This document shows positions 1 through 64,000 of a stretch of DNA of 64,000 nucleotides, piece after piece. The stretch's first letter is position 1, and each line of letters begins with the position of its first letter. The stretch comes from Acidobacteria bacterium Ga0077534 (GTDB lineage Bacteria; Acidobacteriota; Blastocatellia; Pyrinomonadales; Pyrinomonadaceae). The stretch covers positions 62,001-126,000 of the forward strand of contig LNEI01000004.1 of assembly GCA_001464455.1 (NCBI GenBank), read 5' to 3'. Position numbers and translations under genes: made by a program. Below the pieces are notes generated by a model, which saw nothing but the letters and a program-made list of their open reading frames with translations, searched no databases and was not told the DNA's origin.

Positions 1-2
1 CG

Positions 3-467
3 AAAGCACCTGCGGCGGTTCCGGCCCAGAAGCCTCAGGCGGCTCCGAAAAAAAGCTCTAAAACTGGCCTGATTGTCGGACTGCTACTCGCCTTTTTCTT
101 AATTGCGGGCGTCGGAGGCGGCGCTGGGTGGTGGATGCTGAATCGTTCGAGCGGCGGGACTGCTTCAGGAACGCCTACACCGCAGCCGGCAAATGTTTCG
201 ACACCAGCACCTACTCCCGAAAGTCCGGTTTTGACGGATACCAACACAGCGGGCGACACGAACGCAAACGCCGAGGTTGGTTCGGGTATGACTCCATCAG
301 GTTCAAATTCAAACGTCGCGGTCACGACACCGCCGGCTAACTCGAGATCGACGTCATCGACGACCACACCGCCGCGGCCAACAACGCCGAAACCGCCAAC
401 GACTGCGACGGATAAAGATAAACCGAAGGCAAAACCGAAAGATGATCGGACCGTGATTTTGCAGTAA
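3..467 (+). CDS. C-terminal part of a membrane-anchored protein with a Pro/Thr-rich tail (cut by window edge)
   Basis: The reading frame is open from the first bases, so the gene begins outside the window. A Pro/Ala/Lys-rich stretch leads into one hydrophobic segment (about residues 22-45 of the visible part, ending in two tryptophans). An extracytoplasmic tail of about 105 residues follows, rich in Thr, Pro, Ser and Asn, and ends in a lysine-rich stretch. This architecture (cytoplasmic domain, one membrane helix, low-complexity exterior) is common in membrane serine/threonine kinases and zinc-ribbon proteins, but no catalytic domain lies inside the window, so the function cannot be assigned. 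The next gene starts 16 bases downstream and is probably cotranscribed. Confidence 0.7.
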   Translation, partial: KAPAAVPAQKPQAAPKKSSKTGLIVGLLLAFFLIAGVGGGAGWWMLNRSSGGTASGTPTPQPANVSTPAPTPESPVLTDTNTAGDTNANAEVGSGMTPSGSNSNVAVTTPPANSRSTSSTTTPPRPTTPKPPTTATDKDKPKAKPKDDRTVILQ

Positions 468-483
468 ATTTTTGGTGAGATGT

Positions 484-1866
484 ATGAAACGCAGCCCATT
501 TTTAATAGCGATCTTCAGTTTTTTAGCAGTTGCTGCCTTGGTATCACCTGTCTTGGCCCAATCGAGAAAAGATAGAGATCAGGCCAAAAAGTTTCAGGAA
601 GATGCCGATAAGGCGATAACTGCAAAGAACTACAAAGATGCGGCAGACCTTTACGCCAAGTCTCTGCAACTGGTTCCTACTAATAATTACGCTCATTATC
701 GTAAAGGCTTTGCGCATTTCAGCCTAAAGGAATACGAACCGGCGATAAGCGCATTTACTACTGCTCTCAATCAGGGTTTCAAACCACTCGATATTTATCG
801 CATACGGTATTTCATCTATTTTGAGCAGGGCAATTATGACGCTGCGCTGGCTGACATTGATAAGGGCCTGGCACTTGCTCCAAACGACCAGAATTTCTTA
901 AATGCCCTGGGCGAGATAAAGTACGCCCAGAAAAAATACGACGATGCTCTGGTAGCTTTCCAAAAGGTAGCAAAGCTCGCTCCGGCTGGCGGCGATACCT
1001 ACTACAACATTGCTCGCGTTGCTCTCGGCATGAATGACAGTAAAGCACAGGCAGAGGCGGCCGCTACGGCTCTCGAAAAGGGAACCAGGTTTCCCGGAGA
1101 AACCTTCTTTTTGCTCGGTGATGCTAATCAGAAGCTGAAAAACAATGCTGCTGCGATAGATGCGTACAAGCGTTCGCTCGCTGTTAAGCCAAACGTTTAT
1201 CAGATCTATCAAAGCCTTTCGGACCTCTACAAAGCTGAGAGCCGGTGGGATGAATCGATAGATATTCTAAAAAAGGGGCTGATCCAATATCCGCTCGATG
1301 GCAACTTTTACACCGAACTCGGCCTGGTATATAGCCTCGCCGGTAGGCCGGCGGATGCGGTCGCCGCTGCTCGTTCGGGCGTACAGATCCTCCCTAATCA
1401 GGCTTCGGGCTACACAAACCTTTGCCGAGCACTAAACGAAACAAAAGACTACAGAGGAGCTGTAGACGCCTGTAACGCTTCGTTGAGGATACGGCCCGAA
1501 GACGGAGAAACCTATTTCTATCTCGGTAACGCTCAGGCTCTCTTAGAAAGGCCCGCAGAGGCAACCCGAGCGTACTCAAATGCTGTACGTGGGCTGGTCG
1601 AAGCGACGAAAAAGAATCCGGAACAATCGGATCTTTGGTACCTGCTTGGCAATTCCTATTTCGCTGACAAGCAGGTTGATAAAGCTATAGAGGCGTATCT
1701 TAAATGTCTTGAGATCAGTCCAAAGTTCTTAAAGGCTAGGGCAAATCTCGGCATCGCTTACACGCGCAAAAAGAATAAGCCGGCTGCGACAGAGCAGTAC
1801 AATCTTTTATTGGCATCGGATGCGGATCTGGCGGCTAGGGTTAAAGCCGAGATAGACAGAATGTAG
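484..1866 (+). CDS. Secreted tetratricopeptide-repeat protein
   Basis: The protein starts with a clear signal peptide (MKR, hydrophobic core, cleavage after a VLAQ-like site near residue 26). It then consists almost entirely of TPR units of about 34 residues (A.YYNIA.VALGMND, GETYFYLGNAQALL, DLWYLLGNSYF, KARANLGIAYTRK). I chose ATG 484 because GGTGAG lies just upstream and the signal peptide starts there; GTG 475 and TTG 472 are in frame but would add a polar leader. TPR proteins act as protein-interaction scaffolds. Nothing here identifies a partner. The location should be the periplasm. Confidence 0.8.
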   Translation: MKRSPFLIAIFSFLAVAALVSPVLAQSRKDRDQAKKFQEDADKAITAKNYKDAADLYAKSLQLVPTNNYAHYRKGFAHFSLKEYEPAISAFTTALNQGFKPLDIYRIRYFIYFEQGNYDAALADIDKGLALAPNDQNFLNALGEIKYAQKKYDDALVAFQKVAKLAPAGGDTYYNIARVALGMNDSKAQAEAAATALEKGTRFPGETFFLLGDANQKLKNNAAAIDAYKRSLAVKPNVYQIYQSLSDLYKAESRWDESIDILKKGLIQYPLDGNFYTELGLVYSLAGRPADAVAAARSGVQILPNQASGYTNLCRALNETKDYRGAVDACNASLRIRPEDGETYFYLGNAQALLERPAEATRAYSNAVRGLVEATKKNPEQSDLWYLLGNSYFADKQVDKAIEAYLKCLEISPKFLKARANLGIAYTRKKNKPAATEQYNLLLASDADLAARVKAEIDRM

Positions 1867-1874
1867 AAAGCTAG

Positions 1875-2687
1875 CTAGAGGCGCGTTCGTTTTGGCCGCG
1901 GATTGGTCTCGACATCGACGCTTTGAAACTTCAACACGATCCGCATGTTCTCGGGCCGGTTTTCCATGACTGCCGGAACGAATGGCGTGGATGCGGAATT
2001 TGAACGGAAGGCACGATCCAGTTCGTCGACTGTCAGCCTGTCGTCCGGCGATTCGACGACGTCCGTAATTCGGGCAAGTCCGTTGCTAAAGACTTCGGCA
2101 ACTACGACTACCTCTTCGTCCTTCATCTTCCCGCGGAACATCGATCTTGTAACCGCCAACAGGGCTCCTTCTGGATTGATGCTTGGCGATTCGCTCGCAA
2201 AGGCCGATCTGGAATTCACGAAATCAATTGGCGACACCATCGATCGCCGCTCCTCAGGCGTATAGTTTTTGGCAAGGATGACAGGTTCTGATCGAGCATC
2301 CCTAACGGTCTCGACCGGCGCGGGCCGCAGGAGTCCTGACTGTAAGGTACCGAGAAATCCAAAGCCAATGACCGCCGATGTGATAACGCCCACTACATAC
2401 GGCATAAACCGCATTTGAAACCATTCCCCTAGAGCTTTGGTCGAGTTTGGAGCTGACACAACCCTTTCTTGGCCGCGAAGCGATCGTTTGAGATCGCTTC
2501 GGAAAGCCAAAGACAGTTCCGGCCGTTTGAGGCTTCGAAGATCAGCCCTTAGTTCCAGATACTCCGAATTCTTTTGCCGACAAAGCGGGCAGACCTTCAA
2601 GTGCGCAGCGATAGAATCAGCCATGGCATAGCCAGTCATGCCGTCGGCATAAATTGAGAGATCCTGATCTATTTCTGAGCATTTCAT
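1875..2687 (-). CDS. Anti-sigma factor with zinc-finger (ZAS-type) N-terminus and one membrane helix
   Basis: The N-terminus carries the His-x3-Cys-x2-Cys signature of zinc-binding anti-sigma domains (AHLKVCPLC, about residues 28-36). A transmembrane helix follows at about residues 95-118 (FMPYVVGVITSAVIGFGFLG), then an extracytoplasmic domain ending in basic residues. The gene lies downstream of an ECF sigma gene on the same strand, the usual arrangement of a regulator and its inhibitor. By family knowledge the cytoplasmic domain would hold the sigma factor until an envelope signal releases it. The C-terminal sensor region is not recognised. Confidence 0.8.
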   Translation of the reverse strand: MKCSEIDQDLSIYADGMTGYAMADSIAAHLKVCPLCRQKNSEYLELRADLRSLKRPELSLAFRSDLKRSLRGQERVVSAPNSTKALGEWFQMRFMPYVVGVITSAVIGFGFLGTLQSGLLRPAPVETVRDARSEPVILAKNYTPEERRSMVSPIDFVNSRSAFASESPSINPEGALLAVTRSMFRGKMKDEEVVVVAEVFSNGLARITDVVESPDDRLTVDELDRAFRSNSASTPFVPAVMENRPENMRIVLKFQSVDVETNPRPKRTRL

Positions 2688-2708
2688 AGCAAATCGCTCC
2701 GATTTAAC

Positions 2709-2864
2709 TTATGGAAAGCTCACTGACCCCGGCTGCAGTTCACGCGAACCGCAACGCTTCAGAAGATTTTGATCGAGATATCGCAATGTAGAAACCGCTT
2801 TTTCCATCGAGTGTTGCTGGTCGATTTCAAACTGCTTTTTCCGCACAGCTAATTGCTCTTTCAT
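2709..2864 (-). CDS. Possible 51-residue small protein between sigma and anti-sigma genes
   Basis: A small frame starts at ATG 2864 directly after an AGGTG-like sequence and encodes a charged, Gln/Lys-rich peptide that begins MKEQLAVRKKQFEID and could form one helix. It fills most of the gap between the sigma and anti-sigma genes on the same strand. The ribosome site is too close to the start and the frame is also open upstream, so this may be noncoding. No family is recognised. Confidence 0.25.
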   Translation of the reverse strand: MKEQLAVRKKQFEIDQQHSMEKAVSTLRYLDQNLLKRCGSRELQPGSVSFP

Positions 2865-2958
2865 CACCTGTCTTTGCTCCCGCCGACCTATCGTTTGGCA
2901 CCGATTTTTATTAAGTCTTCAATACCGAGACCGGGGCGAGTCAGCCTTCCATAAGTTG

Positions 2959-3612
2959 TCAAAAATCTTTGAGCCTTCGTCTCAACTCTTCGCGACCCCG
3001 CGAGATACGGGATTTTACCGTCCCAATGCCGGTGTCTAGTGCGACAGCGGTCTCCTCATAACTAAGGCCTTCGATATCGCAAAGCACCACTGCTTCGCGA
3101 AATATTTTTGGCATGTCCGCGAGTGCCGCTCGGATTGCCGTCTCGCGCTCGATCCGCAGGGCAGCGTCTTCCGGACTTATCGAAACATCAGACAGCGTTT
3201 CGCCCACGGTCATTTCTGTACTGCCGATCGTCGAATCTAGCGAAACCGTTACGTCGCGCCGCCTTCGTTTCCACCAGCGGAAACGGTTTCGAGATTCGTT
3301 GATCGCGATCCGGTAGAGCCAGGTTTTCAATTCCGAATCGCCTCGGAAACTCTTAATCGATCTTAGAACCCTCAGAAACGTTTCCTGAGTCAGATCGCGT
3401 GCTTCCTCTGCATCCTCGGTCAATCGAAACAGCAGAGCGTAAACATCGCCTGAAAATCTGTCGACCAGCGTGTCGAACGCATTTGCGTCGCCAGCCTTTA
3501 ATTTGTCAAGAAAAAGGGAATCCTCGGCCGTGCGAATAGAGAGCGTCGCGGTCGACGCAGAGGCATTCCCAATTTCTTCGCCGTCAAATGTAATTGACTT
3601 ACTGAAGACCAT
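2959..3612 (-). CDS. RNA polymerase ECF sigma factor (RpoE-like)
   Basis: The 217-residue protein has the two ECF domains. Region 2 is at about residues 33-105 (FDTLVDRFSGDVYALLFRL, then DLTQETFLRVLRSIKSFRGD and a WLYRIAINESRNRFRWWKRR helix). Region 4 is at about residues 155-212 (ALADMPKIFREAVVLCDIEG, then TAVALDTGIGTVKSRISRGR as the helix-turn-helix that reads the -35 element). The linker of about 45 residues is of normal length. The anti-sigma gene downstream and a GGAAC/GTCTAA promoter upstream suggest an autoregulated envelope-stress type switch; the signal is unknown. Confidence 0.92.
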   Translation of the reverse strand: MVFSKSITFDGEEIGNASASTATLSIRTAEDSLFLDKLKAGDANAFDTLVDRFSGDVYALLFRLTEDAEEARDLTQETFLRVLRSIKSFRGDSELKTWLYRIAINESRNRFRWWKRRRRDVTVSLDSTIGSTEMTVGETLSDVSISPEDAALRIERETAIRAALADMPKIFREAVVLCDIEGLSYEETAVALDTGIGTVKSRISRGREELRRRLKDF

Positions 3613-3685
3613 CGCCCGCCTATTCTCACATTCTCGTTTTCCGAGAAGCCCAAGTTGCCCCGTCCGATTTCTCTCGGACTGTTTA

Positions 3686-3714
3686 CTTAGACACCACCGG
3701 GAGGAATTTGTTCC
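3686..3714 (-). promoter_or_regulatory. Candidate ECF-type promoter of the sigma gene
   Basis: Read on the minus strand, GGAAC (3714-3710) is followed after 17 bases by GTCTAAG (3692-3686). This matches the GGAAC...GTCTAA pattern known for RpoE-like sigma factors, and the start codon at 3612 lies about 70 bases further on. It suggests that the sigma factor transcribes its own gene. Inferred from pattern and position only. Confidence 0.5.
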
Positions 3715-3806
3715 CGGTGAGTTCTATTAATCTTTACTTTCTCGTCTTTCGACCATTTTCCTTCGGTTATTTGCTCTTAAGCGGCATTTAGGCTACATTT
3801 AGTGTT

Positions 3807-3836
3807 TTGAAAAGCGCCCGCTCATTGCGATTATAC
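3807..3836 (+). promoter_or_regulatory. Weak candidate promoter for the YfgM-like gene
   Basis: TTGAAA (3807-3812) and TTATAC (3831-3836) are separated by 18 bases, about 38 bases before ATG 3874. The -10 match is mediocre. The rest of the 3613-3873 gap shows no other gene. Confidence 0.3.
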
Positions 3837-3873
3837 AACGCGCAGCGCTTATAAAATTGCAATATATTTAACG

Positions 3874-4728
3874 ATGGCACAGAAAAAAAGACGTTTTCAA
3901 CAGCTTCAGGCCGCAGCGGCCGACACGGCGATCAAAGACAATCGGGTCTACACAAACCCCGTTCAGAAACAGGTAAGCGAGAAACTTGACGAGATCGGCA
4001 AGAACTTCGAAGGCAAAACGCGAACCGTCCTCTACGCGGTTGGAGCTCTTATTGTCGTTGCCGTACTTGTCATGGTCTTCATGAACTGGAGTCGTCGTGC
4101 CAGCAGTGCGGGTCAGGCCGCTTTGGGCAAGGCGATCGAAACCTCGCAGGCGAGGATCTCAGAAACGGGTACCCCGGCCGGTTCGACTGCAAAAACCTTT
4201 AAGACTGAAAAGGAACGTTCCGAGGCCGCGATATTAGAGTTCCAGGCCGCTGCCGATCAGTTCGGTGGCGATGTAGCCGAAAAAGCGAAATACTTCATTG
4301 CCGTCAGTAAGCTTGACGTTGACCGTGCCGCCGCAATACAGGAACTTGAAGGCTTGTCTTCGAAGACTGACGAGGTCGGCAAGATGGCAAAATTTGCCCT
4401 CGCGAATACTCGCGTGGCCGACAACCGTCTGGATGATGCCCTAGTTTTGCTGCAAGAACTCGCAAAAATGGATGATGCGATCGTAGCAAAGGATACGGTC
4501 AATTTTGAGATCGCGAAGATCTACGAAAAGCAAGGTAAAAAAGCAGAGGCGGTAGAGATCTATTTCAACATTGCCAAAACTGCGGCAGAAGCCAAAGATG
4601 CTGACGGAAAGGCGATAACACCGACTCAAACTGCAACCGACGCGAAAGAAAAGGTTACCGAACTCGACCCTGTAAAGGCGAAAGAGATACCTGAACAAAC
4701 ACCCGAATCGCCATTTGGACTTGGCTAG
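3874..4728 (+). CDS. YfgM-like single-pass membrane protein with TPR-like periplasmic domain
   Basis: A basic cytoplasmic N-terminus of about 50 residues (MAQKKRRFQQLQAAAAD) precedes one membrane helix (about 53-72, VLYAVGALIVVAVLVMVFM). A periplasmic helical repeat domain follows, in which TPR-like units are visible (AKFALANTRVADNRLDDALVLL, NFEIAKIYEKQGKKAEAVEI). This is the layout of YfgM, the ancillary SecYEG/chaperone-linked protein. A Pro/Glu-rich tail ends the protein. The assignment is by architecture; exchange of clients with periplasmic chaperones is known for YfgM only and is inferred here. Confidence 0.65.
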   Translation: MAQKKRRFQQLQAAAADTAIKDNRVYTNPVQKQVSEKLDEIGKNFEGKTRTVLYAVGALIVVAVLVMVFMNWSRRASSAGQAALGKAIETSQARISETGTPAGSTAKTFKTEKERSEAAILEFQAAADQFGGDVAEKAKYFIAVSKLDVDRAAAIQELEGLSSKTDEVGKMAKFALANTRVADNRLDDALVLLQELAKMDDAIVAKDTVNFEIAKIYEKQGKKAEAVEIYFNIAKTAAEAKDADGKAITPTQTATDAKEKVTELDPVKAKEIPEQTPESPFGLG

Positions 4729-4775
4729 TAGTCGAATTTTCGGTAATTCTACTTCAATCGACCTTTTGTTCTCTC

Positions 4776-6203
4776 ATGCGGACACCGGCCACATTGGACG
4801 AACGTGAAATATCCGAACCTGTTAGCGAGAGAGCGACCGGGGGCCTTGCCCTCACGGAAGATCTCTCGCTTCGTGTTTCTCCACATGGTTATTTTGCAGC
4901 TATCTATGTCGGGTCATTCATTTCCGCTCTATTCTTCTACCTCGAATTCGACCGTGTCGCAATAGCGGCGTTCATTGTTTCCTGGGTGGTGGTCCCATTC
5001 CTGGCCTTTCGTGACCGAATAACCTTTGACGGGAAACGCCTTGTACGAACCGGCTATCTTCCGCAACTATGGTCATGGCTCACGGTAGCTCGGCGACGCC
5101 TTAAAATTTCCGACATCGAACAGGTCGAAACTCACGCGATCCGTGTACTGAGGCGGGGCGGTAATATCTATTACCGATATCGAACTGTTTTTCGTGGAAA
5201 GGGGGTGAGCGTATCGATCGCGTCGGGCGGCGATGAGTTCCGGAACATGGTCAGGTCGATACTGGTTCAACTGCCAGAGAATGCTCTCGATACTCGATCT
5301 ATAGAACTTCGAGATCACCTCGTAGACCCGAAAGAGGCTTTGATGCGGGCAGAATTCGCAAGGATCCCGGACGCTGACGTACTTGAATCGCTTCTCACGC
5401 CAATTTCTCGCGGCAGAGCTGCCGAAATGACCAGACCTTCAACGATCGCCGATGACGCCGAGGCCGAAGATCTCCGCAGCTTGGGTAACGAATTGCGATT
5501 AGCAGGATATTTGCTCCAGGCGCTTGAGGCTTTTCGGCGGGCCCTTGTTATAAAACCACGGGATTCTCGTCTGCTCTTTGACTTTGCCAGGTGCCTATAC
5601 GCTTATGCCGGTGTGCGGCGGGATAAAGAGATGGAACACAGATCTTTGGCCGCCATTCGTTTATCGGAGATGCGGGGCAGAGAGGACTTGGACCTGACCA
5701 CCCGGCTGGGTGAATGGTACTTTCAGATCGGCGAGTGGAAACGGGCGGCCGCGGCCTTCCAGCGCGTCATCGACAGGGCGGGAGCTAACTTCCGCACGGC
5801 TCTCGGCTTGGCAGAGATCGCTCTTCGCGAAGGCAAGATCGCCCACGTTATTCATAATTTTGCATCTGCCGGTTCAACCGCGCAGACGCCGAGCCTTCGA
5901 CGTTGGTCACGTAACGAGTCTGCGTATTTCTCGAATCTTAATTCGGATGACGAGTATATGGAGCTTGAGGTTGGTCGAATAAACATGCTCGGCACTCTCG
6001 ACAGTTCTCGAAAAACGGCCCTACGGATAGCCATATTTGCCCTGCCACTCATAGCCACCGGTCTCGTATTCGAGGATCAACTAGTCACAAATATCGGATG
6101 GGCTGTATCTTCATTTGCCCTTCTTATGTGGATCGTTTTGATCATCAGTTATAGGCTGATGAGTCAGCGGATCCCTTACGAATTCATCGAAGGTGACGAG
6201 TAG
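4776..6203 (+). CDS. TPR-containing multi-pass membrane protein, function unknown
   Basis: Two hydrophobic helices sit near residues 40-80. A soluble part of about 60 residues rich in Arg and aromatics follows (DRITFDGKRLVRTGYL, then RYRTVFRGKGVSVSI) and resembles a small PH-like/beta domain. TPR units occupy about residues 225-365 (RSLGNELRLAGYLLQALEAF, GEWYFQIGEWKRAAAAF). Two more helices lie near the C-terminus (about 415-460). Both ends and the TPR region would face the cytoplasm if the helices pair as hairpins. I do not recognise the family. It follows the YfgM-like gene by 47 bases. Confidence 0.65.
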   Translation: MRTPATLDEREISEPVSERATGGLALTEDLSLRVSPHGYFAAIYVGSFISALFFYLEFDRVAIAAFIVSWVVVPFLAFRDRITFDGKRLVRTGYLPQLWSWLTVARRRLKISDIEQVETHAIRVLRRGGNIYYRYRTVFRGKGVSVSIASGGDEFRNMVRSILVQLPENALDTRSIELRDHLVDPKEALMRAEFARIPDADVLESLLTPISRGRAAEMTRPSTIADDAEAEDLRSLGNELRLAGYLLQALEAFRRALVIKPRDSRLLFDFARCLYAYAGVRRDKEMEHRSLAAIRLSEMRGREDLDLTTRLGEWYFQIGEWKRAAAAFQRVIDRAGANFRTALGLAEIALREGKIAHVIHNFASAGSTAQTPSLRRWSRNESAYFSNLNSDDEYMELEVGRINMLGTLDSSRKTALRIAIFALPLIATGLVFEDQLVTNIGWAVSSFALLMWIVLIISYRLMSQRIPYEFIEGDE

Positions 6204-6222
6204 TAGTTTTTAGACGACAGCA

Positions 6223-6864
6223 ATGTGTGGAAGAGCTTCGCAAAGACATGTCAGCCGATACGAGAAGTATATCGCGTATTGGGAGATGCCCGACGAAACG
6301 ATCGAGCGGAATAACCTGCGCCCAACCGAACCGGCGTGGATCGTCGCCCGCCGTGGAGATGGCTTGATCAGGACCTTGGAAGGTCGCTGGTGGTGTCAGT
6401 GGGATGGGGCTCGCCAGTTCGAAACAAAGTTCCCGACGTTTAACGCCCGTGTCGAAACGATGCACCAAAAGAAGCTTTGGTCCGACTTGCTTAAGAAAGG
6501 GCAGCGTTGTCTTTTTCCTATCGACAGTTTTTATGAATGGCCGATAAAAGGGAGAGGAGTGTCGCCAGTTGAGATCTTTGTCCAAGGTCGAGAGCCGTTT
6601 GCCCTTGCTGGCCTCTGGAGCCGCTATTTTGAGAATGGGCAGACAAGATATTCGTTTACGACATTTACGACCGAGCCGAATGAATTCATGCGCCCGATCC
6701 ATGAAAAGGCGATGCCAGTTATCTTAAACAGCACTGACCAGCAAAGACTCTGGTTGGAAGCCGGGGATGAAGACTTACTGAGACCTTACGACGGCGAGAT
6801 GGAGGCGGAACAGCTCTCAGACACTCTCGAAAAAATGCATCCTGACGAAAATAGAAAGTATTAA
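6223..6864 (+). CDS. SOS response-associated peptidase (SRAP) family protein, YedK/HMCES-like
   Basis: The protein starts MCGR, so that Cys2 becomes N-terminal after methionine removal. It contains the other conserved SRAP residues: Asn in ERNNLRPTEPA, FNARVET, Glu in CLFPIDSFYEW (about residue 106) and His in IHEKAMPVIL (about residue 160). YedK and HMCES use Cys2 to form a stable thiazolidine crosslink with abasic sites in single-stranded DNA, protecting the lesion. Length (213 aa) is normal. No LexA box was identified upstream. Confidence 0.9.
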   Translation: MCGRASQRHVSRYEKYIAYWEMPDETIERNNLRPTEPAWIVARRGDGLIRTLEGRWWCQWDGARQFETKFPTFNARVETMHQKKLWSDLLKKGQRCLFPIDSFYEWPIKGRGVSPVEIFVQGREPFALAGLWSRYFENGQTRYSFTTFTTEPNEFMRPIHEKAMPVILNSTDQQRLWLEAGDEDLLRPYDGEMEAEQLSDTLEKMHPDENRKY

Positions 6865-6921
6865 ACTCTAGCAGGTGGGGCGAATCCGAGAAAACGTTTT
6901 GTCGGAAAAACGAATTCGTCT

Positions 6922-6948
6922 TTGAAAAACTATGTTTCCTGATATACT
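6922..6948 (+). promoter_or_regulatory. Weak candidate promoter upstream of pspA
   Basis: TTGAAA (6922-6927) and TATACT (6943-6948) have a 15-base spacer, shorter than ideal, about 95 bases before the pspA start. I looked for a sigma-54 -24/-12 element, which drives pspA in enterobacteria, and did not find a convincing one. Confidence 0.28.
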
Positions 6949-7041
6949 TAAGCCTGAAATTGCAACTTTGCCGGATACTGTATCGTAGAGAATTTGGCTG
7001 TTGTTTGTGGTAGCACATTTTTGAGGAGCGAGTGAGAAAAA

Positions 7042-7827
7042 ATGGGATTGTGGGCAAGAATAAGCAGAGTATTTCGAGCTAGTACGGGTGCGGCTCTCGA
7101 CAAGATCGAAAATCCGGAATTGGTGCTGCAGCAAACGATCCGCGATATGCGCGATCGAGTTCCTGAACTGAATAATTCCGTCGCTCAAGTCATGGCGACG
7201 GAACGTTTGCTGCTCAAACAGAAAGAGAACCTCTCGACACAGGTCGTCGATCTTGATTCCAAGATCAAAGCGTCCGTCAAAATGGGCCGTGATGATATCG
7301 CGACCGCTTATATCGGCCAGCTACAGCAGGCTCAGATGGATCTCGAAAGAACGTCCGCCCAGGCCGACCACGCTCAGTTAGCATCAAAACAGGCTCTAAA
7401 GGCCCGCGACAACTACGTCCTTAACATGAAAAAGCGTAGTGCCGAGGCGATGCAGCTGATCAGTGCCGCAAAGCAGGCAAAGCTTCAGGAGCAGCTCGCT
7501 CAGACGATGGACACCTTTAATATTGGTGACGATTCGTCTACTTTCGCCGAAATGCGTGAGAAGATCGACCGTCGCGTTGCCGCCGCTGAAGCCAAATTGC
7601 AGCTAGGTTCAAGTTCGGTCGATTCCCAGATGCAGGACATTGAACGCGAAGCGATGGATATTCAGCTTCAGGATAAGTTGCTCGAGTATAAATCTCAGAT
7701 GGGTATGCTCGGAGCGGGGTCTTCTCCTGCTAGCAAGCAAATCGCTGCGAATTCCGATGTTCAAGAGGCCGAGGTACTAAACAGTTCTATCCTTGATGAA
7801 GTCAATGAGAAGAGCCATTCGAACTGA
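7042..7827 (+). CDS. pspA: PspA/IM30 (Vipp1) family envelope-stress protein
   Basis: The 261-residue protein is almost entirely coiled coil and begins with an amphipathic helix (MGLWARISRVFRASTGAALD) followed by the family's ENPELVLQQTIRDM segment. This ESCRT-III-like family assembles on damaged inner membrane and limits proton leakage. It ends with a Ser/Asn-rich tail. A GGAG motif lies about 15 bases before the start, with GTGAG nearer. The next gene encodes a membrane coiled-coil protein that may work with it. Confidence 0.88.
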   Translation: MGLWARISRVFRASTGAALDKIENPELVLQQTIRDMRDRVPELNNSVAQVMATERLLLKQKENLSTQVVDLDSKIKASVKMGRDDIATAYIGQLQQAQMDLERTSAQADHAQLASKQALKARDNYVLNMKKRSAEAMQLISAAKQAKLQEQLAQTMDTFNIGDDSSTFAEMREKIDRRVAAAEAKLQLGSSSVDSQMQDIEREAMDIQLQDKLLEYKSQMGMLGAGSSPASKQIAANSDVQEAEVLNSSILDEVNEKSHSN

Positions 7828-7879
7828 TCGAATAGTTGATTCGAACGCCAAAGCGGCAAATTGCATCTGTTAGTTTGAT

Positions 7880-8728
7880 ATGGCTGATCTCGCAAAATAC
7901 CGGAACGACCTCACAAAGTTTGACCAGAGTTATGCCAAAGCCGCTCTAAAAGAGCCGGTGAACTTCTGGGGATTGGCTGGCTTTCTCGTCGCAGCCGCCT
8001 ACACGGGCAGCGTGATACCGTTGCTCATCGCTCTCGTGTGCGAGGCCATTTACATGGTCGTCGTTCCTAATCTTCCGCAGTATCGCCAGCTTGTCGTTAA
8101 CCGGGAAAAATACCGCCGCTTGAAAGAACATAATGACGGGAGAGAAAAGCTGATCAAATCGTTTACTCCCCGAGAAAGGGAAGCGGTGGAATACCTGCGA
8201 TGGTTGAAAGGGAAAATACAGGATAATTACACGAAGTTTACGGGTGCAGGGCAGATCCCTGCCAATCTTCAGGCTCTCGATCAACGTTGGGAAGACTTCG
8301 TTGATCTACTCGATGTCTATCGCCGCCGGAAGCAGCATCTGAAATCTATTAATAGACAGGCGGTTCACAACCAGCTTTCGCAGGCTTTTCGTGCGATGGA
8401 AGCAGCGGGCGACGAAAAGACAAAGCGTATCCAGCAAACAAATGTTGAAATTCTGAAACGCCGTATCTCGTCCTTCGATGAGATAGAACGAAGCGTAAAA
8501 CTCGTGGAAGGGCAGCTTCAATCTATAGAAAACTTCTTTAGCTACTTGAACGACGAGATCGTAACTATCACCACGCCAGAGAAATTCTCTCTTCTCGACT
8601 TTGAGCAGTTGTCGGATTCGATCGCGATGACCAAGCAAATGCTTGATGCCACTGCGGACGAGGTAGGAGCTTTAGATTCGTACAATCGTGAAATGGGAAA
8701 TCTAGAGTTGCTGCCCGGAGCCAAGTAA
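7880..8728 (+). CDS. Membrane-anchored coiled-coil protein, probable PspA partner
   Basis: Two adjacent hydrophobic helices (about residues 28-62, NFWGLAGFLVAAAYTG and VIPLLIALVCEAIYMVVVP) form a hairpin. About 200 residues of predicted coiled coil follow (QLVVNREKYRRLKEHND, NVEILKRRISSFDEIERSVK). It lies 52 bases after pspA on the same strand. I do not recognise a named family. Adjacency and shared coiled-coil character suggest a membrane receptor or cofactor for PspA, which is inference. Confidence 0.6.
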   Translation: MADLAKYRNDLTKFDQSYAKAALKEPVNFWGLAGFLVAAAYTGSVIPLLIALVCEAIYMVVVPNLPQYRQLVVNREKYRRLKEHNDGREKLIKSFTPREREAVEYLRWLKGKIQDNYTKFTGAGQIPANLQALDQRWEDFVDLLDVYRRRKQHLKSINRQAVHNQLSQAFRAMEAAGDEKTKRIQQTNVEILKRRISSFDEIERSVKLVEGQLQSIENFFSYLNDEIVTITTPEKFSLLDFEQLSDSIAMTKQMLDATADEVGALDSYNREMGNLELLPGAK

Positions 8729-8839
8729 CCGCTAGGTTAATATCGCCTTGATCAGAATTGCCGTAACAGCGAATATCGACTAAAATCAAGGGTTTCAGAC
8801 AATTGTCTGAGATCTTAGATAATAAATATATTCGCAATT

Positions 8840-9925
8840 ATGAAACGAGTCGGAATTTTAGTGGGGCGTGAACAGACATTCCCCGAGTCAATTATTAATA
8901 GCATTAACGAGAAAGGCGGCGGTAGAGTCGTGGCCGAGATGGTGACAGTAGGCGGCATCCGCCTCGATGAACCCAAGAAGTACGACGTCATTATCGACCG
9001 GATCTCTCATGAGGTCCCGTACTACCGAGCAATGCTCAAGCGCATGGCTCTCGAAGGCACCTACGTGATCAACAATCCATTTTGGTGGTCCGCCGATGAT
9101 AAGTTTTTCAATTTTAGCCTTGCCGCAAAGATAGGTGTTGCCATTCCAAAGACAGTGCTCCTGCCGCAACACAGCTACATTAAGGATATCAACAGCGACT
9201 CGCTCCGTAACCTCGAGTTTCCGATCGACTGGCAGGGAGTCATTGATTACGTCGGTTTTCCGGCTTTTCTAAAACCGCATGACGGCGGAGGCTGGAAGAA
9301 TGTTTCGAAGATCCACTCGCTAGAAGAGCTTTTCATTGAGTTCAACGAGTCCGGCACGCTCTGCATGACGCTGCAGGAGGGCATTGAATATGACCAGTTC
9401 GTCCGCTGTTACTGTGTTGGCAAGGAAAAGGTCCTGATCATGCCATATGACCCGTCGAAGCCTTATCTTTCGGGGATGCAGTATGTCGATGTTGATGACT
9501 ATCTCACTCCGGAACTCCACGCCCGCGTCGAGAAGGATGTCATTACGATCTGCACGGCACTTGGCTATGACCTAAATACGGTCGAGTTCGCTATCAAGGA
9601 CGGCATTCCATACGCTATCGACTTTATGAATCCTGCGCCGGACGCCGAGCTCGCTTCGGTGGGAGAAAAAAATCACCGATGGATCGTCGACAATATGACA
9701 GAGTTCATTCTGCGTAAACTGGAAGTAGGATTTGATACTCCGGACTACCGATGGTCGGCAATGCTCAATCCTCCGGCGAAGGCGAAGGCGAGCGAAAGCA
9801 CAAAGCAGACTGGAGCTGCCAAAGTCGCACGGACCACGAAACCCACTGCGGCCGCAAACGCCAAGAAAGCCGCTCCGACGGTAGCATCAAAGAAAAGTGC
9901 CGCAAAAAAGAAGGTGTCTGAATAG
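8840..9925 (+). CDS. ATP-grasp (RimK-like) ligase with a Lys/Ala-rich C-terminal tail
   Basis: An N-terminal Rossmann-like part (GILVGREQTFPESI) is followed by an ATP-grasp fold: FPAFLKPHDGGGWKNV as the nucleotide-binding lysine/Gly-rich loop (about residues 136-155), then TLQEGIEYDQFVRCYCVG, and AIDFMNPAPDAEL as the metal-binding Asp/Asn segment (about 255-267). Such enzymes join a carboxylate to an amine through an acyl-phosphate; the substrate is unknown. From about residue 310 the protein has a low-complexity Lys/Ala/Thr tail (AAKKKVSE at the end), resembling histone-H1-like tails and atypical for the family. A terminator follows. Confidence 0.75.
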   Translation: MKRVGILVGREQTFPESIINSINEKGGGRVVAEMVTVGGIRLDEPKKYDVIIDRISHEVPYYRAMLKRMALEGTYVINNPFWWSADDKFFNFSLAAKIGVAIPKTVLLPQHSYIKDINSDSLRNLEFPIDWQGVIDYVGFPAFLKPHDGGGWKNVSKIHSLEELFIEFNESGTLCMTLQEGIEYDQFVRCYCVGKEKVLIMPYDPSKPYLSGMQYVDVDDYLTPELHARVEKDVITICTALGYDLNTVEFAIKDGIPYAIDFMNPAPDAELASVGEKNHRWIVDNMTEFILRKLEVGFDTPDYRWSAMLNPPAKAKASESTKQTGAAKVARTTKPTAAANAKKAAPTVASKKSAAKKKVSE

Positions 9926-9949
9926 ATATTGCGGCAAAACAGGGAAAAC

Positions 9950-9979
9950 AAAAGGCTCGGCATTTCTGCCGGGCCTTTT
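9950..9979. terminator. Bidirectional intrinsic terminator
   Basis: The 13-base arms AAAAGGCTCGGCA (9950-9962) and TGCCGGGCCTTTT (9967-9979) pair with one G-T wobble across a 4-base loop and are bordered by T runs on both strands. It lies between the convergent ATP-grasp and ahcY genes and can serve both. Confidence 0.85.
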
Positions 9980-10002
9980 GCTAAAGCGAATTCTTGGGTC
10001 AA

Positions 10003-11289
<1,287 letters not shown>

Positions 11290-11308
11290 TCACTAAAAGT
11301 TTCTTGTG

Positions 11309-11337
11309 ATGCATCGGCAAAAAAAGACGCGATGCAT
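11309..11337 (-). other. Hairpin between metK and ahcY
   Basis: Perfect 8-base arms ATGCATCG (11309-11316) and CGATGCAT (11330-11337) surround a 13-base loop which on the transcribed strand contains seven T residues. It could be a partial attenuator or an RNA-processing site between the two genes. It does not have the classical stem-then-T-run form of a terminator. Confidence 0.45.
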
Positions 11338-11347
11338 TATTTGTCAG

Positions 11348-12514
11348 CTATGCGTTCGTAGCTACTTTGTGTTCTTCGCCTGCCGAACGCAGAGCCTCTG
11401 CACGGTCGGTCTTTTCCCACGAGAATTCATCGTTTGTACGGCCAAAGTGACCGAAACGAGCCGTGGCTTTATAGATCGGACGTCGCAGGTCGAGCGTTTC
11501 GATGATCGCTTTCGGGGTTAACGTGAAATTCTCACGTACGATGTCAGCAATTCGCTCATCATCGATCGTTCCGGTACCGTGTGAATCGATCAAAACCGAA
11601 ACGGGCTCCGCAACTCCGATAGCATAAGCGAGTTGAACAGTACATCTGTCCGCCAGACCTGCTGCAACCACGTTCTTCGCAATGTAGCGCGTCATGTAGG
11701 CAGCCGAGCGGTCGACCTTTGTCGGATCTTTGCCAGAGAAAGCTCCGCCGCCGTGTGGGGCGTAACCGCCGTAGGTGTCGACGATGATCTTTCTTCCGGT
11801 CAAGCCGGCATCGCCCATCGGGCCGCCGATAACGAATTTACCGGTCGGGTTGATGTGATATTTTGTGTTCTCGTCGAGAAGATTCGCTGGAATTACCGGC
11901 TTGATCACGTGTTCCATGATGTCGGCACGGATCTGCTCGATCGGCAGGTCTGCGGTTTGCGACGAGATAACGACCGCTTCGACGCGAAACGGCTGGCCGT
12001 CGCGATACTCGATCGAAACCTGCGATTTCCCGTCCGGGCGAAGGTAGGGAACTGTGCCGTCACGGCGAACCTCGCTGAGCCGTCTGGTCAGATTGTGCGC
12101 CATCTGGATCGGCATCGGCATAAGTTCAGGGGTTTCGTTACAGGCGTAGCCGAACATTAATCCCTGATCACCTGCTCCACCTGTGTCAACGCCCTGAGCA
12201 ATGTCAGGAGACTGGGTTCCGATAGCGTCGATCACTGAGCACGTGTTCGAATCGTATCCGTACTCCGCGTCGTGATAACCGATCTCTTCGATGGTTTCGC
12301 GAATGATCTGTTTGTAGTTGACTTGTGCGGTGGTCGTGATCTCACCTGCGATGACCGCGAGACCCGTAGTTACGAGAGTTTCGCAAGCTACGCGCGCTGT
12401 CGGATCCTGAGCAAGAATTGCGTCAAGGATCGCATCGCTAATGTTATCCGCGATCTTATCCGGATGTCCTTCGGTTACAGACTCCGATGTAAATAAAAAA
12501 TTTCCGTTACTCAA
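11348..12514 (-). CDS. metK: S-adenosylmethionine synthetase
   Basis: It makes S-adenosylmethionine from methionine and ATP. Family signatures are all present: [19 protein letters not shown] (about residue 15), [16 protein letters not shown] (about 113), and [21 protein letters not shown] (about 236) followed by [17 protein letters not shown]. Length is 388 aa, close to the family norm. The start is probably TTG 12514, with AGGAG 13 bases upstream; no ATG lies near. No SAM-riboswitch fold was recognised in the leader. A sigma-70 type promoter lies upstream. Confidence 0.96.
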
Positions 12515-12577
12515 TTGTTTACTCTAGCTCCTTTCGAAAGGCGATAATTAGGACGTTTGACTTATAACAAAACTCTA

Positions 12578-12606
12578 ATGATAGCTTTATACCATATCGC
12601 TGTCAA
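12578..12606 (-). promoter_or_regulatory. Candidate sigma-70 promoter of metK-ahcY
   Basis: On the minus strand a perfect -35 TTGACA (12606-12601) is followed after 17 bases by TATCAT (12583-12578), about 60 bases before the metK start. Consensus spacing makes this one of the better promoters in the window. Confidence 0.6.
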
Positions 12607-12616
12607 AACCAGGGTA

Positions 12617-13906
12617 CTAAGACGCGTGTACCACGTCCGTTTTCCCACGCATCAGGTTTAGCAGAACTACCATACCGAGCGATACTCCCGTGACCAATAT
12701 GAGCCCAAGAAATGCACGTGAATAGTCGCCACCATCGGCATCGGCAAGCCTTCCCGTGATGATAGTGCCGGCGGCACCGCCCATAGTCTCGATCACGGTC
12801 ACGGCACCGAGGATCTTGCCGTATTCCTTAAGGCCAAAATACTCAGCGACAAGCAATTGAAGCAAAACAAAGGTTCCGCCGTAATTTAACCCGAACAGCA
12901 CGGCAAAAATATAGACCGTCGTGCTATCAAAATAAAGAAATGCTAGCGTCGACAGAAACATCGTGCTTGCAGAAAACAGCATTACCCTGGCCGTTGAAAA
13001 TTTATCGGCGAGATAGCCATAAAAGAACTTTCCAAAAACACTAAGCCCAAAGAGCAGTGACTGCACACCGGCCGCCTGCTGCGGTGAAAATCCTATCTTG
13101 GGCCCTTGAAGGTATAGATTAAGCTGCTGGCTAACGACAAAGATCGCATAAAAGATTAGTGCCGCACAGGTGGTGAAGATCCAAAAAAGCGGAGCTCGCA
13201 GTGCTTCCCCAAGAGTCATTCCCGTGGGCACCGGAGCGGGGGTTTCTGGAGCGAGCCTTGCGGTAGGATCTCCGTCGGGCACATCGCCGACATCGGAGGG
13301 CCTATTCTTTACGAGAAAAATAGCGGCTGGCAGCAAGATCAGCCAGATGATCAGACTAACGCCGATCATTGCGGTCCGCCAGCCGTATGTCTGAATCAGC
13401 GGCGTAGCTATTTGCGGAACCAGAACCCCGCCAAAACTAGTGCCAGTAAGGACGATGCCGAATGCCGTGCCGCGGCGCTTAGTGAACCAGTTTGAAACCA
13501 ACACTGAGCAGACGAGAACCCCGACGAATCCGAGCGAAGTTCCAAGCAAGATATGTGCGAGATAGACCATCGTGGCAGTCGTCGCTTGGGAATAGACGAG
13601 AAGGCCGGCACCAAGTATGAAGCAGCCGATCACCATCATTGCCCGGGCCTTTAGCCATTGAAGCAAATATCCTGCTACCGGAGCCAGAAATCCCGCGAAC
13701 AAGAATGTAAGTGCTGGAGCGAGGCCGTAAACTGACTGTATCTCGCTCTGCGGAACAGCACCTGAGGCGACAAGGTCGCCCTGAACAAATTTATAAAAGA
13801 CTGGAATCCCGCCGATCGACAGCCCGTTGCTTATCAGCAGTGCCAGAGTCGAGATCCCGACGATCACCCACCCGTAAAAGAACTTGTTCTGCTTCGATTC
13901 GGTCAT
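12617..13906 (-). CDS. MFS transporter (monocarboxylate/oxalate-formate-like)
   Basis: The protein has about twelve hydrophobic helices. It opens with FFYGWVIVGISTLALLISNG, typical of the MFS branch that includes oxalate/formate antiporters and monocarboxylate carriers, and has the cytoplasmic loop KRRGTAFGIVLTGTSFGG after helix 4. I chose ATG 13906 because it lies 20 bases after the stop of the CaiB gene; the frame runs further upstream into that gene. Pairing with a CoA-transferase suggests uptake of an organic acid that is then activated to its CoA ester. The substrate is not identifiable. Confidence 0.8.
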   Translation of the reverse strand: MTESKQNKFFYGWVIVGISTLALLISNGLSIGGIPVFYKFVQGDLVASGAVPQSEIQSVYGLAPALTFLFAGFLAPVAGYLLQWLKARAMMVIGCFILGAGLLVYSQATTATMVYLAHILLGTSLGFVGVLVCSVLVSNWFTKRRGTAFGIVLTGTSFGGVLVPQIATPLIQTYGWRTAMIGVSLIIWLILLPAAIFLVKNRPSDVGDVPDGDPTARLAPETPAPVPTGMTLGEALRAPLFWIFTTCAALIFYAIFVVSQQLNLYLQGPKIGFSPQQAAGVQSLLFGLSVFGKFFYGYLADKFSTARVMLFSASTMFLSTLAFLYFDSTTVYIFAVLFGLNYGGTFVLLQLLVAEYFGLKEYGKILGAVTVIETMGGAAGTIITGRLADADGGDYSRAFLGLILVTGVSLGMVVLLNLMRGKTDVVHAS

Positions 13907-13925
13907 AAACTCAGATTGCAAAGCC

Positions 13926-15122
13926 TCAGATGATAGCCGCTGCAGTAAGATCGTCGTATTCACGTTTCGACATCTTGAGTAGGCCCATATATATCTCCTC
14001 GTTGTGCTCGCCCAATTTCGGCCCGATCCAATCGGTACCACCAGGCGTTTCGGTAAGTTTCGGGAGTACTGACGGGATCTTTACTCTATCGCCCGGCTCG
14101 ATCTCGACCGATTCGAAGATCCCGCGAGCATTATATTGCGGGTCTTTGACAATGTCCGCGATGGAATAGACCGGGCCGCAGGGCACTTCTGCGGCGAGAA
14201 CCTCAGCATACGCCGCTTCAAAGGTTTTCGTAGATGTCCAAGCTGATATCGCCTGGTCGATCGCAGCTTCATGGTTGACTCGGCCGGCGTTGTCCTGCAT
14301 TTCAGCGTGTTTGGCGAGCTCGGGTCGGCCAATAGTGTTCATCAGACGTCTGAAGATCGAATCGCCGTTTGCACCGATGATAATGAATTTTCCGTCACTG
14401 GTCGGGTAGGTCGATGTTGGAACGATGCCCTCGAGTTTAGCTCCGAGTCGTTCACGGATGACGCCAAGCTTGTCATACTCAGCAAGCGTTGACTCCATCA
14501 TATTAAATACGGACTCGTAGATCGCGACATCTACGACCTGGCCTGTGCCGCCGTTAACATCGCGATTGTAAACCGCCGTCAAAGCTCCAAATGCAGCATG
14601 CATACCGGCGAGCGTGTCGCCGAGCGACGTGCCGGTGCGAACCGGCGGGCGGTCAGGGTCGCCGGTCGTATAGCGGATGCCGCCGATGCCTTCGGCAACG
14701 TTGGCAAAGCCTGGCCGCGAGGCATATGGCCCGGTCTGGCCCCATCCGGACACTCGGACCATGATCAGACCGGGATTCGTTTTCCGGAGGTCCTCAAATC
14801 CCATACCCCACTTTTCCATCGTTCCGGGTTTGAAATTTTCGATCAGGATATCAACCTTATCCGCCAAACGTCTTGCGATCGCTTGTCCTTCCGGTTTTGT
14901 TAGATCGAGCGTTATGCTTTTCTTATTCCGGGCCATCGAGAGCCACCAAAGGGAAGTGCCCTTGTAGAGTTTTCGCCAAACGCGTAGCGGATCGCCTGTT
15001 TTGGGTTTCTCGATCTTGATCACGTCCGCGCCAAATCCGGCCAGCATAGCACCGCAAAACGGCCCGGCGATGACCTGGCCCATCTCTAGAACTTTTAGGC
15101 CTTTTAGTGGTTTATCCGGCAT
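13926..15122 (-). CDS. CaiB/BaiF (class III) CoA-transferase
   Basis: A 398-residue member of family III CoA-transferases, which move CoA between carboxylic acids. Signatures include LKGLKVLEMGQVIAGPFCG at the start, GADVIKIEKPKTGDPLR, DILIENFKPGTMEKWG (about residue 93), RVSGWGQTGPYASRPGFA and GTGQVVDVAIYESVFNMMES (about 190). Its start overlaps the end of the upstream GNAT gene by 11 bases and an MFS gene follows closely, so the three form an operon. The acid used cannot be read from sequence. Confidence 0.88.
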   Translation of the reverse strand: MPDKPLKGLKVLEMGQVIAGPFCGAMLAGFGADVIKIEKPKTGDPLRVWRKLYKGTSLWWLSMARNKKSITLDLTKPEGQAIARRLADKVDILIENFKPGTMEKWGMGFEDLRKTNPGLIMVRVSGWGQTGPYASRPGFANVAEGIGGIRYTTGDPDRPPVRTGTSLGDTLAGMHAAFGALTAVYNRDVNGGTGQVVDVAIYESVFNMMESTLAEYDKLGVIRERLGAKLEGIVPTSTYPTSDGKFIIIGANGDSIFRRLMNTIGRPELAKHAEMQDNAGRVNHEAAIDQAISAWTSTKTFEAAYAEVLAAEVPCGPVYSIADIVKDPQYNARGIFESVEIEPGDRVKIPSVLPKLTETPGGTDWIGPKLGEHNEEIYMGLLKMSKREYDDLTAAAII

Positions 15123-15645
15123 CTGAATCTGAGATATTTACCGCAAAAACGAAATTAATAAAATCGTTCTTGCCGTCATTAAAAACTGTAGTACCGGCTT
15201 TTTCCATTCCAAGCCGCTCGTAAAATCGCTGGGCGGGAATGTTCTTGTCCCATACGCCGAGCCATAGCTGCTTGTATCCACGTGCACGGCCAATGTCGAT
15301 GCCTTTCTGTAGCAGCGCCTTTCCGACGCCGGCTCGCTTTACACGTTCAAGCACGTAGATTCGCTGGAGTTCGATCGCATTCTCGCCATCGACGCACTCA
15401 ACAGGTTTATTTTCTCTGAGTTTGGCGAATCCAACCGCACGGTCATTTATCTCGGCGATCAGGTATGTCGAGTCAGTGTCCTCGAATTCTGACCGAACAT
15501 TCTCGGGGCTATAAACGCGGGCACAGTAATCCGCAAGATCCTGAGAAGGGTCTAACTCAAAATATGCCTCGTAACATGTAGTGGTGCCGAGCGCCGCAAG
15601 AATATTGATATCGTCAGCAGCAGCGAGGCGGATGGATGGTTCCAT
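15112..15645 (-). CDS. GNAT family N-acetyltransferase
   Basis: The acetyl-CoA binding motif A is visible as RIYVLERVKRAGVGKALLQKG (Arg-x2-Gly-x-Gly-type loop, about residues 101-121), with motif B WLGVWDKNIPAQRFYERLGM (about 136-155). The substrate is unknown. The 3' end overlaps the CaiB start, suggesting translational coupling. The organic-acid operon context gives no clear hint of a target amine. Confidence 0.85.
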   Translation of the reverse strand: MEPSIRLAAADDINILAALGTTTCYEAYFELDPSQDLADYCARVYSPENVRSEFEDTDSTYLIAEINDRAVGFAKLRENKPVECVDGENAIELQRIYVLERVKRAGVGKALLQKGIDIGRARGYKQLWLGVWDKNIPAQRFYERLGMEKAGTTVFNDGKNDFINFVFAVNISDSDAG

Positions 15646-15734
15646 TGGAGATATGGTATCGCGTTACAGGTGGAAGAATCCAAAACGAATGGAAGAGAAG
15701 GGGCAGATATGCTCCGGGATCAACATAGCGCTGA

Positions 15735-16059
15735 TGCGTCCCAAGATATATCTTGCGTCTGATAATAGAGATTATGTATTTTTTACGTTAGGCTAGAGGA
15801 GGTATATAAGATGCGTCCCAGGATCGTTTCGCTCGTGCTTGGCTCGTATCTCTTATGTTCGAAACAAGTTTTGCGTCCCAAGGTTTGGAGTGCACCTTCA
15901 GGTAGTGCGAGTCCGCTCGGATCATAAGCTGAAGCTGAACCTCCGGACCTTATGCGTCCCAAAATATTTTTTCGATCGTGCTTAGCACGAACCTCAGAAT
16001 GTGCGTCCCAGGATCTTTGAGTCTCGTTTCGAACCCATGCGACTATCTTGCGTCCCAAA
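15735..16059. repeat. Cluster of six TGCGTCCCA repeats plus one TGCGTCTGATAA
   Basis: TGCGTCCCA starts at 15735, 15812, 15872, 15953, 16002 and 16049 on the plus strand, always followed by A or GG (TGCGTCCCAAGATATA, TGCGTCCCAGGATC). Spacing is 77, 60, 81, 49 and 47 bases. The spacers differ but include small palindromes: AAGATATATCTT at 15744-15755 and TCGTGCT-T-AGCACGA at 15976-15990. At 15754-15765 lies TGCGTCTGATAA, the core of the second repeat family found in lptFG. The units are too short and too unevenly spaced for CRISPR. The cluster spans the 3' end of a broken gene. Confidence 0.85.
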
Positions 16060-16657
16060 CGAAAATCAGTTCGGAAGGTTCTTTCCTGATCGAGCAAGAC
16101 GATGCGCCCCTCAACCTTACGTCCGGGTAGATCAACTGTCACAAAATACTGCCCGAACGATGCTACCTTCAGATGATAGTCACCGCCTAGCGTCGTCTCG
16201 GTCGTCACCGCGATACTCTCGTTAAAGATGCTGCGGGCCGTTACATTGGCGGACGACACGGGTTTTGATCTTGAATCCAGTATCCTGCCTCGAAGATGGA
16301 TGTCAGGCGAGGACTTAACAAACCCGCCTCGAGTCCGGCAACAAACACCAGTTTCTCACCGGGATTCAAATATAGCGACTTTCGAACTTTCTTGAAGCCG
16401 GCAGATTCAATATGTATCTCACCGCCTCCTGACGGTACTTCGGAAAGCGTAAATTTGCCGTTGGCTCGTGACTCGGAGTATGCGACAGTCGCCGAATCGA
16501 CCAGAATTTTGACCCTCGCTCCGTTGATCGGCCTACCGAGGAGATCCACGACAGTTCCTCGTATCTGCGAAGAAGGCGTGTCTTCTGCTGTATTCTGACC
16601 AAAAATTACAGAGGCCCCGGCTCCGTAAAGCATTGAGAATACAAGAAAAAGTAACAT
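15783..16657 (-). pseudogene. Frameshifted secreted protein with two carboxypeptidase-regulatory-like domains
   Basis: The first frame (ATG 16657, preceded by GTGAGGATT, to 16241) has a signal peptide and one Ig-like carboxypeptidase regulatory domain (IRGTVVDLLGRPINGARVKI ... GEIHIESAGFKKVRKSLYLN). The second frame (open from about 16330 down to 15783) continues with a second such domain (HLRGRILDSRSKPVSSANV ... GQYFVTVDLPGRKVEGRI). The frames meet at the CCC run 16323-16325: one extra C there would give a continuous reading ...GLEAGFVKSSPD... of about 290 residues. Either a real one-base deletion or a sequencing/assembly error. The last 75 codons run through the TGCGTCCCA cluster and read mostly Leu-Gly-Arg-Lys/Ile. 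Confidence 0.7.
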
Positions 16658-16736
16658 GACAATCCTCACAGTGAAAAAAAGTATCACGAATGAAACGATT
16701 TGTCAAGCAAAAAATGAAGAATTAATGAAAGAATTT

Positions 16737-17219
16737 TTAACCAATTAGTTCTGGCCATTCATCGACCGGGGTATCACTATCATCGAGACCGGTATCTACG
16801 GGATTCGATGCAGCTGAAAGGTCGATGACCTTTTGTTCGACGAATATCGGGCAATCGAGCCGAAGCGCGATGGCGATCGCGTCGGACGGGCGGGCGTCGA
16901 TCATTACCGGATCCCCGTTTCGGTCTTTCAGTTCGATTCGGGCGTAAAACGTGTTTTCTACGAGGTCGGTGATGACGATGCAGTTTGCGAGCAGGTTGCA
17001 TTCGAGGATGAGATTTCTCAGAAGGTCGTGCGTCATCGGCCGCTGCGGCACAACTTTTTCGATCTCGAGAGCGATGGCGTTTGCCTCAAAGGCGCCGACC
17101 CAGATCGGCAGGACGGTCTCCGATTCGGTTCCTTTGAGCACGACGATCGGCGTGTTTGTGTTAGGGTCCATTATCAGGGCCCCGATCTTTACTTCGACAA
17201 GTGTTTCGTCTGATTTCAT
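16737..17219 (-). CDS. Bifunctional nuclease (BFN, DUF151) family protein
   Basis: The core VVLKGTESETVLPIWVGAFEANAIALEIE (about residues 27-55) and the segment VMIDARPSDAIAIALRLDCPIF (about 103-125) are diagnostic of the DUF151/BFN fold. Some plant and bacterial members show DNase and RNase activity; the cellular role in bacteria is not settled. Length 160 aa with an acidic tail. It lies just downstream of miaB on the same strand with a 77-base gap that holds a degenerate repeat. Confidence 0.88.
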   Translation of the reverse strand: MKSDETLVEVKIGALIMDPNTNTPIVVLKGTESETVLPIWVGAFEANAIALEIEKVVPQRPMTHDLLRNLILECNLLANCIVITDLVENTFYARIELKDRNGDPVMIDARPSDAIAIALRLDCPIFVEQKVIDLSAASNPVDTGLDDSDTPVDEWPELIG

Positions 17220-17220
17220 T

Positions 17221-17292
17221 GCTTTGCGGTTTGCTCTGCGTTCTTTGCCGTTAAAAGATCGTTATCAACGCATCGATCGCAAAGAACAACCA
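17221..17292. repeat. Degenerate CTTTGCG-type intergenic repeat
   Basis: The bfn-miaB gap is built from words such as GCTTTGCGGTTTG, TGCGTTCTTTGC and GATCGCAAAGAAC that recur as a loose inverted repeat around an AAAAGATCGTT centre. The gap at 49.1 kb has a closely similar layout. Probably a decayed dispersed element; a stem in the transcript is possible. Confidence 0.4.
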
Positions 17293-17296
17293 AATT

Positions 17297-18619
17297 CTAT
17301 TGCTTGAGAACGCCGAAAAGTGAATTCGACTTTACCTCGTTTACCTCGACCTCAACGATCTCGCCGAGCATTTCTTTGTTGCCGACGAAATTTACAACTT
17401 TATGGCATGTTGAGTGCCCCGTGAGGCTGTCGTTGCGAGCAGACGAGCCTTCAACCAATACTTTAACAGTCTTACCGAGATAACGCTTAAGGCGCTCATT
17501 CTGCACTCGCCGCTGGACACGTTCGAGTTCGAGAAATCGAATTGTCTTTTCGGCCGGCGAGACATCGTCTTCCATCTCAAACGCCGGCGTTCCAGGCCGC
17601 GGCGAATATTTAAAGATATAGGCCATGTCGTAACCGCAATATTCGACAAGCTCAACCGTGTCGCGAAAGTCCTCTTCGGTTTCGCCTGGAAATCCGACGA
17701 TGATATCGGTAGTGATCGAGATATCTCGCGGCGAAGAGCGAAGGCGATCAATGATCTTGAAATACTTGTCGATCGTGTGACCGCGTTTCATACCGCGAAG
17801 CACGCGATCGCTGCCGGACTGGACCGGAAGATGGACCCAGTTGCAGAGATTTTCGTGATCTTCGATCGCGTCAACAATGTCGGAACGAAAATCGCGGGGA
17901 AATGATGTCGTAAATTTTATCCGGTCGATCCCGGTCGCAGCCGTAGCACGCAGCAGTTTTGTAAACGCCGACTTCCCTTCCAATCTCTCTAGTCCTTCGT
18001 CGGATTCCGGCTTGTAACTGTTTACGTTCTGCCCTATCAAGTGGACTTCCCTGACACCTTTTAACCGCAGATCGGCGACCTGACTGACGATGTTTTTTGC
18101 TGAAAAGCTGATCTCGCGGCCTCGCGAGAAAGGCACGATACAATACGTGCAGAATTTATTACAGCCCTCGATGATCGGCACGAATGCGACGTAGGGCGAG
18201 TGCCGATGCGTGTCCGCGACAGTCCAATCGTAGTCATCATCACGTTCACCTACGTCAACGATCTTGCCGTTACCGCTCAGCGAGGCATCTACTGCCGCAG
18301 ATACGCGGCCTACGGCTCGCGTGCCCAGGACAAAATCAACGCCCTGGATCTTTTTGAATAATGTTTCGCCCTCGAGTTGGGCAACGCACCCCATGATCCC
18401 AACGACGGGTTTTCGTCCGGAATGCCGAACGTGCCCGACACGCGTAAACAGCTTGTGCTCGGCCTTTTCGCGAACCGAACACGTGTTAAAGATCACAACG
18501 TCCGCAACCGTTTCGTCTGCCGTCATCTCAAAACCATCTTTGGCAAGCGTCGTCGAGATACGCTCTGAGTCAGAGACGTTCATTTGACAGCCGAAAGTTT
18601 CGAGATACACTTTTTTCAT
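17297..18619 (-). CDS. miaB: tRNA-2-methylthio-N6-dimethylallyladenosine synthase
   Basis: This radical-SAM methylthiotransferase modifies A37 of tRNAs that read UNN codons. Three N-terminal cluster cysteines are in ETFGCQMNVSDSE, NTCSVREKAE and GCVAQLEGE. The radical-SAM Cys-x3-Cys-x2-Cys is in GCNKFCTYCIVPFSRGRE (about residues 153-170), and a C-terminal TRAM domain begins about residue 375. Length 440 aa is standard. Its start codon lies only two bases from the divergent dnaE start. Confidence 0.95.
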   Translation of the reverse strand: MKKVYLETFGCQMNVSDSERISTTLAKDGFEMTADETVADVVIFNTCSVREKAEHKLFTRVGHVRHSGRKPVVGIMGCVAQLEGETLFKKIQGVDFVLGTRAVGRVSAAVDASLSGNGKIVDVGERDDDYDWTVADTHRHSPYVAFVPIIEGCNKFCTYCIVPFSRGREISFSAKNIVSQVADLRLKGVREVHLIGQNVNSYKPESDEGLERLEGKSAFTKLLRATAATGIDRIKFTTSFPRDFRSDIVDAIEDHENLCNWVHLPVQSGSDRVLRGMKRGHTIDKYFKIIDRLRSSPRDISITTDIIVGFPGETEEDFRDTVELVEYCGYDMAYIFKYSPRPGTPAFEMEDDVSPAEKTIRFLELERVQRRVQNERLKRYLGKTVKVLVEGSSARNDSLTGHSTCHKVVNFVGNKEMLGEIVEVEVNEVKSNSLFGVLKQ

Positions 18620-18621
18620 AT

Positions 18622-21600
18622 ATGCCGCAAAAAGTGCCTCGCCCTATCTTCGGAAAGAAAGACTTCGTTCACCTGCATTTGCACACCGATTATAGCCTGT
18701 TGCAGAGCACAATCCAACTAAAGCCTTTAGCTAAAAGGCTTGGTGAGCTTGAGCAGAAAGCTTGTGCTATCACCGACTACGGCAACATGTATGGTGCCGT
18801 CGCCTTTTACAATGCGATGTCCGGGAACGGTATCCTGCCGATCATCGGCTATGAGGCTTTTTTGCGGTACGGCAGCCGTTTTGACCGCATTTCATCGGTT
18901 GAATCGGGCGAGAGAGGATATTACAACTTGATCCTTCTCGCAAAAGACCTAGAGGGCTATCACAATCTTGCATTCCTCTCTTCAAAAGCATTTACCGAAG
19001 GTTTTCATTACAAGCCGCGGATCGATATGGAGTTGCTTCGCGAGCGGTCGGCGGGGCTAATAGCAATTTCAGCTTGCGTGGAGGGCCCGGTCGGCCATCA
19101 TTTGGCTTCGGGAGATACGGAAAAGGCCGCCGAACGGGCGAAAGAGCTGGCATCGCACTTTGAGGCAGGCTGTTTCTTTCTCGAGATCAAAGAACTCGCA
19201 GACGGTGATCGATCTTTAATGAAGAAAACGGCTGAACTTGGAAGATCACTCCAGTTGCCGCTGGTTGCGACGAACGATGTTCATTATCTAAAGGCGGACG
19301 ATGCACGGGCACAGAAGGTTTTGATCGCGATCGGCGACGGACGGACGATCGGGCCGGAGAGTGAGGGCGACGGCATTCAGTACCTTCGTTCTGCCGAGGA
19401 AATGTGGGAGCTATTCGGCTCAGATTTTCCTGAAGCACTTGAGAATACGGTGCGGATCGCCGAAATGTGCGAGCTTGAGATACCGCAGGGCGACGACGTT
19501 CGGCAGCTTCCTAACTTTCCGATCCCGCCGGACGCCGGCGACATTGGTACCGATGAGTATTTCGAAAAAGTACTATGGGATGGCTTTGAGGATCGGAAAC
19601 GAACTGAATGGCAGCCGATGTTAGAACTTGGGCTGTTAAAACACAGCCTCGACGAATACGAAGAACGCCTGAAGATCGAGATAGCAACGATCAAGAAGAT
19701 GGGCTTTCCCGGATACTTTTTGATCGTCTGGGACTTCATTGATTACGCTCGAAATAAAGGCATTCCGGTCGGGCCCGGACGTGGGTCAGCTGCTGGTTCG
19801 TTGGCTGCATACTGCATGCGCATCACGGACGTCGACCCGATACAACACGACCTGCTCTTCGAGCGATTCCTTAACCCCGAACGCATCTCGATGCCCGACA
19901 TCGATATCGATTTCTGCATTCGCGGGCGCGGCGACGTGATCAGTCACGTTACTGAGTTTTACGGGAAAGAGTCAGTTTGCCAGATCATAACGTTTGGAAC
20001 GCTGGCATCGAGGGCTGCGATCAAGGACGTTGGGCGTGCCCTGAACATGCCATACGGCGACGTAGAAAAGATCGCAAAACTCATTCCGCCGCCTGTCCGC
20101 GGACGTAATGTAAGCATTTCGCAGGCGCTGGAAACCGTTCCTGAACTTAAAGCAGCGGCTAAAGATCCGAAGGTCAAAGAGCTGGTAGATCTGGCTTTAC
20201 GTATCGAAGGATGTTCGCGACACACGTCCGTCCACGCGGCTGGCGTCGTCATCAGCCCCAAACCGCTGCACGAACTCGTTCCGGTCGCATTATCCGGGAA
20301 GGACGAACTTACGAGCCAATATCCGATGGGCGATCTCGAGAAAGTCGGGATGCTGAAGATGGATTTTCTCGGGCTGACAACCCTAACCGTAATAGCCGAT
20401 TGTCTGGCCTCTATGAAGGAAAAGCTCGGCGTGACGATCGACTGGGCAAAGATACCAACGGACGACGAAAAGACAATGGCTTTGTTCGGTGAAGGGCGGA
20501 CCGAGGCGATCTTCCAGTTTGAATCATCTGGAATGGCTGATATGTGCCGCCGTCTGCGACCAAAGGAACTCGAAGATCTGTCCGCTCTGAACGCACTTTA
20601 TCGACCGGGCCCGCTTGATGGAGGTATGATCGACGACTTCATCGACCGGCATCGCGGCCTGAAGCCCGTAGAATATGTACTTCCAGAGATGGAAGCGATC
20701 CTTGGCAATACGTTTGGGGTTCTCGTTTATCAGGAGCAGATCATGCAGCTTGCCCAGAAGCTCGCCGGATACAGCCTCGGCCAGGCCGATCTGATGCGTC
20801 GGGCGATGGGTAAGAAGAAGATCGAGGAAATGGCCGTTCACGAGCAGACGTTTGTCGATGGAGCGGTCGCAAATAAGATCCCGAAGAAAACAGCGAAAGA
20901 GATCTTTGACCTGATGGCAAAATTTGCCGATTACGGGTTTAACCGAAGCCACTCAATGGCATACGCCGTTCTTGCGTTTCAGACCGCCTATCTCAAGGCT
21001 CATTTCCCTGCTTATTTTTATGCGTCCGTGCTTTCGCATGAAGCCCAGGATAGTGCAAAAGTTTATAAATACTCTACTGAGCTTAAGTCTATGGGGCTCA
21101 GTCTTTTACCGCCTGACGTTAACGAAAGCGGTGAAGGATTTACGCCAATTGACGATACCGTTCGATACGGCCTGACGGCGATCAAGGGTATTGGCACATC
21201 CAGTGTGCAGGCTATTGTTCAGGCGAGGCTGTCCGGTAAGTTCACGTCGATCTTCGATTTTTGCAACCGTATTGAGCCGGGAGCAGTAAACCGCCGGGCG
21301 ATGGAAAGCCTGATCGGTGCGGGGGCCTTCGATTCGTTGAAACCCGTCGAATTCGACATTGCGTCGTGGCGTTCGAGAATGAACGCCTCGATCGACGCTG
21401 CCCTGCAGCAGGGCGCCCGAGCGGCAGATGACCGGCTTCGCGGGCAGAGCGGCCTTTTTGGCGCCACGGAGACCTCAGATGCAGCTGAACAAACACTCGT
21501 CGACGCTGAGCCCTGGAGCCAGACCGATCTCGCGAGTCGTGAAAAGGCGGCAGTTGGCTTTTATCTTTCTACGCATCCGCTCGACAATTATAAACAGCTG

Positions 21601-22146
21601 CTCGATGGCATGAGTCTTCGGCAGATCGCGGATATTGCGGAGTCTCAATCTGGAGATCTCGTTAGGCTCGCAGGAATGATCAGCGGGCTGCAGATCCGAA
21701 CGAGCAAGAAAGGAAATCGGTTCGCGATGTTTCGTTTCGAAGACCGATCGGCGGGCATGAAAGCCGTCGTCCTGGGTGAGAACTTTACCAAACTCAGCAT
21801 GATGCTCGCTGACGATCAGATGTTCATTGCTGATGGCAAGATCGAATCTTCAGATGGCCAGGAGCCGACGCTGATGATCAATGAACTGAGATCGCTCGAC
21901 GAGGCAGTCGCCTCTACCGCCCGAGCGATAAATATCGTGATAAACGAGCGAGAGCTTAATGAGGACTATTTCGAATCGCTCTATAAATTGCTTGAAAAGG
22001 AGCGCGGCGGCTGCGGTGTCGTTCTCTCGATAAGAGCTGGTGACACCAAAGTTCGAGTCGAATCCGGGTCGTTGAGTATCACAGGAAGTCGCAATATTCA
22101 ACGCGAGCTCGAGGCAAAAGGCTGCGAGGTCAGCTGGCTTCGCTAA
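18622..22146 (+). CDS. dnaE: DNA polymerase III alpha subunit
   Basis: The replicative polymerase catalytic subunit, 1174 aa. Domains in order: PHP (HLHLHTDYSLL, about residues 12-25), polymerase core with GPGRGSAAGSLAAYC (about 383), the catalytic pair in MPDIDIDFCIRGRG (about 423) and a third Asp in LKMDFLGL (about 578), helix-hairpin-helix (YGLTAIKGIG, about 850), and a C-terminal OB fold (VRLAGMISGLQIRTSKKGN, about 1015). Type DnaE1, with no exonuclease domain. The start at 18622 leaves no room for its own leader outside miaB, so its promoter must lie inside miaB or the mRNA is leaderless. accA follows, an order also found in E. coli. Confidence 0.97.
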   Translation: MPQKVPRPIFGKKDFVHLHLHTDYSLLQSTIQLKPLAKRLGELEQKACAITDYGNMYGAVAFYNAMSGNGILPIIGYEAFLRYGSRFDRISSVESGERGYYNLILLAKDLEGYHNLAFLSSKAFTEGFHYKPRIDMELLRERSAGLIAISACVEGPVGHHLASGDTEKAAERAKELASHFEAGCFFLEIKELADGDRSLMKKTAELGRSLQLPLVATNDVHYLKADDARAQKVLIAIGDGRTIGPESEGDGIQYLRSAEEMWELFGSDFPEALENTVRIAEMCELEIPQGDDVRQLPNFPIPPDAGDIGTDEYFEKVLWDGFEDRKRTEWQPMLELGLLKHSLDEYEERLKIEIATIKKMGFPGYFLIVWDFIDYARNKGIPVGPGRGSAAGSLAAYCMRITDVDPIQHDLLFERFLNPERISMPDIDIDFCIRGRGDVISHVTEFYGKESVCQIITFGTLASRAAIKDVGRALNMPYGDVEKIAKLIPPPVRGRNVSISQALETVPELKAAAKDPKVKELVDLALRIEGCSRHTSVHAAGVVISPKPLHELVPVALSGKDELTSQYPMGDLEKVGMLKMDFLGLTTLTVIADCLASMKEKLGVTIDWAKIPTDDEKTMALFGEGRTEAIFQFESSGMADMCRRLRPKELEDLSALNALYRPGPLDGGMIDDFIDRHRGLKPVEYVLPEMEAILGNTFGVLVYQEQIMQLAQKLAGYSLGQADLMRRAMGKKKIEEMAVHEQTFVDGAVANKIPKKTAKEIFDLMAKFADYGFNRSHSMAYAVLAFQTAYLKAHFPAYFYASVLSHEAQDSAKVYKYSTELKSMGLSLLPPDVNESGEGFTPIDDTVRYGLTAIKGIGTSSVQAIVQARLSGKFTSIFDFCNRIEPGAVNRRAMESLIGAGAFDSLKPVEFDIASWRSRMNASIDAALQQGARAADDRLRGQSGLFGATETSDAAEQTLVDAEPWSQTDLASREKAAVGFYLSTHPLDNYKQLLDGMSLRQIADIAESQSGDLVRLAGMISGLQIRTSKKGNRFAMFRFEDRSAGMKAVVLGENFTKLSMMLADDQMFIADGKIESSDGQEPTLMINELRSLDEAVASTARAINIVINERELNEDYFESLYKLLEKERGGCGVVLSIRAGDTKVRVESGSLSITGSRNIQRELEAKGCEVSWLR

Positions 22147-22179
22147 CTGTTTACGTCCGAATCAGCTATCATCTTGGTT

Positions 22180-23004
22180 ATGTCGAAAACCGCCTTCGAA
22201 CGCGTACAAATGGCTCGCCATCCTGAGCGGCCGTATGCGATGGACCTATTTAAGACAATTTTTACCGACTTTGTCGAAGTTCACGGCGACCGCCGATTTT
22301 CCGACGATCCGGCAATGATCACGGGTTTTGCTCGCATAGACGGCCTTGAGGTTTGTGTCATAGGACAGCAAAAGGGCCGTGATATCAACGAACGTCGCCA
22401 TCGAAACTTTGCGATGTCGAAACCAGAAGGTTATCGCAAGGCCCTACGCCTGATGAATATGGCGGAAAAGTTTGGCCGTCCTATCATCACGATAATCGAT
22501 ACGCCCGGCGCCTATCCTGGGATCGATGCCGAGGAACGAGGACAGGCTGAGGCCATCGCATTTAATTTACGCGAAATGGCAGGGTTGAAGGTGCCGATCA
22601 TTGTTGTAGTTCTCGGCGAGGGCGGCAGCGGCGGAGCTTTGGCGATAGGCATCGGCGACCGGGTTTTGATGATGGAGAATGCTGTTTACAGCGTTATCAC
22701 CCCCGAAGGATGTGCGGCTATCCTCTGGAAATCTGCTGAAAAAGCCCCGGACGCCGCCGAGGGCTTAAAACTTACGGCAAGCAATTTGAAGCAGTTCGAC
22801 ATTATCGATGAGATCATCGCCGAGGCCGAACCGTGGACGATGCCCGAGGTGGATGACAAAAAGGCTGAGGCGAGGTTTGATAAGATCGCAGCTGATCTAA
22901 AGCGCAGCATTTTGAAGGAACTCAAGACGCTAACGGCTCTGGATCAAAAGACTTTACTAGATAACAGGTACAAGAAGTTTCGAAAAATGGGCGAGTGGGT
23001 TTAA
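22180..23004 (+). CDS. accA: Acetyl-CoA carboxylase carboxyltransferase subunit alpha
   Basis: Carries out carboxyl transfer from biotin to acetyl-CoA together with AccD in fatty-acid synthesis. Recognisable by FVEVHGDRRFSDDPAMITG, GQQKGRDINERRHRNFAMSK (split here at about residues 63-82) and the oxyanion-hole segments GEGGSGGALAIGIGDRV and VITPEGCAAILWK. At 274 aa it lacks most of the N-terminal helical arm of the E. coli protein (319 aa). I chose ATG 22180; TTG 22174 is also in frame. accD is not in the window. Confidence 0.95.
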   Translation: MSKTAFERVQMARHPERPYAMDLFKTIFTDFVEVHGDRRFSDDPAMITGFARIDGLEVCVIGQQKGRDINERRHRNFAMSKPEGYRKALRLMNMAEKFGRPIITIIDTPGAYPGIDAEERGQAEAIAFNLREMAGLKVPIIVVVLGEGGSGGALAIGIGDRVLMMENAVYSVITPEGCAAILWKSAEKAPDAAEGLKLTASNLKQFDIIDEIIAEAEPWTMPEVDDKKAEARFDKIAADLKRSILKELKTLTALDQKTLLDNRYKKFRKMGEWV

Positions 23005-23017
23005 CCCGAAACTAAAA

Positions 23018-23053
23018 GTCCTCGGCATTAGATAAAATCTAACGCACGAGGAC
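23018..23053. other. Hairpin between convergent accA and ssb
   Basis: Arms GTCCTCG (23018-23024) and CGAGGAC (23047-23053) enclose a second stem ATTAGAT/ATCTAA. There is no T run on either side, so it may be a weak bidirectional terminator or an mRNA 3'-end stabiliser. Confidence 0.5.
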
Positions 23054-23084
23054 ATTAAAGAACAAAACGTTTGCTCACAGCAGC

Positions 23085-23582
23085 TTAAAACGGTATATCG
23101 TCATCAGAGCCCGCCGGCTGCGATATCGGTGAAGGGGCAGATGAGCCTCCGCCGCTTGAAGACGCCCCTGCTGAAGAACTCGAAGGTGAAGGACCGCCGC
23201 TGTACGTTGGTTCATCATCGTGATCGGGGCTAGCGTAGTTTCCAGCGTCATCACGGCCCGCGCTTATGAACTGCATATCGGTTGCCTGTACATCCAGCGT
23301 ATAACGGTTGTTATTGTCCCGATCTGTCCACTCATCGATCCTTAGACGGCCCTCGATATAAACGGGTCGGCCCTTCGAAAGGTACTTCGAGGCATTTTCT
23401 GCTTGATTTCCCCACAGTGTGACTTTGAACCAGGTGGTCACATCCTGCAGCTCGCCAGCCTTGTCACGGCGTTTTTCGTTGGTGGCCATCGAAAAACTGC
23501 AAACAGCCTTGCCCTGAGGGGTGTAACGAAGTTCCGGATCCTTTCCAAGGTTTCCGACTAGAATGATCTTGTTGAATGACAT
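23085..23582 (-). CDS. ssb: Single-stranded DNA-binding protein
   Basis: The OB fold occupies about residues 1-112 (NKIILVGNLGKDPELRYTPQ, FSMATNEKRRD, WFKVTLWGNQAENASKYLSK). A Gly/Ser/Pro-rich linker follows, and the protein ends in the acidic tip DDDIPF that docks replication and repair partners. AGAGGA lies eight bases before the start. At 165 aa it is a typical bacterial SSB. Confidence 0.96.
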   Translation of the reverse strand: MSFNKIILVGNLGKDPELRYTPQGKAVCSFSMATNEKRRDKAGELQDVTTWFKVTLWGNQAENASKYLSKGRPVYIEGRLRIDEWTDRDNNNRYTLDVQATDMQFISAGRDDAGNYASPDHDDEPTYSGGPSPSSSSAGASSSGGGSSAPSPISQPAGSDDDIPF

Positions 23583-23708
23583 GTGTGATTTCCTCTTGAG
23601 TGTGAATTTTATCTAAACCAATTGTATGTTTATCGCATCAATATAACACGACCAGTGGGCTGTGATAAAATTTGCCGTGTCGCCTGTCTCTCTTATCTCT
23701 GTCTTGTG

Positions 23709-24833
23709 ATGAACCTCATCTTTTTCCGCAGAATTCTAGCAGCTTTTCTTTTATTAGCGGGTTCACTTTCCGTATTTTCACAAGGGGCAAAAACTTCTGA
23801 TGCGGAACTCGTTGTTTCTAGATGTTGGAGCTTTGTCACCGAAGAACCGGCGTCGCGACTGCTCGCGACCGATTCAGGAATATTTATCGGCTCTGAAAAT
23901 GCTCGCGTCGATGCGCTCATGCTGGACGGCTCGCGTCTTTGGTCCAGCGAACTCGGCGGCTCAATAGTTTCCAATATGATCGCGACGGACAACCGAATAC
24001 TGGTTGTCACAACCGCATCGTCGGCTGAGGCTGGTCGTTCGGACAGTCTTCTTCGCGGACTTAGCACGGAAACCGGCATCACGAATTTGAGCATCCCGGT
24101 GCCAAACTCCGACCGCTATTTTCTGGCGGCTGATAATGGCATGATCATACTCGTATCCCGCAACGGAAAGGTTATCGGGTTGGATCGAACCGGGGCCATC
24201 AAATGGAAGCGTGAGGTTGCCGAGGGCTTCGTCGCTGAGCCATTTTTTTCTCCTGGAAAGGTAATGATCGCGACCACCGCGAAGCAGATCTTTACGATCG
24301 ACCTGGCGAACGGCGAGATCGAGTCGATGCGACGTTCTGCGAGTGAGATAACCGCTGTTGCAAAGACCCCAACCGGTGAAGCCATCGCAGGAGACGGCCG
24401 GGGAAATCTCACTGTACTCAACGGGGCAGAAAAACCTTTCTGGAAGTTCAAAAGCGGGGGCGAGATATCGAGAATCTTTGTCAATGGCTCGCAGGTAATC
24501 GCGGCGTCTCATGATAATTTTGTCTACCAGCTACGGATGCGAAATGGAGATGTGGAATGGAAAAAACGGCTGGGCGGGCGAGTTCAGCAGATGGCGATCA
24601 TTAATGGCAAATATGTGTTGACGGCAAGTTTTGACGAAAAGTCAGCCATTTTAACAGACATTCTGACCGGCAAGGTTGTGGGACAAATACCCTTTGCAGA
24701 AAATGAGACTATCTCGGCACCACCCTCCTATGCCCAGGGATCGCTCACCATCCTGACCGACCGGGCAGTGCACCAACATTCGATCTCAGGCTGCCCGGGC
24801 ACAAAAGAAAGCGGCCGGGCGTCAATTCCCTAA
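23709..24833 (+). CDS. Secreted PQQ-type beta-propeller protein
   Basis: A signal peptide (MNLIFFRRILAAFLLLAGSL, cleavage near FSQ) is followed by repeating WD/PQQ-like blades: DGSRLWSSELGGSIVSNMIA, DRTGAIKWKREVAEGFVAEP, GAEKPFWKFKSGGEISRIF, GDVEWKKRLGGRVQQMAIIN. Such blades form an eight-bladed propeller; BamB in the outer-membrane assembly machine is the best-known relative, but this protein lacks a lipobox. Frame-upstream codons from 23622 were rejected because the signal peptide begins at ATG 23709. Binding partner unknown. Confidence 0.78.
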   Translation: MNLIFFRRILAAFLLLAGSLSVFSQGAKTSDAELVVSRCWSFVTEEPASRLLATDSGIFIGSENARVDALMLDGSRLWSSELGGSIVSNMIATDNRILVVTTASSAEAGRSDSLLRGLSTETGITNLSIPVPNSDRYFLAADNGMIILVSRNGKVIGLDRTGAIKWKREVAEGFVAEPFFSPGKVMIATTAKQIFTIDLANGEIESMRRSASEITAVAKTPTGEAIAGDGRGNLTVLNGAEKPFWKFKSGGEISRIFVNGSQVIAASHDNFVYQLRMRNGDVEWKKRLGGRVQQMAIINGKYVLTASFDEKSAILTDILTGKVVGQIPFAENETISAPPSYAQGSLTILTDRAVHQHSISGCPGTKESGRASIP

Positions 24834-24873
24834 ACCGCTTCCCAAAAATAACTTCAGCAGCCAAATCCAATTT

Positions 24874-25104
24874 CTAGTGTGAAACGGAATGCTGCTGCAA
24901 CATCGAGTAAATTTCGTCTTTTATCAGTAACTTCTTTTTCTTGAGGGTGACCTCCTCTAACTGTTCGTCGTCGCTGGGATAGGTTAAATGGGCGAGTTCG
25001 CTAAGGCGATTCTCAAAGTTTTGATGCTGATGAACCAGATCGCGGAAAGCAGGGTTGGTTTTCAGCAGTTCGTCTCTCACCGGATCGTTCGTTGACAAAT
25101 CCAT
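24874..25104 (-). CDS. DUF465 (YdcH-like) small protein
   Basis: A 76-residue protein with the DUF465 pattern: NPAFRDLVHQHQNFENRLSE, a loop, then LKKKKLLIKDEIYSML, expected to form a helical hairpin. Members are widespread in Gram-negative bacteria and have no firm function. It heads toward no obvious operon partner; rimI lies 118 bases upstream on the same strand. Confidence 0.85.
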   Translation of the reverse strand: MDLSTNDPVRDELLKTNPAFRDLVHQHQNFENRLSELAHLTYPSDDEQLEEVTLKKKKLLIKDEIYSMLQQHSVSH

Positions 25105-25222
25105 ATGGCAATTTTCCTCACTTTGTCAAAATTCCCAGTTACCCTAATTAACTACTTTGTAACCGAGTAAGTTTCATATTAGACCTAAGCCGATAAAGAA
25201 TCAAGCCAGATCCGTGCCTCGA

Positions 25223-25696
25223 TCAGGACTTCTCAACGTCAAGTAAAAGCCGCATCAGCAATGCGTGCTCGCGAGGATTTTCGTAAAAATGATTTCGCGT
25301 TTGGATCTTTTGAAAGCCATTCTTTTTGTAAAATGCGATGGCCCTCTCGTTCGATTCTCGAACCTCGAGCCATATGGCGACGCCCTTATTCTTTTTAACG
25401 AGCTCAATAAAATGATCAAGCAACATTTGCCCGAAGCCGCGATCTTGAGCTGATTCGATGACCGCGATATTGTAGATCTCCGCTTCCACCGTTGCTTCGA
25501 CGGCACCACCTTCGATGATTCGGCCTACCACCATTCCTACGGTTTCATTTTCGTCGTCCGCAAGGCGATACATTAAAGACGCCGGGTGTTTCAGCTCGTC
25601 CAGGTAGCTCTCGGCAGACCATGGGCTAAGATTCGCATTTTCACCAATGCGGATCAGGTCAGCAATATTTGATGTTTCGACCTTTTTGATACGCAT
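25223..25696 (-). CDS. rimI: Ribosomal protein S18 alanine N-acetyltransferase-like GNAT (RimI)
   Basis: A 157-residue GNAT protein starting MRIKKVETSNIADLIRIGEN with SPWSAESYL near residue 25, the tryptophan segment typical of RimI, and the acetyl-CoA loop ESAQDRGFGQMLLDHFIELV (about 88-107). RimI acetylates the N-terminus of ribosomal protein S18. The start is fixed by its TAATG overlap with the tsaB stop codon. tsaB-rimI adjacency is common in bacteria and supports the name. Confidence 0.85.
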   Translation of the reverse strand: MRIKKVETSNIADLIRIGENANLSPWSAESYLDELKHPASLMYRLADDENETVGMVVGRIIEGGAVEATVEAEIYNIAVIESAQDRGFGQMLLDHFIELVKKNKGVAIWLEVRESNERAIAFYKKNGFQKIQTRNHFYENPREHALLMRLLLDVEKS

Positions 25697-26325
25697 TAAA
25701 AATTCTTGCTGATAAACAAGGGCGGCGTGATGGCACCCGGCCGTTGACGGCATATGCGGGCAATATAACCGGCGATGTTCGTGCCGCAGTCAATGAACTG
25801 CTTATTCGTTACACGCTCAAAAAGGGCATTGTGTACCAGAATATTCACGTCGTGAAACTCAGCGGTAAAAAACTCATCCTCTCCAATAGTGTGGGGATCG
25901 TCGATCTCGGAGATCGCTGAGCCGGCAACCATAAAAGTCTGCATGCATACCGTATTACGTCCAGACGGAACTGCAGCAACGACCGGGCCGTCCAAATCAG
26001 CCCCGTAAACCATCGCTTTCAGGGCCGATTCGCTCGACATTGGAATACCAAGTCCGGTTTTTAGGCCCAGAGCGGTCGCCAGGCCGATACGTATGCCGGT
26101 AAAGCTTCCAGGCCCTGCGGAGACTGCTACCATCTCTAGCTCGTGTTTGGAAACGCCGTGCTCGCGAAGAAGCACATCAATGTTAAAAAGCAGATCTTCT
26201 GCCTTCGAGACAGCGGCGGGGCCAGTCCATCCTGCGATCTCGCGTTCGCCTCGTAGTAGTGAGATGCTGCCGCCCGCAATGGCGGCTTCGATAGCGAGAA
26301 TATAGCTATTTTGAGTTAGAGCCAT
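25696..26325 (-). CDS. tsaB: tRNA threonylcarbamoyladenosine biosynthesis protein TsaB
   Basis: An ASKHA-fold protein of 209 aa that serves as scaffold for TsaD in making t6A37 of tRNA. Signatures are YILAIEAAIAGGSISLL at the start, LEMVAVSAGPGSFTGIRIGLATALGLK (split; about residues 63-90) and PVVAAVPSGRN. Its ATG follows directly on the stop codon of the nucleotidyltransferase gene (TAGATG), and its own stop overlaps the rimI start, so all three are translationally coupled. Confidence 0.93.
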   Translation of the reverse strand: MALTQNSYILAIEAAIAGGSISLLRGEREIAGWTGPAAVSKAEDLLFNIDVLLREHGVSKHELEMVAVSAGPGSFTGIRIGLATALGLKTGLGIPMSSESALKAMVYGADLDGPVVAAVPSGRNTVCMQTFMVAGSAISEIDDPHTIGEDEFFTAEFHDVNILVHNALFERVTNKQFIDCGTNIAGYIARICRQRPGAITPPLFISKNF

Positions 26326-27240
26326 CTATCTTTCGAGAGAGCGGAAGTTTCTTCCGAGTGACGGGAGCAGGCGTTGAAAGAAATTGCCGGTTCGATAGAA
26401 AAAACGCGTCGAGGCGTCAATATCACCCTCCATTTCGATCGTTGCCCTTACAGGATTCGGGAGAAGTCGAGAACGGAGTTGCGTCAGAAACTCGGTCGGC
26501 TGCTTAGTCAACAGCCAGAGCGGTACCTCGCGTGGCGGCACGTTCCACGAGTTTTCAATAGATCGGGTGAGCCACCGTGGAAGCTTGTTGTTTCCGTGCT
26601 TAAGCGGCGTTCCCGATAGATCAAGTCCAAGGTATTTTTCGGCCAGCAAGATCGTGCAGATGATCCAACGGCGGCGCTTGTCGCCGACCGAGTCCAAGGC
26701 TCGCTGCCATTCAAAATCGGCAGGCCGATTGGCGACAAGATAATAAATATCCCAGAGCTTTTCGCGATTCACGCCCCCGTCGTTCAACCAATGAACGGCA
26801 ACAACGCGAAGGTGATCCTCCGGTCTCAATACGCGGATCGCAGAACCCTCTACGTTGATGATTTGACTGTTTTCAAAAAGATCGGTCCAAGCGAGCGAGT
26901 CAAGATGCCGCAGTTCGCGGTGAAGGTCGATTGCCATACCTTCAGCTGCGGTCGACGCGGCTAGCGCGGAAGCTCGTTCAAAATCATCAGACGAGACGGC
27001 AAGGTCAACATCGATCGATGACCTAAACACTTCAGGCGGGTAAAACCGATCGACAGCAAAGCCTTTTATCAGCACCGGTTCGATGTCATTCTCACGAAAC
27101 AGGCCGAAGATACGGGCGATACGCTGGCCCTGAATCTTTCGCTGCAAAATAGCCCAGCGAGCATGATCATTTATGACGTCAACCGTTTCAACCACGAGGA
27201 AGAGGATATCAAACCGTGCGCGGCAGTACGAATGCTCCAA
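26326..27240 (-). CDS. Nucleotidyltransferase family protein (NTP_transf_5-like)
   Basis: The core PVLIKGFAVDRFYPPEVFRS followed by SIDVDLAVSSDDFERA (about residues 55-88) matches the minimal-nucleotidyltransferase signature in which Lys-Gly and Asp-x-Asp bind nucleotide and metal. RVVAVHWLNDGGVNREKLWD lies further on. Members are often linked to surface polysaccharide genes; the substrate is unknown. The start is uncertain: TTG 27240 overlaps the carboxylase gene by 32 bases, and GTG 27195 is an alternative. The gene ends directly at the tsaB start. Confidence 0.75.
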   Translation of the reverse strand: MEHSYCRARFDILFLVVETVDVINDHARWAILQRKIQGQRIARIFGLFRENDIEPVLIKGFAVDRFYPPEVFRSSIDVDLAVSSDDFERASALAASTAAEGMAIDLHRELRHLDSLAWTDLFENSQIINVEGSAIRVLRPEDHLRVVAVHWLNDGGVNREKLWDIYYLVANRPADFEWQRALDSVGDKRRRWIICTILLAEKYLGLDLSGTPLKHGNNKLPRWLTRSIENSWNVPPREVPLWLLTKQPTEFLTQLRSRLLPNPVRATIEMEGDIDASTRFFYRTGNFFQRLLPSLGRNFRSLER

Positions 27241-28831
27241 TATGCGGTGCCGATGTGTTGAGGCAGGTTTGCAGTGACAGGGTGAGTGCGTCGCGAAGGT
27301 TCTCCGGCGTTAATATCGCATCGACGAGACCTCTCGCAGCCGCGTGTTTGGCATCTAGCTCTCGATCATATGTTTCCCGAACCTTCTGCATTTCTGCCTT
27401 AAGCGCCTCGTCGGGTTCCCCGCCTGAAGCTTTCAGTTTATCGAGCTGCGTTCCGAACATCGCCTGAACCGCGCTGTCTCCTTCCATGACGCCCATGCGG
27501 CCCGTCGGCAGCGAAAAGATGAAATCAGGATCAAATCCCTGCCCTGCCATTGCGTAATACCCGGCACCGCTCGCGTGATTTATCGTCAGGACGATCTTCG
27601 GCACCTTTGCCGTTGCCATTGCCTCAACGAAGCGGGCCCCGGCCCTAATGATGCCGCTGTGCTCTGCCTCAGCACCGACCATAAATCCGGAAACATCTTG
27701 AACAAAAAGAAGCGGCGTATCATGCCGGTCGCAATTATCGATGAAATAGGCTGTCTTCTCTGCGGATTCAGTGTAGACGATACCGCCAAATCTTGGCGGC
27801 GAGCCGGGCTTTCCTTTCGACATTCCTCGGGAATTGGCGATCACGCCGACGAGGATGCCACCAATTCGAGCCGTGCCGCAGATCATTTCCTTGGCAAAAT
27901 CTGCTTGAAACTCATCTATCCCGCCTTCGTCCAGGAGAGTGTCAAGCACTTCCTTCATGTCATAAGGTGCTCGATGATCTTCCGGCAAGATAGTGTAAAG
28001 ACGCTCGGGATCGGTCGCATTCTGTCGAGGTTCTGAGACCGACACGCGGCTTACTTCTTTTTCGGGCAAATCAGCAACCAAAGTGCGAATTTTTCCCAGG
28101 CATTCTGCGTCGTCCTTGGCCTTGTAATGAGCAACCCCCGAGACAGCATTGTGGGTCACTGCCCCGCCAAGTGTCTCGTTATCGATCGTTTGGCCAGTTG
28201 CCCCTTTAACGAGATTCGCTCCGCCAAGTCCCATAAAACTGGTGCCTTCGACCATCAGTATCACGTCCGAAAGAGCAGGAAGATACGCTCCGCCGGCGAC
28301 ACACATTCCCATGACGGCGGCGATCTGCGGAACTTTTAGGTATCGCCGCATGATCGAGTTGTAGTAAAAGATCCGCGCCGCCCCGTACTGGCCCGGAAAC
28401 ACCCCGCCCTGATACGGCAGGTTAACTCCCGCGGAATCAACGAGATACACGATCGGCACTCGATTCCGCATGGCGATCTCCTGAGCACGCAGGATCTTCT
28501 TTATCGTTTCCGGATACCACGCACCGGCTTTGATCGTGGCGTCATTCGCCACGACCACGCATTCGCGGCCCGAAACTTTTCCAACGACCGTAACAACGGC
28601 CGCAGCGGGTGCCTGGCCATCGTACTCATCGTATGCAACGAGCAAGCCGATCTCTTGCGAATACTCGCCTTTGTCGAGCAACAGGTCTATCCGCTCACGG
28701 GCGGTCAACTTGCCCTGCGCGTGGATCTTTGCAACCTTTGCTTCACCGCCGCCCAGCTTGAGCCGGGCTTCAAGGGTGAGATACTCGTCGGTTAAGACAC
28801 GAAGTCGCGAATTTTCTTTGGAATCAAACAT
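27209..28831 (-). CDS. Acyl-CoA carboxylase carboxyltransferase (beta) subunit
   Basis: A 540-residue crotonase-fold carboxyltransferase that joins N-terminal and C-terminal halves as in propionyl-/methylcrotonyl-CoA carboxylases: GKLTARERIDLLLD, GVFPGQYGAARIFYYNS, MGMCVAGGAYLPALSDV (oxyanion loop), DVSGFMVGAEAEHSGIIRAG and NHASGAGYYAMAGQGFDPDF. The GGVFPGQ...GRIF type sequence is closest in style to methylcrotonyl-CoA carboxylase, but the biotin carboxylase partner is not in the window, so the acyl substrate stays open. Overlaps the ATP-grasp gene upstream by 8 bases. Confidence 0.9.
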   Translation of the reverse strand: MFDSKENSRLRVLTDEYLTLEARLKLGGGEAKVAKIHAQGKLTARERIDLLLDKGEYSQEIGLLVAYDEYDGQAPAAAVVTVVGKVSGRECVVVANDATIKAGAWYPETIKKILRAQEIAMRNRVPIVYLVDSAGVNLPYQGGVFPGQYGAARIFYYNSIMRRYLKVPQIAAVMGMCVAGGAYLPALSDVILMVEGTSFMGLGGANLVKGATGQTIDNETLGGAVTHNAVSGVAHYKAKDDAECLGKIRTLVADLPEKEVSRVSVSEPRQNATDPERLYTILPEDHRAPYDMKEVLDTLLDEGGIDEFQADFAKEMICGTARIGGILVGVIANSRGMSKGKPGSPPRFGGIVYTESAEKTAYFIDNCDRHDTPLLFVQDVSGFMVGAEAEHSGIIRAGARFVEAMATAKVPKIVLTINHASGAGYYAMAGQGFDPDFIFSLPTGRMGVMEGDSAVQAMFGTQLDKLKASGGEPDEALKAEMQKVRETYDRELDAKHAAARGLVDAILTPENLRDALTLSLQTCLNTSAPHIGAFVLPRTV

Positions 28832-30179
28832 CTAGAATAAAAGTCGGAACCATGCCACCGCCCGACGAAACATTTGCTAACTCAGTAGAAGAAAGCCGCG
28901 TAAATGCCGAACCGACCTTACCCATGAATAGAAGCGGATCGAGGTCAACTAGTTGCTCAGTCATCTCCCAGTTCCCTTCGTCGTCGGTGAACATCGGGAA
29001 AATCTCTTTCGCCGTCTTCACGCGTTCCTGGATGAGATAGTCGCCATCTTTTAATGCGAGTTCGATGGCGTCGTCCCATTCCGACTCGGTGGCGTTCCAG
29101 CCGATGTAAATTCCGTGGCCGCCGTAATCGTCGTTGGGTTTGAGGACCAGTTTGTGCGAATTCGAGCGGGTCCATTCGACGAGATCGATCTTTTCACCCT
29201 TATTCTCAGTCGTTTCTGCGCGAAATGTTCGTGTCCAGGGGATGTGCTTCGCTATCGCGGAGAGTTCTTCGTCGTTGAAGAGATGTTTGTACCGCTCGTT
29301 GGTTAGCACGGCGAAGATCGCCTTTTTGTGCACCAGCTTCCCTCGAAAGCTGTTGACCATACAGACCGCTCCGGCCCGGTAAGCGTTGAGCAGATCGGGC
29401 TGGTCTTCCATGATCGGCAAGTATTCGTTGACGAGCAGCCGTTTGTAAACGATGTCGATCGGCGTTCCGTTGCATGAAAGGCTTTCGTTCTTGAATTCGA
29501 GTTGGCTCGGTGAACAGATTATCGCCGGATAACCATTTGCCTCGAAATATTCCTTGAAAAGCTCAAATTCCTTGATCGTCGGCAGATCATCGAGATCGAC
29601 GACCGCAATTGTCGGAGCACGCTCGGGTTTGACGCCGCCGAGAAACTCCTCATAGCAATCGAGCAGGACGTTGAGCAACTTCGAGCTACCCTCGAGGCCT
29701 GTGACTGAGTATCGTTCCGAGAACTTCTTCATTACCGGGAGAGATTCGAATATCTTGGTCGCGGAATCGGCAAAGGCTATACCGGCCGGGCTTTCGCCGT
29801 TGAGTTCGACATAACTGTACGCGTCGTCGGTCAGGAAAGAGTCCAGGCGAGAGGTCGGCGACACGTGAGAATAGCCGGGATCGATCTTGATCAGGCCACG
29901 TTCGATCTCGGTAACGCCAAGTTCATCGAGGATCGCATCATCGGCGATCGCCGCATCCTTAACCTTTTGCAAAGCGCCGAAGACTGTTTCACAGGTCGAC
30001 TTGATCATCGTCCAGTCGCTCTCCATCACAAAATGCGGACGCAAATACGGCGACAGGCGTCGGCCGCCGAAGATGAGCTTTGAACTCTCAAGCCCTTCGT
30101 CGAGGAGCTTTTGCGACGAGGTGGCAAGTTCGCTGTCGCTGAGAAGCTCGTTGTAGTAATTTACGGCGTCTTTGAGCAT
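28824..30179 (-). CDS. Circularly permuted ATP-grasp protein
   Basis: About 451 residues. The order of elements is that of circularly permuted type-2 ATP-grasp proteins: a central TIAVVDLDDLPTIKEFELFK Rossmann part, AVCMVNSFRGKLVHKKAIFA, then the nucleotide-binding HKLVLKPNDDYGGHGIYIGW and the C-terminal FTRLSSTELANVSSGGGMVP. Relatives join amino acids or peptides through acyl-phosphates; the substrate here is unknown. I place the start at ATG 30179 (MLKDAVNYYNELL); the frame extends to 30209 into a hairpin repeat. It overlaps the carboxylase gene. Confidence 0.78.
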   Translation of the reverse strand: MLKDAVNYYNELLSDSELATSSQKLLDEGLESSKLIFGGRRLSPYLRPHFVMESDWTMIKSTCETVFGALQKVKDAAIADDAILDELGVTEIERGLIKIDPGYSHVSPTSRLDSFLTDDAYSYVELNGESPAGIAFADSATKIFESLPVMKKFSERYSVTGLEGSSKLLNVLLDCYEEFLGGVKPERAPTIAVVDLDDLPTIKEFELFKEYFEANGYPAIICSPSQLEFKNESLSCNGTPIDIVYKRLLVNEYLPIMEDQPDLLNAYRAGAVCMVNSFRGKLVHKKAIFAVLTNERYKHLFNDEELSAIAKHIPWTRTFRAETTENKGEKIDLVEWTRSNSHKLVLKPNDDYGGHGIYIGWNATESEWDDAIELALKDGDYLIQERVKTAKEIFPMFTDDEGNWEMTEQLVDLDPLLFMGKVGSAFTRLSSTELANVSSGGGMVPTFILDV

Positions 30180-30190
30180 AGGACTGTGGA

Positions 30191-30252
30191 GCGAGCATCC
30201 GCTCGCCATGGTCTACTTTATGAACCAGTACGGGCGAGCAAGATGCTCGCCC
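30191..30252. repeat. Pair of REP-like palindromes
   Basis: GCGAGC-ATCC-GCTCGC (30191-30206) is followed after 25 bases by the perfect hairpin GGGCGAGCA-AGA-TGCTCGCCC (30232-30252). The two palindromes share the GCGAGCA core and sit in the gap between the EVE and ATP-grasp genes. There is no T run. The form is that of REP/BIME elements. Confidence 0.7.
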
Positions 30253-30257
30253 TCCAG

Positions 30258-30659
30258 TTATTTCGACATGCTGAGAATTTCTTCGTATTCGTCTTTGGTC
30301 AGCGGCATCACGGAAAATCGCGGCTGGCGAACAAGATAAATGTTTGCAAGAGCCGCATTTTCCTTGATCGCGGCAAGCGTAACCGGCTTCTTCAACGGCT
30401 TCTCCGGCGTGATCTCGACCGCATGCCACGCGGTGTCGGTCGGGTCAGGAAAGGCCTCCTTAGTGACCTTTGCAATGCCGACGATCTCCTTTCCAACGAC
30501 CGAGTGATAAAAATAGACCTTGTCGCCCACCTTCATCTCCTTCAGAAAGTTCCGGGCTTTGAAGTTTCTCACGCCCGTCCAGTCGGTTTTGCCCTCTTTT
30601 ACAAAATCGTCCCACGAATAAGCGGTGGGCTCCTGCTTCACCATCCAATAATTGGCCAT
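30258..30659 (-). CDS. EVE domain protein
   Basis: A 133-residue single EVE domain: MANYWMVKQEPTAYSWDDFV at the start, WTGVRNFKARNFLKEMKVGD (about residues 27-46), KVYFYHSVVGKEIVGIAKVT and RQPRFSVMPLTKDEYEEIL at the end. EVE domains share the PUA/YTH-like fold and are thought to recognise modified bases in DNA or RNA; the target here is unknown. It ends close to the REP-like pair and starts three bases after the stop of the gene upstream. Confidence 0.92.
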   Translation of the reverse strand: MANYWMVKQEPTAYSWDDFVKEGKTDWTGVRNFKARNFLKEMKVGDKVYFYHSVVGKEIVGIAKVTKEAFPDPTDTAWHAVEITPEKPLKKPVTLAAIKENAALANIYLVRQPRFSVMPLTKDEYEEILSMSK

Positions 30660-30662
30660 AAT

Positions 30663-31247
30663 TTATTTTTTTGCGTCTGCTGCTTTTTTATTCAGCCATT
30701 TAGCCCAGCGTTCAAGGATCGGGCGGAAGGGTTTAAATATTTTGGCCCTGACGCTCTTCTCGTTCTGTTTCTCACTCCACGAGCGCAAGTTCTTTTCGGC
30801 ATACTGCCGGATCTGCGGTTCGAGTGCGGTGCGCTTTACCGAATGTTTCTGGGTCAAAAAGTAATGCTGCCCGACTAGCGAAAAGATAAGCCCCGCGAGA
30901 TTGCCCTTGAAAGAACTCTTCGCCATAAACTTCTTCATGAAGCCCTCGGTCGGCTGGAGCAAAGCGCCCATCGACACCTCAAACCACGGCTGCCGACTTC
31001 CCTCACGCGGGTGATAGAGTCCGGGCAGATCGCCCTTCAAAGGCACGTCGAGGTTCTTGAGTCTCGGATCATTGATAAAATCAACGAGTTTTATTTTCTC
31101 AACACCGCGATATTGCTCGATAGGAAGATAATCGAGGATCTTCGCGATCGTGCCATCGACATCTTTTGGTAACGTGAGTGTCGAGGCGTTCTCGACCCGT
31201 ACTTTTGTGATCTTCGCGGCCTTCTGGCCAGCGGTTTCAATTGCCAT
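30663..31247 (-). CDS. Uncharacterised protein, about 194 aa
   Basis: No family recognised. The protein has no signal peptide or membrane helix. It contains VRVENASTLTLPKDVDGTIA and DYLPIEQYRGVEKIKLVDFI near the start, a Gly/Pro-rich middle (GDLPGLYHPREGSRQPWFEV) and a strongly basic C-terminus (ILERWAKWLNKKAADAKK). The GLYHP and LAGLIFSLVGQHYFLTQKHS segments are distinctive. Start taken at ATG 31247; the frame opens at 31295. It lies four bases upstream of the EVE gene, so the two are probably cotranscribed. Confidence 0.6.
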   Translation of the reverse strand: MAIETAGQKAAKITKVRVENASTLTLPKDVDGTIAKILDYLPIEQYRGVEKIKLVDFINDPRLKNLDVPLKGDLPGLYHPREGSRQPWFEVSMGALLQPTEGFMKKFMAKSSFKGNLAGLIFSLVGQHYFLTQKHSVKRTALEPQIRQYAEKNLRSWSEKQNEKSVRAKIFKPFRPILERWAKWLNKKAADAKK

Positions 31248-31474
31248 ATCTCGATAAATTGTAATTCGTTGGACGGTAATAGTAAATTCCGCCACACGTG
31301 TGTTGCGTTGGAGCGACAGAATGATCTATTGAGCTCTATTTTGCGAAACCTGCTTGGACTCAGATATATTAGGCGGCTCTGATATTTCTAGGGGAATTCT
31401 GCGTGATCAACTCATTGCGTTGATTCTGCTTCGACACGCGATCAGCGGCACGGGGCTTGCCATGTATTTGAGCA

Positions 31475-32317
31475 ATGAATCAGACAACGCTAAAAAAAGC
31501 GATCGATGTATCCGGCGTCGGGCTTCATACCGGGGTTGAGGTTAACATGACCCTTCGTCCGGCTCCCGAGAATACTGGATACATATTTGTTCGAACAGAT
31601 CTTGACAACTTTGAGATTCCGGCTTCGGTCGAGTACATCTCGCACTGCTCGTACGCAACGACCCTGATGCGGCGCGGCGTCGTGCTTTCTACTTGCGAAC
31701 ACCTGCTCTCTGCTCTCCGAGGCTGCGGCGTGGATAATTGCTTCATCGACCTCGACAATATCGAGATCCCGATCCTGGACGGTTCAAGCGAGAATTTTGT
31801 TGAACTGATCGAAAACGCCGGCATCATCGAGCAAAACTCGCCTAGGAGAACGCTTCTGATCAAGGAACGTGTCGAGATCGATAGCCAGGGCCGAAAAATG
31901 ACCGTCGAGCCCGCGGAAAACTTCGAGATCGATTGCGTCATCGACTTTCCGCACCCGTTTATTAACCGCCAAACATTTAATTTCGTCTTGGATAATGGTT
32001 CGTTTAGTCGCGAGATCGCTTCCGCCCGTACTTTCGGCTTCACTCATGAGATAGAAATGCTCAGAAAAGCAAATCTGGCTCTCGGGGGCTCGCTCGATAA
32101 TGCCATTGTCCTTACCGAAAGCGGCATGCTTAACGAAACACCGCTTCGTTTCAACGACGAGTTCGTTCGGCACAAGATACTGGACATCATAGGCGACCTC
32201 GCCCTGCTCGGAATGCCCGTAAAAGGCAAATTTACCGCCGAAAAGAGCGGGCACGCGATACACGCCCAACTAATGAGCAAATTGCTCAAGTCCGAAGATT
32301 CCTGGGAGATCGTTTAA
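31475..32317 (+). CDS. lpxC: UDP-3-O-acyl-N-acetylglucosamine deacetylase
   Basis: First committed enzyme of lipid A synthesis, a zinc deacetylase. Zinc ligands and catalytic residues are visible: His in STCEHLLSALRG (about residue 76), His and Asp in FVRHKILDIIGDLALLG (about 232-236) and the late SGHAIHAQL His (about 260). GVGLHTG near the start and ASARTFGFTHEIEML in the middle confirm the family. Length 280 aa. The 227 bases upstream hold no gene. Confidence 0.96.
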   Translation: MNQTTLKKAIDVSGVGLHTGVEVNMTLRPAPENTGYIFVRTDLDNFEIPASVEYISHCSYATTLMRRGVVLSTCEHLLSALRGCGVDNCFIDLDNIEIPILDGSSENFVELIENAGIIEQNSPRRTLLIKERVEIDSQGRKMTVEPAENFEIDCVIDFPHPFINRQTFNFVLDNGSFSREIASARTFGFTHEIEMLRKANLALGGSLDNAIVLTESGMLNETPLRFNDEFVRHKILDIIGDLALLGMPVKGKFTAEKSGHAIHAQLMSKLLKSEDSWEIV

Positions 32318-32327
32318 GTTACCCATT

Positions 32328-33740
32328 TCATACTTCCCAGTCCGGCGTATGAAAGATCCCTTCCTTATCTATTCGCTGATAGGTATGGACACCGAAATAG
32401 TCACGTTGAGCCTGTATAAGGTTTGCCGGTAGCCGTTCGGTCCGAAATGCATCGAAATACGAAAGTGCCGATGAAAAACACGCTGCTGGCGTACCACTCT
32501 CGTTATAGGCTACGACGGCTTTTCGCAATGCTGCGGATCTGGTTTTCAAAATATTGGCGAAAGCACTGTTGTGCATCAGATTTTCGAGGTTTGGATCTGC
32601 AGAATATGCCTGACGGATCGTTTCGAGCAGCTTTGAACGGATGATGCAGCCGCCTCGCCAGATACGGGCGATCTCTGCGAGGTCGAGACCATAATTCTTT
32701 TCGATCGAAGCCGCCTGCAGCATTGCCATACCCTGAGCATAGGTGAGGATGAACGCACATAGCAGAGCATCCTTGAGTTCGCTCACTGAAGTCCTCGACC
32801 GGCTGGCATCGGACGATGTCCGCATTCCCTGATAGTCAGTCGCCAGCACAGTCCTTAATGCTTTTCTCGCAGATATCTGTCGCATGGTGACGGCAATATC
32901 TATTGTCGGGATCGGCACGCCAAAATCCATCGCCGCCTGCGATGTCCACTTCCCGGTTCCTTTCTGTCCGGCGGTATCCAGGATCATTGAGACGAGCGGC
33001 TTTCCTGTTTCGGCGTCGGTTTTGCGAAGGACCTCCGCCGTTATTTCCACGAGAAATGAGCCGAGCTCACCGCTGTTCCACTCGGAAAATGTTCGGTGCA
33101 TCTCCGTGGACTCCATTCGCAACGAATGCTGCATGAAATCGTAAGTCTCGGCAAGGAGCTGCATCATACCGTATTCAATGCCGTTGTGGACCATTTTCAC
33201 GAAATGGCCGGCGGAACTCGCCCCCATATATGCTACGCACGGCTCACCACCGACTTTGGCTGAAACTGCTTGAAGTGTTTTCTCGATCCGGTCGTAATGC
33301 TTTCGCTGACCGCCAGGCATTATTGATGCTCCGTGACGAGCGCCTTCTTCACCACCGCTGACGCCAATGCCCATGAAGCCGATACCCTTGGCTGAAAGTT
33401 CCGCCTCGCGGCGTTCGGTGTCAGTAAAGTGGGAATTTCCGCCGTCGATTATCAGATCGTCATCATCGAGAAGCGGTACGAGTTCCGTGATCACGCTGTC
33501 AACTATTGGCCCGGCAGGCACGAGCAGCATAATGTTTCGCGGGGATTCGAGCTTCGAGAGAAAGTCGGCCAGAGTTTCACCCACATCAACCGGCATTCCG
33601 GCGCCTTCCTGTAGAAGCAACGAACGCTTCCCGGCGTCCAGGTCGTAACCGACACCGCTAATTCCCTGCTCGCCGACGTTTAGGAGAAAATTACGCCCCA
33701 TCGTACCAAGGCCGATCATTCCAAAGTGTGCTTTTGACAT
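32328..33740 (-). CDS. gnd: 6-phosphogluconate dehydrogenase (decarboxylating)
   Basis: Converts 6-phosphogluconate to ribulose-5-phosphate and CO2 with NADP. Signatures: GMIGLGTMGRNFLLNVGEQG dinucleotide fold at the start, IIDGGNSHFTDTERREAE, FMGIGVSGGEEGARHGASIM, KMVHNGIEYGMMQLLAE with the catalytic Lys (about residue 183), and GTGKWTSQAAMDFGVPIPTI. Start ATG 33740 (MSKAHFGMIG) gives 470 aa, the normal dimeric long form. It follows a small zinc-ribbon gene by four bases. Confidence 0.96.
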   Translation of the reverse strand: MSKAHFGMIGLGTMGRNFLLNVGEQGISGVGYDLDAGKRSLLLQEGAGMPVDVGETLADFLSKLESPRNIMLLVPAGPIVDSVITELVPLLDDDDLIIDGGNSHFTDTERREAELSAKGIGFMGIGVSGGEEGARHGASIMPGGQRKHYDRIEKTLQAVSAKVGGEPCVAYMGASSAGHFVKMVHNGIEYGMMQLLAETYDFMQHSLRMESTEMHRTFSEWNSGELGSFLVEITAEVLRKTDAETGKPLVSMILDTAGQKGTGKWTSQAAMDFGVPIPTIDIAVTMRQISARKALRTVLATDYQGMRTSSDASRSRTSVSELKDALLCAFILTYAQGMAMLQAASIEKNYGLDLAEIARIWRGGCIIRSKLLETIRQAYSADPNLENLMHNSAFANILKTRSAALRKAVVAYNESGTPAACFSSALSYFDAFRTERLPANLIQAQRDYFGVHTYQRIDKEGIFHTPDWEV

Positions 33741-33744
33741 GTTT

Positions 33745-34089
33745 CTAGTGTCCAAGATGCCTTAAATAGGCGCTTTTCAGGTTCTTCTCGATCTGGTTAT
33801 GGAGCTCGGTTTGCGTGTTTGGATTCGTTTCGGCCTCGCGAAAAATGTACCTTGCACACTTCCCGCAAAGCAGGTATGCGATAAGAACCCCGTGTACTCT
33901 GAAGATAAAAGCGTTGAGCGATAGAGCGTTCTTTTTCTTAAACTTCATTATCGAGATCTTTCCGCCGCAGCCCGGACACCCGTCGCCGTCGTGAAACCAA
34001 CGCGATCTGACCGCACTTCCAAATTTCATCTGAGACAGGCGAAAAAGCTGCTCAAGCTGTTCGTGAACTTCTCTATCTTTTATAGACAT
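33745..34089 (-). CDS. Small Cys-rich (zinc-ribbon-like) protein, function unknown
   Basis: A 114-residue protein with CPGCGGK (about residues 38-44) and CGKC (about 75-78), two Cys pairs spaced as in a zinc ribbon. Helical ends are rich in Glu, Gln and Arg. No family recognised. Immediate proximity to gnd suggests the two share a transcript. Confidence 0.65.
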   Translation of the reverse strand: MSIKDREVHEQLEQLFRLSQMKFGSAVRSRWFHDGDGCPGCGGKISIMKFKKKNALSLNAFIFRVHGVLIAYLLCGKCARYIFREAETNPNTQTELHNQIEKNLKSAYLRHLGH

Positions 34090-34167
34090 GATAATTCAAT
34101 GTGTACCCTATGATAGTCCTAAACTTGCTACCGTCAACCCCGAATTATAGACTGCATTTATTCACTT

Positions 34168-35079
34168 ATGTTATCACTACGCGATGCTATTCGCCCGACA
34201 ACTTTCGTTAGGTCTTCAAAACTCTGCGATCATCTCGAGTTGGACCTAACCCTTGCGACGGAGACGTTCCAGCATACGGGCAGTTTTAAATTTCGAGCCG
34301 CCTATAACGTTGCTTCGAGTGTGGAGCAGACAGAGATAATTGCAGCATCGTCCGGCAATTTCGGCCAAGCCCTTGCTTATGCCTGCAAGTTGCTCGGCAA
34401 AAAATGTACGGTTGTCATGCCGGAAACATCGGCTCAGGTGAAGATCGACGCGGTTCGCGGCTTCGGAGCAACCGCCGATCTGATCGATGTAAAGAAAGTC
34501 GGCCGTGCCGACCGCGTGAGGCAGCTTGCCGCTGAAATGCCGAACGCGTATGTTGCCAGTGCCTATGACGATGAGTTCGTGATCGAAGGAAACTCGACTC
34601 TCGGTGATGAGCTATGTGGAAAGGGCTTTGACGCCGTGATCACCGCGGTCGGCGGAGGCGGGCTGATCTCCGGAATGATCAAGTCCTTTTGCCGAAATGG
34701 CGACCTATGTGAGGTGTGGGGAGCGGAACCGCAACCCGGAAACGACGCCTCGCGTTCGCTGCAGGCAGGCTATATCGTCGCAAATGAAGTCGAACCGCTG
34801 ACGATCGCCGATGGGGCCCGAACCGTTTCATTGGGTAAGCTAAACTGGGAGATCATCAAAGATGGTGTGGCCGGCATCATTGAGGTGCCTGATGAAACGA
34901 CGATCGAAGCCCTCAGGATGTTGTATTCACTTGCGAACCTAAAAACGGAACCGACCGGAGCGTTGAGTCTCGGAGCTTTGCTTCAAGATCGCGACCGTTT
35001 TCACGGTAAAAAGGTCTGTCTTGTGATTAGCGGCGGAAACGTTGATGCTTCAGTTTATGCGAAGCTCATTTCGGCTTAG
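34168..35079 (+). CDS. Threonine/serine dehydratase-like PLP enzyme (fold type II)
   Basis: The PLP lysine is in QHTGSFKFRAAYN (about residue 48), the substrate loop is ASSGNFGQALAYACKLLG (about 67-84), and the phosphate-binding glycine loop is AVGGGGLISGMI (about 168). About 303 aa, with no C-terminal ACT domain, so it resembles catabolic, non-feedback-inhibited dehydratases or serine racemases rather than biosynthetic IlvA. These enzymes deaminate threonine to 2-oxobutanoate or serine to pyruvate; which one cannot be told. Its 3' end overlaps the convergent gene by 14 bases. Confidence 0.85.
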   Translation: MLSLRDAIRPTTFVRSSKLCDHLELDLTLATETFQHTGSFKFRAAYNVASSVEQTEIIAASSGNFGQALAYACKLLGKKCTVVMPETSAQVKIDAVRGFGATADLIDVKKVGRADRVRQLAAEMPNAYVASAYDDEFVIEGNSTLGDELCGKGFDAVITAVGGGGLISGMIKSFCRNGDLCEVWGAEPQPGNDASRSLQAGYIVANEVEPLTIADGARTVSLGKLNWEIIKDGVAGIIEVPDETTIEALRMLYSLANLKTEPTGALSLGALLQDRDRFHGKKVCLVISGGNVDASVYAKLISA

Positions 35080-35761
35080 CGGCTTTTGAGGCTGTCTTCC
35101 GATAAATGCCCGAAAAGGAAACGTTCATTCCGCCGCAGTTGCCATTATCGGCGACCATGAGGTACTTCTCCGTGATGAGCCGCATGCTCGCCTTGCAGTC
35201 GTATTCGCTGTCTCCATCCGAATATTTGAGTGAGCCGTTTTGGTGACTTGCTCGTCCGTCGAGTTCGCCAATGTGAACATTGTCACCCAATCCCTGCCAG
35301 TATGAATCACCCTTTACATTAAGGATGTCTTTGGCACCCGATAAACTGAAATTGATCGTGCTGGTCGCATATTTCCATTCCCCAGTCCAAGTTTTTTCGC
35401 TCGCGTCATAAACGCTGGCCGGGAATTCAAGGTCGGCGGTCCTTAGCCAGCCAACCTTAACGCCGCCCTTCGCCGACGTAAACCATCCGCACGTGTAACT
35501 GCCGAACGCCCTGTTCGCTACAACGGTATCCCCCGCAACAACATAGGCAGATGTTTTGCAAGACGCTGAATTCGGGCAATCAGCTTTATCGTCCGAGTAA
35601 AATTTTGCCCTTTTCGACTTCACGACCGCGACCTTAAAATCCTCGGACTCGCGCGTGAACAGGCCTTCCCGGCACCAATTTTCGGGGCTTCCAGCGAGCT
35701 GGCCAAAAGCCGAGGTAACGAAGTACAAAGTGAATGCGAAAGAGAAAATTAGAGATTTCAT
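35066..35761 (-). CDS. Secreted protein with SH3-like region, function unknown
   Basis: A signal peptide (MKSLIFSFAFTLYFVTSAFG, cleavage before QLAG) precedes a mature domain of about 210 residues with at least six cysteines likely to form disulfides. VVKSKRAKFYSDDKADCPNS through GGVKVGWLRTADLEF resembles a bacterial SH3 domain. A second part (WTGEWKYATSTINFSLSG to MVADNGNCGGMNVSFSGIY) looks like a lipocalin-type beta domain. Start ATG 35761 chosen for the signal peptide. Periplasmic or extracellular. Confidence 0.65.
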   Translation of the reverse strand: MKSLIFSFAFTLYFVTSAFGQLAGSPENWCREGLFTRESEDFKVAVVKSKRAKFYSDDKADCPNSASCKTSAYVVAGDTVVANRAFGSYTCGWFTSAKGGVKVGWLRTADLEFPASVYDASEKTWTGEWKYATSTINFSLSGAKDILNVKGDSYWQGLGDNVHIGELDGRASHQNGSLKYSDGDSEYDCKASMRLITEKYLMVADNGNCGGMNVSFSGIYRKTASKAAKPK

Positions 35762-35808
35762 TCTAAATAGAACGCGGTTCTTCCCAGACCTTGCCAATAA
35801 AGTTAAAA

Positions 35809-37497
35809 CTAAGCTTTGCCGATCTCTTCGACGAAAGTGACCCGGTTGATCTCATGCAGAGTCGTCAGGCCGAGAAATACCTTCTTAATAGCAGACTCGC
35901 GCAAAGATTTCAGTCCCTCCTTCTCGGCTTGACGGCGGATCTCAGAACCCGGGCGACGTTCGACGATCATTTCGCGGATCGGATCTGACATATCGAGCAG
36001 TTCGTGGATGGCAGTTCGGCCGCGGTAGCCCGTATGATTACACGCGTCGCACCCTACACTTCGATAGAAGATCTGTCCCGCCGGCAGACGGCTTCGTACC
36101 ATCCCTGACTCAAAAAGTTCTTCGTCCGTCGGATCATAAGCCCGTTTACAAACCGGACACAACATTCTGACCAGACGTTGGGCTAGCACGCAGTTCAGGG
36201 CGGACACGAAGTTGTACGGCTCGACGCCCATGTTTATGAAGCGGCCGATGACATCGATCACGTTATTGGCGTGAACCGTAGTAAAAACAAGGTGGCCTGT
36301 AAGTGCCGACTGGATAGCGATCTGCGCAGTCTCTTCGTCGCGGATCTCACCGACCATGACCTTATCCGGGTCGTGGCGGAGGATCGAGCGAAGGCCTCGA
36401 GCAAAGGTCAGTCCTTTCTTTTCGTTCACAGGGATCTGCATGATTCCCTGCAGCTGATACTCGACCGGGTCCTCGATCGTGATGATCTTGTCTTCCTCGG
36501 CACGGATCTCGTTTAATGCTCCATAGAGCGTTGTCGTCTTACCCGAACCAGTCGGCCCTGTTACGAGGACCATCCCGTATGGTTCTTTAATATAAAGGCG
36601 GAACCGGGCAACGTCGTCAGGGTCAAATCCGACGACATCCAGACTCAGGTTCTTAAATTCTTCTGATATCTGTTCCTTGTCGAGAATACGAATAACGCAG
36701 TTCTCACCGTAAGCAGACGGCAGGATCGAGACACGAAAATCTACCGTACGCCCTTTATACCGGACCCGAAAACGGCCGTCCTGCGGGATGCGGCGTTCTG
36801 CGATGTCGAGCTCGGACATGACCTTGATACGTGAGATCAGCGTCTGGTGAAACGACATGTCTATCGGATCGACCTTTTGATACAAAGCGCCATCGATACG
36901 AAACTTTACACGGACATCACGGTCGCCGGCTTCGATATGTATATCTGACGAACGCGATTCCATCGCATTGTACAGGATCGTGTCGACGAGTTTGATGATC
37001 GGCGACATCTCGGTGTCAGAAGCCAAACGGTCGAGATCCAGAACCTCGTCGCCGTTCTCGGTTTCCTTCAGTAGCGACATCTTGAAACCAGAGGCTGCTT
37101 CCTGCAAAACACGCTGCGTCGAATCGCCTTTCCGCAAAACAACATCTATCGCTCCGGCGGTTGCGACGTGAGGTACGATGCGGACGTTGAGGACATTCTC
37201 GAGTTCATCGAGCCGTTCCAAATTGGTCGGATCGGCCATGGCGACGTGCAGATTATTCCCGTCACGCCGGAGCGGAACGAACTGGTTGCGAAGCATCAGG
37301 TCGACCGGGAGCCGCGTTACTTCGTGAACGTCTACCGGCGAATCCCCTTCGGGCGGAAGCAGATCGATATACGGAAGCCTGTACCGCATCGCGAGGGCCC
37401 GGGCCTCCTTCACCTCCGGCGGGTCCTTGTCGAGAAAATCGGCGACGGCAATGGTAGAGGCGCTGACAGTTTTTTCTGTGTTGACTTGTTCGTTCAT
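35809..37497 (-). CDS. pilB: Type IV pilus assembly / type II secretion ATPase (PilB/GspE family)
   Basis: The N-terminal region (about residues 1-150) has the MshEN-type fold (RLPVDLMLRNQFVPLRRDGN). The AAA+-like core has Walker A GPTGSGKTTTLYGALNEIRA (about 325), Asp box, Walker B and His box (LTGHLVFTTVHANN). Two Cys pairs (CPVCKRAY and CDACNHTGYRGR) bind zinc near the C-terminus. Powers pilus extension or pseudopilus assembly from the cytoplasm. It is followed upstream by the cognate platform gene six bases away, forming a two-gene unit. No pilin genes lie in the window. Confidence 0.9.
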   Translation of the reverse strand: MNEQVNTEKTVSASTIAVADFLDKDPPEVKEARALAMRYRLPYIDLLPPEGDSPVDVHEVTRLPVDLMLRNQFVPLRRDGNNLHVAMADPTNLERLDELENVLNVRIVPHVATAGAIDVVLRKGDSTQRVLQEAASGFKMSLLKETENGDEVLDLDRLASDTEMSPIIKLVDTILYNAMESRSSDIHIEAGDRDVRVKFRIDGALYQKVDPIDMSFHQTLISRIKVMSELDIAERRIPQDGRFRVRYKGRTVDFRVSILPSAYGENCVIRILDKEQISEEFKNLSLDVVGFDPDDVARFRLYIKEPYGMVLVTGPTGSGKTTTLYGALNEIRAEEDKIITIEDPVEYQLQGIMQIPVNEKKGLTFARGLRSILRHDPDKVMVGEIRDEETAQIAIQSALTGHLVFTTVHANNVIDVIGRFINMGVEPYNFVSALNCVLAQRLVRMLCPVCKRAYDPTDEELFESGMVRSRLPAGQIFYRSVGCDACNHTGYRGRTAIHELLDMSDPIREMIVERRPGSEIRRQAEKEGLKSLRESAIKKVFLGLTTLHEINRVTFVEEIGKA

Positions 37498-37503
37498 TAG
37501 GGT

Positions 37504-38736
37504 TTAGTTCTTGCCGCCCGGTCCTGCCGAGATCATTTGGATGATGGGTAGATAAATTGCGAGTAGGATCGTTATGACGATCGCTGCCATTACCATGAGA
37601 ATCATCGGCTCGAGAAGCGTCGTAAATTGTTCAAGCCGCACTTCTGCTTCAGCATCGTAAAAGGTCGCAACCTCATCGAGCATCTCACGCAAACTTCCTG
37701 ACTTTTCACCGATGCCGATCATATCGAGGGCCAGTTCGGGCAGCCAATTCGCCTGTTCCAGAGCTTCAGTAAAACCGCGCCCTTCACGGATAAGCGCTGA
37801 AACTCCCTGGCTGCGGCGGCGCAGTTCAAGATTATTTATCGACTGCGACGCGATCTCCCACGATTCGGGAACCGTAATACCACCCGAGATAAGCGTCGAA
37901 AGCGACCGCGTAAGTTGGGCCGTCGTCATGTTTCGGATCAATTGTCCGGCTACAGGTATCTTCAGCAAAAATCTATGCAAAAGAAGCTTCCCTGAGTTTG
38001 TTCGTAGCCAGATGAAAAGACCGAGCCCGCCGATGACCGTCAGAGGAAGCAGCCAATAGGCGTTGCCGATCACGGTGTTTGAGAACCAAAGTACGGCAAG
38101 CGTAACACTGGGCAAGGTCTTGTTCGCCGCGAGGCTCTTGAACAAGTCCGACATTCGCGGAACGATGTAGAGCGTGAGGAACGCAACCATGATCACAGCC
38201 GCTAAAAGCAGAAAGGCTGGATAGGCGAGAGCACCCCTGAGCTTGCGGGAAACCCCGACACTTCTCTTTAGATAAGTAACAAATCTGGAGAGAACGTCGT
38301 CAAGGGCTCCGCTTTTTTCACCTGCCAGAATGGACGCGGTATATATCTTCGGAAACAGGCCCTGAGCCTCAAAGGCTTCTGATAGAGGGATGCCGCTCTT
38401 GATCTTTTCCTCAACATCGGCAAGGACAGCACGAAGATTTGCGGAACCGGAGCGCGTTTTCAGCAGCCCTATCGCCTGCAAAACAGGGATGCCGGCACGA
38501 AGAAGGGCGGAAAACTGTTGATTAAACAGCAGGAAATCGGCTTGTTTTACCTTTCCTTTACTACTGCCGCCGAGCGATAGTACCGAAGAAAGCCCCTCGG
38601 ACGAACTCGAAACGGCGAAAACCTTGAACCCCTCGCTTTCGAGACGCATTCGCGCGTCGGCCGCACCCGCGGCTTCGACGATCTTTGTTACGATCTCGCC
38701 CGATGGCGTCCCTAATCGGCAAATAAACTCGGTCAT
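37504..38736 (-). CDS. pilC: Type IV pilus / type II secretion inner-membrane platform protein (PilC/GspF family)
   Basis: About 410 aa with two duplicated GspF domains: FNQQFSALLRAGIPVLQAIG (about residue 80) and TTAQLTRSLSTLISGGITVP (about 275), each with GEKSG-type loops (ILAGEKSGALDDVLSRF; MIGIGEKSGSLREML), and three membrane helices (about 180-200, 225-245 and the C-terminal ILMVMAAIVITILLAIYLPI). The start is ATG 38736 (MTEFICRLG); the frame extends upstream to 38916 without coding character. Confidence 0.9.
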   Translation of the reverse strand: MTEFICRLGTPSGEIVTKIVEAAGAADARMRLESEGFKVFAVSSSSEGLSSVLSLGGSSKGKVKQADFLLFNQQFSALLRAGIPVLQAIGLLKTRSGSANLRAVLADVEEKIKSGIPLSEAFEAQGLFPKIYTASILAGEKSGALDDVLSRFVTYLKRSVGVSRKLRGALAYPAFLLLAAVIMVAFLTLYIVPRMSDLFKSLAANKTLPSVTLAVLWFSNTVIGNAYWLLPLTVIGGLGLFIWLRTNSGKLLLHRFLLKIPVAGQLIRNMTTAQLTRSLSTLISGGITVPESWEIASQSINNLELRRRSQGVSALIREGRGFTEALEQANWLPELALDMIGIGEKSGSLREMLDEVATFYDAEAEVRLEQFTTLLEPMILMVMAAIVITILLAIYLPIIQMISAGPGGKN

Positions 38737-38892
38737 AAATAACAGATCAGGGCAAACGAATACCCAAAGCGGAAGAAACTTTTCCGAATTATAACACGCT
38801 GAATTAAGGCTTTGGTTCCATCCATTTACACCCTCATTTTTTTTGCCGACAGAAACAACCGTTCCTACACAATTCAACATCCAACAATTATC

Positions 38893-38921
38893 TTGCGGAA
38901 GTTGTATTCTTTCCATAGAAT
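38893..38921 (+). promoter_or_regulatory. Candidate promoter of the VWFA gene pair
   Basis: TTGCGG (38893-38898) and TAGAAT (38916-38921) have a 17-base spacer and lie 22 bases before ATG 38944, which is preceded by a strong GAGGGG ribosome site. Confidence 0.45.
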
Positions 38922-38943
38922 AGCGTTACATTTGAGGGGAATA

Positions 38944-39951
38944 ATGGGTGTTTTACGATCAATGCGTCTCGGTACTTTACCAGTACTGATGCGCTCCGGT
39001 TTGTTGGTTCTGCTTTCTCTTTTTGCCATACCGATCGCGTTCGCACAGCAAGCCTCTCCCCCCGTCCCAGTTCCGTCCCCGACGGTCGACCCTGACGATG
39101 GCCCTATACGAGTTAAAACGGATCTTGTCACCCTTACATTGACCGTTACCGACCCTTATGGCCGTTATGTCTCCGGGCTAACAAAATCGGCTTTTCAGAT
39201 AACCGACAATAACCAGCCTCAGGAAATTACGTACTTTAGCGATGCTGACGCTCCAATTTCCATAGGTATTCTGTTCGATGTTTCCGGCTCAATGAGCAGC
39301 GAAAAGATCAAGAGGGCAAAAAAAGCTCTTGAAAGGTTTATTGCGACAAGCCATCCCTCAGATGAGTATTTCCTGATCGCCTTTAATAATCGAGCTCAAC
39401 TATTAATGGATAGGACTCGCGATGGCGAGGGATTGCTCCGGCAGCTTACACTTGTTCAGCCCAAGAACAACACGGCATTGTATGATGCGGTCTATCTTGG
39501 GGTAGAAAGGGTTACTCGCGGGACGCACAACAAAAGAGCGATCCTCATCATCAGTGATGGTCAGGACAATTCGTCGCGGTATAATTTTGGCGAAGTTCGT
39601 CGATTGATGAAGGAGTCGGATGTCGTAACCTACTCGGTGGGGATCATGGACCGCGGTGACGCGTCGAGTTCTTATGGGATGCAGGGACAAGCGTTTCTGG
39701 ATGAGATAAGTTCGGTTACGGGTGGTAAATCGTTTTACCCGGGAACGGATATCGAAATGGACGAGATCTTTGAACGGATCGCTCTCGAGCTCAGAAATCA
39801 ATATTCTATCGGCTATACCCCGAAGGATTTTCAGCCGGATGGGAAATGGCGAAAGGTTAAAACTAAGATAAAACCTCCAAGAGGTTTACCGCGTCTAACG
39901 GTGCGTGCTCGGGAGGGCTATTATGCCACTCCGACATCGATCATCCGCTAA
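38944..39951 (+). CDS. Secreted VWFA-domain protein of the acidobacterial type (first of two)
   Basis: A signal peptide (cleavage near IAFAQQ, about residue 35) and a Pro/Ser-rich linker precede IRVKTDLVTLTLTVTDPYGR, an Ig-like strand region, and a von Willebrand A domain with the metal site ILFDVSGSMSS (Asp-x-Ser-x-Ser, about residue 112), RAILIISDGQDNSSRY and the ending LRNQYSIGYTPKDF. This architecture matches the family described as acidobacterial VWFA-related (TIGR03436 style). Start set at ATG 38944 by GAGGGG and the signal peptide. Ligand and function are unknown; metal-dependent adhesion or envelope assembly is inferred. Confidence 0.85.
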   Translation: MGVLRSMRLGTLPVLMRSGLLVLLSLFAIPIAFAQQASPPVPVPSPTVDPDDGPIRVKTDLVTLTLTVTDPYGRYVSGLTKSAFQITDNNQPQEITYFSDADAPISIGILFDVSGSMSSEKIKRAKKALERFIATSHPSDEYFLIAFNNRAQLLMDRTRDGEGLLRQLTLVQPKNNTALYDAVYLGVERVTRGTHNKRAILIISDGQDNSSRYNFGEVRRLMKESDVVTYSVGIMDRGDASSSYGMQGQAFLDEISSVTGGKSFYPGTDIEMDEIFERIALELRNQYSIGYTPKDFQPDGKWRKVKTKIKPPRGLPRLTVRAREGYYATPTSIIR

Positions 39952-41081
39952 TGCTCGAAGGTTTGGAAAAAATGAACAGAATTTTATTAGCTGCCGCCGC
40001 AGCGTCTTTGCTGGTCGGCGGCTTTTCCTTGCGATCAAGTGATCTTAATGTAAGCGCTCAGTCGACGATGCCGTCGCCAAGGGTTTCCGCCACCCCGACT
40101 CCGACGCCCGCCCCGCCAAAGCTTGCTTCGGAGACTCCGACGCCGAACCCAATAGCGGCAATTACTGATCCGAACGAAGTGATCAAAGTCGAGACCGAAC
40201 TTGTCAATTTGAATGTTCGCGTACTCGACCGTAATGGACGCCCGATCAATAGCCTGCAGCAACGGGAATTTAAGATCCTCGAGGACGGAGTTCCGCAGCA
40301 GATCGAATTTTTTGAAAAGGCGGAGGTCCCAACGAATTACGGTATCGTTATCGACAATTCAGGTTCGATGCGGCAGCTGTTAGAGAAGGTGGTCGAGGCG
40401 GGTAAGGTTTTGATCAATACAAACAAACCCGCTGATGAGTCGATGATCATCCGCTTCGTCGGACGTGACAAGATCGAGATCGAACAGCCGTTTACTACAA
40501 GTAAAACTGACCTGATCGACGCGTTAGACAATCTTTATATTGAAGGTGGACAGACCGCAATTATCGATGCGGTTTACCTTGCAGTCGAGAATATCGACGA
40601 GTACGAAAAAAACAAAAAGGACGGAGCCCCTAAACGGCGTGCTTTGATCCTCGTTTCGGATGGCGAGGACCGCAACAGCTATTACAACGAAAAGCAGCTT
40701 TTCGAACTGCTTCGTGAATCGGAAGTACAGATATATGTCATCGGTTTCGTCGACGAGCTAAGCAAAGAGGGAGGCTTTATCAGCAAAAGTCCACGTGACA
40801 AGGCTAAGTCATTCCTCGAACGGCTTGCAACTGAGTCGGGCGGTAAAGCATACTTTCCAGCTAATGCCGCCGTCCTTCCGGATCTGGCCCGAGAGATCTC
40901 AAACGAACTTCGGACGCAGTACTCGATTGGGTACATCCCGTCTAACGATAAAAAGGACGGAACGTTTCGAAATATCAAGGTCCAGATCGACGATGGTCCA
41001 AACAAAGAAAAACGTATTGCTGTAACGCGGGCTGGCCGAATCGCCGAGGGTGCACCGGCAACCACGTCGATAAAGAAATAA
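39951..41081 (+). CDS. Secreted VWFA-domain protein of the acidobacterial type (second of two)
   Basis: A paralogue of the preceding gene, whose stop overlaps its start as TAATG (coupled translation). Signal peptide (RILLAAAAASLLVGGFS), Pro/Thr-rich linker, then IKVETELVNLNVRVLDRNGR, the metal site YGIVIDNSGSMRQLL (Asp-x-Ser-x-Ser), RALILVSDGEDRNSYYNE and LRTQYSIGYIPSND. The two proteins align from end to end by eye, a tandem duplication. A terminator follows. Confidence 0.85.
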   Translation: MLEGLEKMNRILLAAAAASLLVGGFSLRSSDLNVSAQSTMPSPRVSATPTPTPAPPKLASETPTPNPIAAITDPNEVIKVETELVNLNVRVLDRNGRPINSLQQREFKILEDGVPQQIEFFEKAEVPTNYGIVIDNSGSMRQLLEKVVEAGKVLINTNKPADESMIIRFVGRDKIEIEQPFTTSKTDLIDALDNLYIEGGQTAIIDAVYLAVENIDEYEKNKKDGAPKRRALILVSDGEDRNSYYNEKQLFELLRESEVQIYVIGFVDELSKEGGFISKSPRDKAKSFLERLATESGGKAYFPANAAVLPDLAREISNELRTQYSIGYIPSNDKKDGTFRNIKVQIDDGPNKEKRIAVTRAGRIAEGAPATTSIKK

Positions 41082-41098
41082 CAGTGGAACCTTATGTC

Positions 41099-41130
41099 AA
41101 AAAAGCCGCTCGACGACGAGCGGCTTTTTT
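41099..41130. terminator. Strong bidirectional terminator
   Basis: AAAAAAGCCGCTCG (41099-41112) and CGAGCGGCTTTTTT (41117-41130) form a 14-base perfect inverted repeat with a 4-base loop and T runs on both strands, placed between the VWFA pair and the convergent BMC operon. Confidence 0.93.
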
Positions 41131-41162
41131 AATTTAGAACCTAGATAATCTCTGTCTATCGA

Positions 41163-41480
41163 TCATTCCGGAACTGAACCCGAGATCTTCTTTCTGGTAG
41201 TCTCGCCCGTTCTAAGGACCGGAATACCCTCATCAACTTCATCATGGGGTCGCGGTATCACGTGTGTGGCGGTAACGGTTCCGATCCGCCTCGCCGCGGC
41301 TGCACCGGCATCGACGGCTGCCTTCACGGCTCCTACTTCACCGCGAACGATAGCAGTGACCAGGCCGGCATCGATCCGCTCATAGCCGACGAGCGTGACG
41401 TTCGCGGCTTTGACCATCGCATCGGCTGCCTCGATCATCGCGACCAGGCCAAAACACTCAACCATTCCAAGAGCTTGCAT
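41163..41480 (-). CDS. BMC-domain hexameric shell protein (BMC-H), PduA/EutM-like
   Basis: One BMC domain at about residues 1-85: [20 protein letters not shown], the core [18 protein letters not shown] and [20 protein letters not shown], then [14 protein letters not shown]. Such proteins form the hexagonal tiles of bacterial microcompartment shells, with a central pore for metabolites. A tail of about 20 residues rich in Thr/Arg follows. It is the last gene of a five-gene operon and lies 15 bases after the 33-residue membrane peptide. Confidence 0.95.
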
Positions 41481-41495
41481 AAAACCGTCCTAATT

Positions 41496-41597
41496 CTAAC
41501 GCCGATTCTTTAGTTTCGCCAGCAAGAATATCACTAGAGCCAGCACCCCAACGCCGACGAAAACTGCCAGAAAGAATATACCTATCGCAGACACCAT
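41496..41597 (-). CDS. 33-residue membrane peptide inside the BMC operon
   Basis: A short frame starting ATG 41597 encodes MVSAIGIFFLAVFVGVGVLA and continues as a hydrophobic helix that ends in the basic residues KLKNRR, so one membrane span with a positive cytoplasmic end. It starts six bases after the stop of the zinc-ribbon gene and ends 15 bases before the shell gene, in the same direction, which makes real translation plausible. No family recognised. Confidence 0.6.
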   Translation of the reverse strand: MVSAIGIFFLAVFVGVGVLALVIFLLAKLKNRR

Positions 41598-41603
41598 AAC
41601 GGG

Positions 41604-42020
41604 CTATTTCCAGATCACGGTAAACTGAACAATGAGCGCCGCCAATATTGCGATCAGAAGAGTGGCCAACAGCAAGCTTATGCCGGGCGATTCGTCAGCA
41701 CTTTCCCAAGTGAATTCTCTCGAGGTTTTTCGCTGGCTGACACGAGCTTTCCGCCTCTCTGCGGCGGCTTTGGCCAATTTCTTGTCCTCTTCCTCGTCAA
41801 ATTTCAACTTCTCGGCCAGGTCGTCAAGTGCTGCTTTCGTTTTGGCATCGACATCCAGTCCTTCTACGGCTGGCACTTCGTCAAGACGGGGCTCAACTTC
41901 CTCGCTTTTCAGCTCGCTGACCGGTACGCCGCAATTGTAGCAAAAGGCCGTTCCTTCACGAACATCGACTCCGCAGTTCTCACAAATGTCCTTTTCTAAG
42001 ACGGCTTCAGTCATATTCAC
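41604..42020 (-). CDS. Zinc-ribbon protein with C-terminal membrane anchor in the BMC operon
   Basis: The N-terminus has a zinc ribbon ([19 protein letters not shown], about residues 13-31). A long acidic/basic helical stretch follows ([20 protein letters not shown]), and a C-terminal membrane helix ends the protein ([20 protein letters not shown]). The start (GTG 42020 or ATG 42014) overlaps the aldehyde dehydrogenase stop. Not a standard BMC component; it could tether cargo or shell to the membrane, which is inference. Confidence 0.75.
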
Positions 42021-43729
42021 AGAACAGCGAAAACTTCTTTTTCATCCCCTAGATCGCGTGCCGAGGGGGTTATTATCGTTTTCTTAGAGACGTAGATTTT
42101 CTCGCCCGCATTGACCGCTCGCCGAACGTCGTCCTCGCTGACGAAATCGACAGTTGCGATCGGCACCGGTTTCTGTACCGCATTTTCAGGAGTTATCTCA
42201 TGAACGACCGCCGTGACATCGGATACGGCATCAACCTGCGGCTTTGCCGGGGCTTGAGGTACCTCCGCTATCTTTTTACTAAGAAAACTGTCAACGATGG
42301 CCGCAATATCTTCACGTCGCGGCAGGCTCTTCTTCGAGGCCGTCGGCGGCGACTCGAGCTTACGGTCAGCGACGACCCCGGCATTGATCGGCTTCGACTC
42401 GAATGCGACACGTTTTATATCCATCAAATGCATCGGCGTTATGTTATCCGAAGTAACATTGCCGCCCCACGAACCACAACCGAGCGTCATCGATGGGGCA
42501 AGATCGGTCGTCAGTCCGATCGCACCGTGTGTGGTTGGTGAATTGATGATAACGCGAGCCGCAGGCATCTGCTCGCCATATCGAATCGCGGCTGATCGAT
42601 CCTGCGTGTGCATACCCGCAGTATGGCCCATTCCGCCATATTGCAGGATCTCAACACAGCGAGATGCCCCTTGCTCAACTCCGTCTACGACGAAGAAGGC
42701 GAGCGTTGGCGACAGTTTTTCGACTGACCACGGATGATCGCGTCCAACACCTGCGCAGTCTGCGATCAAACATCGAGTACTTTCAGGGATCGGCACCCCG
42801 GCAAGATTCGCAATGTAGGCGGCTGATTTTCCGACGATCCCTGCATTTAAAGTACGCTGGGGAGTCAGCAGTATTTTAGCTACTTTCTCGGCTTCAGAAG
42901 GATCAAGGAAATAAGCTCCCTGCTTGCGAAACTGTTCCCGAACTTCAGCTTCGACAGGAGCGTCGACCACGACCGATTGTTCCGAAGCACAGATCGTACC
43001 GTTATCAAAACACGTTCCAGTCAGAATATCAGCGACGGCTTTTGCGACGTTTGCAGAGCGTTCGATGAAGACCGGTACATTTCCGGGGCCGACGCCAAAC
43101 GCGGGTTTTCCCGACGAATAAGCCGCTCGTACGAGTCCGGTTCCGCCCGTCGCTAGAATAACCGCTGTTTTGCGGTGCTTCATCAGCGTTTCAGTACCCT
43201 CGATCGTTGAATTCGTGAGACAGATGATGGCATTCGCGGGAAGTCCCGCCTTCATGCCCGCTTCCTTCATTATGCGAGCGGTCTCCGCGATACAGCCAGC
43301 GGCCGAAGGATGCGGCGAAAGGACGATAGTATTCCGCGATTTTATAGCGATAATTATCTTGTATATCGCCGTCGATGTTGGGTTTGTTGACGGAATGATC
43401 GCCGCAACCACGCCACGCGGACTTGCGATCTCGACGATATTGCCGTTGTCTCTGACAACACCAACGGTTTTGAGGCTGCGAAAATGATTCCAAACGTCTT
43501 CAGCGGCAAACCGATTCTTTTCCTTCTTGTCGTCTGCTTTGCCAAATCCGGTTTCCTCGTTCGCGAGCCTCCCGAGACGTTCAGCATTTGATAGGGCGAC
43601 GGCGGACATTGCGTCGCAGATCGAGTCGATGGCCGCTTGATCAAATCTACTGACAGACTGAACGGCAAACGACGCGGCCTCAACCGCGTCGCGAGCTTCC
43701 TGCTGAGCTATCAGGTCTTTATCAGTCAT
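42017..43729 (-). CDS. BMC-associated CoA-acylating aldehyde dehydrogenase with C-terminal extension
   Basis: Residues 1-450 are an aldehyde dehydrogenase of the acylating type (AdhE/EutE/PduP-like): [40 protein letters not shown] and the catalytic Cys in [15 protein letters not shown] (about residue 248). These enzymes oxidise an aldehyde to the acyl-CoA with NAD. A linker then carries a short amphipathic helix ([20 protein letters not shown]), like known BMC encapsulation peptides. The last 45 residues contain [20 protein letters not shown] and [11 protein letters not shown], a compact extra module. At 570 aa it is about 100 residues longer than usual. Confidence 0.88.
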
Positions 43730-43757
43730 CGATCAGCGATAAGTCACCTTTCAGTGA

Positions 43758-44150
43758 TCAGCGTGTTTTGGATCTTGTGCCAGAGGCCGTTTCGCTACCG
43801 GTGGTCGCTCCACCTTCTCCAAGCTGTTTCGATCCGCCCTGAAGTGTCTTTTCGTCCGGGCTTAATCCGACTGCACCGCCTTTCGGTAAAACACGCTCAA
43901 CCTCGGAATGCGGCCGCGGAATAACATGTACGCTGATCAGCTCGCCCACGCGGCGTGCAGCGGCTGCACCGGCATCGGTCGCCGCCTTAACCGCCCCGAC
44001 GTCCCCGCGAACAAAGATCGTTACGTAACCGGCTCCGATATACTCTTTGCCGACAAGCTTGACATTCGCGGCTTTGACCATAGCATCGGCAGCCTCGACA
44101 GCACCGATGAAGCCCTTGGTCTCTACCATTCCTAAAGCCTCTAAACTCAT
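43758..44150 (-). CDS. BMC-domain hexameric shell protein (BMC-H) with extended tail
   Basis: First gene of the BMC operon. The BMC domain is at about residues 1-88 ([60 protein letters not shown]). A tail of about 40 residues rich in Gly, Ser, Thr and Lys follows, atypical for BMC-H. It differs from the second shell protein mainly in pore-loop and tail, so a mixed shell is possible. A good ribosome site (AGAGAGGAC) precedes the start. Confidence 0.95.
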
Positions 44151-44186
44151 TAATTTAGTCCTCTCTAATTGAATTACCTCTCAGAT

Positions 44187-44192
44187 ATTATA
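44187..44192 (-). promoter_or_regulatory. Perfect -10 hexamer upstream of the BMC operon
   Basis: TATAAT read on the minus strand, 37 bases before the shell gene start. The -35 at the right distance (CTTTGG) is poor, so an activator may be needed. Confidence 0.4.
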
Positions 44193-44241
44193 ATAAGTCG
44201 TACCCGATACCAAAGCGCTCCCGTAAATCCAAGGGAATCAA

Positions 44242-44271
44242 TTGACACGACGCCGATGGGAACGATATATT
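44242..44271 (+). promoter_or_regulatory. Candidate promoter of the RodZ-like gene
   Basis: TTGACA (44242-44247) and TATATT (44266-44271) are 18 bases apart, about 60 bases before ATG 44330. It diverges from the BMC promoter. Confidence 0.55.
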
Positions 44272-44329
44272 TCAACCATACGGTTGGCATTTTGGGGAGC
44301 GTAGATCCGCAGGTCGAGACAGTACAAGC

Positions 44330-45367
44330 ATGTCCTTAACTTTAGGCGAAAAATTGCGGCAGGCCCGTGAGGAGCGGGGGTTTACCCTCGGCGATGTGGC
44401 TGAACAGACTCGCATTTCATCGCTTTACCTTGAATCGATCGAAAATGACGATTACCGCATTCTTCCAGGTGGCATCTTTAATAAGGGCTTTGTGAAGTCC
44501 TACGCCAAGTTCGTTGGTATAAACGAGGCTGAGGCTCTGAGCGATTATTCGGCCCTTATCTCCTCTAATTCAAAAGGTGAGGACGAAGATTCGGTTAAGG
44601 TTTATCGTCCTGAGGTACTGACGGACGATCGTTCTTCGTCGATGCTTCCGACGATCATTTTAGCGGCGGTTATTCTTGGCTTAATGACGGCGGGGATCCT
44701 GTTTTTGGTAAATTACATCAGGCAGCCCCAGGAGCAACCAACCGTTGCCGCGAATACTGTTCCCGCCGCCAACACTTCCGGCGAAACTTCGCCCGAGCCG
44801 AGTTCATCGCCTGGCGAAACTCCGACGATGGAGTCGGTAAAGGTTGAATTCAAAGCGCTTACCGAAGCGGTTTCTCTAACAGCTACAAATGACGGTAAGA
44901 CTAGCAGTAATCTCGTCGCGGCGGGTACAAGCGCGAGTTTTGAACCGAAAGAGAGCCTCAAGCTTAGCTACTCGAAATCGCTTGCAAATGTTGTTTCGCT
45001 GACCATTAACGGTAAGGAGATCACCCTTCCTGCTCAGCCGCTGGTGCCAAGGCGGAATTCGATCGAATTCGAAATAAATAAGGATAATCTCGGTCAGATC
45101 TGGACGAATGGTGCGATCTCGGCTGAGGTGCCTGCGGCGTCTCCGGTTCCGGCTGCAAACATTGCGGTTCCGGCCGATGTTGCATCGACACCTACACCGG
45201 GTCCAACTGCATCTACTCCGGCTGCAACTCCGGTTCGAACGCCTTCACCTCGTCCAACGGCGAGTGCAAACGCGGCGACGAACTCCGCTCCGAGGCCAAC
45301 GCCCGAACGCAGGCCGGCAGGAACCCCCGCCGCTCAGCCCAGGCCGCCTGCGAGTAATCAGCCATGA
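44330..45367 (+). CDS. RodZ-like protein: helix-turn-helix, membrane helix, periplasmic domain
   Basis: A HTH_25-type domain opens the protein ([20 protein letters not shown] ... [15 protein letters not shown], residues 3-43). A membrane helix follows at about 105-128 ([20 protein letters not shown]), then a periplasmic DUF4115-like beta domain (about 165-255) and an 85-residue Pro/Thr/Ala-rich tail. RodZ links the MreB cytoskeleton to the cell-wall elongation machine. MreB genes are not in the window, so the name is by architecture. The hairpin after the gene can end transcription. Confidence 0.8.
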
Positions 45368-45388
45368 TTAGATTGCCAGGGCTTTTGA

Positions 45389-46921
<1,533 letters not shown>

Positions 46922-46973
46922 CGCAGCGATTCTAGATGGGAAAACAAGGGAGCGAAGTTTACTCGACCCCAAT

Positions 46974-47513
46974 TTAGTTCGTTCGTATCCGGCCGCCGCG
47001 TTCGAGCATTCTTATCGAGCGGTCTAGCTGAGGCAGCATTCGATTTATAAAATTCCTTTGATCCCTTACAGTTGGGTCGCTCGCGAAACGTTTTACAAAC
47101 TCCTGGCCAGCCTCGAATGCTGTCCTTCGACTCTGAAGGTCGGTTCTCGAGAAATTCGAGATGAAAGTCGTATAGAGATCGCGCTTTTCCCTGACTTCGA
47201 GTATTGCGGTTCGTTGAGCCTCGGGAAGAGCTTCGCGTATCGCTTCCAGAAGTTCTTCCGATGCCTCGAGAAGCGTGAAAGCCCACTCTTCCTCCTTAGA
47301 AAGCGCAAAATCTACACCTCGTCGTTCTATTTCAGCTATTAGGTGACGGTTTGCTTCAGCACTAAGTTCGGCGCTTTCCTGGGTAAGCGTGAGCCAACGC
47401 CTGACTTCGCGTCTTGTTAGCGGCCGTTGCTGCTGAGCATCGTCGAAAGACTGCGACAAAGCCATCGGAGAAATGGTCAGGATCGCTAGACAGATGAGGA
47501 GCAAGGGGCGCAT
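46974..47513 (-). CDS. Secreted helical protein, function unknown
   Basis: Signal peptide MRPLLLICLAILTISPMALS, then about 160 residues of mostly charged helices (RREVRRWLTLTQESAELSAE, KEEEWAFTLLEASEELLEAI, REKRDLYTTFISNF). ATG 47513 is chosen because the signal peptide begins there; the frame opens at 47576. The helical, LTxxQ-like character recalls Spy/CpxP chaperones but no clear family motif is seen. Confidence 0.6.
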   Translation of the reverse strand: MRPLLLICLAILTISPMALSQSFDDAQQQRPLTRREVRRWLTLTQESAELSAEANRHLIAEIERRGVDFALSKEEEWAFTLLEASEELLEAIREALPEAQRTAILEVREKRDLYTTFISNFSRTDLQSRRTAFEAGQEFVKRFASDPTVRDQRNFINRMLPQLDRSIRMLERGGRIRTN

Positions 47514-47727
47514 CGAATTATCTTCAATTGTAGAGATTCGATAATTGGCGGTGGAGTTGTTTGTGGTGAGGAACAAAAATACGTTTCGGCATCCGCACTT
47601 TCTTAATGGTAGCGATACTTATTTTACCTTCGCGATCAAAACGTGCCGATGGCCCGAACTCGCTACCTGAGCGATAACGTGTTCCAGCATACAAACAAAC
47701 GACCCCAAGACTGATACTGTACAGGCT

Positions 47728-47844
47728 ATGAATAATCTATTGCGTGGCGGTTTGGCTGGTTTGGCGGCGTGGAAGTTGGGTGGTGGTTTGGTTTCGACGA
47801 TATTGATCTTCCTGCTGGTCTTCTGGGTGCTTGGCAAGTGCTAG
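47728..47844 (+). CDS. 38-residue single-span membrane protein
   Basis: A short frame from ATG 47728 encodes MNNLLRGGLAGLAAWKLGGG followed by a hydrophobic helix (STILIFLLVFWVLGKC). The Gly-rich N-terminal half and Trp-rich helix look protein-like and differ from random translation. No neighbour on the same strand. No family recognised. Confidence 0.5.
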   Translation: MNNLLRGGLAGLAAWKLGGGLVSTILIFLLVFWVLGKC

Positions 47845-47952
47845 TTTTAGCGAAATAGCCAAAGAAATGCTGAAAAAGCAGAATATCGGAGTTCACGAAA
47901 TTCTGCTTTTTCTATATTTGCCGGCGTTTTTTCGCGGCCAAGGGCCTTGGCC

Positions 47953-48462
47953 CTATTTGCTTTCGCCGAGCGATATTCCGAAGATCTTGGGATCGTTGAT
48001 AAATTCGGCAAGTTTTTCGGGGCTAAATGTGGCGCGGATAACCGCGGCATTTTCTTTATCTACTGTAACCAGTGCGATCTTTATGTTGTTGCCGTCTTCG
48101 CGCATGTACATGTAAACCTGTTCGCCTTTCTGCGAGCGAACTCGCAGGATCGAACTCCATTCAGGGCCGAACGAATCTCTCATCGCTCTTTGCATTTCGA
48201 GATCGAGATTTTCGCGAGAGAATTGCAGGTCCTTGTAGAGCGTAAGGTTAAAACTCTTGACGCCCGCCGGTTTGATCACCTTCACGGCTGCCCTCGCGAG
48301 CCACATAAAGCCAAAACTTATCTTTTTTGCTTTGTAGTTTGTCTTTAAATGTTTTGCGATGCGTTCGAATTCATTCGGCTTTGCGTTCGCCGGCAGTGCC
48401 GAAAAAACGAGGATCGATAGGAGAAAGAAAGGGGCGACGATAAGACTTTTTCGCTTGAACAT
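47953..48462 (-). CDS. DUF4252-like secreted protein (second of a pair)
   Basis: Signal peptide MFKRKSLIVAPFFLLSILVF with cleavage near ANAK. The mature part keeps DUF4252-like features: a charged N-terminal helix, RAMRDSFGPEWSSILRVRSQ and YMYMREDGNNIKIALVTVDK. AGGAG ten bases before ATG 48462 fixes the start. It follows the paralogous gene by seven bases, and both probably derive from a duplication. Function unknown; envelope location. Confidence 0.68.
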   Translation of the reverse strand: MFKRKSLIVAPFFLLSILVFSALPANAKPNEFERIAKHLKTNYKAKKISFGFMWLARAAVKVIKPAGVKSFNLTLYKDLQFSRENLDLEMQRAMRDSFGPEWSSILRVRSQKGEQVYMYMREDGNNIKIALVTVDKENAAVIRATFSPEKLAEFINDPKIFGISLGESK

Positions 48463-48469
48463 CTCGGTA

Positions 48470-49051
48470 TCACTCCTCTTCATTTTTCGGCTTTTCGTCA
48501 CGAGTAATGTCGATCTTCGGAATATTTAGCCGGCCGCTCAGTTCGACGAGCGTTTCGATATCGACCATCCCGATCACGTTTACCACCGCGATCGTTTTGG
48601 TTTCGGACAGAACGACTGCCAATCCGTCCATTTTGTCGCCCGTAAACATCGTATATACATCGACTTTTTGATTATTCTTCTTACTCCGAACGTTGGCGAG
48701 TTTCTCCCAACCTGGCGAATTTAGCTGCGCACGAACTTCGTCGACATCACTTACCTCGTACTCGTTTTCTTTCTCGAAATTGTAAACGCGAACGTAAATG
48801 CCACGCAGGCCATTGATGGCAAGTGCGACCTTCTTGGCGTCGTCATCTTTGACCTTTGCGGTAACGCGTTTTGCGAGGTCCAGCAGTTTGCCGTCGATAT
48901 TTACTTCGACGACGTCGCGAGCTTTTGTCTCAAGACGCGTCAGCTTGTCGAACTGCAGCCGCGCCGCCTCCTGTGCATTCGCCGCGATCCCCGTGAGGAT
49001 CAGAACGAGGACAGCGAAAAGGGGTCGTGTCATATATTTTTGTAGTTTCAT
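48470..49051 (-). CDS. DUF4252 secreted protein (first of a pair)
   Basis: Signal peptide (TRPLFAVLVLILTGIAANAQ). Then LETKARDVVEVNIDGKLLDL, GLRGIYVRVYNFEKENEYEV, LNSPGWEKLANVRSKKNNQK and DGLAVVLSETKTIAVVNVIG, the pattern of DUF4252 proteins. The domain is often found next to ECF sigma/anti-sigma genes, as here. No biochemical function is established. Confidence 0.8.
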   Translation of the reverse strand: MKLQKYMTRPLFAVLVLILTGIAANAQEAARLQFDKLTRLETKARDVVEVNIDGKLLDLAKRVTAKVKDDDAKKVALAINGLRGIYVRVYNFEKENEYEVSDVDEVRAQLNSPGWEKLANVRSKKNNQKVDVYTMFTGDKMDGLAVVLSETKTIAVVNVIGMVDIETLVELSGRLNIPKIDITRDEKPKNEEE

Positions 49052-49062
49052 CTCGTTGTTTT

Positions 49063-49148
49063 TCTTTGCGGCTTCCTTGGCGTTCCTTGCGAACTTTGCA
49101 TTAAGAAATGTTTTTCAACGCAAAGGCCGCGAAGATCTCAAAGAAAGC
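49063..49148. repeat. CTTTGCG/CGCAAAG imperfect inverted repeat
   Basis: TTCTTTGCGGCTTCCTTGGC leads to a centre with AAATGTTTTTCAACG and returns as CGCAAAGGCCGCGAAG...CTCAAAGAAA. The two halves are inverted copies with mismatches. Related to the degenerate element in the bfn-miaB gap. It occupies the gap between the DUF4252 gene and the membrane protein gene upstream. Confidence 0.55.
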
Positions 49149-49158
49149 CTGTAACCTT

Positions 49159-49728
49159 TTAATCTTCAGTCCGGTTGACCGTGTCGGACACAACTTTCAG
49201 TTTCGAGCCCGTGATCGAGAGAGCCAGTTTTAGCTGGTCATAGGCGAATCTTTCTTCGCTGGTCAAGGTTTCAAACTGCTGCTTCGGTTTTCGATGACCT
49301 GTGCGAACCGCTCGCGGTGCGACTGGCTTTCGCCCGGGCGCAAAGATCGTCTTTATAGGCTTTAGAGGCTCCGTTACGGGTTGATCGGGTTCAGTAACTT
49401 TTGTTTCTCTCTCATTCTTTGCCGACGGTTCATTGCGGATAATGTTCGGTGTCGATCGTTGCTCATCGCCCGGAATTGCGGCCCGCGACTCTCTTCCAGG
49501 CCTTAGAAACCAGAACGAGATCGAGACTACGAACAGCAAACACGCAGGAACCGCGAAAGCGAGCGAAAACTTCCACCATGGAAAACGCGTCGGCTCGCTG
49601 ATCACCACGGCCGCGGGAAGGCTCGGCGGTGCTATCGGCTCGTATTTGAAGCCCGAGAGCAGGCTTTCCAGCCCTTCGATCTCGGCATCGCCGCCTTTTT
49701 TGTCCCAGAGATAATCGTTTTCCATCAT
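49159..49728 (-). CDS. Single-pass membrane protein next to an ECF sigma gene, possible anti-sigma
   Basis: An acidic N-terminus (MMENDYLWDKKGGDAEIEGL) of about 50 residues precedes a membrane helix (about 53-75, KFSLAFAVPACLLFVVSISF) and a Pro/Lys-rich exterior ending in a short helical segment (SEERFAYDQLKLALSITGSK). Its start overlaps the sigma gene stop by four bases. Position suggests an anti-sigma factor, but there is no Cys/His zinc motif. Confidence 0.65.
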   Translation of the reverse strand: MMENDYLWDKKGGDAEIEGLESLLSGFKYEPIAPPSLPAAVVISEPTRFPWWKFSLAFAVPACLLFVVSISFWFLRPGRESRAAIPGDEQRSTPNIIRNEPSAKNERETKVTEPDQPVTEPLKPIKTIFAPGRKPVAPRAVRTGHRKPKQQFETLTSEERFAYDQLKLALSITGSKLKVVSDTVNRTED

Positions 49729-50306
49729 TTTGCTCCGGAGATGCCGAGCGTTTTTCTCAGTAAGTTCATCCCGCGATGCAGATTCACTCTTACAGAATCT
49801 GGCGAAAGCCCCGTCTTTTCTGCGATCTCGTTTCCGGTCATGCCTTCGACAAGCCTTAATATCAATGTCTCGCGATAGGCATTTGGCAATGATCTGATCG
49901 CGTCCAGAACCTCTGCTGCCTCGGCCCTTCGATCACTGCTGCCTTCGATATCGTCCTGCAATTCCTCGGAAGGCTTCTTCGACCGGTAATGATCGACCAC
50001 GTGGTTTCGGGCGATCCTTGCAACCCAACCGCCGATAGCGTTCTCATCTCGCAGGCTGCCAATATGGCGGTACGCTGCGAGAAAGACTTCCTGGACAGCA
50101 TCCTGAACTTCGTCGCGCGGTAGACGTGCCAGCAAAATACCGTGTACGAGAGGGGCAAATTCTTTATAAAACTGCCCAAATGCCTCGTTGTCACCCGCTT
50201 TGATCGCCGCGATCATTTTCGAACGGGTCGAATTACGCTCCGAGGCCATCGCCGCCGCCGGCGTTGCGAAAAAGAACGAATTTCCCGCGATCTCTCTATC
50301 ACGCAT
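49725..50306 (-). CDS. RNA polymerase ECF sigma factor
   Basis: Region 2: FGQFYKEFAPLVHGILLARL, DAVQEVFLAAYRHIGSLRDE and GGWVARIARNHVVDHYRSKK. Region 4: SLPNAYRETLILRLVEGMTG then AEKTGLSPDSVRVNLHRGMN. About 193 aa. The start is ATG 50306 or possibly ATG 50249, since the first 20 residues are poorly conserved in character. A candidate promoter with AACACTTTTT lies upstream and diverges from that of the next sigma gene. Confidence 0.9.
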   Translation of the reverse strand: MRDREIAGNSFFFATPAAAMASERNSTRSKMIAAIKAGDNEAFGQFYKEFAPLVHGILLARLPRDEVQDAVQEVFLAAYRHIGSLRDENAIGGWVARIARNHVVDHYRSKKPSEELQDDIEGSSDRRAEAAEVLDAIRSLPNAYRETLILRLVEGMTGNEIAEKTGLSPDSVRVNLHRGMNLLRKTLGISGAK

Positions 50307-50363
50307 CACAGATTTCCAGCTTACTTATCGGAGAGAGCCGCGTTATTAAAACGATCTCACCGA

Positions 50364-50390
50364 TAAAGACGACGACGGCCAAAAAGTGTT
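50364..50390 (-). promoter_or_regulatory. Candidate ECF promoter of the minus-strand sigma gene
   Basis: On the minus strand AACACTTTTT (50390-50381) is followed by CGTCTTTA (50371-50364), with 16 bases between AAC and CGTC. This is the AAC...CGTC layout seen at many ECF-controlled genes. Confidence 0.4.
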
Positions 50391-50423
50391 AACCGCCGGA
50401 TCGGGAAAATTATTGCATATTTC

Positions 50424-50451
50424 AGACTTTTCGCCGTTCTGCGGCGTCTTA
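50424..50451 (+). promoter_or_regulatory. Candidate ECF promoter of the plus-strand sigma gene
   Basis: AGACTTTTC (50424-50432) is followed by CGTCTTA (50445-50451). It resembles the divergent promoter at 50364-50390 (AC-CTTTTT, then CGTCTTT), so the two sigma genes may share a regulator or cross-regulate. The leader would be about 80 bases. Confidence 0.35.
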
Positions 50452-50538
50452 CATCTCGGAGAATGCGAGTTTCGATCAGGAACATACGCTGTTTTGATAT
50501 AGAATTCTCTTTGTCTGGAGTGATGCTGGCACTTGCTG

Positions 50539-51114
50539 ATGATAGATCTGACGGATGAGCAACTGGTCGAAAAGGCGGTCGGCGGTAACGCGGACGCCTT
50601 CGGTGAGATCGTCAGGCGGTGGGAGCGAAAGATCTTTGCACTTTGCTTCGGTATGATGGGCCGCGAGGACGATGCCCGCGACGCCGCGCAAGAAGCCTTT
50701 ATTGCAGCGTACCGCAATATAAAGAATTTTCGCGGGGACGCAAAGGTTTCGTCATGGCTGCACCGGATCGCAGTTAACCAGTGTTTGACAATAAAGCGAC
50801 GCCAGAAGACGCGAGCCGAAGATTTTCTCGACGACGAGAATGGCGAGGAAGATCGGACATTTGTCGCTTCCCCGCTGCTTTCACCGGCGAGAAAAACGGA
50901 GCAGGCTGAAAGGCTGACGTTGGTAAGACAAGCCGTCGGCTCTTTGCCTACGGATCTGCGGCAGGTGATCGTAATGAAGGAATTTGAGGAAATGACGTTT
51001 CAGGAGATATCAGAGACGCTCGAACTGCCGCTCAGTACCGTGAAAAGTCGATTGTATACGGCCCTCAAGCAGTTAAAGATGAAACTCGAACGAACGCCCG
51101 TCGAGGTCGTTTAA
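50539..51114 (+). CDS. RNA polymerase ECF sigma factor (SigW-like)
   Basis: Region 2: AFGEIVRRWERKIFALCFGM, DARDAAQEAFIAAYRNIKNF and VSSWLHRIAVNQCLTIKRRQ. Region 4: LPTDLRQVIVMKEFEEMTFQ and SETLELPLSTVKSRLYTALK. The 191 aa are typical. The start ATG 50539 lacks a close ribosome site (GGAG lies 18 bases upstream). An anti-sigma gene follows eleven bases later. Confidence 0.92.
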   Translation: MIDLTDEQLVEKAVGGNADAFGEIVRRWERKIFALCFGMMGREDDARDAAQEAFIAAYRNIKNFRGDAKVSSWLHRIAVNQCLTIKRRQKTRAEDFLDDENGEEDRTFVASPLLSPARKTEQAERLTLVRQAVGSLPTDLRQVIVMKEFEEMTFQEISETLELPLSTVKSRLYTALKQLKMKLERTPVEVV

Positions 51115-51125
51115 TAGGAAAGAAA

Positions 51126-51836
51126 ATGAAGATCGATAGAGACAACTGCGGATTTGACGAACTGATGGTCGCGTACATCTATGATGAAGCGTCGTCGATC
51201 GAGCGTCGCCGTTTTGAGGGGCATTTATTGGACTGCGTGCGATGTACGGATGAATTCGCTTTGCTCTCAAACGCCAGGCTGTCGGTTTTTGAGTGGCAGA
51301 AGGAAGATTTCGCCGATCTGGCAACCCCGCATTTCGAGATCCCGTATGAAAGAACTAACACCGTAATTGAAAACGATGCTACCGGTTGGCTCGCGAAACT
51401 TCAGGGCGTGTTCTCAGGGCTTGGTTTTCCGGTCGCAGCCGCCGCAGGGGTTTTAGTTGTTTTAGGGCTAGGTTTTGCCGCAGTTATGCTCCTTAATGCT
51501 CCTCAACCGGAAATAGCGGCAAATATTGAAGTAGAGCGTCCGGTAGTTGAGAAACAGCCGATAGAGGCTCCAAGCGTTATAACCGCTCCCGTTCCAACGG
51601 CTGCTCCCGTGAATTTGGAGAGCGAATATGAGGTCGAAAGTGAACCGGTTCCGGCCAAAGCGGTAAAGGTAAAAAGGCCAAAAGCCTCCCGTCCCGCGGT
51701 AACGCAAACAGCGGAACGCAGCGTCAGTCCGACTAGGACACCGAAGGCTCCGGCGTTAAATGACTTCGAGGATCTGGATGACAGATCGCTGAGACTTACC
51801 GACCTCTTTGAGGGCGAGATCGGAGGCGTCTATTAA
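51126..51836 (+). CDS. Anti-sigma factor with zinc-finger domain and one membrane helix
   Basis: The ZAS-type motif is FEGHLLDCVRC (His-x3-Cys-x2-Cys, about residues 30-40), preceded by MVAYIYDEASSIERRRFEGH. A membrane helix lies at about 98-122 (FPVAAAAGVLVVLGLGFAAV), and a Pro/Val/Lys-rich exterior tail follows. Starts 11 bases after the sigma stop. By family it holds that sigma factor inactive at the membrane. Confidence 0.85.
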   Translation: MKIDRDNCGFDELMVAYIYDEASSIERRRFEGHLLDCVRCTDEFALLSNARLSVFEWQKEDFADLATPHFEIPYERTNTVIENDATGWLAKLQGVFSGLGFPVAAAAGVLVVLGLGFAAVMLLNAPQPEIAANIEVERPVVEKQPIEAPSVITAPVPTAAPVNLESEYEVESEPVPAKAVKVKRPKASRPAVTQTAERSVSPTRTPKAPALNDFEDLDDRSLRLTDLFEGEIGGVY

Positions 51837-51837
51837 T

Positions 51838-52374
51838 ATGAGACTTCTTAAATATTTTCCGCTTATCCTTTTAGTTTCGGTCGCATTTTGTACCGTGTCA
51901 CTGGCTCAGGAAACTGACGAACAGCCCGCAAATACTGTAAATCAGAATGATTTCCGTGCAACAGCCTTGCGTCAGCTCGGCTTGACGCGGCAGCAACTTC
52001 AGCAGATCCGAAGGCTAAATCAGGAACGCAAACCACGCGTCGACGCTGCTCAGATGCGTTTTCGAAGAGCCAACCGGGCTCTCGACGAAGCCATATATTC
52101 CGATACGGCGACCGATGCCGAGATAGAAGAAAGACTAAAAGAGTTTCAATTAGCTCAGGCGGATCTTGCAAAATTGCGTTTCATGGGCGAGCTTGGAGTT
52201 CGCAGAGTTCTGACGCCCGAACAGTTGACGCGTTTTCGCAATCTGAGGCAAAGATTCGAACAGGCAAGGACGAATGCGGCGAATAAAACGGACGCTCGCC
52301 CTGCCGGCGTTAGGCCAAATGCGAGCGGAACCCCTGATGCTCGGTTTGTCACCGCCCCGCCCAGAAAACCTTAG
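51838..52374 (+). CDS. Secreted Spy/CpxP-like helical protein
   Basis: Signal peptide (RLLKYFPLILLVSVAFCTVS, cleavage near LAQ). Then two LTxxQ-type signatures as in CpxP and Spy periplasmic chaperones: LGLTRQQLQQIRRLNQERKP (about residue 55) and RRVLTPEQLTRFRNLRQRFE (about 125). A basic, Pro/Thr-rich tail ends the protein. It follows the anti-sigma gene after one base, so is likely in the same stress regulon. Start ATG 51838 chosen for the signal peptide. Confidence 0.75.
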   Translation: MRLLKYFPLILLVSVAFCTVSLAQETDEQPANTVNQNDFRATALRQLGLTRQQLQQIRRLNQERKPRVDAAQMRFRRANRALDEAIYSDTATDAEIEERLKEFQLAQADLAKLRFMGELGVRRVLTPEQLTRFRNLRQRFEQARTNAANKTDARPAGVRPNASGTPDARFVTAPPRKP

Positions 52375-52400
52375 CCGTAACCAACTTTTTACAACTGATA

Positions 52401-52432
52401 AACCGGCCCGAAACTATGGCCGGTTTTCTTTT
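52401..52432 (+). terminator. Intrinsic terminator after the sigma/anti-sigma/CpxP-like operon
   Basis: AACCGGCC (52401-52408) and GGCCGGTT (52418-52425) pair perfectly over a 9-base loop and are followed by TTCTTTT. Confidence 0.88.
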
Positions 52433-52497
52433 GCTTTGCGCTTCGTCAAGGTTGGTATATCCTTCTATGTAAATAATTTGCCATCTCTTTTTGCCGG

Positions 52498-53268
52498 ATG
52501 AATCTGATCACACAATTTCTATTCGAATTGCAGGCGATCACGAATCTTTTGTGGCGCTCGATCAAGGGACTGGCCAAGAAACCGCGTTATTTTAGCGACA
52601 TCATAGTCCAAATGGACCAGATCGGCGTAGGCTCGCTCGGCATCGTTGTCCTGACCGGATTTTTCACCGGCGGCGTTTTGATCCTGCAGGCATATCCGAC
52701 CCTCGCCTACTACGGAGCTCAGAGCAATGCCGGTCAAGGTGTGGCGACAGCCTTGATACGCGAGTTAGGTCCGGTCTTGTCTGCTTTGATGGTGGCAGGC
52801 CGCGTTGGATCGGCTATCGCAGCAGAACTTGGATCGATGGTCGTATCTCAGCAGATCGCCGCTATGCGAGCTCTCGGCACTTCGCCAGTCAGAAAACTCG
52901 TAACCCCGAGACTGATCGCGATGCTTATCTGCCTGCCGCTGCTCACGATAGCGGCTGACCTGTTCGGACTGATCGGAGGCGGCATTGTCGCAAATCAGCT
53001 TTATGGTCTCGATACAAATACTTACGTCGCTTCGGTCCGAACCGGTACCGATATCAATGCCCTGCTGACCGGTATCATCAAGCCGATATTTTTCGGCCTA
53101 TTGATCGCTCTTATCTCTTGCGAAAAGGGACTGACGACCACCGGCGGAACAGCCGGCGTCGGTGTATCTACGACTCAGGCGGTCGTACTTTCGTCGATAT
53201 GCGTGATCATATCGGATTTTTTCCTGTCGAAGCTTTTGCAGAGCGCTCTCGAGAGCACTCTTTTCTGA
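52498..53268 (+). CDS. mlaE: MlaE-type ABC transporter permease
   Basis: A 256-residue MlaE-family permease: [20 protein letters not shown], the signature [32 protein letters not shown] (split; about residues 80-112) and [20 protein letters not shown]. With MlaF and MlaD it moves phospholipids between inner and outer membrane. The three genes follow in order mlaE-mlaF-mlaD with very short gaps. Confidence 0.93.
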
Positions 53269-53275
53269 GAATGTG

Positions 53276-54166
53276 ATGGTTTTTGATGAACTAAGAAATG
53301 GTGAGGTACGCGACGTTGAAGATTTTTCGCGCGAACACGCTTCGGTCATCAAGGAGCTTCGCCAACTTCCGGCGATCGAATTTCGCGATGTCGAACTGGC
53401 TTTCGATGATCAGATAATCCTGGATAAGGTCAGCTTTACGGTTAAACGCGGCGAGACCAAATTTGTCCTCGGCGGCTCCGGTACGGGCAAATCAACGATA
53501 ATTAACCTGATCCTTGGGCTTCTAAAACCTGACGCGGGCCATATCTTGATCGAGGGCGAGGATATTACCCATTTTGACGACGTCGAGCTAATGCGGATCC
53601 GACAGAATATCGGAATGGTATTCCAGGAAGGGGCTCTTTTTGATTCATTATCCGTTTACGACAACGTCGCTTACCGGCTCCACGAATCAAAGACGCCGGA
53701 AGATGAAGTAGAACATGAGGTGCGGCGAATGCTCCGTTTCGTCGATCTAGAAGCGGCGATAGACAAGATGCCGAGCGAGCTCTCCGGCGGTATGCGGCGG
53801 CGGGTTGGCATCGCCCGGGCCCTGGTCGGCAATCCCAGCATAGTGCTTTTTGACGAGCCAACGGCCGGACTTGACCCGCCGACGGCTAGGACGATCTGCG
53901 AACTTGCGATTAAACTAAGGGACATCGAAGATGTCTCATCAATTTTTGTTACTCATGAAATGAATAATCTTGAGTACATCTCGACCGAATATGCCATTCT
54001 GGACCGAGAAGGCGGTGTCCATTTCGAGCTTGAAGGTAAAACGCGTTGTCAGGTAAATACCGAGGTTATAATGCTGCGACAAGGGCAGATCGTTTTTAGC
54101 GGGCGTGATGAACCGCTGCGAGCGTCGCCTGACCCATATATTCAGAGATTCTTGAACGGGAAATAA
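53276..54166 (+). CDS. mlaF: MlaF-type ABC transporter ATP-binding protein
   Basis: Walker [18 protein letters not shown] (about residue 67), Q-loop [20 protein letters not shown], signature [15 protein letters not shown] (about 170), Walker [13 protein letters not shown] (about 187) and H-loop FVTHEMNNL. The N-terminal 35 residues ([20 protein letters not shown]) are an extra acidic extension compared with E. coli MlaF. ATG 53276 follows GTG 53273; either may be used. Confidence 0.93.
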
Positions 54167-54172
54167 CCGAAT

Positions 54173-55378
54173 ATGCCGAGAAGCAATCAAAAACTGAGAT
54201 TTAGCGAGCTTCGCGTCGGGATATTTATGCTCGCGGCGCTCGTCGTAACGGGTTTTCTTATTTTGAACTCGAGCGGAAGCTTTAACCCGTTTGAGAAGAA
54301 GATGAAATTGAAGATCCGCTTCGAGAGCGCGGACGGGCTGAATCCGGGAGCCGACGTTCAGCTCGCCGGGGTCTCAATCGGCAAGGTCGAAGGCGTGGCA
54401 TTTCTTCCACCGGACTCGAAGCCCGGCGAACGGATCGAGGCTACGCTGAGCGTGGTACAGATCCTTGATAAAAAGCCGATCAGCGAACTAATTCGAACCG
54501 ACTCAAAGGCTCAGCTCGTAGCCACGTCGATCCTTGGTAATGACAAGATGGTCAATATCATCCCGGGAACATCGAATGGCAACCCGGTGGATGAAGGCGC
54601 AATACTTCAGTCGAGCTCAGCGATCGGCCTCAATCAATTGACCGCTACCGGCAACGACCTTCTCGCCCAGATAAACCGGCTGGCAGTCCCCGCGAACGAG
54701 ATCCTGAACAAGGCAAACCAGGGCGAGGGAACGCTCGGCCGCGTGATCAACGATGAGCAGCTCTACGACAGTCTCGACGGTGCGGTATCAGAAACCAAGC
54801 TGACTATGACCAAGCTGCAGTCGACTATCGACAAGATCAACCGCGGTGAAGGAACCGCCGGACAGCTGATCAATGACCCCGAGCTCTATCGCAGCCTCAA
54901 TGCTACCGTAAAACAGCTCGAAACGATCTCGGCAGACATTCAGGCCGGACGCGGCTCGGCCGGTAAGTTTCTGAAGGACGAAGCTTTTTACAATGAAACT
55001 CGCGAAACCGTCGCCGAGCTACGCAAGTCTGCTGATAAGATCGCGTCGATCGCGGACGACGTAAAGCTAATAACCACCGACGTCCGTGACGGTAAAGGCA
55101 CAGTCGGAAAGATATTCCGCGATGAGCAGATGTATGACGAGGCGAAAGCCGCCGTTGCTCGCTTCAATGTGACGATCGAACGAATTGACAAGATACTAGC
55201 GGATGCCCAGAGCGGCAAAGGCACCGTCGGCAAACTCCTGAACGACGAAACCCTCTACAACAGCGTCAATCAAACTGCCAACAACGTCGCCACCTTTACC
55301 GGCGAAGGCACAAAGCTGCTCGACGATTTCCGCAAGAATCCGAAGAAATATCTCCGAATAAAACTCGCAATTTTTTAG
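54173..55378 (+). CDS. mlaD: MlaD-type MCE lipid-transport protein with C-terminal repeats
   Basis: One membrane helix (about 15-35, LRVGIFMLAALVVTGFLILN), then an MCE domain (about 42-120, MKLKIRFESADGLNPGADVQ ... STSILGNDKMVNIIPG-like end). The rest is built from five repeats of about 43 residues, each with a Gly-x-Gly-Thr/Ser-x-Gly-x3-x-Asp-Glu-x2-Tyr core (GEGTLGRVINDEQLYDSL, GEGTAGQLINDPELYRSL, GRGSAGKFLKDEAFY, GKGTVGKIFRDEQMYDEA, GKGTVGKLLNDETLYNSV), likely a helical barrel extending into the periplasm. Confidence 0.92.
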   Translation: MPRSNQKLRFSELRVGIFMLAALVVTGFLILNSSGSFNPFEKKMKLKIRFESADGLNPGADVQLAGVSIGKVEGVAFLPPDSKPGERIEATLSVVQILDKKPISELIRTDSKAQLVATSILGNDKMVNIIPGTSNGNPVDEGAILQSSSAIGLNQLTATGNDLLAQINRLAVPANEILNKANQGEGTLGRVINDEQLYDSLDGAVSETKLTMTKLQSTIDKINRGEGTAGQLINDPELYRSLNATVKQLETISADIQAGRGSAGKFLKDEAFYNETRETVAELRKSADKIASIADDVKLITTDVRDGKGTVGKIFRDEQMYDEAKAAVARFNVTIERIDKILADAQSGKGTVGKLLNDETLYNSVNQTANNVATFTGEGTKLLDDFRKNPKKYLRIKLAIF

Positions 55379-55379
55379 G

Positions 55380-55449
55380 GCAAAATACGCAGAACCTGCG
55401 GTAAACGGCGTTTTAAGCATTTTGCGTCATTCTGTGCGTTTTGTGCCAT
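55380..55449. other. Imperfect long inverted repeat after mlaD
   Basis: GGCAAAATACGCAGAA and TTCTGTGCGTTTTGTGCC frame a centre with AAACGGCGTTTTAAGC. It may terminate mlaEFD transcription although no clean T run follows. It resembles in style the CTTTGCG elements at 17.2 and 49.1 kb. Confidence 0.45.
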
Positions 55450-55845
55450 TTCACGCGGTTTAGCATTCCAATTCCATTTTGTTTCATGTACGGTATTCGT
55501 GTGAATACTCGCAACGCACACTATCGATCTTTCATCTCGCGTCTTTTGTCCCGGGCCCTCCCAGTCGAGGTCTACGTGTTTGAGCCGCTCTCGTGTTTAA
55601 GAATTCTTCGGACAAGCTCTAGATCCTTTACTGTCCCATTCCAGTCACCTGCGTTCCGATCAACGACGCCTTCCTGGGCACGCTTCAGGCCGTCATTGTG
55701 TTCAGATTTGGGACGCACATGTCTAGACACTCCGTTTCTGAAGTCTGGCCAGAGACGCGCCGGAACAAGCAAACCCTCGGGAGCGATTACCTCCCTCGCG
55801 GGCTCACAAATCTTGGGACGCAACTTGTTTTTCGGCAACCAAGAA
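55450..55845. other. Noncoding gap between mlaD and argR with repeats
   Basis: About 395 bases without a convincing gene. A minus-strand frame (55572-55859) is open and reads Arg-Pro-Lys at both repeat copies, but has no ribosome site and no family features. The stretch contains two inverted TGCGTCCCA copies and looks like decayed sequence. Confidence 0.5.
55707..55822 (-). repeat. Two TGCGTCCCA repeats upstream of argR
   Basis: TTTGGGACGCA (55707-55717) and CTTGGGACGCA (55812-55822) on the plus strand are inverted copies of the 15.7-16.1 kb family. The second copy continues as ACTTGTTTTTCG. The copy at 15872-15883, read on the minus strand, continues as AAACTTGTTTCG. The homology is therefore longer than nine bases. 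Confidence 0.75.
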
Positions 55846-55892
55846 TGTATATTATGCAACTAAGCGTATATTATGCAGCTTTATTGCATAAT
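55846..55892 (+). promoter_or_regulatory. Candidate ARG-box operator of argR
   Basis: Two TGTATATTATGCA-like boxes (55846-55858 and 55865-55877) are spaced 19 bases apart, and the second forms a perfect inverted repeat with TGCATAAT (ATTATGCA 55870-55877, 7 bases, TGCATAAT 55885-55892). The palindromic TG-x-ATA...TAT-x-CA form resembles known ARG boxes. Position just before ATG 55905 suggests autoregulation by ArgR. Confidence 0.5.
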
Positions 55893-55904
55893 CGATTTGA
55901 TACT

Positions 55905-56321
55905 ATGCACAAGAAAGATCGACACGATACGATCCTCGAAATGATCTCGGCGGCACCGGTCAAGAGCCAGGCCGAGCTTGCGTCGGAGCTGTGCAAGCGG
56001 GGTTTTAGTGTTACGCAGGCCAGCGTTTCGAGAGATCTTGACGAACTTGGTGTGACGAAGATCGGCGGGCGGTACGTCAGGAGCATTCCGACCACAGATG
56101 GCGGGATCGCAGCTCGGGCGAGTTTCGAAACAGCGGGACCGTACATGATCGTTGGCAAATGTGCGTCGGGGCTTGCGTCGGCGATTACCGTAAGGATCGA
56201 TAGCCTGCAGTTCCCGGAGATCGTCGGAACCATCGCCGGCGACGACACGATCATGATCGCGGTCAAGTCCGAAGAGGCTCAATCTGCCGCTCTAGCAAGG
56301 CTGACCAAAATATTTGGGTGA
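55905..56321 (+). CDS. argR: Arginine repressor
   Basis: Winged helix N-terminal domain (RHDTILEMISAAPVKSQAEL ... VTQASVSRDLDELGVTKI, residues 5-55) and a C-terminal hexamerisation/arginine-binding domain (GIAARASFETAGPYMIVGKC; EIVGTIAGDDTIMIAVKSEE with the Asp-Asp pair that binds arginine). Start ATG 55905 gives 138 aa; the frame runs further upstream through the operator and repeats and is not coding there. The downstream gene overlaps the argR stop, so these and argC form one operon. Confidence 0.92.
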   Translation: MHKKDRHDTILEMISAAPVKSQAELASELCKRGFSVTQASVSRDLDELGVTKIGGRYVRSIPTTDGGIAARASFETAGPYMIVGKCASGLASAITVRIDSLQFPEIVGTIAGDDTIMIAVKSEEAQSAALARLTKIFG

Positions 56322-56326
56322 TAGAA

Positions 56327-57403
56327 ATGAATTACGTTGATATAGAAAAAATGGGTTCTGCGGTGTCGAATATGATGCTGTCGCGACGGGTTGCGACGAT
56401 AGATGCCTCCGATTCGCCCCGCGTCGGAGATGTTATCGTCGTCCGTGCCCTTACGGAAAGTTCGACTTACGGCAATCTCGAACTTCCCTCCGGCCGCCTT
56501 GCCAAGATCAATGTCGGCGACACTCTGCTTGGCGTGCTCGGTAAGCGAAAAGCTCTAAAAGGTTTTGTCGGAGACGTGCCTGAAACGATCAAGGCCAGCG
56601 ACCGGCTTCATCTGCTAAACATGGGTGGCGTGATCGGGCTTTGCCGCGGGCATCATTCTTCGTTCTCCGACGCGATCGAGGTCGAGGTGATCGGGCTTGC
56701 CTGCGACGCGGGCGAAAAGGTCCTCAACATTGCAGATTCCGCCTTGAAGCCCGTGGACAAACTAGCGGCGTCGGCGCCCATCGTGATCGTGGCGGGAACC
56801 TGCATGAACAGCGGAAAAACCGTTGCGGCAACAGAGATCATCAAGCAAGCCGCAAGCAAAGGTATCCGCGTCGCAGGTGCAAAGCTCTCGGGCATTGCCT
56901 GTCTTCGCGATACGCTACACATGCAGGACCACGGAGCGATCGCAACGGCAAGCTTTCTCGACTGCGGACTTCCCTCGACGGTCGATTACGGCGATCTCGC
57001 CCCGGTCGCAAAGGCGATCCTCAACCATCTAAACGATCTCAAGCCGGAGTTGATCGTAGTTGAACTCGGCGACGGCATCGTCGGTGGCTACAGCGTCGAT
57101 TCGGTCCTGCGTGATGAGGAGATCCGCACGGCGATATCGTCATTTGTATTTTGCGCGTCGGACTATGTCGGCGTGATCGGCGGCATGTCGGTGCTCGACG
57201 GAATGGGCATCGACGTTGACGTGGTTGCTGGTTCTGTCACCGACGCACAGATGGGTGAGGACTTTCTGGTCGAAAAATTCGCCGTCCGGGCTGGAAACGC
57301 CCGGCGTGATGGTAAGCGACTCTTCGATCTGGTCATGGAAAACGTCGAAAGCCACCGGCCTGACGCCCACGAGAACCTGCATCAACTACCACTAGCGGCA
57401 TGA
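56327..57403 (+). CDS. P-loop protein of unknown function in the arginine operon
   Basis: About 358 aa. The first 130 residues are beta-rich (VGDVIVVRALTESSTYGNLE). A Walker A loop GTCMNSGKTVAATEIIKQA (about residue 155) opens an NTPase domain with DTLHMQDHGAIATASFLDCG and LIVVELGDGIVGGYSVDSVL as possible switch/Walker B regions. The layout recalls DUF1611/dethiobiotin-synthetase-like NTPases but I do not recognise a named family. It is flanked by argR and argC, overlapping argC by four bases, so a role linked to arginine or glutamate metabolism is inferred. Confidence 0.7.
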   Translation: MNYVDIEKMGSAVSNMMLSRRVATIDASDSPRVGDVIVVRALTESSTYGNLELPSGRLAKINVGDTLLGVLGKRKALKGFVGDVPETIKASDRLHLLNMGGVIGLCRGHHSSFSDAIEVEVIGLACDAGEKVLNIADSALKPVDKLAASAPIVIVAGTCMNSGKTVAATEIIKQAASKGIRVAGAKLSGIACLRDTLHMQDHGAIATASFLDCGLPSTVDYGDLAPVAKAILNHLNDLKPELIVVELGDGIVGGYSVDSVLRDEEIRTAISSFVFCASDYVGVIGGMSVLDGMGIDVDVVAGSVTDAQMGEDFLVEKFAVRAGNARRDGKRLFDLVMENVESHRPDAHENLHQLPLAA

Positions 57404-58428
57404 GTAAAATAAAGATCGCAATTTTTGGCGGCTCTGGTTACGGAGGCAGCGAACTGCTTCGGATCCTGCTCGCGCACCCAAATGCCGAGATCGTTTTTGT
57501 TACGGCTAACGAACATGCCGGGAAAACGGTTACAAGCGTTCACAAAAACCTTCGGGGCTTCACCGACCTGGCTTTCCAGAAAGCCCCCGAAGACCTGTCG
57601 GATATCGGCGATGTCGACGTGGCATTCTTCGCACTGCCTCATGGGCAAGCTCTGCACTTGATCCCGCGGCTTCCCGGGAAAGTAAAAGCCATCGACCTTT
57701 CGGGCGATTTTCGGATAGATGATGCTGAGATCTTTAAGAAATACTACGCCCTCGAACACGCCGGCGATATTCAGTCGAAGTTCGTCTATGGCCTCACCGA
57801 GACCAATCGCGAAGCGATAAAAACTGCGAAATACATAGCAAATCCGGGCTGTTTCGCCACCGCGTCGCTGCTCGCGGTCGCCCCGATGGTCAAGAGCGGC
57901 CTGCTGACCGGCCAGATCGTGGTCGACGCGAAAACCGGTTCAAGTGGTTCGGGCATCAAACCGGCCGCGAACACCCATCATCCGCAGCGTATGACCTCGT
58001 TTTACGCGTACAAGCCCTTTTCACACCAGCACGTGCCGGAGATACAGCAGCATCTCGCCCAGGTTGGCAATTTTGATCAAAAACTCGTTTTCATGACCCA
58101 TAGCCTTCCGGTGGCACGCGGTATTTTTGCTTCATGCTATTTCGAAACCTCGGTCGAACTGACAAATGAGGACCTGGCAAACCTGTACCAGCATTTCTAC
58201 GAAGACTCGTTTTTCGTTCGCATGGTCGAAGGCTCGCCGGACATTAACTGGGTCAAAACGACCAATTTCTGCGATATTTCCGTGCATTCGTCAGGCCGAA
58301 ACGTTGTGGTTTTCTCCGCGATCGACAATCTCGTAAAGGGCGCCGCAGGTCAGGCAGTGCAAAACATGAACCTAATGTTCGGCCTCGACGAAACCACCGG
58401 ACTGAAATTGGTTGGAACAAATCCCTAA
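57400..58428 (+). CDS. argC: N-acetyl-gamma-glutamyl-phosphate reductase
   Basis: Third step of arginine synthesis (NADPH reduction of N-acetylglutamyl phosphate). IAIFGGSGYGGSELLRILLA is the NADP fold; the catalytic Cys lies in ANPGCFATASLLAVAP (about residue 151); KTGSSGSGIKPAANTHHPQR and KPFSHQHVPEIQQHL are also typical. 342 aa. No other arg biosynthesis genes are seen downstream; an inverted repeat follows. Confidence 0.95.
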   Translation: MSKIKIAIFGGSGYGGSELLRILLAHPNAEIVFVTANEHAGKTVTSVHKNLRGFTDLAFQKAPEDLSDIGDVDVAFFALPHGQALHLIPRLPGKVKAIDLSGDFRIDDAEIFKKYYALEHAGDIQSKFVYGLTETNREAIKTAKYIANPGCFATASLLAVAPMVKSGLLTGQIVVDAKTGSSGSGIKPAANTHHPQRMTSFYAYKPFSHQHVPEIQQHLAQVGNFDQKLVFMTHSLPVARGIFASCYFETSVELTNEDLANLYQHFYEDSFFVRMVEGSPDINWVKTTNFCDISVHSSGRNVVVFSAIDNLVKGAAGQAVQNMNLMFGLDETTGLKLVGTNP

Positions 58429-58449
58429 TCAACGGCCCCGTGTGGTTCT

Positions 58450-58499
58450 ATGCAGAAGCCCGCACGAAGTAAGGGCTCTCTTCGTGCGGGCTTCTGCAT
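58450..58499. repeat. Perfect 20-base inverted repeat (hairpin element)
   Basis: The arm at 58450-58469 (ATGCAGAAGCCCGCACGAAG) is exactly complementary to 58480-58499 around a 10-base loop. There is no T run. It lies between argC and the protease gene. Length and perfection suggest a REP-like or miniature element recently copied; it may also stop transcription. Confidence 0.8.
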
Positions 58500-58545
58500 C
58501 TAGAGCGAATAACAAACGCTTTCGGAACCTGATAAACTTAATCGC

Positions 58546-59430
58546 ATGTTTGTTAAAGCAATAGAAGAGGCTGCGGGCTATACCAAGGCGATCCATGTCT
58601 TGACCCGGGTTTGGGGGGCGAGTCGTATCGTTCCGGGCTCGGCGACGCTGTTTTTTGTAAATTCCGAAGGTTGGGCACTGACCTGCGCTCACGTCGCGAA
58701 ATTTTTTATCGACGCGGGAAAGATCGCGGAAAGATTTGACGCATTTCGTGCTGAACGCGCCGAGATACCGGCCGACCGCAACCAGCGTAACGCTATCAAC
58801 CAGCTCGAACGCAAATACGGCTATAAACCCGGAGAGATCGTTGAACTTCACACCCGCTTTATCGATTGCGTCGAGGGGAACGTGAACCTGGATATCAAGA
58901 TACATGGTTCGCTGGATCTAGCCCTTATTAATTTTCGCGATTCATCACGGGTGATCTGCGACAATTTTCCAGTTTTTGGCAAGGATAGCTCGGACCTGAA
59001 GCAGGGATTATCGATCTGCCGTCTAGGCTTCCCTTTTCCGGAGTTCTCGAACTACGGATACAACCAGCTTACCGACTCGATCGGCTGGAACAATCAAGGC
59101 CAGGAATTTACGCCACGATTCCCGATGGATGGCATGCTGACCCGCCACGTGGCCGACACTGAGGGCAAGATCATCGCTTTTGAATTGAGTACACCCGGAA
59201 TTCGAGGCCAGAGCGGCGGACCGGCGTTTGGCGTGGATGGCCGCGTTTGGGGTATGCAATCGCTGACGCGGCACCTCGATCTCGATTTTGACATCGACGT
59301 CGAGGTTCAACGCGGAACTAAAGTAAAACGGGTCCAGGACAGCGCATTTTTGCACGCTGGCGGCTGCATTCACATTGATCCGATCAAGGAATTTATGCGG
59401 GATAACGGTGTTCGTTTTGACGAACGCTAG
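58546..59430 (+). CDS. Trypsin-like serine protease domain protein
   Basis: The catalytic triad of a chymotrypsin fold is visible: His in WALTCAHVAKFF (about residue 48), Asp in HGSLDLALINF (about 124) and Ser in GIRGQSGGPAFG (about 223). No signal peptide or membrane helix at the N-terminus, so it is probably cytoplasmic. A helical insert (about 55-95) lies between His and Asp. It ends tail-to-tail with lptFG, sharing the bases CTAG for both stops. Substrate unknown. Confidence 0.85.
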   Translation: MFVKAIEEAAGYTKAIHVLTRVWGASRIVPGSATLFFVNSEGWALTCAHVAKFFIDAGKIAERFDAFRAERAEIPADRNQRNAINQLERKYGYKPGEIVELHTRFIDCVEGNVNLDIKIHGSLDLALINFRDSSRVICDNFPVFGKDSSDLKQGLSICRLGFPFPEFSNYGYNQLTDSIGWNNQGQEFTPRFPMDGMLTRHVADTEGKIIAFELSTPGIRGQSGGPAFGVDGRVWGMQSLTRHLDLDFDIDVEVQRGTKVKRVQDSAFLHAGGCIHIDPIKEFMRDNGVRFDER

Positions 59431-62105
59431 GTTCGGACCTTCGAAAGCAGGAAAACGCCGATAAAGGCAAAAATTGCCAGCGGCGACCAAACCGCAAGGA
59501 TCGGCGACAGCATAAAGCTCACGCCGGCTTGTTCAAAAACGGTGGTCGTCCCCGTGAAAAGAAGCCAGAGCAGGATCGCGTAACCCACGGTCGCCGCCTT
59601 GCCCTTTCGACTCAGGCTAAGAGCAAAGGGCGCCGTGAACAGGGCCATTACGAGCGGGAGAAACAGCGTTGCATACTTCTTTTCAAGCCCGATCTCGAGC
59701 GTGCGTTTCTCAAGATCGGAATCGACAAATTCGATCTGCCGCTTTATCTCACTTGTATCAAGATGATTTGGCTTCAACCGGCGCTCCGCAAACGGATTTA
59801 TGCGTTCCTCCAACACCGCTCCTGTAATGACCTGCGTCGAGATCTTGCCGCCAACGAGCTCATTTCGCTCAACGGGGCCGATGAAGCGAACATTACCCGC
59901 CGACCATTCCGCTAAATTTCCGCGGTACACGGCTCGCAATCTCTCCCCGCTATCGTCAAAATCGTATACGATAACGCTTTTCGCACAGTATGCAGGGCAT
60001 TCAGACGACGGTTTTTCGTTATCAGACGCAGGGATTAGCGCGGTAAAATTCAGTGTCAGCGGACCGACCATAGCCGGACGAAACTCATGGCCCAAAGCAC
60101 CAGATGCCTCTCGATTCTTTTCGTTAGCCTGGCTACTGGAGCGTACTTCGCGCTCGGAACCCATCACGCGATCGCCAGGCCTCCCTGAGCGATTTTCGTT
60201 ATCAGACGCACTTCCCTGTTCCGAGGCACTTGGATCGGCCACCGCCCCAATAATTGGCAAATCGAGCCGTTTTCCGTTATCAGACGCAGCTTCCCGCTCG
60301 CCGACAAAATCCGACTTAGCACCTCTTTCGTTATCAGACGCAGAGGCCGTTCTTTCTCGCTCGATCGCAAACCCGGCAGATGTCTTTTCGTTATCAGACG
60401 CAGCAATAAAATCAAATGAATAGATCCGCCTGTCGTTTGCCACCCAATACTTGCCCGCCGGAGCGACCGGCACGCCTCGATTGCGGATCAGCGATCTCGT
60501 CTCATCCTGAAGCCGGTTGCTCTGCGGCAGCAGCTTTTCCTGGATCAGCCAGTTCCCCCCTCCGATCACGGCCATCAGGAGAAAGCACGGAAACAGCAGC
60601 CGATAAACGCTCTGTCCGGCAGAGGTCCAGGTGACTATCTCGTTATTTCGCGACTTGATGACATAGGTTGCAAGCGTCCCGATCATAGCCGCCGACGGAG
60701 ATATTTGAAGGTAAACAAAAGGCAGCAAATAAAGGAGATAGGTGCCCAGCAGGGCTACACCGCCATCAAACGTGCCGGCAAATTTCCACAGTTCAAATGC
60801 GGTAAAGATAAGAAATATCGCCGCAAGAAACAGCAGCGTCAGGAGGAAGTTAAGCAGCAGATTCCATATCAGATCAAAGTCACGGAGACCAGTCGTAAGA
60901 TCCATGAAGAGATTTCGCCGCTGCACGTTTGGCCGCGAACGGGCAAGCCTCGACATCTGTGCTCTCATCCAGTCGATCCACCCGCGGACAAATTCGACTC
61001 GCCGCGACCAGTTAAGCCAGGCAATCGCACCGATACCGCCCAGAATAGGTATCGCACTGCTTGCGACCACGCCGATAGCACCGACCCGAGCGAGTTGTTC
61101 GCCAAGGAATGCTAGTAAATAGAAGCCGACCAGAACACCGAGAGCTGTCGCGATCGCAAATCCGCGGCCGCCGCGGTTAAATCGTAGGACGATCACGGTT
61201 CCTAGAAGACAGAAGATAAGCGGCGTTATCGAGAGGATTATCCTACGCTGCCACAGAATATTAGCCTCGGTCTGTTCGGGTCCGGTCTTGGTCGAAGCGT
61301 AGTCTGAAAGCTCCTGCAACCCGAGTTCCTCCGGCCGCAGCTCGGCGACCTTGAGCTTATCAAGCAGCTCATTTCGCCGGGTCTGTATGGCAAATCTGAC
61401 CTCGCCGATACTTTCGGTCACGTACTTGCCTGCTCCGGGCTGCAGCGGAAGTGTTGAAACAGTTGCATTTGCGAGCACGAGTTCCGACTGCTCACCTGTC
61501 AGATCGATACGCCCGTTGCGTGACGTTATCAGACGCAGGCTGTTATTCGGCTTGTCTTCGCTATAGATAAAGATGTTCTTCCAGGTGTTCGAATCAAAAT
61601 CGGCACCTTTGACATAGATGGTGTAGCCGTTGACCTGAGTATTGAAAACTCCGGGCTCCAAGGGCGATTCGAGCTTCTTTATCGCCGTTTGAAGAGCAAC
61701 GCTTCTGACCAGAGCCGCTGCGAGCGGAACGCCCTTCAGATTGACTAGAAACGCAAACCCGGACATCAGGATGCCAAGCAGAAGTATCGGTAAAGCTATT
61801 TGAAAATTGCCTACGCCCGAAGCCCGGATCGCGACCAGTTCGCTATCGCCCTGCATTTTCGTCAGGCCGATGATCGTGCCGACGAGCATTGCCATCGGAC
61901 ACGTAAACGCAACCACGCTAGGCAGAAGCGCGATCATTAGCTGCCAGATTAGCTCCGTTGGAATATTGGCGTCGAAGAATGTGTCTGAATAACGACTGGC
62001 TTGCTGAACAAATAAGATCACGGTCAGAAGGATCCACGAAAACAGGAAATAGGGGACCACCGACGTGATAAGGTACCGTGAAATTAACCAGCCAACCCGT
62101 TTCAT
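59427..62105 (-). CDS. LptF-LptG fusion permease of the LPS export complex, with repeat-built insert
   Basis: 892 residues with two complete LptF/LptG-type halves. The first (about 1-385) starts VGWLISRYLITSVVPYFLFS, has SELVAIRASG (about 89) and a periplasmic jellyroll. The second starts about residue 405 (LTTGLRDFDLIWNLLLNFLL) with SRNNEIVTWTSAGQS (about 490) and YWVANDRRIYSFDF (about 555). With LptB it pulls LPS from the inner membrane. Between RIYSFDF and SVIVYDF the second jellyroll is split by about 125 residues containing five in-frame ASDN copies. Typical LptF plus LptG together are about 720 aa. Confidence 0.9.
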   Translation of the reverse strand: MKRVGWLISRYLITSVVPYFLFSWILLTVILFVQQASRYSDTFFDANIPTELIWQLMIALLPSVVAFTCPMAMLVGTIIGLTKMQGDSELVAIRASGVGNFQIALPILLLGILMSGFAFLVNLKGVPLAAALVRSVALQTAIKKLESPLEPGVFNTQVNGYTIYVKGADFDSNTWKNIFIYSEDKPNNSLRLITSRNGRIDLTGEQSELVLANATVSTLPLQPGAGKYVTESIGEVRFAIQTRRNELLDKLKVAELRPEELGLQELSDYASTKTGPEQTEANILWQRRIILSITPLIFCLLGTVIVLRFNRGGRGFAIATALGVLVGFYLLAFLGEQLARVGAIGVVASSAIPILGGIGAIAWLNWSRRVEFVRGWIDWMRAQMSRLARSRPNVQRRNLFMDLTTGLRDFDLIWNLLLNFLLTLLFLAAIFLIFTAFELWKFAGTFDGGVALLGTYLLYLLPFVYLQISPSAAMIGTLATYVIKSRNNEIVTWTSAGQSVYRLLFPCFLLMAVIGGGNWLIQEKLLPQSNRLQDETRSLIRNRGVPVAPAGKYWVANDRRIYSFDFIAASDNEKTSAGFAIERERTASASDNERGAKSDFVGEREAASDNGKRLDLPIIGAVADPSASEQGSASDNENRSGRPGDRVMGSEREVRSSSQANEKNREASGALGHEFRPAMVGPLTLNFTALIPASDNEKPSSECPAYCAKSVIVYDFDDSGERLRAVYRGNLAEWSAGNVRFIGPVERNELVGGKISTQVITGAVLEERINPFAERRLKPNHLDTSEIKRQIEFVDSDLEKRTLEIGLEKKYATLFLPLVMALFTAPFALSLSRKGKAATVGYAILLWLLFTGTTTVFEQAGVSFMLSPILAVWSPLAIFAFIGVFLLSKVRT
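60012..60402 (-). repeat. Five in-frame TGCGTCTGATAACGAAAA repeats inside lptFG
   Basis: Reading the plus strand, TTATCAGACGCA ends at about 60402, 60342, 60288, 60210 and 60030. On the coding strand each reads Ala-Ser-Asp-Asn followed by Glu-Lys, Glu-Arg, Gly-Lys or Glu-Asn. Spacing is 20, 18, 26 and 60 codons, always a multiple of three. A sixth, degraded copy (coding-strand GCTAACGAAAA, residues QANEK) lies in the 60-codon gap. Spacers are different and rich in Arg, Glu, Gly and Ser. Confidence 0.9.
61524..61537 (-). repeat. Sixth TGCGTCTGATAACG copy, in a different reading frame of lptFG
   Basis: CGTTATCAGACGCA on the plus strand matches 14 of 14 bases of the repeat core but lies in the LptF half and is read Leu-Arg-Leu-Ile-Thr in the jellyroll strand NNSLRLITSRNGRIDLTGE, where such a sequence is natural. 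Confidence 0.75.
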
Positions 62106-62111
62106 CTAAGC

Positions 62112-62864
62112 TTAAATGCTGATCGCCAGCGACTTTTCGCCAGCTACTTCCCTGCCGATCGATATCGCTATCAGCCGCTTCATCGTTTCAGAAAGAAATC
62201 GAAGACTTTCCTTGCGATCAACGGTAAGTTTAGCGAATTCGGCCGGTCCAAATTTGCGAGCATCTACCGCTGTAGCTCGGCACTCGGCCGTGATAACCGT
62301 CGCCATCGCCGACCGGCGACAATCGATACACTTTAGATGCATATCCGGCTGTACTACGGCTGTCTCGTGGATCTCAAACACGCGACTGCAACCGTCACAT
62401 CTGCTCCAATCCGGCAAAAATCCCGAGAGCCGTAGCAGCCATATTTCGAAATAGACGCCGGTCGCAAGCAGAGCGTCAGCGTCGTCGCATCCTACATCAA
62501 TACAGGCCTTTACCATCCGATAGAGCGTCTCGTTAGGATCGTGCGGCGGCGAAAACGTTATGAGCAGATCGGCCAAATATGAAAATTTTTGAAGAAAATC
62601 GGGATTACTTGCGGCCTCGAAACTAGACCTGATAAGGTCGACCTTCTGGATCGAAACCAGCTCGGACGATTCCTTCTCAAAATACTCGACCCGCACGGTC
62701 GAGAACGGCTCGAGACCGCTTCCGAACTTGCTCTTAAGCCGTTTCGCCCCCTTCGCGACACCACGAACTACGCCGTGATCCCGAGTCAGCAAGACAACGA
62801 TCTTGTCGGCTTCGGCAAGGTTATAGGTTTTGATGACGAGGCTCTCGGTTTCAACGAGCGGCAT
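62112..62864 (-). CDS. recO: DNA repair protein RecO
   Basis: N-terminal OB fold (ETESLVIKTYNLAEADKIVV, DHGVVRGVAKGAKRLKSKFG), helical middle, and a zinc-binding pair CDGCSRVFE ... CIDCRRS (about residues 158-185). RecO loads RecA on SSB-coated gaps with RecR. 250 aa is standard. It starts seven bases upstream of lptFG. Confidence 0.92.
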   Translation of the reverse strand: MPLVETESLVIKTYNLAEADKIVVLLTRDHGVVRGVAKGAKRLKSKFGSGLEPFSTVRVEYFEKESSELVSIQKVDLIRSSFEAASNPDFLQKFSYLADLLITFSPPHDPNETLYRMVKACIDVGCDDADALLATGVYFEIWLLRLSGFLPDWSRCDGCSRVFEIHETAVVQPDMHLKCIDCRRSAMATVITAECRATAVDARKFGPAEFAKLTVDRKESLRFLSETMKRLIAISIGREVAGEKSLAISI

Positions 62865-62889
62865 TTAATGCGGTTCCCTTGCGGTGCGT

Positions 62890-63060
62890 TTACCACGGTA
62901 TAAAATAAAGGATCCAGGCAAGCACTAAGCTGACGATGACAAACTGGGCAAAAGATTTCACTCCGTAAATAATTCGTTCTTTCGTGGTGCCGTTCGCAAA
63001 AACTCCAAACGCCACCGAAACAAAGAGTGCAAAACCAATAAGATAGAGGAAATGGATCAT
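62890..63060 (-). CDS. 56-residue two-span membrane protein
   Basis: ATG 63060 overlaps the stop of the upstream gene (ATGA). The frame encodes MIHFLYLIGFALFVSVAFGV, a short polar loop (NGTTKERIIYGVKS) and a second helix (FVIVSLVLAWILYFIPW). Coupled translation and two clear helices make it a likely real gene. No named family. Confidence 0.7.
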   Translation of the reverse strand: MIHFLYLIGFALFVSVAFGVFANGTTKERIIYGVKSFAQFVIVSLVLAWILYFIPW

Positions 63061-63437
63061 TTCTTCCTCCCGAGCGAAATATCGACCGCATCCATGGCGG
63101 CAAGGTAGTTCAAGAGCCCAGCCACCTCAAGAAATCGGCCCCCATATTCAAACGTTGCTGCCGCAGCGACCTGCGGCGACGGAGTTCCGGCCATAATAAA
63201 GCTGACGAGGGCACCCAAGCCGTTTCCAAGCTTGGCTATGATATTGAGGAGGTAGAGCAACGAGCCATCCTTGAACTCAAAACCCGGATAATGAGCCCCG
63301 CCGCTCGCAATAGCGATAGCAAACATTATCCAAACAACGGCCGCGATCACCGCACCACGGATGGGCCGTTTCTGCAAAATGTGCCCGGCTCCCGGAACAA
63401 ACCAGGAAATGAGGCCAACTATGAAAGGATTATCCAT
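63057..63437 (-). CDS. DUF6677-like membrane protein
   Basis: Starts MDNPFIVGLISWFVPGAGHI with an LQKRPIRGAVIAAVVWIMFA helix, a Gly-rich periplasmic loop and LLNYLAAMDAVDISLGRKK at the end. The PGAGH-x-x-QKR-x-x-R-G motif is typical of small tail-proteins annotated DUF6677, frequent in Acidobacteria. About three helices. ATG 63437 preferred to TTG 63452. Confidence 0.72.
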   Translation of the reverse strand: MDNPFIVGLISWFVPGAGHILQKRPIRGAVIAAVVWIMFAIAIASGGAHYPGFEFKDGSLLYLLNIIAKLGNGLGALVSFIMAGTPSPQVAAAATFEYGGRFLEVAGLLNYLAAMDAVDISLGRKK

Positions 63438-63484
63438 CGAGTAATTGTCCAAGACTGGACGTTAAAGTATTACTTTATATCAAT

Positions 63485-63518
63485 GTAGTTAAACTACTTC
63501 CTACGCACGCTTAGCGTG
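63485..63518. other. Two small palindromes upstream of the DUF6677-like gene
   Basis: GTAGTT-A-AACTAC (63485-63497) and CACGCT-T-AGCGTG (63506-63518). The second has the same GCTTAGC centre as the palindrome at 15976-15990. They may be a weak terminator for the amidotransferase gene or an operator. Confidence 0.4.
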
Positions 63519-63576
63519 AAATGCGTGCCAACCAATTGAAAGTTACGATCTGATACGCAGCGACCGTCAATTTAGT

Positions 63577-64000
63577 TCACTGCCCGCAACACCGCTCAAC
63601 AAAACTTCGAAATATCGCCTGAGACAGGTTGTCGCGACCAAAGGTGAGCTCCGGATGCCACTGGACACCGAGAACATATCGGTCAGGACGCGTGTCTTCG
63701 ACACATTCTATGACGCCGTCTGAAGTCCAAGCGGTCGCCTTTAAATTCTCACCTACCCGGTTTAGGGCCTGATGGTGCGAGCTATTCACCCGCACAGTCA
63801 TCGCGTTCCCTACCGATAACGCTAATCCAGCGAGAAGACTTTCTTGATCTATCTCGATCGAATGCGAATTCCGATCGTAGGGCATTCCCTGATCATGTTT
63901 CACAGCATTATCGGTCTGCGAGCCGATATCCTGTATCAAGCTGCCACCCCGCGAAACATTGAGGATCTGCATTCCAAAGCAAATCCCCAACAGTGGCAAC
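63577..64000 (-). CDS. Gamma-glutamyl-gamma-aminobutyrate hydrolase-like class I amidotransferase (C-terminal part, cut by window edge)
   Basis: The visible part begins at the nucleophile elbow LLGICFGMQILNVSRGGSLI (Cys at about residue 7) and includes VNSSHHQALNRVGENL and the catalytic His/Glu in LGVQWHPELTF, the pattern of PuuD/peptidase C26. These enzymes hydrolyse a gamma-glutamyl amide. The N-terminal half lies outside the window. Confidence 0.85.
   Translation of the reverse strand, partial: LPLLGICFGMQILNVSRGGSLIQDIGSQTDNAVKHDQGMPYDRNSHSIEIDQESLLAGLALSVGNAMTVRVNSSHHQALNRVGENLKATAWTSDGVIECVEDTRPDRYVLGVQWHPELTFGRDNLSQAIFRSFVERCCGQ

Follow-up and report, generated by a model that had tools for sequence, protein, structure and literature searches.

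The question raised by this locus is why a fused lptFG gene should carry several exact copies of a short DNA word inside its coding sequence. The window, i.e. the whole stretch of 64,000 nucleotides analysed, contains this gene together with a dif-like site (Table 1). The first-pass annotation described five copies of a 14-mer in one reading frame, each encoding ASDN, and all five were found to be exact copies of TGCGTCTGATAACG in the LptG half on the minus strand, at the described spacing of 20, 18, 26 and 60 codons. A degraded copy was also claimed; by eye, the stretch near 60130 matches just the last ~9 bases. What had been overlooked is a sixth exact TGCGTCTGATAACG in the LptF half (61524-61537), read in a different frame (LRLIT). 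Allowing up to two mismatches, seven matches to the 14-mer were found in the window against a shuffle mean of 0.59, and none of 100 shuffles reached seven; the seventh match, at 15754, is the dif-like site. Allowing up to one mismatch, all six matches in the whole genome fall within lptFG. The window's genome has one further word of 13 bp, a variant in which position 6 is C, located ~9 kb past lptFG and outside the window (G000:C4:133001). Analysis of a structure model (mean pLDDT 53, weak) placed the LptG insert, residues ~568-703, between strands 560-566 and 708-716, with a pLDDT of ~25 across most of the insert. The nucleotide-level repeat, in frame and inside an LptG loop, was upheld as described, and the loop looks disordered in this weak model.

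Table 1. Positions of the lptFG gene, the word copies and the dif-like site in the window.
Feature	Position	Strand	Basis or remark
dif-like site: T + left (XerC-side) arm GCGTCTGATAA, centre TAGAGA (6 bp), right (XerD-side) arm TTATGTATTTT	15754..15782	+	family dif pattern, one mismatch
lptFG fusion gene, 892 aa	59427..62105	-	Pfam LptF_LptG; carries the words
LptG loop insert, probably unstructured, residues ~568-703, five words, freely varying spacers	59997..60404	-	low-confidence model
word GCGTCTGATAACG read as ASDN	60017..60029	-	exact match
word GCGTCTGATAACG read as ASDN	60197..60209	-	exact match
word GCGTCTGATAACG read as ASDN	60275..60287	-	exact match
word GCGTCTGATAACG read as ASDN	60329..60341	-	exact match
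word GCGTCTGATAACG read as ASDN	60389..60401	-	exact match
word GCGTCTGATAACG, LptF half, other frame (LRLIT)	61524..61536	-	exact match; 12-base core in 28/39 same-genus genes scored

The lptFG gene is present in all 41 genomes of the window's genus (family Pyrinomonadaceae), and 40 genes, the window's included, were used for the same-genus comparison. This comparison with sister species, which had been proposed as a check, revealed an LptG loop with at least one SDN in 40/40 genes; loop length and spacers vary freely and the word is kept as DNA. In the LptF half, RLIT is encoded as CGT CTG ATA ACG in 28 of the 39 scored genes despite varying neighbour codons. A scan of 182 four-codon windows, in which the commonest peptide was common to at least 15 sequences, identified VRLI, ASDN and RLIT, all on the word, as the most uniform DNA (median share 0.14), and a single DNA string is used by 28 of the 33 RLIT-coders (CGTCTGATAACG) and by 94% of the 32 ASDN-coders. 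The ASDN word is kept by all eleven genes that lack the one at RLIT (G002, G003, G004, G013, G015, G017, G021, G022, G026, G032 and G034), with C at position 6 in G003 and G017. Since one word is kept in two frames (RLIT and ASDN), it is the DNA, rather than the peptide, that is conserved. The first-pass annotation had held that a 14-mer found nowhere else in the genome would be ordinary low-complexity protein sequence. The 14-mer is indeed found nowhere outside lptFG, yet the low-complexity conclusion fails, because it is the DNA of the word that is fixed among the genes encoding RLIT at that position. The LptF-half word also occurs in lptFG of other genera (G052, G060, G062, G066 and G077) and the LptG-loop word in lptFG of G088, likewise from another genus. 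The distance from lptFG to dif is 3-46 kb in 10 of 10 contigs compared.

Read letter by letter, the word GCGTCYGATAACG consists of dif's left, XerC-side arm with a CG after it. The site in the window reads TGCGTCTGATAA-TAGAGA-TTATGTATTTT, its left arm being the first 12 bases of the word; the six words in the window lie to the right of this site and all six point toward it. Dif-like sites with up to two mismatches were found in 37 of 41 same-genus genomes and in 113 of 147 relatives in all, and the reversed dif pattern gave ~16 matches in the same search of relatives. In G080, which represents another genus of the same family, there are 87 copies of the core GTCTGATAAC, the genome's own dif included, and four of the reversed pattern. 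Core orientation in G080 is uniform in 11 of 12 contigs, three of those with one copy only; on contig C19 the cores are all plus up to 105194 and all minus from 115826, and this switch holds a dif-form site, TGCGTCTGATAA-CAGATA-TTATGTAAAGC.

The words resemble dif in sharing the left arm over 11-12 bp, but differ from it in what follows, which is CG in the words and mostly TA in 53 dif sites (sites outside the genus, among the matches listed, that were judged to be dif). The right arm is absent from the lptFG and G080 words read, so these words are not dif sites, which comprise both arms and a 6-bp centre; an exception is the C-variant at G039:C377:12083, which runs on into a right-arm-like stretch. 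The variable positions are mainly 1, 2 and 6 in the 53 dif arms, and 1, 2 and 6, rarely 3 and 11, plus the last two bases in 107 words (up to one mismatch besides position 6 for the words and up to two for the dif sites). This agreement in the main variable positions of dif arms and words favours one reader for both, most simply XerC, as far as sequence variation can indicate it. Strict covariation between word and dif arm was not found by eye, and what the two share is a pattern of tolerated positions. The words keep GCGTCYGATAACG while the dif arms drift to GAGTCT (G060) or GGGTCT (G064 and G050), and this was counted against the main reading given below. In G100, G104 and G108, which we take to be Chloracidobacterium-like, the 11-mer GAGTCTGATAA is confined to the two dif-like sites of each genome, apart from one extra copy in G100 (C2:546968) that points toward dif. 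Mimicry of a tRNA-Ile anticodon arm, suggested by a CTGATAA resemblance alone, was considered for the word and dropped.

Analysis of word orientation revealed a consistent polarity. On same-genus contigs with both dif and a word, 55 of 55 words point toward dif (23 genomes, 3.3-46 kb away), all from one side of dif; those in the window's genome are 44-46 kb from it. In other genera, 51 of 53 words point toward dif (18 genomes, two of which, G095 and G118, are from another family), and the words occur on both sides (31/31 left, 20/22 right; binomial 3e-13). The counts cover the words on the chosen dif contig, namely 55 of 95 same-genus and 53 of 121 other-genus words. For genomes with more than one dif-like site (e.g. 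G033, G054, G057, G066, G076 and G077) the site on the word-bearing contig was taken, and the contigs G076:C176 and G046:C79, which carry second dif-like sites, were omitted. All but one of the 53 other-genus words lie within 78 kb of dif, the remaining one at 171 kb. The two wrong-way words (G052 and G088) lie past dif by ~8.7-8.9 kb, inside a gene judged by eye to be PQQ-type, and the one in G088 faces another word at 10.4 kb; one-mismatch words behave alike in G062, G066 (as a mirror image) and G056. In these genomes the facing words beyond dif thus converge on a centre that lies ~9 kb further on. Variant words carrying C at position 6 are found on the dif-bearing contigs of five same-genus genomes (G000, G003, G011, G017 and G030), where, by eye, they point toward dif; a sixth such variant, that of G039, does likewise. 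A single split point per contig fits 88 of 88 exact words on 19 contigs (2000 random draws: mean 67, maximum 78) and 130 of 131 words with up to one mismatch (random mean 95, maximum 108). Whole-genome counts in 46 genomes gave 121 words versus nine occurrences of the reversed pattern. Outside the genus, 27 of the 46 genomes with dif have words, which are hence not universal. In the 19 word-bearing contigs the reversed pattern was counted 0 and 3 times in 1991 kb, a biased control since these contigs were chosen for holding words. A DNA uptake sequence was also considered; the copies are far too few.

With respect to genes, the words (up to one mismatch; simple ORF calls) were located on the coding strand in 57 cases, on the template strand in 36 and between genes in 38, and therefore represent neither an mRNA nor a protein motif. 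Template-strand words occupy matching sites of a MutS-like gene in G057, G060, G066 and G080 and of an FAH-like gene in G054, G057 and G088, both gene names being presumed from the look of the sequence. The first-pass annotation had compared the lptFG repeat to the palindromic elements of Rickettsia, which are in-frame nucleotide repeats in protein loops, and had proposed a coding repeat that spread within the gene. The likeness lies in the in-frame position within a loop. The words differ in being polar with respect to the terminus, in recurring at the same sites across species and in not being dispersed through the window's genome, where they occur in lptFG plus one C-variant and no dispersal through many unrelated genes by mobility was found. 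The proposal of a spreading repeat was abandoned on two grounds, as the same two lptFG positions are kept genus-wide in two frames, and other genera have antisense and intergenic words of one chromosomal polarity, bar two exact copies.

Eight of 10 contigs, all but those of G000 and G026, show a GC skew that is positive left of dif and negative right of it, the signature of a terminus. Among the 19 word-bearing contigs, 12 are two-sided, and 11 of these have their cumulative-skew maximum in the interval bounded by the innermost facing words (expected 1.6; P 1.8e-11 under independence of contigs). Such P values are optimistic, given the relatedness of the genomes and the single gene neighbourhood common to the best-studied displaced centres. 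The skew switch lies ~9-12 kb from dif in several two-sided contigs. The facing-word interval of G062, G066, G088 and G056 is 1.4-1.75 kb wide and ~9 kb from dif, and on G055:C183, a contig without dif, the maximum near 35170 lies between words near 34255 and 35878; these five genomes share a gene neighbourhood and their independence is incomplete. In five of six genomes, with log-likelihood gains of 7.2 to 19.4, third-codon-position skew with gene strand as covariate assigned the DNA from dif to the word centre to the side of dif; the exception was G052, whose word centre was assumed from relatives.

Ten word-bearing contigs, nine of them two-sided, gave a gain of 7 log units or more in a free change-point fit. 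The change point falls inside the word interval in four of the nine (G060, G061, G077 and G095) and at most 0.3 kb from it in another four (G056, G062, G066 and G088). In G080 it misses the interval by 2.4 kb, with support beginning 0.4 kb away, and one exact word there thus faces the wrong way. The tenth contig, that of G052, has its change point at 50-53 kb, far from the words. Dif lies outside the change-point support interval in 8 of the 10 contigs. As for the weaker fits, those of G054 and G057 agree with the words, that of G055 has its best change point ~20 kb away and the words within its support interval, and in the one-sided G118 the skew switch misses the words. The gain is at most 2.5 in all five contigs of the window's genus, in which skew is too weak to place the replication end.

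Genomes with no exact words near dif were also compared. The skew maximum lies at or near dif in G108 (-7 bp), G068 (+1.1 kb) and G069 (+1.2 kb), which indicates that a sharp skew switch does not need words; in G042 and G048 it lies away from dif. One-mismatch words are present near dif in G108 (three), G069 (two) and G042 (one), all pointing toward the skew maximum, and these genomes may carry weak words. Of 18 word-bearing contigs with dif, 14 have the left arm of dif itself directed at the skew maximum. Skew gauges the end of replication imperfectly, since according to PMC3317982 the skew shift of E. coli is nearer dif than Ter and, averaged over Tus-bearing genomes, is closer to dif than to the nearest Ter.

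Overall, replichore polarity, nearness to the terminus, a word centre that tracks the skew switch and not dif, and the occurrence of words in all gene placements are fitted best by a polar, Tus-Ter-like replication fork trap built of half-dif words, in which GCGTCYGATAACG would be the polar terminus signal; we consider this reading moderately probable. Words on both chromosome arms (one arm only on the dif contigs of the window's genus) would each run 5' to 3' toward the fork meeting point. A protein bound to the word, perhaps XerC, would let pass forks arriving at the 5' side and would stop or slow forks arriving at the 3' (CG) side. We infer the blocking face from geometry, as a fork that has gone past the centre meets the words at their CG side. 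The innermost facing words would act as the trap that fixes the end of replication, near but not necessarily at dif. Opposed groups of sites with one orientation per replichore, as expected of a fork trap, were found in other genera, and a single group on the dif-bearing contigs of the window's genus. As lptFG lies near dif, its disordered LptG loop and RLIT stretch would be safe coding places for such sites, and this would explain the in-frame repeat.

Several other explanations were weighed against the fork trap. The half-dif words might be guide or loading signs for chromosome dimer resolution by FtsK and XerCD, steering FtsK or concentrating XerC in the manner of KOPS. The word is, after all, the XerC arm of dif, its copies in other genera show the polarity (51/53) and closeness to dif (52/53 within 78 kb) reported above, and FtsK-gamma was found in all but one of 21 genomes (it is missing in G054, and the window's genome has it in weak and split form). 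We nevertheless judge this explanation rather unlikely. Canonical KOPS, GGGNAGGG, is already skewed on the same contigs, with 93 copies directed toward the centre and 20 away from it, so that FtsK seems to have its usual guide there. KOPS are short and occur genome-wide, and the words, although they share with KOPS the polarity toward dif, are longer (13 bp), rarer and mostly near dif. Moreover, the words do not always converge on dif: several genomes have the point of convergence ~9 kb beyond it, and words situated in the intervening DNA point away from dif (G052 and G088; with one mismatch G056, G062 and G066). Anchors of a terminus domain, similar to MatP/matS, or signals of another terminus process made polar through replication, such as completion of the RecBCD/Chi type, would account for several words per genome close to the terminus. 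The matS site is palindromic, and neither the polarity nor the bracketing of the skew switch is required of such anchors, which makes them improbable.

Two further explanations were considered. The words could be footprints of elements that integrate at dif through Xer, or of strand-biased insertion, with no present function, and both the half-dif sequence and the way words cluster in G080 and lptFG, at short and variable spacing, would suit such remains. This is very improbable, as exact DNA is kept at the same codons across ~40 species, the template-strand sites in the MutS-like and FAH-like genes match in several genera, and both orientations occur around dif. That the repeat is a protein motif, a low-complexity insert or an mRNA motif of lptFG agrees with the position of the words on the lptFG coding strand in the window's genus, but is hardly tenable in view of the two frames, the identical codons and the template-strand and intergenic copies elsewhere. 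A captured-fragment or integron-like array, an sRNA target and a restriction or homing site were considered and dropped. As to proteins near the terminus, ParB, the gene of which lies beside dif, was rejected as the binder because parAB is also there in genomes without exact words (G042, G048, G068 and G069); matches to a parS-like pattern with three mismatches were found only in G060 and G054.

Compared with the Tus-Ter system of Escherichia coli and relatives, the proposed fork trap is alike in having asymmetric sites, several per terminus, that are oriented by replichore, are in part intragenic and, as judged by GC skew, bracket the end of replication. It differs in that the words are half of dif, in that no Tus homologue (PF05472) was found in 16 genomes with a positive E. 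coli control, and in that fork arrest is, for the words, a prediction; we also take the word to be unrelated to Ter. The RTP-Ter system of Bacillus subtilis is similar in its polar terminus sites in two opposed groups, but its sites are paired half-sites bound by dimers, and fork traps with Ter sites in open reading frames are known (both from PMC10331603). The genes tus and rtp are described as restricted to four clades in PMC6549158. In PMC3025954, which covers 16 phyla including Acidobacteria, dif is predicted for 641 organisms; the study reports a strong correlation of predicted dif positions with the skew shift, while its authors nonetheless argue that termination is not at dif and state that the search for Tus analogues in other phyla was not comprehensive. 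Where Tus and RTP are missing, a termination mechanism of unknown nature near dif is still considered possible in PMC3317982. Neither half-dif arrays nor a fork trap from Acidobacteriota turned up in our literature search, which excluded preprints and covered few subscription papers.

Described fork traps rely on Tus or RTP; other bacteria may also terminate at defined sites, perhaps with a part for dif (PMC3025954, PMC3317982). The word system makes termination at defined sites testable, as it offers a named word, a candidate protein and genomes with dif ~9-12 kb from the inferred end of replication. It is a possible, though doubtful, extension that Acidobacteriota have a third, independently evolved bacterial fork trap, in which XerC on half-dif sites would double as polar terminator and the left arm of dif would be the ancestral terminator and the source of the array. 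For the protein itself, the results suggest a way for a chromosome-level signal to shape a protein, here through a loop of more than 100 residues that would house DNA sites.

Analysis of the terminus contigs bearing a dif-like site revealed parB and parA no more than 10 kb from dif in 16 of 23 (for example, fetched loci L204 and L190). The usual position of chromosomal parAB is origin-proximal; the site of these dif-adjacent genes looks like the replication terminus. No good match to parS was found near them on the terminus contigs, and in the window's own genome (G000) parAB is absent from the dif neighbourhood. The FtsK-gamma domain of this genome is represented by two partial matches and looks split or truncated.

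The window's dif-like site is surrounded by six plus-strand copies of TGCGTCCCA spread over about 320 bp, and outside this cluster the same contig carries four further copies, all in minus orientation. TGCGTC is common to this repeat and to the word, the 13-bp polar sequence that probably marks the terminus.

Coordinates of the features analyzed
Feature	Genome and contig	Position	Strand	Loci
FtsK-gamma matches	G000:C10	249118-252018
TGCGTCCCA, six copies	window	15735-16057	+
Facing word pair	G033:C128	3640-3734		L112
dif and skew maximum	G108:C1	near 1443705		L227-L230

Comparison of the LptG loop across the window's genus (L040, L057-L095) showed it to be hypervariable, being short with one ASDN in some species (G035, G039) and longer than 100 residues in G000, G038 and G032. 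In the relative G033, two words about 80 bp apart face each other on a different contig from lptFG and are apparently intergenic.

Several dif-like sites were found in genome G076 (contigs C27, C122, C176 and others), and in G055 (C183, C344) the words converge at a point on a contig that lacks the genome's dif-like site; this pattern perhaps reflects a second replicon or merely a broken assembly. In genome G108, which is without exact words near dif, only 7 bp separate dif from the cumulative GC-skew maximum, and replication there may be ended by dif itself.
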